A DNA stretch of 28,568 nt from a virus. The DNA lies in IMG/VR virus record IMGVR_UViG_3300047457_000176, positions 1 to 28,568 of that record. One strand, given 5' to 3'. This document shows positions 1-28,568 of this stretch, piece after piece. The number at the start of each line of letters is the position of its first letter. Positions within the stretch are counted from its first letter, which is position 1. The notes below the pieces were generated by a model. That model was not told where the DNA came from. It did no database searches and worked only from the letters and a program-made list of their open reading frames with translations. Made by a program: the position numbers and the translations under genes.

Positions 1-389
1 TTCCTATACCTTGGATACAGATAATGGAGGTTGATTCCAAGGAAGGTGTCTGGATCATCCTTGTTATCAATCATGCGAATGACTAGTGGAAGACGATCCC
101 AATAAGGTAGACGGTCGCTATCTGCCTCATACATGAATGTCCACATGCTACCAGCGCGTCTGATGGTTGTATAGTAGTCGGGTATGCTGTCGCCTATTAT
201 CTTTCTTTTGGCGTTGTAGTTTCGCTCGTCGGTTTCGGTAATCTCCCTATAAGCCTCGACTGCGAACTGATCATACCATCTCAGTGCTGCAACCTCGGTA
301 TCCTCTGTTGGTGCATCAAGATCCTCATCCTTCATCTTAGCCATCTCTTCAAAGATGATCTTTAGGGTCATTGGTTCTTCTTTTTCCAT
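1..389 (-). CDS. Conserved phage protein of unknown function, 3' part cut off by the window edge
   Basis: The frame is open from an ATG at 389 down to base 1, giving 129 residues with no stop, so the C-terminus is missing. The start is supported by AAAGGA about 4 bases upstream; that site lies in the last codons of gp4, and only base 390 separates the two genes. The protein begins acidic (MEKEEPMTLK) and ends in an aromatic, proline-containing stretch with LPYWDRLPLVIRM and FLGINLHYLYP at about residues 94-126. From memory, similar LPYYD..PLV...FLGLNLHYL patterns recur in uncharacterised proteins of T4-like phages near the head and neck genes; I could not search this. In T4 the gene for the DNA end protector gp2 lies on the gp4 side of this junction, so gp2 is a positional guess only. 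Arginine codons here are a mix of CGN and AGR, less AGA-dominated than in the plus-strand genes. Confidence 0.75.
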   Translation of the reverse strand, partial: MEKEEPMTLKIIFEEMAKMKDEDLDAPTEDTEVAALRWYDQFAVEAYREITETDERNYNAKRKIIGDSIPDYYTTIRRAGSMWTFMYEADSDRLPYWDRLPLVIRMIDNKDDPDTFLGINLHYLYPRYR

Positions 390-390
390 T

Positions 391-849
391 TTATCCTTTT
401 ATTCCAAGATCGGATTCGGTGAGTACGATGAACTTCCACCCTCTGTTTTCGGCATATTTCTTTGCAGCATCCCATTTGTTTTGATTCTTTATGTACTGAA
501 ACGATTCGTACATGTAGGTTTTGGTCTTTCGCTTTGGCTGCTTAGGGGGCTGTGTTTGTTTCTTTGGCTTTATCTCAACTAGATATGTCTGCAATCTTTC
601 ATCACGTTCCTTCACGGTTATTCTGAAGTCTATGAAGTAGCGGTGGGTCTTTCCGTCCATGTCGTACCGATAAGGAACAACAGTTGTCTCGCTAGACCAC
701 TCGACTATGGAATCCTTGCTGTCGCAGTAGTCCATGAATTTTCTTTCCCAGGAACTTCTATAAATAATCTTTGTTGGATCTCCCCTGTACTTCTTGGGGT
801 TCTTTGGACTGAACACACCCTGTAGGAATTTGTTTTCTCGGTTAACCAT
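391..849 (-). CDS. gp4: Head completion protein gp4, predicted PD-(D/E)XK nuclease fold
   Basis: This 152-residue protein matches T4 gp4 (about 150 residues) almost from end to end. Shared features are FSP.N..KY.GD at residues 13-24, YRSSWE.KFM.YCD at 30-43, an HRYF-DF block at 69-75, VEIKPKK at 91-97 and a C-terminal W.AA..YAE..G..F. segment. D74 and E92-x-K94 fit the catalytic core of a PD-(D/E)XK nuclease, the fold proposed for this family. In T4, gp4 acts on filled heads before the neck and tail attach. I chose the ATG at 849, which gives a T4-like N-terminus. A TTG at 858 in the same frame has GGAG (863-866) only 4 bases upstream, against 13 bases for the ATG, so a start three codons earlier is possible and would overlap the divergent gp48 gene. 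Confidence 0.93.
   Translation of the reverse strand: MVNRENKFLQGVFSPKNPKKYRGDPTKIIYRSSWERKFMDYCDSKDSIVEWSSETTVVPYRYDMDGKTHRYFIDFRITVKERDERLQTYLVEIKPKKQTQPPKQPKRKTKTYMYESFQYIKNQNKWDAAKKYAENRGWKFIVLTESDLGIKG
759..766 (+). promoter_or_regulatory. T4-type late promoter, exact TATAAATA
   Basis: The plus strand reads TATAAATA, identical to the T4 late-promoter -10 element recognised by the gp55 sigma factor. It lies inside the antisense gp4 gene, 84 bases before the gp48 start. If it works as in T4, RNA would begin just downstream near 772 and carry a leader of about 75 bases antisense to gp4. No other exact copy was seen on the plus strand of the window. It is placed where the whole rightward baseplate operon would need a promoter. 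Confidence 0.65.
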
Positions 850-2448
850 ATGCCACAATATACTCCAAACAACAAGTACTACTCTGAAAATCAGACTGTC
901 CCAAACCAACTTGAATATCCCATCCTCGGTGCCGCTGGTTCTGGTGCCAGGAAAAGAGATAAGTTGTCATTCTATAGACCTGGCGAAAGTTCTCTTGAGG
1001 AACTCATCAAAGCATCGGCAGGGAATCTCGGTTCTGAATTCAGCAATGAGCATGAATTTGGAACCGTTAACATTGATCCAGATCAGAAGAACGAGATACT
1101 TGGTATACCAGCATTCTTGTCGTATCCATCTGATCTAGGATTAAACAGAAGATTTCATCACTTCATAGTCTTTAATATTTATCAGGGAACTTCGGATCAG
1201 GTTAGATTGAAAACGCGAGAATACAATCAAGCGACAAGTTCTTTGCTTGCCAAAGGTGGAGTTCAGTTTTCCACACAATCGGGTGGAGGAAAATCAGAAT
1301 CAGGACAACAAAATGATGTATACAATACACTGATACGAGCAGGATTTTCACAACAACAGGCCAATGATTATTCTAGATTCCTATTTGGTGGATCTGGTGG
1401 TGCTGGTCTAACAACCGACGAAAGAATAGGTGCTATTGACAATCTCCTTCAAGGAGCATTGAGTAATGCAAATGGTGTTGATCCGACGATTGCTGGAAAC
1501 GTGTTAGATCCTTTGGCGGGATTGAAGGTCGGTGGCGCAGCGATTGATTTTGCAGTTCAGGCAGGAAGATCAACGGTGGAATATGCTCAAAGCCTAGTTC
1601 AGTCAACAAATAGAGACAATCTTGCAGATGCAAGTAGAAATCCAAAGAACTTCAATCAGAGAGGTGTGAGTGGAAGGGCAGTTAACAGACCAGAGAAGGA
1701 TCAGAACATACTTCTGGCAAATAGAAGATTCAACAACGCAAACGTAAAGTCTAAAGATACAATCTGTTTGTATATGCCTCAGAAGTTTGCAATAAACGAT
1801 CAGTTGATATATTCAGAGGAAGACATGGGAACATCGAAGATGTTGCTTGATGCTCTTACAGGCAAGCGTGGAGCAGCATCGGCGTTGATGGAGAAGATTG
1901 GTAGAAGAGGAATATCCGATGTTATTGGAAAGATTGGTGAGGCGGCAACCAATGTTCCTGGTGTTGGTGGAGCATTGAATGAAACCCTACAGGAAACAAA
2001 CTCCGCTGCTGTCAGAGCCGCTGCAACTAGAACGGTGGCAAATCCAAGAAAAGAAATGATGTTCAGAGATGTTGGGGTAAGAACCCATTCCTTTTCATTC
2101 GACTTTGCACCAAAGAACGAAAAGGAAGCAGAGACCGTTCTGAACATAATCAGGATGCTAAGGTATCATGCGTACCCTGGTCTACAGGGCGGTGGTGGAC
2201 ACTTCTTCACCTTTCCAGCCGAGTTTGAATTGACGTTCTTTACAATACAAGGTGACAGTGGAATGGTTGTTGTCAATGACAATCTTCCAAAGTTGCCAAG
2301 ACTTGCCCTACAATCTGTCAGCGTAGATTTTTCCGCTGCTGGAGATTTCAAGACATTCACAGACGCAAAGCCAGCGTTCATTAGACTTGAGTTGGGATTC
2401 CAGGAGATGGAGCAACTCACGAACGAGCACATTGTCCACGGATACTGA
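850..2448 (+). CDS. gp48: Baseplate tail-tube cap protein gp48
   Basis: This 532-residue protein carries the C-terminal signature of the gp48/gp54 tail-tube cap family: VRTHSFSFDFAPKNEKEA, then a HAYPG segment, a FTFPAEFELTF block, LPKLPRLALQSVSVDFS, FTDAKPAFIRLELGFQEME and a final HIVHGY. In T4, gp48 sits on the hub and, with gp54, starts polymerisation of the tail tube. It is longer than T4 gp48 (about 364 residues). The extra length is a Gly/Gln/Ser-rich stretch near residues 130-190 and an Ala/Gly-rich helical segment near 330-390. The ATG at 850 is directly adjacent to the gp4 ATG on the other strand and has no clear Shine-Dalgarno site; no other plausible ATG lies nearby. gp54 itself is not visible in the window. 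Confidence 0.88.
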   Translation: MPQYTPNNKYYSENQTVPNQLEYPILGAAGSGARKRDKLSFYRPGESSLEELIKASAGNLGSEFSNEHEFGTVNIDPDQKNEILGIPAFLSYPSDLGLNRRFHHFIVFNIYQGTSDQVRLKTREYNQATSSLLAKGGVQFSTQSGGGKSESGQQNDVYNTLIRAGFSQQQANDYSRFLFGGSGGAGLTTDERIGAIDNLLQGALSNANGVDPTIAGNVLDPLAGLKVGGAAIDFAVQAGRSTVEYAQSLVQSTNRDNLADASRNPKNFNQRGVSGRAVNRPEKDQNILLANRRFNNANVKSKDTICLYMPQKFAINDQLIYSEEDMGTSKMLLDALTGKRGAASALMEKIGRRGISDVIGKIGEAATNVPGVGGALNETLQETNSAAVRAAATRTVANPRKEMMFRDVGVRTHSFSFDFAPKNEKEAETVLNIIRMLRYHAYPGLQGGGGHFFTFPAEFELTFFTIQGDSGMVVVNDNLPKLPRLALQSVSVDFSAAGDFKTFTDAKPAFIRLELGFQEMEQLTNEHIVHGY

Positions 2449-2451
2449 TAC

Positions 2452-3321
2452 ATGTACGACAAACTACCAATAGTCAACTACGTCACTCCGCAAGGATATA
2501 GACCTCTATCAGACATAACTGTTAGGTTCAAGGTGGAGCAGACAATCATTGATGAGGGCGCATACCCACTGAATGTGACAATCAGTGACACAGACAGACC
2601 AGATATACTTGCTCATAGAATATACGATGATTCAAAACTGCATTGGGTGGTATTGAATCTAAACAACGTGATAAACCCTTATTATGATTGGGTTCTTTCT
2701 TCTGTTGCGTTGGACAACTACATTGAGGAAAAGTATCCAGGATACACAATGTTTCTCACCGATGTTGCGGGCATTACCGCTTTTGAAGGTTCATTTAGAA
2801 CCAACGATATAGTATATGCCACTGGAGTAAGTAGTGCTGGTGGTCAGCCATCCATATTGGATTCGCTAAAGAATGCAAGAGTCGTAGAATATGATCCTCA
2901 ATATTGTAGATTGGTGATTGAGTTTACTCAGAAAACCGCATGGGTTCCCGTCGAGGGAGATTTGATTGCTGGAGCAAATACCAATGCTCTTGGTGAACAG
3001 AAGTACTATGTCGCAAGAATAGGAAAAGTTCTATCTTCTCCATTTGCGGTTCATCACTTTGAGAACTCCGATGGGGAGATGCTAAACCCAAGGGTTCCGA
3101 AGTCTCTTCATAATCAGTTTTTATCTGCTTCTAGTTTTGGGTTTACTTTTGGAGCAACTCCACTAGGAAGATACATTTTTGAAGATCACGGTGACGATGT
3201 TGTAACAAACAGAGACTATGAGATAGAACTGAATGATGAAAAGAGAAACATCGTATTGGTTGATCCTCTGTATATGAAAAATGTGAACAAAGATGTGGAG
3301 TCATTCTTGAAAAATGTCTAA
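2452..3321 (+). CDS. gp53: Baseplate wedge protein gp53
   Basis: This 289-residue protein is recognised by the gp53 core near residues 55-85: AHRIYDDSKLHW followed by a VVLNLNN..NPYYDW..S pattern, conserved from T4 to marine T4-like phages. In T4, gp53 holds neighbouring wedges together and contacts the hub, with a LysM-like N-terminal region. T4 gp53 is about 196 residues, so roughly 90 extra residues are present here, probably in the C-terminal half, which I do not recognise. The gene starts 3 bases after the gp48 stop with only a weak GGA upstream, and its last 8 bases overlap the next gene, which suggests coupled translation. Confidence 0.9.
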   Translation: MYDKLPIVNYVTPQGYRPLSDITVRFKVEQTIIDEGAYPLNVTISDTDRPDILAHRIYDDSKLHWVVLNLNNVINPYYDWVLSSVALDNYIEEKYPGYTMFLTDVAGITAFEGSFRTNDIVYATGVSSAGGQPSILDSLKNARVVEYDPQYCRLVIEFTQKTAWVPVEGDLIAGANTNALGEQKYYVARIGKVLSSPFAVHHFENSDGEMLNPRVPKSLHNQFLSASSFGFTFGATPLGRYIFEDHGDDVVTNRDYEIELNDEKRNIVLVDPLYMKNVNKDVESFLKNV

Positions 3322-4615
3322 CAATCCTCAGACTAGCAACTCGTATTCCAAGCAAAACGACTATCAATTACTGAAGTTGGAGATCATGTCCAATAGAGGT
3401 GGACAGCCGATAGATCTAACTCCGCAGTTCATAGAACTAATCATATTTGAGAGCGTGTTTGACACCAAGATGATCGGAGAAGTTGCGATTCTTGATGTTC
3501 TCAACTACTCTGAGTTTATTCCAATAGTGGGAAATGAAACCATATTCATACAATTCAAGACTCCTGGTGCCGACAAACCAATAGACATAGTTGGCAAGGT
3601 GTTCACGGTGTTGGGTAAGTCGAGAAGAAGCAACGAGAAGTCCGAGACATACAAGTTTCAGTTTGTAAGTGAAGTTCAGTATGAGAACATGCAAAGAAAG
3701 ATATGCTGTTCAAAGAAGGGAACTATGTCAAAGATAGTTTCTGATATCTTCACTGAAAACTTCAAGGATATGAAGTCCATAGAAATAGATCAGACAAACA
3801 ACAAGGCTTTTCAGTTTCTGTTTCCCTATTGGTCTCCGCTGTACTCCATAAACTGGTTGGCGCAGAGGACTTTCTCTCCTGGTCCATTGAACAACAACAC
3901 CCCGTCTTGTTTTTTCTTCTATGAGGATGTAGATGGATTTCATTTTGTGGATCTAATCCGAAGATCCGTAAGACAACCCGTGATCACTTACAGGTATGAG
4001 CCACCTAATCCACTAAACTCAACAGATGTTAACAGATACTTTGAACGGGTTCAAGATTATCAGGTGGATTCCTTCTTTGATAGGATGACAGAGTATCAGC
4101 GGGGAATGTATTCTGGTTATCTTATGACTCATGATATAACAAAGAAGAAGATGAACTACTTTGAGTACGATTATCATGACTCATTCGACAAGATAAATCA
4201 TCTTAATGAGTATAAACTCATCCCATCTCAGGATAAAAGTCTCACCAATTCAAAGATGGGATTCGTCAACTATCTACCAGTGCAGTCGAGTAGGCACGAC
4301 TCTGTTAAAGAAAATGATTTTCCACAGAACTATCTGCCAGACAGGGCAAGCATAATCAGGCAGTTCAGCACACTTAGGATGACCTTGTTGGTAAACGGAA
4401 ACTCCACACTGAGACTGCTTGATGTGGTCAACTTTGAGATTCCCAAGACAGCATACATGGATGGATCCGAAAAGGATTGGGAAGATCAGCACCTAAGTGG
4501 CAACTACATCGTAGTTTCTCTCAAACACATGATAAATAGAGAAGTCGGATATAACACGACAATAGGAATGGCTAAGGACTCCCTAATCAAGGGTATTCCC
4601 GATAGTTACGAGTAA
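3314..4615 (+). CDS. gp27: Baseplate central hub protein, gp27-like
   Basis: This 433-residue protein resembles the gp27 hub family in length (T4 gp27 is about 391) and layout. There is an N-terminal barrel region with paired strands (residues about 15-110), a central PYWSPLYSINWLAQRTFSPG stretch near 172-191, and a CFFFYEDVDGFHFVDL segment near 197-214. That last pattern, an Asn- or Asp-linked F-F-x-D/N-x-D-G-F-x-F, is typical of gp27 and related hub proteins. A second barrel probably occupies the C-terminal half, ending with an NYIVVSLKH pattern. In T4 the gp27 trimer forms the torus that carries the gp5 spike, and here the gp5 gene follows after one tiny gene. The start lies inside the end of gp53, with GGAG 13 bases upstream. 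Confidence 0.78.
   Translation: MSNNPQTSNSYSKQNDYQLLKLEIMSNRGGQPIDLTPQFIELIIFESVFDTKMIGEVAILDVLNYSEFIPIVGNETIFIQFKTPGADKPIDIVGKVFTVLGKSRRSNEKSETYKFQFVSEVQYENMQRKICCSKKGTMSKIVSDIFTENFKDMKSIEIDQTNNKAFQFLFPYWSPLYSINWLAQRTFSPGPLNNNTPSCFFFYEDVDGFHFVDLIRRSVRQPVITYRYEPPNPLNSTDVNRYFERVQDYQVDSFFDRMTEYQRGMYSGYLMTHDITKKKMNYFEYDYHDSFDKINHLNEYKLIPSQDKSLTNSKMGFVNYLPVQSSRHDSVKENDFPQNYLPDRASIIRQFSTLRMTLLVNGNSTLRLLDVVNFEIPKTAYMDGSEKDWEDQHLSGNYIVVSLKHMINREVGYNTTIGMAKDSLIKGIPDSYE
4531..4538 (+). promoter_or_regulatory. Possible late promoter, GATAAATA, inside the gp27-like gene
   Basis: GATAAATA differs from the T4 late element at the first base only. It lies about 100 bases before the 46-residue gene and 250 before gp5. 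It also encodes hub residues, so it may be chance; its interest comes from the same octamer recurring at 7315 and 20335 before other gene groups. Confidence 0.25.
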
Positions 4616-4639
4616 CATTTTTTACAATGGAGAAACATC

Positions 4640-4780
4640 ATGGAAGAAACCGAAAAGAAAGTGATAACACCAAGAGAAACCGAAGAAAAGTTGTGGAAGT
4701 TGCCATACACCAAGGAAGAGTTGCTTGAGTGGGAGCGGTGGGGTAACGAAAACTTCGGATACCCTGAAAGGAATAGATGA
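4640..4780 (+). CDS. Small charged protein of unknown function, 46 residues
   Basis: The ATG at 4640 has GGAG at 4629-4632 with a 7-base spacer, a good ribosome-binding site. The reading frame ends with TGA at 4778-4780, 3 bases before gp5. The product, beginning MEETEKKVITPRETEEK and ending NFGYPERNR, is very acidic and basic with several tryptophans (WK, EWERWG), and is probably helical and soluble. It fills the gap between hub and spike genes exactly, which supports it being real. I do not recognise a family. A competing 33-codon frame starting at 4627 uses the same region but has no comparable ribosome-binding site. Confidence 0.7.
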   Translation: MEETEKKVITPRETEEKLWKLPYTKEELLEWERWGNENFGYPERNR

Positions 4781-4783
4781 TAG

Positions 4784-5947
4784 ATGATAGTGGGTCAAAA
4801 CGGATTTGTGTGGTGGTTTGGTGTCGTTGAAGACACCGACGATCCGTTGAGACTCGGTAGAGTCCGTGTTCGCGTATTTGGTTATCACGCGGAAAACAAG
4901 AAGACTCTTCCCACTAGCGATCTTCCTTGGGCGCATCCACTACTTGACATAACAAGCGCATCCATAAGCGGGGTTGGAAAATCTCCAACTGGTCTTGTCA
5001 CGGGATCCCATGTATTTGGATTTTTTCGTGATGGGGAAAACGCACAGCAGCCAGTTGTTATGTTCTCGGTTGGAGGAATACCCGAAGAACTTGCCAAGAA
5101 GGATCTTGGGTTTAATGATCCAACTGGAACATTTCCAACGAAAGAATATGTCGATGTCAAACACAGCGATGTAAACTTTCTTGCCACTGGAAAAAACACA
5201 GATCAAACTTTGGTTCAGACCAAGAAGGACTCAGTGGTGTCCAATGTTCCAGTTGCATGGGACACATTTGAGACTCAGAGATGGTCTGAACCAGAGACAC
5301 CATACGATCCAAAGTACCCAAACAACAAAGTCTATTCGACACAATCTGGAATGGTTGAGGAATGGGACGATACTCCTGGAAAGGAACGCCACCACACATA
5401 CCATCCAGGTGGATCTTTTGAGGAGGTCTCCAGTGCATTTCAGGGCAATCCCCCAGGAACAAGAGTTCAGAAGATCAAGGGAAACAACTACGAACTGATA
5501 GCGGGTAGCGACTTTGTTCAAATCAACGGATCAACAAAGATAACGATCAATGGTGAATGCAATGTCTATATCGGTAGTGGTCTTGCTGGTGGAAGTCTAA
5601 ATCTACAGGTCGATGGTAACGTCAATCTACAGGCGTTGAAGGACGTTAGATCGGTTGTCTATGGAACATGGGACGTATCTGTTCTTGGAGACTATCGTGA
5701 GAATATAATGGGAAACAAGTACACCAAAGTGTTTGGAAATTGTGTACATGAAGTTTATGGACTTGGTGGATTCGTTGTCAATTCTTTCCTTGGTGATGTG
5801 ATACTGAAAACGAAGGCTGGAAGCGATCTCGCCCTTTCTGGAGTTGTTCCAAGTATAAAGTTGAATTGTCTCTCAAGAAAGGGTGCATCCCTCGGGGACG
5901 CATTCATAATACCTGGTCTCTATCCAAATCCATTCTCGGGAATATGA
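4784..5947 (+). CDS. gp5: Baseplate central spike protein gp5, without a lysozyme domain
   Basis: Residues about 1-105 form the gp5/VgrG-type OB-fold: W.FGVVEDTDDPLRLGRVRV, then LPWAHPL, a sGVGKSPTGL segment and QQPVVMFSVGG. Residues about 185-387 carry the beta-helical spike (gp5C-like), opening with HHTYHPGGSFEEV and running through short V.V.G and I.I.G strand repeats. T4 gp5 has a lysozyme domain between these parts and is about 575 residues; this protein is 387 residues and the linker (about 105-185) has no T4-lysozyme-like sequence. It should therefore puncture but not digest peptidoglycan by itself. Its neighbours, the gp27-like hub upstream and PAAR tip downstream, fit a complete spike cassette. 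The start follows TGA TAG with a distant AAAGGA, so coupling to the upstream small gene is likely. Confidence 0.9.
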   Translation: MIVGQNGFVWWFGVVEDTDDPLRLGRVRVRVFGYHAENKKTLPTSDLPWAHPLLDITSASISGVGKSPTGLVTGSHVFGFFRDGENAQQPVVMFSVGGIPEELAKKDLGFNDPTGTFPTKEYVDVKHSDVNFLATGKNTDQTLVQTKKDSVVSNVPVAWDTFETQRWSEPETPYDPKYPNNKVYSTQSGMVEEWDDTPGKERHHTYHPGGSFEEVSSAFQGNPPGTRVQKIKGNNYELIAGSDFVQINGSTKITINGECNVYIGSGLAGGSLNLQVDGNVNLQALKDVRSVVYGTWDVSVLGDYRENIMGNKYTKVFGNCVHEVYGLGGFVVNSFLGDVILKTKAGSDLALSGVVPSIKLNCLSRKGASLGDAFIIPGLYPNPFSGI

Positions 5948-5950
5948 TTC

Positions 5951-6145
5951 ATGCAACTATCTTGGAAAGGAACATATACATTGGTGATGAGGTATAAGCC
6001 AGGAGATGTTGTCTATTTTGTAGACGATGGATTTACATATGTGTGTGTCAGAGAATCATATGGAATACCTCCATACATTTCCAATTCTGGTTTTGAACTA
6101 CTGGCTGGGTTCAACATAACCCTTCTTGACGGAGGAGAGTTCTAA
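5951..6145 (+). CDS. Mini protein resembling a CBM5/12-type carbohydrate-binding fold
   Basis: This 64-residue protein reads W.GTY......YKPGDVVYF at residues 5-22, then DDGFTYVCVRESYG-PP at 25-40. The W-x-G-x-(Y/W)...Y-x-x-G-D-x-V-x-(Y/F)...G-x-x-Y-x-C pattern is that of small three-stranded carbohydrate-binding modules (CBM5/12-like) often appended to phage tail proteins. Here it is a free-standing gene between the spike and the PAAR tip. It starts 3 bases after gp5 with GGGA 9 bases upstream, and its stop overlaps the PAAR start by one base. It probably belongs to the spike or baseplate. Binding to sugar is inference; the fold is also used as a purely structural module. Confidence 0.6.
   Translation: MQLSWKGTYTLVMRYKPGDVVYFVDDGFTYVCVRESYGIPPYISNSGFELLAGFNITLLDGGEF
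6131..6137 (+). promoter_or_regulatory. Strong Shine-Dalgarno site for the PAAR gene
   Basis: GGAGGAG lies 7 bases before the ATG at 6145, the best match to the anti-Shine-Dalgarno core seen in the window. It decides the start against the second ATG at 6148 and suggests the tip protein is translated independently of the upstream gene. Confidence 0.7.
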
Positions 6146-6405
6146 TGATGAGCGTAGGAAGAATGGGGGATTATGCTGGTGGATTCATAGTTGATGGAGC
6201 ATTTAGTGTATTTGTAAACGATCTACCTGTGGCAGTGGTTGGTAGTTATATAACCCCACATGCATCGAATCCAGTGCATAAAGACGAGTTCATGATCACG
6301 GGATTTCCTGCTGTGTTGGTGGAAGATTCTTTTATCTGTAGAACTTCGGATGTTGCTTCGTGCGGTCATGTTCTTATGTCTTACAGCAATGTGGAGGCAG
6401 GTTAA
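6145..6405 (+). CDS. PAAR-type spike tip protein, gp5.4-like
   Basis: This 86-residue protein has PAAR-family size and layout: short beta-strand pairs with a GSYITPH segment, an F.VNDLPVAVVG stretch, ITGFPAVLVEDSFICRTSD, and a C-terminal ASCGHVL. The histidines in PHASNPVHKD and the cysteine and histidine of CGH are candidates for the metal site that sharpens PAAR cones. PAAR proteins cap gp5 or VgrG spikes, and T4 has gp5.4 in this role. The literal PAAR tetrapeptide near the N-terminus is absent, as it is in many phage members. The gene overlaps the upstream stop (TAATG) and ends directly before the next ATG. Confidence 0.82.
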   Translation: MMSVGRMGDYAGGFIVDGAFSVFVNDLPVAVVGSYITPHASNPVHKDEFMITGFPAVLVEDSFICRTSDVASCGHVLMSYSNVEAG

Positions 6406-7269
6406 ATGAGTTCATATCAAAATATCTTTGCGGGATCAAATTGCAGCCTCATTTCTGGACTAATTCCACCAGGAGTCAAGAAGTTCATAAACGCCTTCAT
6501 GAGCGGAAACTTGTTAAGAAATCCTCTTGGCACGGTTTTTGGTTTGCTTGGAGAGCAGATAGCACCAATGTTAGAACGCATCACAACTTTAGATGCAATT
6601 ACGGGTGTAAATCTTACTACGTTGAATACAAACCTTGGAAAATTGAATGGTGATCTACAGAAGTTTAAGAAACACACGGACATATTGAGTGGTGTGATAA
6701 GAGATCCAAATCAGGGGTATGCCACGTTGGATCAAATAATTGGTGTAATGTCGGCATACAACTCCATGAAAGATGTGCTAAAAGATCCTGGTGCCAGACT
6801 TGAAGATAACTTTTCTCAGGCATTTTCATCTTTGAATCCAAGATTCGTTGGTCCGTTCTTTGAAAATTTCTCCGCAAACATGAACGAGATAGAGAGGTTG
6901 CTCGGTGAAATATCAATCATCACCGATGCAAACGGACGAGAAACTGTGATTGGTCCTATTGCTGAGTTGGCCGCACTTGCTGACAATGTAGGAGATTTAT
7001 CTGCTTCCATAGAGGGATTTATAGATGGAGATGAAGCCACATACTTGGCTGCTGCTGCTGTACTTGCCGATTATGCTCTTGCAAATGGATTGGTATCCAG
7101 CATGTTGTCTGATCCTTGCTTTGGGGGTCAAGTGATCACCAATTTGATAACCAATCCAGAAGCCAGAAACGATCTTACATCAATAGCAAGTTCCAATGGG
7201 ATAGACATACAGAATAGTCCTGTCGATTTTGCAAATCTTGCGTCACTGATACAGAATAGAACATTGTAG
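6406..7269 (+). CDS. Helical virion-associated protein of unknown function
   Basis: This 287-residue protein starts right after the PAAR stop with GGAGG 8 bases upstream. It is mostly alpha-helical by composition, with heptad-like leucine runs near residues 55-95 (ITTLDAITGVNLTTLNTNLG, GDLQKFKKH) and an alanine-rich segment near 205-225. There is no signal peptide, no obvious membrane segment and no catalytic motif. The position after spike and PAAR genes, and the lack of a promoter between them, suggest a baseplate hub or spike-associated structural protein or a chaperone for one. I do not recognise the family with confidence. T4 has gp26, gp28, gp29 and gp51 in hub assembly, and this gene could be an unrelated stand-in. 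Confidence 0.7.
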   Translation: MSSYQNIFAGSNCSLISGLIPPGVKKFINAFMSGNLLRNPLGTVFGLLGEQIAPMLERITTLDAITGVNLTTLNTNLGKLNGDLQKFKKHTDILSGVIRDPNQGYATLDQIIGVMSAYNSMKDVLKDPGARLEDNFSQAFSSLNPRFVGPFFENFSANMNEIERLLGEISIITDANGRETVIGPIAELAALADNVGDLSASIEGFIDGDEATYLAAAAVLADYALANGLVSSMLSDPCFGGQVITNLITNPEARNDLTSIASSNGIDIQNSPVDFANLASLIQNRTL

Positions 7270-7314
7270 GACTTACTATTCCATTCTGAGTGTATTTGAT
7301 CATATTTTGTACAT

Positions 7315-7322
7315 GATAAATA
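7315..7322 (+). promoter_or_regulatory. Late promoter candidate, GATAAATA, in the largest intergenic gap
   Basis: The 74-base gap 7270-7343 is the largest between genes. It contains GATAAATA, one base from the T4 late element, followed 11 bases later by the ribosome-binding site of the next gene. Being in non-coding DNA, this octamer is not there to encode protein. RNA would begin near 7328-7330 with a very short leader. No convincing terminator hairpin is visible in the gap, so this would be an internal promoter on top of read-through. Confidence 0.55.
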
Positions 7323-7333
7323 TTTCTTACTTT

Positions 7334-7337
7334 GGAG
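7334..7337 (+). promoter_or_regulatory. Shine-Dalgarno site that fixes the start of the membrane protein at 7344
   Basis: GGAG with a 6-base spacer precedes the ATG at 7344. An in-frame TTG at 7332 overlaps this site and so cannot be the start that uses it; the ATG at 7344 is preferred. Confidence 0.65.
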
Positions 7338-7343
7338 AAACTG

Positions 7344-7982
7344 ATGGACACGAACACAATAAGGGGTTGGGTTGAGATACTAGCAGCGGTTTTTGGAGCG
7401 ATGACGGCAGCGGTAGGGTTGTTTGTCGCACTCAGGCCAATCTTTAGGTATTTTAAGAAAAGAATAGCAGTCAGGAAAGAAGAAAAGTTTAGCCATGTAA
7501 ACATGCGTATATCAGACATGATAAGTGAACTCAGGATGAAAACCAAGGCATCCAGAGTATCCCTGACTCAGTTCCATAATGGTGGAAAGTTTGCTGATGG
7601 TTCGTCCATGCGTAGGATGAGCATATCCCATCAGTCCTGTGATCCAAAGATAGGCTCGACCATGCAGTTCAGACAGGATGTTCTTGTCAGCAGATTCGTT
7701 GAGATCATACAGCAACTGCGGGAGAACAACCCAAACATAAGAACAACCGATTCTCTTTTTGAATCCAACACCAAGAAGTTCTATGAACTCCATGATACCA
7801 TGGCTTTCTCAATACTGCCGTTATTTTGCAGCGATAGTTTGGTTGTTTATGGATACATAACAATTGAGTGGTGTGAACTGGATGTTCTAGATCATGTTGA
7901 TGAATCGAATGTCAAGACAGAGTTTGAATACTCACGCGATCAGATTTCTTTCCTCCTCAATTCGGCAAAAGACTATAGATGA
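7344..7982 (+). CDS. Membrane-anchored protein with a GAF-like domain, possible regulator or T-holin-like protein
   Basis: This 212-residue protein has one N-terminal membrane segment at about residues 9-32 (WVEILAAVFGAMTAAV then GLFVAL), a very basic stretch (RPIFRYFKKRIAVRKEEK), and a globular domain with SRVSLTQFHNGGKFADG followed by a SISHQS segment. The strand-then-FHNGG pattern is one I associate with GAF-like domains of phage proteins; no ligand or catalytic motif is evident. Near the C-terminus, PLFCSDSLVVYGYITIEW resembles the PYFNLDNIYAGTITMYW segment of T4 holin T, which is 218 residues with one N-terminal membrane segment. The positive charges after the membrane segment favour a cytoplasmic domain, unlike T. 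It has its own promoter candidate and overlaps gp25 (ATGA). Confidence 0.7.
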   Translation: MDTNTIRGWVEILAAVFGAMTAAVGLFVALRPIFRYFKKRIAVRKEEKFSHVNMRISDMISELRMKTKASRVSLTQFHNGGKFADGSSMRRMSISHQSCDPKIGSTMQFRQDVLVSRFVEIIQQLRENNPNIRTTDSLFESNTKKFYELHDTMAFSILPLFCSDSLVVYGYITIEWCELDVLDHVDESNVKTEFEYSRDQISFLLNSAKDYR

Positions 7983-8374
7983 ACAAACTAAGAAAAAACC
8001 TGTTCAAAGATCTAGATCTTGACTTTTCCCCGCATCCAATGACGGGAGATGTTCCACAGAAAAAAGACGAAGAGGCAGTAAAGAGATCCATTAGGAATCT
8101 AGTTCTGATGAACAAGTATGACAAGCCGTTCAAACCAGAGGTTGACTCTAGAATTACCAGGCTTCTATTTGAACCAGCAACTCCCATCACGGCAGTTGTG
8201 CTCAGGTCTAACATCATAGACATGCTGAACAGATATGAGCCAAGGGCAAAGATAAACGATGTAATGGTGGTGTTCAATGATGAGAAGAATATGTTTGAGG
8301 TGAGTATATCCTTCATGCTTCTCAATACCAGAGAGACATCAAAGGTATTTGTAACAATAGAAAGGTTGAGATAA
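7979..8374 (+). CDS. gp25: Baseplate wedge protein gp25
   Basis: This 131-residue protein is a standard gp25/GPW family member (T4 gp25 is 132 residues). It has the conserved R-Y-E-P-R-A-K-I motif near residues 84-91, preceded by TRLLFEP..P and an IDMLNRY helix, and followed by the V.F.....EVSISFML strands. gp25 joins the gp6 and gp53 wedge core and provides the handshake strand that starts sheath assembly. Older notes of lysozyme activity for this family are not supported by catalytic residues. The ATG overlaps the upstream stop by four bases (ATGA) and there is no clear ribosome-binding site, so translation depends on coupling. gp6 starts one base after the stop. Confidence 0.93.
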   Translation: MNKLRKNLFKDLDLDFSPHPMTGDVPQKKDEEAVKRSIRNLVLMNKYDKPFKPEVDSRITRLLFEPATPITAVVLRSNIIDMLNRYEPRAKINDVMVVFNDEKNMFEVSISFMLLNTRETSKVFVTIERLR

Positions 8375-8375
8375 G

Positions 8376-10223
8376 ATGCCCAATCGTGCATTGACAACAC
8401 CAGTGACAAATCTTGATTTTGATTCAATCAAAGAAAATCTCAAGACATATCTCTCTGGATCCAGTGAGTTCAGTGACTTTGACTACGAGGGATCTGGTAT
8501 CAATGTCTTGCTGGATCTACTCGCGTACAATACACACTACATGGCGTTGTATGCAAACATGCTTGCATCAGAGTCGTTCATAGACTCTGCCGTTCTCAGA
8601 AGATCACTTGTTTCTCTGGCCAAGAATCTAGGATATGTCCCATCTTCAAAAGTTGCTGCTACTGCCATTGTGGACGTAGTATTTGGAACAACATCTGGAG
8701 TTCCAGCGAGTATACCGCAGGGAACACAATTTTACGCAACCAAAGATGGTAGGAATTATACGTTCACAACAACTGATGTATTCGATATAAACAAAACGAC
8801 AACACCATATACCTCTTCAGATGTTGAGATTAAGCAAGGCGTCTACAAGTCAGCATCATTCATTTATAGAAGCGATAGCAATTCCACAAAATTTGAGATT
8901 CCATCAAGTAACATAGATACGACTCTTACCAAGATATATGTGATGGCTTCTCCATCTGATCTTGGAAACATGGATGTTTCTTGGAAAGAAAATACCAACT
9001 TCATTGAACTAACCTCCACCAGCAAGGTTTATTTTGTAAATGAAAACTACCGAGGTAATTACGAGATAAGTTTCGGTGATGGTATACTTGGTGCGAAGCC
9101 ATCCGAGGGAAGTTTTATTTCTATAATATACTTCGACACAGACGGCATTGACGGTAATGATATAGGAAAACAGGACAACACCCAAGTAAAGTCTTTTTCA
9201 TTTGGAGGAATTGGAGGAAGTGACTTTGATTCCGTGGTTACAACAATAACACCTTCATACGGTGGTGGCGAGAGAGAATCTAGCGAAAAGATACGTTATA
9301 CTGCCCCAAAGTTCTATCAGGCACAGGATAGGGCAGTTACTGCTAGTGACTTTGAATCCATAGTTCTAAGCGAGTATTCTGCCGCCGATTCAGTACGAGT
9401 TTGGGGTGGTGAGCAAAACGATCCTCCTATGTCTGGAAAGGTGTTTGTGTGTATACTGCCAAAGAACACAAATTTACTTAGTGATGCTCAGAAAGATGCA
9501 GTTAAGCGGGATATTCTTGATAAGAAAAAGATAGTTTCTATAACGCCAGAGATAGTTGATCCAGACTACACTTTCTTCAATGTCATATGCTATTTGACTT
9601 ATGATTCTAGTCGTGCGTTTGTCAGTGAAGCAGAAATTGGGCAATCCGCTTCATTGGCCGTAAGAAACTATTTCAATCTATATCTTGGAAAGTTCAGTGC
9701 TCCATTTAGATACTCAGTTGTATCACGCCTCATTGACCTGTCTAGCAACAGCATAGTCAGCAATAGGATAAGCACGACGATTTACAAGAAAATAGTGCCA
9801 ACCTTGTCTTCTGCTGGTAACTATTCTATGGATTTTGGAGTACCGCTAAATCATCCATATGACAATTACGATGTGAGCATAGTCAAGACATCCACGTTTA
9901 AACACAAGAATATAAAGGGCGACATTAAGAACTGCTTTATAGAGGACAATGGTAATGGTCGCCTAGTCATGTACACGCAAAGCGGATCTCAGAAGATTCT
10001 GGTGCGAGACAAAGTGGGAACCATAGATTATCGCACAGGCAAAGTGTCTATGACAGGTTTCAATCCTGTGGGTACTGGAGAACTTCCTTACATAACTTTT
10101 GAGGTCGTTCCAGATCAAAGATTCGATATCATCCCAAAGAGGAATCAGGTTCTTGAACTAGACCCAAACGCGGCAACACCAATAAAGATAAACTTTCTTG
10201 ACTCTGGTGCTGGAAACTATTAA
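8376..10223 (+). CDS. gp6: Baseplate wedge protein gp6 (baseplate J-like)
   Basis: This 615-residue protein is close to T4 gp6 (660). The N-terminus shows the gp6/J signature: FDSIKENLKTYLSG, FSDFDYEGSG-NVLLDLLAYNTHYMALYANM, and a SAVLRRSLVSLAKNLGYVPSS stretch at residues 60-90. The middle has YRGNYEISFGDGILGAKPSEG (about 225-245), the loop conserved in baseplate J-like proteins, and RYTAPKFYQAQDRAVTASDFES at about 307-328. gp6 dimers form the inner ring that ties the wedges together and changes shape when the sheath contracts. AAAGG and GAG sites lie upstream of the ATG. The stop overlaps the next ATG by one base. Confidence 0.93.
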   Translation: MPNRALTTPVTNLDFDSIKENLKTYLSGSSEFSDFDYEGSGINVLLDLLAYNTHYMALYANMLASESFIDSAVLRRSLVSLAKNLGYVPSSKVAATAIVDVVFGTTSGVPASIPQGTQFYATKDGRNYTFTTTDVFDINKTTTPYTSSDVEIKQGVYKSASFIYRSDSNSTKFEIPSSNIDTTLTKIYVMASPSDLGNMDVSWKENTNFIELTSTSKVYFVNENYRGNYEISFGDGILGAKPSEGSFISIIYFDTDGIDGNDIGKQDNTQVKSFSFGGIGGSDFDSVVTTITPSYGGGERESSEKIRYTAPKFYQAQDRAVTASDFESIVLSEYSAADSVRVWGGEQNDPPMSGKVFVCILPKNTNLLSDAQKDAVKRDILDKKKIVSITPEIVDPDYTFFNVICYLTYDSSRAFVSEAEIGQSASLAVRNYFNLYLGKFSAPFRYSVVSRLIDLSSNSIVSNRISTTIYKKIVPTLSSAGNYSMDFGVPLNHPYDNYDVSIVKTSTFKHKNIKGDIKNCFIEDNGNGRLVMYTQSGSQKILVRDKVGTIDYRTGKVSMTGFNPVGTGELPYITFEVVPDQRFDIIPKRNQVLELDPNAATPIKINFLDSGAGNY

Positions 10224-12217
10224 TGAATGTACTACCACTACTATTCACTGGAACTGCTGGGCCTCCACCACAAACGCTTGCTCTATCTGAGGAATCCCCT
10301 CGGATAATCAAGAGGTTTGGTCCTAGTAATCTAATAGTAGATCAAGTACCAGATTTCATAAACAGGGATCATACTACCTTTCGTGCTTTTGTAGAAGCAT
10401 ATTATGAGTGGTTGGAAAGATCGGAAAATCCTTTTGGAATAATAGATGGATTCGTGGATCTCATGGATGTTGATCGAAGTCTATCAATATTCTTTTTGGA
10501 TTTCAGAGAGACATATCTGAAGAACTTTCCATATCAGTTGGCCAGAGACTCCAATGGAAATGTTGTCAGCGAGGCCAACTTTATAAAGAATGTCAGATCC
10601 TTCTATAACGCTAAGGGAACTGAAAAAGCATACAAATTCCTGTTCAGACTTCTATACAACACAGCAGCAGAAGTATATTATCCCGCAAAGGACATACTTC
10701 GTATCTCGGACGGCAAGTGGTTTGAGCCGATATCTGTCAAGACCACAAGTAATGGAGGCACAGCAAATTACGCTATTGAAGGTAGCAGAGTATATCAACT
10801 AGATCCAATCACAGGAGAAGTTGTAGGTTCTGCTACCGTGAATCAAGTTATTCAGTATAGAAAAGGATACTATGATGTAACTGAGATTTTTCTGAAGGAT
10901 CTAATAGGTGACTTTGTACCGAATCATTCACTTAAGTCAACTAATGATGCTTTCAATGAAACGATTTATCCAGTTGTAAGTCGAGTTGAGGTTATTTCTG
11001 GTGGACTAAACTATTCTAGAACAGATCCGTTAGTAATAGGGAATAGCGGAGATGGAATAGGACTTTCGGTTGGAATAGAGACAATTAATGAAAAGGGAAA
11101 GATACAATCCATAAAGGTGATGGATTCTGGAATTGGATATCAGAACGGAAAGGTGAGCGTCGGTTCATCGACAAATACTGGCGATGGAAATCTATCAACT
11201 AAAGTTGTGATTGGTGGTGTTACGAACTATCCTGGCTACTATGCCAACAATGATGGAAAACTAAGTTCAAACAAAAAAATATTCGACTCTTCCTACTATC
11301 AAGACTTTTCCTATGTCTTGAAGAGCGAGATAGCGTTCAAGGAATACGCAGAAACATACAAAAAACTGATACACCCAGCAGGCTTCAAAATGTTCGGAGA
11401 AGTTCTGCTTAAGAAAAACATAATAGATTCCCTACCATTCCATTCCGAGTTTCAGCGATACGAGATCGCATACATCGGACACTACACTCCCTACAGAATG
11501 GGAACCACCGCCGACCTTTACTACTCCTACCTCAACGGATTCAATCCGCGAGGAAATACGTTCAGCACCTTCCAAAACTATGGCTCAAGTGGTGGCAAAC
11601 TGATATTGACTCCCGTTGGATTCACCTTCTCCCCTGGCATGACCTGGGCGAGTATTGCTGCATCAGGTTCCAACGGAAACATCATTGTTGGTGATCTATT
11701 TGAGTTTGCCTACATGGGGGAAACCAGGGCCGCATTCTACTTGAAGACAATAGATTTTGACTTATTGAATGGATCTTCCATAACTGGTGGGGGATTTGTT
11801 GAAGGTAGTACTATTTCTCTTGTTGGTGGTAACGGAAATACCGCAACCATAGAGATGGTTAGATTTGGACTTGGTATAGTTCCAGAGGCTGGATTCAGCC
11901 ACGATACACAGGGAGCACCGCTAGGAAGCAGCCTCGGAGTGGAGGGATACATAGAAGCGCAGGGATTCAGTTATTCGTATTGGGAAGTCTATCATCACCC
12001 AAACATCAGAGGAATAGTTGGGCTGACAAGTATGTGGGCAACAGGAACTGGTGCTGGTGCATCTTTTGGTGCCGTTTGTCTGAAGCCATTCTTCAAGATG
12101 CCAATCGGATATCACTTCCATTCAAACCCAGTTGGCACTCCTTACTTCGGAACAACTGGTGCAAACAATGAGTATGGTCTAATCGAAAGTTCATCACTAG
12201 TATCACCGAATTTCTAA
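10223..12217 (+). CDS. gp7: Baseplate wedge protein, gp7-like
   Basis: This 664-residue protein follows gp6, as gene 7 does in T4. The N-terminal 150 residues show FRAFVEAYYEWLERS, a D-V-D-R-S-L...FF..F..TYLKNFP block, and FYNAKGTEKAYKFLFRLLYN leading to VYYPAKDILRISDGKW. I recognise this as the gp7-like wedge protein of T4-like phages outside the coliphages. Near residues 250-265 and 295-310 are two copies of an I..V..SG.GY/NY repeat. At about 355-395 is YYQDFSYVLKSEIAF and HPAGFKMFGE. The C-terminal part (about 410-664) is Gly/Ser-rich beta structure and may be an outward-facing domain. It is much shorter than T4 gp7 (1032), so assignment rests on position and the N-terminal pattern. Confidence 0.65.
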   Translation: MNVLPLLFTGTAGPPPQTLALSEESPRIIKRFGPSNLIVDQVPDFINRDHTTFRAFVEAYYEWLERSENPFGIIDGFVDLMDVDRSLSIFFLDFRETYLKNFPYQLARDSNGNVVSEANFIKNVRSFYNAKGTEKAYKFLFRLLYNTAAEVYYPAKDILRISDGKWFEPISVKTTSNGGTANYAIEGSRVYQLDPITGEVVGSATVNQVIQYRKGYYDVTEIFLKDLIGDFVPNHSLKSTNDAFNETIYPVVSRVEVISGGLNYSRTDPLVIGNSGDGIGLSVGIETINEKGKIQSIKVMDSGIGYQNGKVSVGSSTNTGDGNLSTKVVIGGVTNYPGYYANNDGKLSSNKKIFDSSYYQDFSYVLKSEIAFKEYAETYKKLIHPAGFKMFGEVLLKKNIIDSLPFHSEFQRYEIAYIGHYTPYRMGTTADLYYSYLNGFNPRGNTFSTFQNYGSSGGKLILTPVGFTFSPGMTWASIAASGSNGNIIVGDLFEFAYMGETRAAFYLKTIDFDLLNGSSITGGGFVEGSTISLVGGNGNTATIEMVRFGLGIVPEAGFSHDTQGAPLGSSLGVEGYIEAQGFSYSYWEVYHHPNIRGIVGLTSMWATGTGAGASFGAVCLKPFFKMPIGYHFHSNPVGTPYFGTTGANNEYGLIESSSLVSPNF

Positions 12218-12218
12218 A

Positions 12219-14522
12219 ATGGCAAACAACGCTCTAAAAACAAATCTTAAAACCGACCTAATCGACCTGATAAAGTCGATGATAACGAATAGCAACTACT
12301 ACTATCTGTTTGTCGGTAGGGCTACCCCATACGAGGACAATCCATCCACGGTAAATGTTGAAAGTGACACAAATCCTCCATCAATCGGAGAATCGTCAAG
12401 AAATCAATATGATGCATACAGAAACATGATGTTTGCAAAGAGGGTAAGACCAGAAAACATCAGATATATCATTCCAAGAATAGACTGGACCTACGGGAAT
12501 GCGTATACGGCATACTCCGAAACCACAGACATGGCTGGAAAGTCTTTCTATGTGATCACCACAGACTTCAACGTGTACAAGTGCATGGGAGCAGTGGGTG
12601 CATCCACCATAATGCCAACTGGAAAGTCAACCGACACCATCACCCTGTCTGATGGATATAAATGGAAATATCTTTATACGGTTCCCGAGAATGATATAGA
12701 GTATATCACACTTGAGTACATTCCAATCTTTGTATCTCTTGGAGAATACCCTGAACAAAGAGAGGTTCAGAATGCGGCAAAGCCAGGAACCATAGATGTT
12801 GTTTCCGTAAACGCATCTCTCAGTCCAACATTTTCAAAGATATTTGCCACCACCAGACTAATGACCAATATCTACAGACCTATCATTAGTTCTGAACTTG
12901 GTATAACGGTCAATTCTGCGGGTTCGACGTATATTTCATTTTCTCCTGTCGGTGAGGATGGGGATCCAAGCACTGGATTCTGGAACAACTATGCCATATA
13001 CGTCAGCGGTGGTTCTGGAGTTGGGCAATACTTCAGAATTCTGAATTTTGTCAAGGGTGGTTCTGGAATAACCTACTACTATGCTAGCGTATATCCAGCG
13101 GTTGATAGGGATTTGGATGAAACCAGTGTGTTCAAAATAGTACCAAATGTTGTCGTTGATGGAGATGGATCGGAGGCGGTGGTTGTTCCACAAACATCCA
13201 GTGATAAGAAAATATCATCCCTATCAATAGTGAATGGTGGAAAAAACTATTCATATGCAAAACCAAGAGTTACCACTGAAAGCGGAAGCGCACTCATAGG
13301 ATCTCAGGTGTCTCTGTTCAACGACTCCATAACCACTAGCCTTTCAACTCCAAAGGGACACGGGTATAACGCGGTAAAGGAACTTGGATCCTCCGACATA
13401 ATGATAGTGGTTGAGATTGAGGGTACTCAGAACGACAAGATAACGGTAAGAAATCAATATAGACAATTTGGACTGGTGAAAAATCCATTCCTTCAGGGTG
13501 GATTGACGTTGGCTGGTTCTGATCTTGAGAACATATATGAAGTTCTCATAAGGAAGCAACCAAATAAGGATCAACCATATAATACGGATACTTTCGTTAC
13601 TGGAAATTACATATTTGGTAAAGAAACTAGGGCCACGGCAAAGATAGTTGATTGGCAAACCACACCTGGATCAAAGTTTCATAAATTGATCATTACTAAT
13701 CTTGTTGGAAACTTTAGATTATCCGATGAGGCTTCTGATAGCGTTAGGGTTCATTATGCAAGTGGATTCTCGGCTCCATTTGCGACAGGAGATACCGTAA
13801 ATCAATACAGCAATACAATAGGATTAACCCTATCAGCGACTGGAACTATAACCTCACATGACTACTATGATAGAAGCCTGGTAATCGACACTACTCTTGG
13901 CTCTTTTGTCAGCGGAAAGACTATGACTTTCTCTGGCGGTTACACACTTAGTGGAGCAAACATAGTGGATGTAGATGAAGTGTTTGGAGAATATATTGGG
14001 CAGTTAGACTTTGGATCCACTAGTGGTAGTGAATTCCTTACCTTCAGTGGGGATGAGATTTTTGGTAGGATAGCATCAACCGTCTTCTCTCCAAGACTAA
14101 CCACAGACTTTGGGGAATACGATCTGACAACAAAACTAACACTCGTAGACAGCAGCAGTTCATTTATTGATGGTATCCTGAATAGTCAATCAGCCCTTGA
14201 TGGAACAATCTCTCAGATTGATTCTATTACCCTCAAGAAAGTCACTGGAGATATAATTGATTTTACCGTTGCTGGTGGAGTTGGATTCACTGGTATTGCA
14301 AGTCTTTCAAACGTGAAGGGTGTCTTCAACTCAACAGATGCGCTAAAATTCACTCCATATGGTTCCACGGCAGAAGTATCTCTGACAACGGTTTCTATAA
14401 ACACCATACAGCAACCAGAGTTGAAGATAGGATCGGGCGATCTGTTATACATAGAAAATATACGTCCGATTGAAAGAAATTTGGAACAAATGGAACAGTT
14501 TAAGATTGTCATTGGTTTCTAG
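12219..14522 (+). CDS. gp8: Baseplate wedge protein gp8, enlarged
   Basis: The N-terminal third matches gp8: YYYLFVGRATPYEDNPS near residues 27-43, an AYRNMMFAKRV stretch near 67-77, IDWTYGNAYTAYSET, FNVYKCMGA, and SDGYKWKYLYTVPEND near 145-160. In T4, gp8 dimerises and binds gp7 and gp10 on the outside of the wedge. T4 gp8 is 334 residues and this protein is 767, so over half is added material, mostly beta-rich and Gly/Ser/Thr-rich. One unit near residues 330-345 (LSIVNGGKNYSYAKPRVT) is like the repeats in the upstream gp7-like protein. The start is one base after the previous stop and lacks a strong ribosome-binding site. Confidence 0.85.
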   Translation: MANNALKTNLKTDLIDLIKSMITNSNYYYLFVGRATPYEDNPSTVNVESDTNPPSIGESSRNQYDAYRNMMFAKRVRPENIRYIIPRIDWTYGNAYTAYSETTDMAGKSFYVITTDFNVYKCMGAVGASTIMPTGKSTDTITLSDGYKWKYLYTVPENDIEYITLEYIPIFVSLGEYPEQREVQNAAKPGTIDVVSVNASLSPTFSKIFATTRLMTNIYRPIISSELGITVNSAGSTYISFSPVGEDGDPSTGFWNNYAIYVSGGSGVGQYFRILNFVKGGSGITYYYASVYPAVDRDLDETSVFKIVPNVVVDGDGSEAVVVPQTSSDKKISSLSIVNGGKNYSYAKPRVTTESGSALIGSQVSLFNDSITTSLSTPKGHGYNAVKELGSSDIMIVVEIEGTQNDKITVRNQYRQFGLVKNPFLQGGLTLAGSDLENIYEVLIRKQPNKDQPYNTDTFVTGNYIFGKETRATAKIVDWQTTPGSKFHKLIITNLVGNFRLSDEASDSVRVHYASGFSAPFATGDTVNQYSNTIGLTLSATGTITSHDYYDRSLVIDTTLGSFVSGKTMTFSGGYTLSGANIVDVDEVFGEYIGQLDFGSTSGSEFLTFSGDEIFGRIASTVFSPRLTTDFGEYDLTTKLTLVDSSSSFIDGILNSQSALDGTISQIDSITLKKVTGDIIDFTVAGGVGFTGIASLSNVKGVFNSTDALKFTPYGSTAEVSLTTVSINTIQQPELKIGSGDLLYIENIRPIERNLEQMEQFKIVIGF

Positions 14523-14534
14523 GAGCAATAGCAG

Positions 14535-17500
14535 ATGCCTTCTTACGATTCAGAACTCTTTAATGTAAGTCCATATTATGACGATTTCAATGAGGACAAG
14601 AAGTTTCTGCGGATGCTTTTCCGTCCAGGATATGCAGTACAATCAAGAGAACTGACCCAACTACAGACGATACTACAGAATCAGATTGGAAAATTCGGAG
14701 ATCACATCTTCAAGGATGGTAGCGTTATCATAGGTGGACAGATAACCACCCAGACTCTGAATTTCGTCCGACTTGTCCCGCAGTCTTCACAGACAACTCA
14801 AACTCCAGTGGCAAAGACCATTACAGCAGAGGATGTTGTAGGGTATAACATAATTCAGAGAGATGGTGGGAGTACGGGAAATGTTGTAGCCAAGGCAAAG
14901 GTTGTCGATCTCCTTCCAGCGCATAGTGGAGCGGACAACTATGCTGTCGCTGTCATCAGTTACATGTCTGGAAACGAGTTTACCGCAGGCGCAACAGTGG
15001 AGTTTGATACTCCGAACCTACTTTATACAAACATTTCTCCATCTTCAAACAGCGTACCCCACAAGGGAAACTGCCAGACAGTTGCTGTTGCTGAGGGAAT
15101 ATTCTATGTAAATGGATTTTTCGTAAGAACCAACAATCAACTTCAACCAGCATACACAATCTCGGTTGACGATATACGAGAGTTCAGTGATCCCACTGGA
15201 TCCATGGGATTCTCCGTCAAGTCGGTGATTGTGACTGACCGAGATGATTATACTCTCAGAGATCCCGCAAATGGATCATACAATTACAACGCACCTGGTT
15301 CTCATCGATACAGAATAGATCTTGAACTTGCATTTACTGGAGTATCCGATCAACCAGACTTCTTTGAACTTGTTCGCTATAGTTCTGGAGAGGTTATACG
15401 AAAGTTTGATCAGACTCAATATCCAGAACTCGTAAAGTTGTTCGCTCAGAGAACATACGATCAAAGCGGAAATTATGTTGTAAAGCCTTTCTCCGTCACT
15501 ATGAAGGAGAAGGATTCCACCAATCTAGTTGCTGAGATTGGAACAGGTAAGGCATATGTCTATGGTCATGAGTATGAATCGGCCTTCAAGGATCAGGTAG
15601 AAGTACCAAAGGCCAGGGATACGGTAATCTATGAGAATGTTTTCGCTGGAAATAAATTTGAAAACTATGTGATAGGAAAGTACAAGACCCACCCAAATCA
15701 AACAAATCAGTATTTTACAGATAGCACCCCTCTATTTGAACAATATACGGAGACTATAGGAAATCAAGATCCAAGTTCTACAGCAATTCAAGTCTATGGT
15801 ACAACGGGTGGCCCAATCGGGGTTACTGCTTATCTTTCCTATGGGTTTTCTGGAGCAGTTTTCAATGCATTGATGCATAGACTTGAGTTTGTGTCAGCAA
15901 ATTCCTCGGATTCATTTAAGGCCAGCGAAGGAAACACTGGAATTGAGGTGAAGGCATTTATCTCTAATATGCTTGTGAGAAGAGAGCCTACATCAACCTC
16001 ACAGAATACTCTTCTAAATCTATATGCGATCAACCCACTTAATGGACAATCGAAAAGGGTATTGTTTGATCTAACTACTCTTAGGGATTTTGGTGGAACA
16101 AATAGTCTGCTACCTAAGTTCAATAACTTCAATGGTCAACGATTGATTTATCCCCTAAACGGAAGTTCTTCGACAACCTTGATAAAGGAAGTTGAAGATC
16201 TTTCATACGTTCACACAGTCTGTAGATCATTCTTTCATCAGTCTGGTGTTCCTCAAGTAGTGCCAGCATCAGTCCAACCACAAAATGCGGATTCGTTTAG
16301 ATGGTGCATACGCGGGGGAACAGTTCCAACCACGCAGGTTAATTTGTCGGAAGATGATGAGTACTATCTTGTGTATACAGCCACTCTTGGTACTGGTGGG
16401 CAAAATCCAGCCAATGTCCCACAAAATGGCTTTGTGAGAAGAATATATGGTGTAGGCAATGCTCCCGCACCAAGAACAGAAAGCGGAACATTAATTTCGT
16501 ATCCAACCGCAAAGATCGTAGACGCTGGCAATGGACTACAGATTACAACACCCCTTGAGTCTGGTCAGTATACGGTGATAGGAAGAGTAAAAGCAAACAA
16601 CACCGACATCAATCAAGACACGACTGGAGAAATAAGAACAAAGAGTCTTGTTGGAATAACTGCTGAAACATTGACGAGCACCTCCGAGACAAATAGAAGA
16701 ACCGTGTTTACTGGTAGTAGTGGTGGTGATCCATATTCGATGTATTTCCGCCTAAACAAGGCAGATGTGTATAAGATTGACAGCATAGTTGGTGCTACTG
16801 GAACTGATATCTCCTACAAGTTTGAATTTGATTCTGGACAGAGAGATTCCATATATCAACTGGCAAGGTTGTACGTCAAGCCGAAGTATGTGCAAGACTT
16901 TATTGGATCATACAATTTCACGGTATCATACAAGTATTTTGAGCATTCTGGATATGGACCATTCGTTGCAGAGTCTTACAAAAACTCGGGAATATCGTAT
17001 GAAAATATTCCAGTATTTGTTGATCCAAATAGCGGGAGGTCGATAAATCTCGCAAACGCAGTCGATTATCGTCCAGTGGAAACAATCGTCGGATATAGGC
17101 AACGAGGTGGAACTCAGTTCAGTCTGAATCCAACTTTCAACGACAATGTTCCTATATTCGAATACCGAGGTGGATTTGTCCCATTGAACAATAGTGTGGT
17201 GAGTACAAACGAGTCTTATCTGCCAAGAATAGACAAACTAGTAGTATCAAAGAACATTGCTGCTGATGGAGAAACAACAACCCTAAGAAGAATTCCAGGA
17301 ATTCCAAGCGATGTACCGCAAATACCAGAAGATCTAAATGAGTCTATGACTCTTTCGATTCTCAGCATACCAGCATACACCCACAATCCCGAGGATGTCA
17401 AAATACAGTCTGTTGCAAACAACAGGTTCAGCATGAAGGACATATCAAACATGTCCAAGAGAGTTGATGACATCGAACAGCATGTAATACTTAGCGATAT

Positions 17501-20219
17501 AGAATCCAGCATACTCTACAGAAACATAACAACGTCAACAGGTCAGGACGCAATCAAGAGGGCCATCTTGGTCGATACCTTCAACGGTCACTCAATTGGA
17601 GATGTGTTGAATCCAGATTACAGGTGTTCGGTCGATGTCGAGCATGGAGAAATGAAACCAGCATTCGATTCACATGCTTATAGCATGGAATACATTGGGA
17701 ATGATCCAGGATTGACTCTCACCATAGACAACATCCTGTGCGAGACATATACTCGTTATTCAACTCCAGTTGTGGAACAGAGTAAGTCTAGTTCCAAGAC
17801 ACAAGTGAATCCATTTGGATTCCCAAATTGGGTTGGTAATATGTTCTTACGTCCCCACGGAGATTTCTGGTTTGATAGGGACTTTAGACCAGTTGTTAAG
17901 CGAAATGATGATGGGATGAATGATGCTTGGTTGACTGGAAATGTCGATGGTCTCAATGGGCATGGAACCCAATGGAACGATTGGGAAAGCCTATGGACGG
18001 GTATATCCACCGAACTTACCGATGCCGAGAGCAGAAAGAATGCAAAATTCTTCGCACAGAGTAGAGAGAAATCAAACGTGGATGCCATTGATAAGAAGTT
18101 CTACAACAAGGGCATCTCAAGAGAGACCGATCTTGCAGATTCAGTCGATAGGCTATACGCATCGGATTTCCGTAAGAAAGACTACTACTACAATGTGTCC
18201 ACCGATACCGTCATAAATGGCAGTGTTGTACCATATATGCGCGATCAGGTGATCATTTTCAATGCAGCAAACATGAAGCCAGGAACACAGGTCCATGTGT
18301 TTGTTGACAATGTTAATATGAATGATTTGTGCTATCGTGTATCCATAGAATCCAGCGGAGCATCTGGAGGCACAGTGTATCTTCTCGGATCCTGCGGTGC
18401 TTCTGGTGCTGGTCCGTTTATGACAGATCAGTTCAATGGATCTCTGACAAATGTGGTTGTCAACATACCACGCGGATTGTTTGAGGTTGGAGAAAAGGTA
18501 ATACGGGTAATAGATGATCCAAACAACAACCTTGAAAATGCAACAACTGTTGCGGAAGGCGTTTTCTACTGTAATGGAATCAAGAATCAGAATCTTCTTG
18601 ATGTTCAATCTGTACGTCCACTTGAGGTGAGGAAGCAAACTCCAAATAGCAACAAGGTTGTATCAACTCCGCTGTTCAGGCGAAAGAACATAAACACCAT
18701 AAAGTACAATAACTGGATCGATCCGATGGCTCAGACCTTTGAGGTGAGAGATGATTTGTATCCAAATGGATTCTTCGCGGAAAGTGTTGATCTATACATC
18801 GCAATGGCAGACGATGAACTACCAATAACACTACAGATATGCCCTGTGGTCAATGGAGTCCCAAATACCTCCATTGCCCTCCCGTTCAGTACTGTTGTCA
18901 AGACTCCAAGCCAACTAAGCGTGGATTCTACAACTCCAACTGCAACCACATTTAAGTTCTCCACTCCTGTATTCCTATCACCAGGTGAATATGCAATAAC
19001 CCTGCATACAAACAGCACCCTGTACTCTGTCTATACAGCAACTATAGGAGAAAAAGATCTAACCACGGACGAAAGAATATCCGCCACCCTATCAACGGGA
19101 TCTCTGTTCAAGTCTCAAAATAACTCAGAGAGTGTTGGGGAGAACAATACGGATTTGATGTTCAAGTTGTATAGATGTGCTTTCCCAAATCAAACCGCAA
19201 CAAGGACTCTATCTATTCGAACATTGGCTGAGGAAGATGCCGACGCTATCACGAATATTTCCACCATTCAACCAAATCTTTTCGTGTTCACCCCCGATGA
19301 AGTGACTATCTCTGGATCTTTGGAAGCGGGTTCTCCTGCAAAGATTTATTCCTTTACCAATAGTAGAAATATTCATCTGAGCAATGCAATATCTCAACTT
19401 GATGATTCAACTCCAGTTGAACTTGATCTCGTCGTCAAAAACAACAGCAGCGGCATCAATACTTTCATGATTGATATGGATAAAACCAATGTTGTCGCTG
19501 CATCCTATCTGATAACCACTGGTCCGACCATAGAGGTCGAGGCTAATCCGAATGCATTCAGACCAAAAAGAAGCCGAGTGAAGCGCGGTGGATTTGGAAT
19601 ATTCGGATTGGTTTTTGGTGCTATTCTTGGATTCGCCACATTCGGTGTTGGTGCTGCTATTGCGGGCGCGGCCATTGCTGGAACTGGTGTTGCGACTGCA
19701 ATCGGCACGGTCGGCGGCGGTGCTATCGGCTACGGTCTGACCAGCAGAGGAAGAAGGAAGTGGACCTATGGTAAGAGACTTCTAATTCCACAATACATCA
19801 GCAATCCAATTGAAGACGATCCAGTAGCCAACAGACCTGGGGATGAGACTGCTAGGTACATAACAAGGTATGTTACAATACCAAATGGAGTTACCGCTAA
19901 GGAACTTAAGGTCTATTTCGATGGAAATATTCCAGATGGTACCTTTGTCGAGGCACATGCCAAGACATACGACACCACTCAATTGTCTGAGAATCCAGAT
20001 GTTCAAGTCTACAGAAAGATGACATTGCAGCCAGCCAATCTGTTTCAATCCGAATCCATATCCAACTTCTCGAATAATGACTATGACTTCAAGGAATCTT
20101 TCTACTCATTGGTCGCCCCGAACAACTTCAACACGTTTGTAGTGAAGTTGTGCATGTATAGCAACAACAAGGCCAAGGTTCCAACAATCAAGAATCTGAA
20201 AGTGGTGGCAATATCATGA
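14535..20219 (+). CDS. Giant virion structural protein, DUF4815-type, with a glycine-zipper insert
   Basis: At 1894 residues this is the largest product. The N-terminus carries the DUF4815-type opening: PYYDDFNEDKKFLRMLFRPG, YAVQSRELTQLQTILQNQ, then FKDGSVIIGG. Further typical blocks are SGQRDSIYQLARLYVKP and a YKYFEHSGYGPF stretch near residues 770-810, an NAVDYRPVE segment near 840, and, in the last quarter, NWIDPMAQTFEVRDDLYPNG followed by a jelly-roll-like FSTPVFLSPGEYAITL. This family is found as a large baseplate-periphery or fibre-base protein in T4-like phages; it may take the place of gp9, gp10 and gp11, which are not seen here. An Ala/Gly-rich hydrophobic stretch at about 1685-1735 is flanked by basic clusters. 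AGGAG lies 9 bases before the ATG. Confidence 0.82.
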   Translation: MPSYDSELFNVSPYYDDFNEDKKFLRMLFRPGYAVQSRELTQLQTILQNQIGKFGDHIFKDGSVIIGGQITTQTLNFVRLVPQSSQTTQTPVAKTITAEDVVGYNIIQRDGGSTGNVVAKAKVVDLLPAHSGADNYAVAVISYMSGNEFTAGATVEFDTPNLLYTNISPSSNSVPHKGNCQTVAVAEGIFYVNGFFVRTNNQLQPAYTISVDDIREFSDPTGSMGFSVKSVIVTDRDDYTLRDPANGSYNYNAPGSHRYRIDLELAFTGVSDQPDFFELVRYSSGEVIRKFDQTQYPELVKLFAQRTYDQSGNYVVKPFSVTMKEKDSTNLVAEIGTGKAYVYGHEYESAFKDQVEVPKARDTVIYENVFAGNKFENYVIGKYKTHPNQTNQYFTDSTPLFEQYTETIGNQDPSSTAIQVYGTTGGPIGVTAYLSYGFSGAVFNALMHRLEFVSANSSDSFKASEGNTGIEVKAFISNMLVRREPTSTSQNTLLNLYAINPLNGQSKRVLFDLTTLRDFGGTNSLLPKFNNFNGQRLIYPLNGSSSTTLIKEVEDLSYVHTVCRSFFHQSGVPQVVPASVQPQNADSFRWCIRGGTVPTTQVNLSEDDEYYLVYTATLGTGGQNPANVPQNGFVRRIYGVGNAPAPRTESGTLISYPTAKIVDAGNGLQITTPLESGQYTVIGRVKANNTDINQDTTGEIRTKSLVGITAETLTSTSETNRRTVFTGSSGGDPYSMYFRLNKADVYKIDSIVGATGTDISYKFEFDSGQRDSIYQLARLYVKPKYVQDFIGSYNFTVSYKYFEHSGYGPFVAESYKNSGISYENIPVFVDPNSGRSINLANAVDYRPVETIVGYRQRGGTQFSLNPTFNDNVPIFEYRGGFVPLNNSVVSTNESYLPRIDKLVVSKNIAADGETTTLRRIPGIPSDVPQIPEDLNESMTLSILSIPAYTHNPEDVKIQSVANNRFSMKDISNMSKRVDDIEQHVILSDIESSILYRNITTSTGQDAIKRAILVDTFNGHSIGDVLNPDYRCSVDVEHGEMKPAFDSHAYSMEYIGNDPGLTLTIDNILCETYTRYSTPVVEQSKSSSKTQVNPFGFPNWVGNMFLRPHGDFWFDRDFRPVVKRNDDGMNDAWLTGNVDGLNGHGTQWNDWESLWTGISTELTDAESRKNAKFFAQSREKSNVDAIDKKFYNKGISRETDLADSVDRLYASDFRKKDYYYNVSTDTVINGSVVPYMRDQVIIFNAANMKPGTQVHVFVDNVNMNDLCYRVSIESSGASGGTVYLLGSCGASGAGPFMTDQFNGSLTNVVVNIPRGLFEVGEKVIRVIDDPNNNLENATTVAEGVFYCNGIKNQNLLDVQSVRPLEVRKQTPNSNKVVSTPLFRRKNINTIKYNNWIDPMAQTFEVRDDLYPNGFFAESVDLYIAMADDELPITLQICPVVNGVPNTSIALPFSTVVKTPSQLSVDSTTPTATTFKFSTPVFLSPGEYAITLHTNSTLYSVYTATIGEKDLTTDERISATLSTGSLFKSQNNSESVGENNTDLMFKLYRCAFPNQTATRTLSIRTLAEEDADAITNISTIQPNLFVFTPDEVTISGSLEAGSPAKIYSFTNSRNIHLSNAISQLDDSTPVELDLVVKNNSSGINTFMIDMDKTNVVAASYLITTGPTIEVEANPNAFRPKRSRVKRGGFGIFGLVFGAILGFATFGVGAAIAGAAIAGTGVATAIGTVGGGAIGYGLTSRGRRKWTYGKRLLIPQYISNPIEDDPVANRPGDETARYITRYVTIPNGVTAKELKVYFDGNIPDGTFVEAHAKTYDTTQLSENPDVQVYRKMTLQPANLFQSESISNFSNNDYDFKESFYSLVAPNNFNTFVVKLCMYSNNKAKVPTIKNLKVVAIS

Positions 20220-20386
20220 GAGATTATTCCAGGGATAGATCTTCTGGAGCATTGATAATAAACAATCCAGAGAAGGAAAAAGAGATTCTATTTCGCAGAA
20301 ACGTGGATAGTGAAATCAAGGCTCTGAAAGAAGAGATAAATACACTTAAGAAGAAGATGGACGAACTACTAGCAACGAGAAACTGA
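20216..20386 (+). CDS. Small coiled-coil protein, 56 residues
   Basis: The ATG overlaps the stop of the giant gene (ATGA), and the frame ends with TGA one base before the fibre gene ATG. The product opens MRDYSRDRSSGALIINNPEK and continues into a charged helix with heptad spacing: IKALKEEINTLKKKMDELL at residues 34-52. It is most likely a short coiled-coil assembly factor or connector between baseplate and fibre; T4 uses separate small chaperones such as gp57A and gp38, to which it shows no recognisable similarity. Its tight fit between two genes with both edges shared is the main support for expression. Confidence 0.75.
   Translation: MRDYSRDRSSGALIINNPEKEKEILFRRNVDSEIKALKEEINTLKKKMDELLATRN
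20335..20342 (+). promoter_or_regulatory. Late promoter candidate, GATAAATA, before the fibre genes
   Basis: The octamer lies in the end of the 56-residue gene, 45 bases before the fibre ATG at 20388, the same sequence as at 7315. It would let the fibre block be transcribed separately from the baseplate block. Because it is in coding sequence (codons for E-I-N-T), chance cannot be excluded. Confidence 0.45.
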
Positions 20387-20387
20387 G

Positions 20388-23003
20388 ATGCCAACAGGTC
20401 CAGCAAATAGCAACTATCAAATTCCGACACTAACGCTATCTGATACTTTCTACGAGTGGTATAGCCTCACAAACAATGAGGTTATCGATAAACTCAACAG
20501 AATGAAGGTCTATCAGATAGCGGGTGCTTCTGGAATATCTGCAAGTCAGGGTAATGACGGCATCGCTACCGTGTCCTTGGACACCATCATTCCTGGAGAT
20601 CATACATTCACAGGGAACATCACTTTTGATGGAAGTGTTACTACGGTAAACACAAATCTCATCACAATAGATGACTACAATCTTGTTCTCGGAGCAGTAA
20701 ATTCAAGCGGCGGAACTGGTGGAACCTCGGATACTATAATCACCAACTCGGGTGGCGGTGGTATCATAATCGCAGGTGCTTGCGGAGACAAGTATCTTCT
20801 TTGGAAGGCTTTTGATGGTGGAAAAACCTATTCTGCATGGAGGATAAGCGACAGCCTTGCCTTCGCTGGAGATGCAAGGCTTTATTCTGGAAACAACAAG
20901 TTCGTGCTCAGTGAAGGTGATGACAGCACACCAGCATCAAAGGTGATGATCACCACGCATAGCACAGGTTTAACAGTCGATGTTGAAACATATTTCGACT
21001 CTCCAGGAAAAACATATGGTGCCATTAGTTTTCTGAGTGATGGATCATCAAGGATGATAAACTCATCCATGATCAAGAGATTTGATGGAATAACGATGGC
21101 ATTTAGTTTTGGATCCGTTGTTCGTCACGATGTAAGCACCAATGGTCTAACCCTTGCTCTTGCAAACAATGGGATAAATGCAGAGTCACTTGGAATAGTG
21201 GTTGGGTCAAATGGGACAGCAGAAACAGTCGATGTCTGCACCATAGGATATGTCGGTGGGAACTTCTCAAGTGCAATAGATTCCCTTGATGCAGCAACGT
21301 CCCTTGGAACTGGTGAGTTCTATTTCCTTTCAAGCAATGAGGCTGGAAAGATAACCAAGACTGCTCCATCGGCAACAGGAACCATTAGAAAGCCAATACT
21401 ATACGCTCTCGGTGGTGACAAGGCCATGGTGATGAACTATGTCGGCAACAAGAATGTCGATATAGACACTTTGTATTCCAAGTTGAATGCATCAACAGTC
21501 ATCATAAAGCATAGTCCAAACTATTTCTCGGTTGGAGATGTGGTTAGATTTGATGCAGGAACAACATCGGCATCATTCCCAATAGGAACATATGAGAAGG
21601 CTTCAAATCAAAGTTCAGAGGAAGCCGAAGCATTGGGAATCGTATCCAAGATAAACTATGGCGGAAACTCTGCGGCGTCCTTGATGACGATATCTGGATA
21701 TGTCGATCTATCTCTTTCTGGACTGACATTTGTGCCAGGAGCAGTGTATTTCTTGGGCAATGATAATGGAACATTGACCGATACACCACCTATAACAGTC
21801 AATACGGTTAGAAAGCCGATGTTGGTTGCAATAAGCCCGACAACTGGAATTGTTCAAAACTATGTCGGCCTCGTAATCGATTCCGATAGAAGTTCTGGAA
21901 GTAATATTGCTTCCATGCCAATCACTTCAACTGGCTTCAGGAACAAGTTGATAAATGGCAACTTCGATTTCTGGCAAAGAGGAACCACGTTCTCGTATAG
22001 AAATCCGACCACAGAACCAGATAGGTACAATGCAGACAGATGGAAACTCGTCAATAGTGGTGGAACCACCGCTGATAGACTAGGAATATCAATCAACAGA
22101 TATCCACTTGGTCTTGGTGATTTGGATGATTCATCTGTATATTCAAAGTATGCTCTTGAGATGAGCATAGGAACTGGTGGATATACGGCAGATAGCAAAA
22201 CATATCTCTTTCAAAGAGTAGAGGGTATTGAGAATCTTCCAAGAGGATTTGCCACGATTTCCTTCTATGCAAGGTCCACGAAACCAAATGTAAAATTGGG
22301 AGTATCGTTTAGACGTGATTTTGCGGGGGGAACGGCCCCAGACCATACAACAACTGGTGTGGAGAAGAACTCGCAAAAGGATGCTGGTGCTGTGATAAAT
22401 CTCACATCATCTTGGCAAAGATTCAGTCATACCTTCCAACTACCAGAATGTGATGGTGGACAACTTGGAACTGCTGGAAATGACGGTCCAGAGATACGAT
22501 TCTTCATCCGAGCGGGTGCGAACTCTGTTTCTGGAAATACTGGAGATGTAGCAGAAGCAATCAATCCAGTCTATGTCGGAACAAGCAACTACTCAATATA
22601 TCTTGCACAGGTCCAGTTTGAGTCTGGTAGCGGTGTAACCCCGTTTGAGATAGTGGACAAGACAAGTGAATTCATCAAATGTCAAAGATACTACCAGACA
22701 AATTCCGGTGGTACGACTTTTGAAAAACCATTCAGAGCGTATACGGATGGGTCATTTGGTGGTGTTTCAAGTACATTCAATCAGGACGTATTCTACGTTC
22801 CAGGAGGAAACATGTTGAGCGTCAGATTCCCCGTACCGATGAGGAAACCAGTTTATACTTTGAATGTAAAAAACCATGATGCAGCCTTTACCAGCCGTTT
22901 CAACACTCCAGCAATTCATTCATATGGATTCTGGGCATCACGGCAAAGTACAAATATTGCACAAGAGCAGTTTGTATATTACGAAGCAGATGCGGAACTA
23001 TAA
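20388..23003 (+). CDS. Tail fibre protein with duplicated module and C-terminal adhesin-like domain
   Basis: This 871-residue protein has several fibre signatures. Near residues 75-110 a DHTFTGNITFDGSVTTVNT...DDYNLVLG unit matches the beta-prism repeats common in fibres of T4-like marine phages. Residues 241-353 and 381-494 are two copies of a roughly 113-residue module (GdVVR-D ... AE-LGIV ... IRKP-L-A ... NYVG). From about residue 517 a new domain starts with FRNKLINGNFDFWQRG and a DRYNADRW motif, a jelly-roll carbohydrate-binding type seen at the ends of many phage fibres, followed by FISFYARS-like strands and a C-terminal tip from about 760. It probably recognises the host surface. It starts one base after the small coiled-coil gene with only a weak GAG upstream. 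Confidence 0.85.
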   Translation: MPTGPANSNYQIPTLTLSDTFYEWYSLTNNEVIDKLNRMKVYQIAGASGISASQGNDGIATVSLDTIIPGDHTFTGNITFDGSVTTVNTNLITIDDYNLVLGAVNSSGGTGGTSDTIITNSGGGGIIIAGACGDKYLLWKAFDGGKTYSAWRISDSLAFAGDARLYSGNNKFVLSEGDDSTPASKVMITTHSTGLTVDVETYFDSPGKTYGAISFLSDGSSRMINSSMIKRFDGITMAFSFGSVVRHDVSTNGLTLALANNGINAESLGIVVGSNGTAETVDVCTIGYVGGNFSSAIDSLDAATSLGTGEFYFLSSNEAGKITKTAPSATGTIRKPILYALGGDKAMVMNYVGNKNVDIDTLYSKLNASTVIIKHSPNYFSVGDVVRFDAGTTSASFPIGTYEKASNQSSEEAEALGIVSKINYGGNSAASLMTISGYVDLSLSGLTFVPGAVYFLGNDNGTLTDTPPITVNTVRKPMLVAISPTTGIVQNYVGLVIDSDRSSGSNIASMPITSTGFRNKLINGNFDFWQRGTTFSYRNPTTEPDRYNADRWKLVNSGGTTADRLGISINRYPLGLGDLDDSSVYSKYALEMSIGTGGYTADSKTYLFQRVEGIENLPRGFATISFYARSTKPNVKLGVSFRRDFAGGTAPDHTTTGVEKNSQKDAGAVINLTSSWQRFSHTFQLPECDGGQLGTAGNDGPEIRFFIRAGANSVSGNTGDVAEAINPVYVGTSNYSIYLAQVQFESGSGVTPFEIVDKTSEFIKCQRYYQTNSGGTTFEKPFRAYTDGSFGGVSSTFNQDVFYVPGGNMLSVRFPVPMRKPVYTLNVKNHDAAFTSRFNTPAIHSYGFWASRQSTNIAQEQFVYYEADAEL
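21108..21446 (+). repeat. Fibre module copy A (protein-level repeat)
   Basis: This encodes residues 241-353 of the fibre protein. It shares with copy B the anchors VVR-D, AE-LGIV, GYV, YFL, IRKP and NYVG in the same order and spacing. The likeness is in protein, not DNA, so it is an old duplication. Confidence 0.65.
21531..21869 (+). repeat. Fibre module copy B (protein-level repeat)
   Basis: This encodes residues 382-494 of the fibre protein. Its anchors are GDVVRFD, EAEALGIV, ISGYVDLS, YFLGNDNG-LT, VRKPML and NYVG. Confidence 0.65.
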
Positions 23004-23015
23004 AAGAGGATTACG

Positions 23016-24818
23016 ATGGGAACAAGTGCATTCGATCCAGTAGCGTTAGCAGATACTAGATCCGTAAAAAATAAAATTACAAGTCCTGGAATTACAGGCG
23101 ATGTTTTAGTAGTTGGTGATGTTATTCGATGGGATCCCGCAACGGATCTATATGTACTCGCAAAGGCCAACAACAGCGCAAACTCAAACTTTGTGGGTGT
23201 TGTTGAATCCATAGATGCCAACGGATTCACCATAGTTTACTCTGGAGAGATATCTCTTCCCGATTCGCTTATGTCAACCATAAGTGGCTCAAGCGGTTCC
23301 TATATTCTATATCTTTCAGATACTAATGCTGGAAAGTTGACCACCACTGCACCATCTGCACCAGGTAGCGTCATCAAGCCAGTTGTGATCATCTCAGGAA
23401 CAACCGAGGATATTCAGGATACCATCGATGGTGTTGTCGTCAATACCGCTGGAGATGCCATTCTTGGTGACTCGTCGGTTGACTTGAGTGAAATACAGCC
23501 TGTTGGATCAATACTTGCATTTGCGGGAAGAACAGCCGATATTCCAGTTGGCTGGGACATCTGTGACGGTGGATTCCTTGGAGTCACCGCATATTCAGAT
23601 CTTTTTGCTGCTCTTGATGATGGAAAACTATATGGGTTTATTCAGGGTGCCACACTTGAAGGGATAACCAGCAGCGGTGGCGCGATTCTGACATCACAAA
23701 ACATAGTTGGTATTACCTTGAGCATTGCAAAGAGTGGTGGAAATTCCATTGTTGGAACTATTCTATCTGGAACACCAAATGGCAATGTCATATCCAATGT
23801 CAGCATCTATATTGATCCAATCTCCGATGGAGAACAGCACAATCTTCAGTTGGACAATAATGATATTGCAAGACCTACAGGTGATTTTCTTCTATACACG
23901 GTAAAGTCACCAGTTAAAACTCACTTCAAGAAACCAGACTTGAGGGCAAGATTCATAGTTGGTGATTCAAGGGGATTCTCTGGAACCGAAATATCTGGAT
24001 TCAACACATATAAAATCGGTTTGTATGGTGGTGAGGAAGAACATACACTCACCACGGATGAGATGCCAATTCACGGTCATGGTGTGACATTTACCCAACC
24101 GACAGTCTCAGGAAACATCGGAGTAACATTCAACCTATCCACAAATCAAGAAGCATCCCACATACACCCAAATATGAAGATTTTGCCTGGTAAAGGATTT
24201 GTCAGCGGTACCAACGATGTTTATGTGAATTCAAGTGCCAACCTCACAACCATGCCCCCCGCTGGCGCACACTCACACACGATATCTGGAACCATAACCA
24301 TAAATCAAGCAAACTTTGCACAGAGCATCAGCGGTCAAGCATTGAATGCTGGTCTTGGAGCAGCGCACAATAATGTTCCACAGCACATGGTGGCAATATG
24401 GATTATAAAGACCAGAAAGGACTCTGTTGCCAAGTTGTTCCGCCTCGGCCCATCTGGTGGTGGAGCAATCATAGCAAAGAATACGGCTAAGAGATGGGCC
24501 AGAATGTCAACGCCTGGGGCTGGATGCACAATTGACGCATCATACGGAATCTGGGGAGTTACAAGGATCGGAAATGGAAACTATGAGTTCACACACGATC
24601 TTCTATCCGAACTTGGAACCGCCGATCAGAACAAATACATAGTTGAGGCAACTGTGGTAAAGAGTGGATCTGGAGCGACACAGATGTTCGTTGCAAATCC
24701 ATATAACCTTGGTGGAGTGACATTCGGTGTTCGTATCTACGATATAATGGGTGCCACATTTAGCGATAATTTCCAATATCTTGGTCTTTCTGTCTATGGC
24801 GGCGGAACTGCACTATAA
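23016..24818 (+). CDS. Short tail fibre or collar-domain protein, gp12-like
   Basis: This 600-residue protein has three parts. Residues about 32-145 are a third copy of the module in the preceding fibre. From about 162, VGSILAFAGRTADIPVGWDI-CDG is a phage tail collar domain. It is followed by RARFIVGDSRGFSG near 309 and EEHTLTTDEMPIHGHG near 340, with HSHTISG near 425 and NVPQHMVAIWIIKT ending near 464. The H-x-H pairs match the metal-binding histidines at the tip of T4 gp12, which binds lipopolysaccharide. Residues about 465-600 form an extra C-terminal domain not present in gp12. An AGAGGA site lies about 7 bases before the ATG, 12 bases after the previous stop. Confidence 0.85.
   Translation: MGTSAFDPVALADTRSVKNKITSPGITGDVLVVGDVIRWDPATDLYVLAKANNSANSNFVGVVESIDANGFTIVYSGEISLPDSLMSTISGSSGSYILYLSDTNAGKLTTTAPSAPGSVIKPVVIISGTTEDIQDTIDGVVVNTAGDAILGDSSVDLSEIQPVGSILAFAGRTADIPVGWDICDGGFLGVTAYSDLFAALDDGKLYGFIQGATLEGITSSGGAILTSQNIVGITLSIAKSGGNSIVGTILSGTPNGNVISNVSIYIDPISDGEQHNLQLDNNDIARPTGDFLLYTVKSPVKTHFKKPDLRARFIVGDSRGFSGTEISGFNTYKIGLYGGEEEHTLTTDEMPIHGHGVTFTQPTVSGNIGVTFNLSTNQEASHIHPNMKILPGKGFVSGTNDVYVNSSANLTTMPPAGAHSHTISGTITINQANFAQSISGQALNAGLGAAHNNVPQHMVAIWIIKTRKDSVAKLFRLGPSGGGAIIAKNTAKRWARMSTPGAGCTIDASYGIWGVTRIGNGNYEFTHDLLSELGTADQNKYIVEATVVKSGSGATQMFVANPYNLGGVTFGVRIYDIMGATFSDNFQYLGLSVYGGGTAL
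23109..23450 (+). repeat. Fibre module copy C in the collar protein (protein-level repeat)
   Basis: This encodes residues 32-145 of the collar protein: GDVIRWD, KANNSAN, GVVESI, IVYSGEI, YILYLSDTNAGKLTTTAPSA and IKPVV align with copies A and B of the upstream gene. Confidence 0.6.
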
Positions 24819-24828
24819 GGGAGCATGA

Positions 24829-26724
24829 ATGGCAGAGTTTTCAGCACACACGATAAATATAGAAAGTGGTGAAAAGGTTGCAATAGTCGGCCATGTTCAA
24901 CTCTATGTCTCTACATTCGGAAACGATTTTGGCTCTGGCACAAGTGAAGGCGATCCATTTTTAACTCCACAGAGAGCCTTGGAATGGCTGTCCGACAAGT
25001 TCATAACCGAAAGTGGATTTGTCACGATAAATTTCGCGCCAGGAATATACGATATCGAAAATGTCATAGAGTTCGATCATCCACAGGGTGAGCGAGTAGC
25101 GTTTGTTGGAGCACCAGTAGAACTTCTGCTGCTCAAGTATGTCGATTTTTACAAGACAACTGGATACACTGCCGCTGGTCTCTCTGGTTTCTATAGCGGA
25201 GTTCTTCATGGAATAACTCTTGCTTGTTGTTATCAGAATGACAACACAATCTTTGAGACCATGACCACAAGTAATCAACTAGCCCATCAGTTTACTGTGC
25301 CTGGATGTGGAGTTCTCATAGAAGATTATACCCTTACATTCAACAAAGATTACAATCCAGCGTTCTACTATGCGGCCTATCCATACGAGTTCAGAAACAA
25401 TATCGCGAGACAGGCATCCATACTTGGTTGTCACAAACTGACGGGTGCGGGAATTTCTGGATCGATTCTCCCAATAGGAAAGATATCTATAGAATCATCA
25501 ATCCGCGACAGTTGGTTCACGGTTCCAATGCCAATAATAAATGGACAAACTGGAGCAACCATGCCTATTGGAAATACTGCAAATGCATGGACAAGATTCT
25601 TTGGAAATCCATATCGTGGAAATATGTACGATAAGTCTAGTCTTACCGATGCTCAAGTTGCAGATACAACCATAATGGGAGTCACATCCTGGTTGGGTCA
25701 ATCGACCAGCGTTAGATCATTTGTAATGAGTAGCATACCTGTTGGATACTATGGAACAAACTCTTCTAATGGAAATCCTCTCGGTGCAACATCAAATGTT
25801 AGAGGATTTACGTTCCCAACGAATAATCCTCTTGGTGGAACGGCTGCTTTCGACAAACAGAAACTCTTTGGTGGAGGAGATGAATCATTAGCATTTACCG
25901 CCACAGGGCCAGCGGGTACACTTCTAAATGATGCCATTCGCTTCGGACCAAATCATCATGTTTATTCAGTAAACGTCAGCGGACTAAGTGGTGAAGGATC
26001 TTCTGCTGGTTGGAAGACCGTCAATCAGAATGACATCACGGTAAAGATCGTACCAACCGTATTCAGAAGAAATGGAACAATCCTATCAATCAAGTCGGGT
26101 GGATTGAGGAAGATAAAGAACATATTCTTTGATGGCAAGTCACAACCATTCCATTACGGGCTACTTGGTTCTGGACAATATAACACGAATGGTTATAGCA
26201 ATAAGTCTGGAATTTATGCAAATGGATCCAAACTTGGCGAAACGGTTGTGAACGAACCAATAGGATTGGGAACTGGTTTGTTCTCCAATGTTGGTTTCAA
26301 GGATTTTCATGTTGGTGTCTATTGTGATAGAAGCACGAACGCAAATCTTGGAATAGCCGTGATTAGCAATTGCTCTTATGGGGTCATATCAAACAACGCT
26401 TCCTATGTGAATCTATTTGGAAGCATATGCACAGGTTCAGTAAATGGATTCTGTTCATTCAATGGATCTACAATAACTGCCAACAGGTGTTTCTCTGCGT
26501 TAAGCGGTCATTCTATAACCGAATTGAAGTTGAAAGACAAGGCTGGTTCTACCTCAGACTTTACACCATCGTCGTTCAATCCTGGACAAACATATGCATC
26601 TCCAGACGGAAAAATACGGGGAACCGTATATCACTGGGATGTAACTGAAAAAACATTGTCGATAGCAATAAGAACTGGTGCGCTTGAAGGTAGACCAGGA
26701 ACCGATTGGGCGGGGGCATTCTAA
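24829..26724 (+). CDS. Tail spike or fibre protein with pectate-lyase-like beta-helix
   Basis: This 631-residue protein begins with a short head, then LYVSTFGNDFGSGTSEGDPF and LTPQRALEWL at about residues 26-56, followed by VTINFAPGIYDIEN. This Y-V-S-x-x-G-N-D...T.Q.A......I..APG.Y sequence opens many right-handed beta-helix (pectate-lyase-like) tail spikes. Asn-rich coils near 505-550 (NLGIAVISNCSYGVISNNAS and following) look like helix rungs. Such proteins bind or cut surface polysaccharide; I cannot identify catalytic acids, so binding alone is possible. AAGGGAG sits 5 bases before the ATG. A second ATG four bases earlier, out of frame, stops quickly. The stop overlaps the next ATG (TAATG). 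Confidence 0.8.
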   Translation: MAEFSAHTINIESGEKVAIVGHVQLYVSTFGNDFGSGTSEGDPFLTPQRALEWLSDKFITESGFVTINFAPGIYDIENVIEFDHPQGERVAFVGAPVELLLLKYVDFYKTTGYTAAGLSGFYSGVLHGITLACCYQNDNTIFETMTTSNQLAHQFTVPGCGVLIEDYTLTFNKDYNPAFYYAAYPYEFRNNIARQASILGCHKLTGAGISGSILPIGKISIESSIRDSWFTVPMPIINGQTGATMPIGNTANAWTRFFGNPYRGNMYDKSSLTDAQVADTTIMGVTSWLGQSTSVRSFVMSSIPVGYYGTNSSNGNPLGATSNVRGFTFPTNNPLGGTAAFDKQKLFGGGDESLAFTATGPAGTLLNDAIRFGPNHHVYSVNVSGLSGEGSSAGWKTVNQNDITVKIVPTVFRRNGTILSIKSGGLRKIKNIFFDGKSQPFHYGLLGSGQYNTNGYSNKSGIYANGSKLGETVVNEPIGLGTGLFSNVGFKDFHVGVYCDRSTNANLGIAVISNCSYGVISNNASYVNLFGSICTGSVNGFCSFNGSTITANRCFSALSGHSITELKLKDKAGSTSDFTPSSFNPGQTYASPDGKIRGTVYHWDVTEKTLSIAIRTGALEGRPGTDWAGAF

Positions 26725-27746
26725 TGGGATTCGGAGTAGATTCAACAACATCAACGGGCGATGGTGGAAGCACAGGATCAGATCCAAATCCATCCAGTGG
26801 TGGGGGCGGTGGTGGGACTGAAGAGCAACCACCATTAAATCAATCTGGTGATGGTAGCATTCAGCAGGGAAGTGCTCCATCATCATATGACTATCAGATA
26901 GTCGGTCAGAATGCCGCTGTTGGTGGATCATATGTTGCAGCACAAAACAGCAACATCACATGCAATGGATCGGTTGCTGTTTTCTCAAGATTGTGCTCAT
27001 TTTTGATAACAAACACTTCAAGTGCGATTCTGAATGCCTGCTCTTCATATGTCGGAAATTTTGGTTACGCCGCAGCAAAGGCATCAAGCATTGATATTAT
27101 TTCTAGCGTAGCATCAGTACATAAGTTCAACTATTACGCTGGATCAAACTCCACTATCGTCACCAAGTTTAGTCAGTCGGTATTTCCATTCGATTTCTCT
27201 CAATATGCTGCGTTCAATTCCTCAGTTACCAATCTTGAGTTTGAAAGCATGACTAGATGGTGGGACGATGATACTGGTGCAAACGCCGTTCACTTCGGAA
27301 GTGTCGCCAGTTCGTACATACAGAATCAATCCTCGGCACTGGCAAATTTAAACATTCCTTCGGGATTCTCTGGTGGAATAGTTGGAACTCAGCCACTTAG
27401 ATTTGTATGGTCGGAAATATTCAAACCTCCGTCTCCAGCAGCAACCACAAGTCTAGGAAATCCTGGATATGCTAGTTATGGTTTCGTTCCATTCGCACAC
27501 TCGCTAGATTATATCAATTTTGTAAATTCCCAAACTGAGTTGGGCGGGAGTAATATAGAGACTAGATTCCCTGGATTGGCTGCAATAATAACATTCAGAA
27601 ATAACTATCAATCGGTGAAGCCCCCACCAGGTATGTTTAAACCCGAAGATGGTTCGGGAAGCACTGCACTGGGTGGTGCCAATAATAATGTCACAACCAA
27701 CGCATATAGTCTTTCAACATTGATAAGCAATGGATTCAGTATCTGA
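26724..27746 (+). CDS. Fibre-associated beta-solenoid protein with Gly-rich N-terminus
   Basis: I take the ATG at 26724 as the start because it overlaps the upstream stop (TAATG) and follows a G-rich ribosome-binding site, giving 340 residues. Residues about 5-45 are low complexity (Gly, Ser, Pro, Asn, with SSGGGGGGTEEQPP), a flexible linker. From about 55 to 190 come short alternating strands with Asn/Ser turns (YVAAQNSNITCNGSVAVFSR, SSYVGNFGYAAAKASSIDII), which look like rungs of a beta-solenoid and resemble the C-terminal part of the upstream protein. The two may be separated halves of one spike or interacting subunits. The C-terminal third is not recognised. Confidence 0.7.
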   Translation: MGFGVDSTTSTGDGGSTGSDPNPSSGGGGGGTEEQPPLNQSGDGSIQQGSAPSSYDYQIVGQNAAVGGSYVAAQNSNITCNGSVAVFSRLCSFLITNTSSAILNACSSYVGNFGYAAAKASSIDIISSVASVHKFNYYAGSNSTIVTKFSQSVFPFDFSQYAAFNSSVTNLEFESMTRWWDDDTGANAVHFGSVASSYIQNQSSALANLNIPSGFSGGIVGTQPLRFVWSEIFKPPSPAATTSLGNPGYASYGFVPFAHSLDYINFVNSQTELGGSNIETRFPGLAAIITFRNNYQSVKPPPGMFKPEDGSGSTALGGANNNVTTNAYSLSTLISNGFSI

Positions 27747-27754
27747 GGAAAATC

Positions 27755-28568
27755 ATGGCATATAGATTAGTAACATTCGATCAATATGGAAAGATAGTCT
27801 CTATATCCCCATCTCCATATACGGAGTTCAATATTCCTTCATTTTCTGGTATAGTGAACAGAAGACTCTGTGGCTTCATTGATGAGCAGTATCTTCCATT
27901 GGGATCGGATCTATCGGCACTTGAAAATGCAATATCTCCAAACCAAGATTTTATATTGGATGGTACCAAGATAGTGCAGAATCTCGGACGATCAACATAT
28001 TTTGATCCAAGAGTTGAAGTAGTCCTTGAAATGCAGAATCCATATCCAACATTGTCATACAATTCACCGATAGTGCAGGACATAACGAAGACAACCGTAT
28101 CATATAATACTGGTGCGCCATTGACAAAGCCAGTTCATTCCACATCAGTTAAGAAGTTCGGAACTTCGTCTGGCAAGTTCACCCGAGATGTAAGCGGATA
28201 TACTGGTGGTTTGATATATGTCACAAACATAGTAAAGAGATCTAACTTAGTAGATACCGCACCACACAATAGGCTTGGTAGGGGAAATACATCAACTGGT
28301 TACTCAAGTTATGGATTTGAGATGTTCTTCTATCCAACATCTCTATCGAACAATTTCACATTGATGCAGAAAGGCTTGACGGGAGCATCTGCAAGTTGGA
28401 GATTGGGATATGATACTACTGGATTCTTGCAGTTTGCATGGCAAGGAAATGGTACAACTGGTGGCTACAATATCTCTCAAAATATAGTTACCACTGCTGG
28501 AATAAGTTTGAATGGTTGGAACCATGTGGCGATTGGATTAATAAGAGAAGGCACATCTGGAATAACAT
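27755..28568 (+). CDS. Putative adhesin with LamG-like (concanavalin-type) domain, 3' part cut off by the window edge
   Basis: The frame is open from the ATG at 27755 through the last base (271 complete codons). AGGA lies 5 bases before the start, 8 bases after the previous stop. Residues 1-30 (MAYRLVTFDQYGKIVSISPS) look like a small capsid- or fibre-binding head. From about residue 183 there is YGFEMFFYPTSLSNN, LMQKGLTGASASWRLGYD, LQFAWQGN and LNGWNHVAIGLIREG. This order, strand then WRL-G, then W-H-V-A, is the LamG/concanavalin A-like jelly roll found in many marine phage fibres and usually linked to sugar binding. The rest of the gene lies beyond the window. Confidence 0.75.
   Translation, partial: MAYRLVTFDQYGKIVSISPSPYTEFNIPSFSGIVNRRLCGFIDEQYLPLGSDLSALENAISPNQDFILDGTKIVQNLGRSTYFDPRVEVVLEMQNPYPTLSYNSPIVQDITKTTVSYNTGAPLTKPVHSTSVKKFGTSSGKFTRDVSGYTGGLIYVTNIVKRSNLVDTAPHNRLGRGNTSTGYSSYGFEMFFYPTSLSNNFTLMQKGLTGASASWRLGYDTTGFLQFAWQGNGTTGGYNISQNIVTTAGISLNGWNHVAIGLIREGTSGIT

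Follow-up and report, generated by a model that had tools for sequence, protein, structure and literature searches.

A clade-restricted basic-hydrophobic-basic loop insertion in a DUF4815/VrlC baseplate protein from a T4-like gene cluster

Baseplate proteins of the DUF4815/VrlC family

The closest described system is that of gp106 from Listeria phage A511, whose trimers are reported to form the pyramids of a double-layered baseplate, of which those that face upward swing toward the host upon adsorption (PMC9863714). VrlC is likewise counted in the two-layered baseplate of pelagimyophages and cyanophages (PMC7029224). Proteins of the DUF4815/VrlC type occur commonly in Ackermannviridae, Herelleviridae and marine T4-like phages, and little is known of how these baseplates grip the cell while contraction takes place.

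The window analysed here, i.e., the whole stretch of 28,568 bases of an IMG/VR virus record (IMGVR_UViG_3300047457_000176), carries a T4-like baseplate cluster, in which profile matches identify a tail-tube cap, gp53, gp5, gp25, gp6, a wedge protein and gp8. The 1894-aa product of the ORF located between gp8 (5') and tail-fibre PHROGs at 20388-24818 (3') can be assigned by homology to the DUF4815/VrlC baseplate proteins, as a relative of A511 gp106: it matches PF16075 (DUF4815) above the gathering score (E 1.1e-51, 176 bits; cut-off 30) and PHROG 358 (E 8e-259), and blastp gives four colinear alignments with gp106, the best at E 2e-13, gp106 itself matching DUF4815 with E 2e-197. This kinship, which extends to the baseplate protein of Staphylococcus phage phi812 (PDB 9EUF/9EUI/9EUJ), spans the N-terminal DUF4815 part and the beta-domains that follow it, and the AlphaFold2 fold of the C-terminal 507 residues matches the phi812 protein (9EUF; E 1e-13, probability 1.00). 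The gene order is also found elsewhere, since a gp8-type wedge gene lies immediately 5' of the DUF4815/VrlC gene in HTVC008M, Mosig and Melnitz. For the neighbouring gp6, the nearest relatives from cultured phages belong to Methylophilales phage Melnitz and Pelagibacter phages (~35% identity), from which a Gram-negative host appears likely for the window phage.

The window protein differs from A511 gp106, which has 1151 aa and lacks a membrane-type segment (maximum Kyte-Doolittle value over 19 residues, 1.46). In the window protein, such a segment is part of a clade-restricted loop insertion in the C-terminal beta-domain, with a membrane-type score, and this insertion is missing from almost all members of the family (PF16075, PHROG 358). 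The features are collected in Table 1.

Table 1. Positions, in the window, of the insert-carrying gene, its upstream neighbour and the parts of the insertion
Feature	Position	Strand	Basis
gp8 baseplate wedge gene, upstream of the 1894-aa ORF	12219..14522	+	PF09215, E 8e-14
DUF4815/VrlC baseplate protein (by homology), 1894 aa, insert carrier	14535..20219	+	PF16075, phrog_358, A511 gp106 homology
Insertion, residues 1674-1770 (97 residues)	19554..19844	+	Alignments; relatives of 1740-1770 aa have ~10 residues there
Basic cluster 1, RPKRSRVKR (1676-1684), charge +6	19560..19586	+	Charge count; kept in relatives
Gly/Ala-rich uncharged hydrophobic segment, 1685-1737	19587..19745	+	53 residues without D/E/K/R/H/N/Q; window, L007 and L102 only
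Predicted membrane-type helix, ~1687-1710	19593..19664	+	Kyte-Doolittle (19 residues) 2.11; summed scale -0.1; AlphaFold2 helix
Second, weak hydrophobic segment AIAGTGVATAIGTVGGGAI (1713-1731)	19671..19727	+	Kyte-Doolittle (19 residues) 1.39; summed scale 4.1; non-helical in AlphaFold2
Basic cluster 2, RGRRKWTYGKR (1738-1748)	19746..19778	+	RGR(K/R)(K/Q)W motif in 5/5 insert carriers
Conserved C-terminal half of the domain (1773-1894), from strand ARYITRYVTI	19851..20216	+	Alignment; AlphaFold2 strand 1773-1781

Composition and membrane character of the insertion

The layout of the insertion is a basic cluster, a Gly/Ala-rich hydrophobic stretch and a second basic cluster, and the peptides quoted in the preliminary description of this DNA are in frame where it placed them (RPKRSRVKR at 1676-1684, the hydrophobic stretch at 1685-1737, SRGRRKW at 1737-1743). 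The flanking position of the basic clusters was also read correctly, and no other 12-mers are as basic as these two in the protein, whose net charge is -36. The uncharged run of 53 residues exceeds anything found in 2000 shuffles of the same protein (mean 17.9, maximum 50).

The hand count of 72 G or C among the 120 bases at 19621-19740 was exact (GC 0.600), and the elevation is indeed local, the contig-wide maximum of all 120-nt windows (0.633) starting at 19634. The shift in codon usage claimed for the same bases turned out to be marginal: four-fold GC3 comes to 0.345 for the insert, the value of the whole gene being 0.333, the resampling p for GC3 is 0.05-0.07, and the insert of a related carrier, L007, has no such shift. 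Since resampling of the gene's own synonymous codons nearly reproduces the GC of the core (0.560 seen vs 0.527 expected, p 0.07), the GC peak results mainly from the Gly and Ala content, and the idea of a foreign origin based on GC or codons was dropped, the signal being mostly one of amino-acid composition. A search for repeats, as would be expected from a tandem-repeat origin of the insert, found none. Similar considerations apply to the supposed glycine zipper. GxxxG spacing occurs 4 times vs 5.0 expected from composition (p 0.82), and small-xxx-small spacing 14 times vs 13.7 expected; with both at expectation, the term describes a composition and not a selected spacing. The Pfam Gly-zipper model (PF13488) gives the segment 8.3 bits, its cut-off being 25.

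Regarding the membrane character, the best Kyte-Doolittle windows of 19 residues reach 2.11 in the window protein, 2.24 in L007 and 2.25 in L102, and the corresponding insertion energies, summed over 19 residues on a simplified scale of single-residue energies without position or length terms, are -0.1 to 0.1, -0.4 and -0.7. These are the three best summed scores among 167 distinct family sequences, followed by 1.5 (L080) and 2.2, and within the contig only the ORF at 7344-7982 scores comparably low, the remaining proteins giving at least 5.0. With a summed score near zero, the best helix of the window would be a marginal membrane segment. As for L080, its ORF at ~7968 has a separate hydrophobic stretch in another domain (TFALGALAAAITIKVVCAV, residues ~600-640, Kyte-Doolittle 2.08). 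A weak profile similarity links the hydrophobic segment to holin superfamily III (PF07332), with E 1e-4 in L007 and 0.015 in the window, although the scores (22.4 and 15.7 bits, respectively) lie below the gathering threshold of 28.4 and, unlike a holin, the segment is embedded in a large structural protein; the similarity may thus weakly indicate a membrane-type composition, rather than family membership.

The segment had been described as a membrane hairpin, which is only half borne out: one 19-residue stretch scores as a membrane helix, and the second is weak, with a Kyte-Doolittle value of 1.39 and a sum of 4.1. AlphaFold2, given the insert alone, predicts one helix (1687-1714, best block with pLDDT ~72) and leaves the rest disordered. 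Given the weak second segment and the single predicted helix, an element with one helix, or a re-entrant one, is just as likely as a complete hairpin. In the model of the C-terminal 507 residues, the flanking strands end at 1657 and resume at 1773, and the insert has a pLDDT of 24-38, as would be expected for an exposed loop without alignment support, the surrounding beta-domains being mostly at ~80-90. A comparison by sequence of the phi812 baseplate protein with the insert site gave no significant alignment.

Basic flanks on both sides are the classic topology of a hairpin inserted from the cytosol. One explanation is that, during morphogenesis, the loop would hold baseplate intermediates at the inner membrane of the host, on its cytosolic side, both flanks remaining cytosolic according to the positive-inside rule for a hairpin. 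Both flanks are basic, as this would demand, and the product of the nearby ORF at 7344-7982 likewise begins with a membrane helix; however, the second segment is too weak for a sure hairpin, a release step would be required, and the distribution of that ORF differs from that of the hydrophobic core, so that we consider such tethering quite improbable.

The loop slot across the family and its history

Alignment of relatives bore out that the segment is an insertion: residues 1674-1770, which follow the conserved ..MIDMDRTN.. block and precede the strand ARYITkkV, are absent from most homologues. Conservation in all homologues, half of the counter-case that the preliminary description had set against itself, proved false, the nearest relatives that lack the insert having 9-12 residues at the slot and others 27-29. 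In VrlC proteins of cyanophage-like type and of Agrobacterium phage OLIVR5, the slot is filled by GxGY-repeat (GSGY) modules of 84-99 residues (L068, L074, L044, L054, L095 and others). These modules share the loop and a similar length with the window insert, but consist of GxGY-type repeats, are neither basic nor membrane-type and cannot be aligned with it. The C-terminal loop of VrlC proteins appears, from these comparisons, to be a module-exchange site. A short basic loop (QPSRNPKNRPRRG / SGQPSRNPKNRPRRGVSHSTAVAQQDVSSVEG) occupies the slot before DDTARYIT in L103 (IMGVR_UViG_3300044645_001430), and might be an intermediate state.

Six IMG/VR contigs, the window included, carry the insert, and two of them encode the same protein (L004/L005), which leaves a sample of five distinct sequences, all metagenomic. 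The hydrophobic core is present in the window, L007 and L102, and in L004/L005 and L016 the core is short and hydrophilic. Basic cluster 1 is kept in all carriers as (R/K)P.R followed by more Arg/Lys (RPRRKKVKR / RPKRRRRRR / KPTRRRRRR), and the RGR(K/R)(K/Q)W motif of cluster 2 in all five. The insert alone, as a query against 50,697 phage records, found no relatives at E 10, nor were any found among genome contigs; a scan of viral contigs for GLxxRGR(K/R)KW returned the known carriers only, and profile and protein searches of IMG/VR, including those with the C-termini of L004 and L102, yielded no further ones.

In a tree built without the insert, the topology is ((L007,L102),(window,(L004,L016))), with L103 as sister (98/100) and full support at the key forks. 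An arrangement of window+L007 vs L004+L016 as two sister groups was ruled out, since the L103-rooted tree splits the hydrophobic carriers. Because L004 and L016 nest inside the hydrophobic clade, the core is probably old there and was lost once, and the simplest history probably runs from a basic loop, through a hydrophobic core gained before the split of the five lineages, to a single loss in L004+L016. Two independent gains of the core could still have occurred, but are disfavoured by the fact that the window and L007 are alignable through it. The insert is therefore not the late acquisition once suggested: it is older than the split of five lineages that are ~60% identical, and the sister lineages L007 and L102 carry it. 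Between the window and L007, identity is 58% within the insert as against 62% in the rest of the protein, and the window is 63-64% identical to L004 and L016.

For the pair L007-L102, which shares 85% identity, omega rises from 0.057 (gene) through 0.075 (insert) to 0.14 (hydrophobic core), values that are rough because dS is near saturation. The core thus seems to be under purifying selection, albeit evolving faster than the rest. Its middle differs between the two by substitutions and an indel, and both remain hydrophobic; this change of residues without loss of hydrophobicity fits a selection for hydrophobicity and not for exact contacts.

It could be argued that the site is merely permissive and that the insert has expanded and drifts there as low-complexity sequence, serving no particular function. 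The slot is certainly a hotspot of length (~10 aa, 27-29 aa, 84-99 aa in GSGY modules, and basic loops), and the dN of the core between L007 and L102 is raised (0.24, against 0.22 at the 95th percentile of 68-codon windows). Nonetheless, the low omega of the core (rough as it is), the hydrophobicity retained despite change, and the persistence of the basic flanks and of the RGR-K-W motif in 5/5 carriers make this unlikely.

A structural role is less easily dismissed, although still rather unlikely. The hydrophobic segment would be buried where the subunits of a gp106-type trimer meet at its apex, the Gly/Ala faces packing there, or else against a baseplate or fibre neighbour, and the basic clusters would dock on acidic surfaces of the partners. 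gp106 does form trimers (PMC9863714), 53 uncharged residues are hard to expose on a soluble virion, basic clusters in a protein with so negative a net charge could bind partners, and the insert evolves near the rate of the gene, judging by the identities of the window and L007 given above. Against it, the fold and the trimer do not need the segment, given that the close relatives L004 and L016 lack its hydrophobic part and more distant ones the entire insert, and indels in the middle of the segment poorly suit a tight interface.

A possible contact with the host envelope

The reading that we tentatively prefer, with somewhat less than even confidence, is that the basic-hydrophobic-basic loop meets the host envelope as gp106-type pyramids turn to the cell. 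Receptor binding would make the pyramids rotate, bringing the loop to the envelope, where the Arg/Lys clusters may attach to anionic lipid head groups or LPS phosphates; in phages with a hydrophobic core, the helix could then enter the bilayer and help to fix the baseplate in place, either ahead of sheath contraction or while it proceeds. That L004 and L016 keep both basic clusters without a hydrophobic core suggests charge contact as the basal function and bilayer insertion as an optional addition, the core being dispensable in that subclade, as both of its members do without it. A stronger version of the envelope contact, in which many loop copies on the turning pyramids would insert in the manner of fusion peptides and lock the baseplate to lipid, independently of fibre-receptor binding and spike puncture, seems to us unlikely.

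The arrangement of a basic stretch followed by a hydrophobic one is like that of class I viral fusion proteins, a likeness confined to architecture. It has a more literal counterpart in the possibility that a host surface protease cuts after basic cluster 1 (..RVKR|GG..) and the freed hydrophobic N-terminus inserts. The hydrophobic run does start right after the basic cluster in the window, L007 and L102, but L004 and L016 keep, and even strengthen, that cluster without any hydrophobic segment to be freed, which renders such a cleavage very improbable.

For the preferred contact of the loop with the envelope, a point of comparison is the type VI secretion (T6SS) effector Tde1, whose Gly-rich segment shows that such a stretch, once delivered by a contractile device, is able to permeabilise the membrane of the target (PMC10240207). 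The likeness lies in the Gly-rich hydrophobic segment, the contractile device and the target membrane, and is one of analogy and not of kinship: Tde1 is a delivered effector, in contrast to a structural protein of the baseplate, homology is absent, and GxxxG spacing in the window is not above composition. Within the family, a single loop offers a natural series (no insert, short basic, basic with a hydrophobic core, basic without the core, and GSGY module), which amounts to a ready set of constructs for asking whether direct contact between baseplate and lipid matters.

Two minor observations concern neighbouring genes. The ORF at 7344-7982 of the window (+ strand, 212 aa), flanked by the gp5-like gene and gp25, encodes a protein with a membrane helix at its N-terminus (ILAAVFGAMTAAVGLFVAL), whose insertion score is the lowest of the contig, and with a weak similarity to PHROG 30125. 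Members of its family were found in the L004, L016 and L103 records and not in L007, L102 or L008; a link between this ORF and the insert was discarded, since the distributions mismatch, the ORF occurring in records without the core (L004, L016, L103) and not being found in the core-bearing L007 and L102. Lastly, in L056 two adjacent ORFs (at 11411 and 14896) both contain the C-terminal part of the family, beside a separate N-terminal ORF, and the VrlC gene appears to be split and duplicated there.
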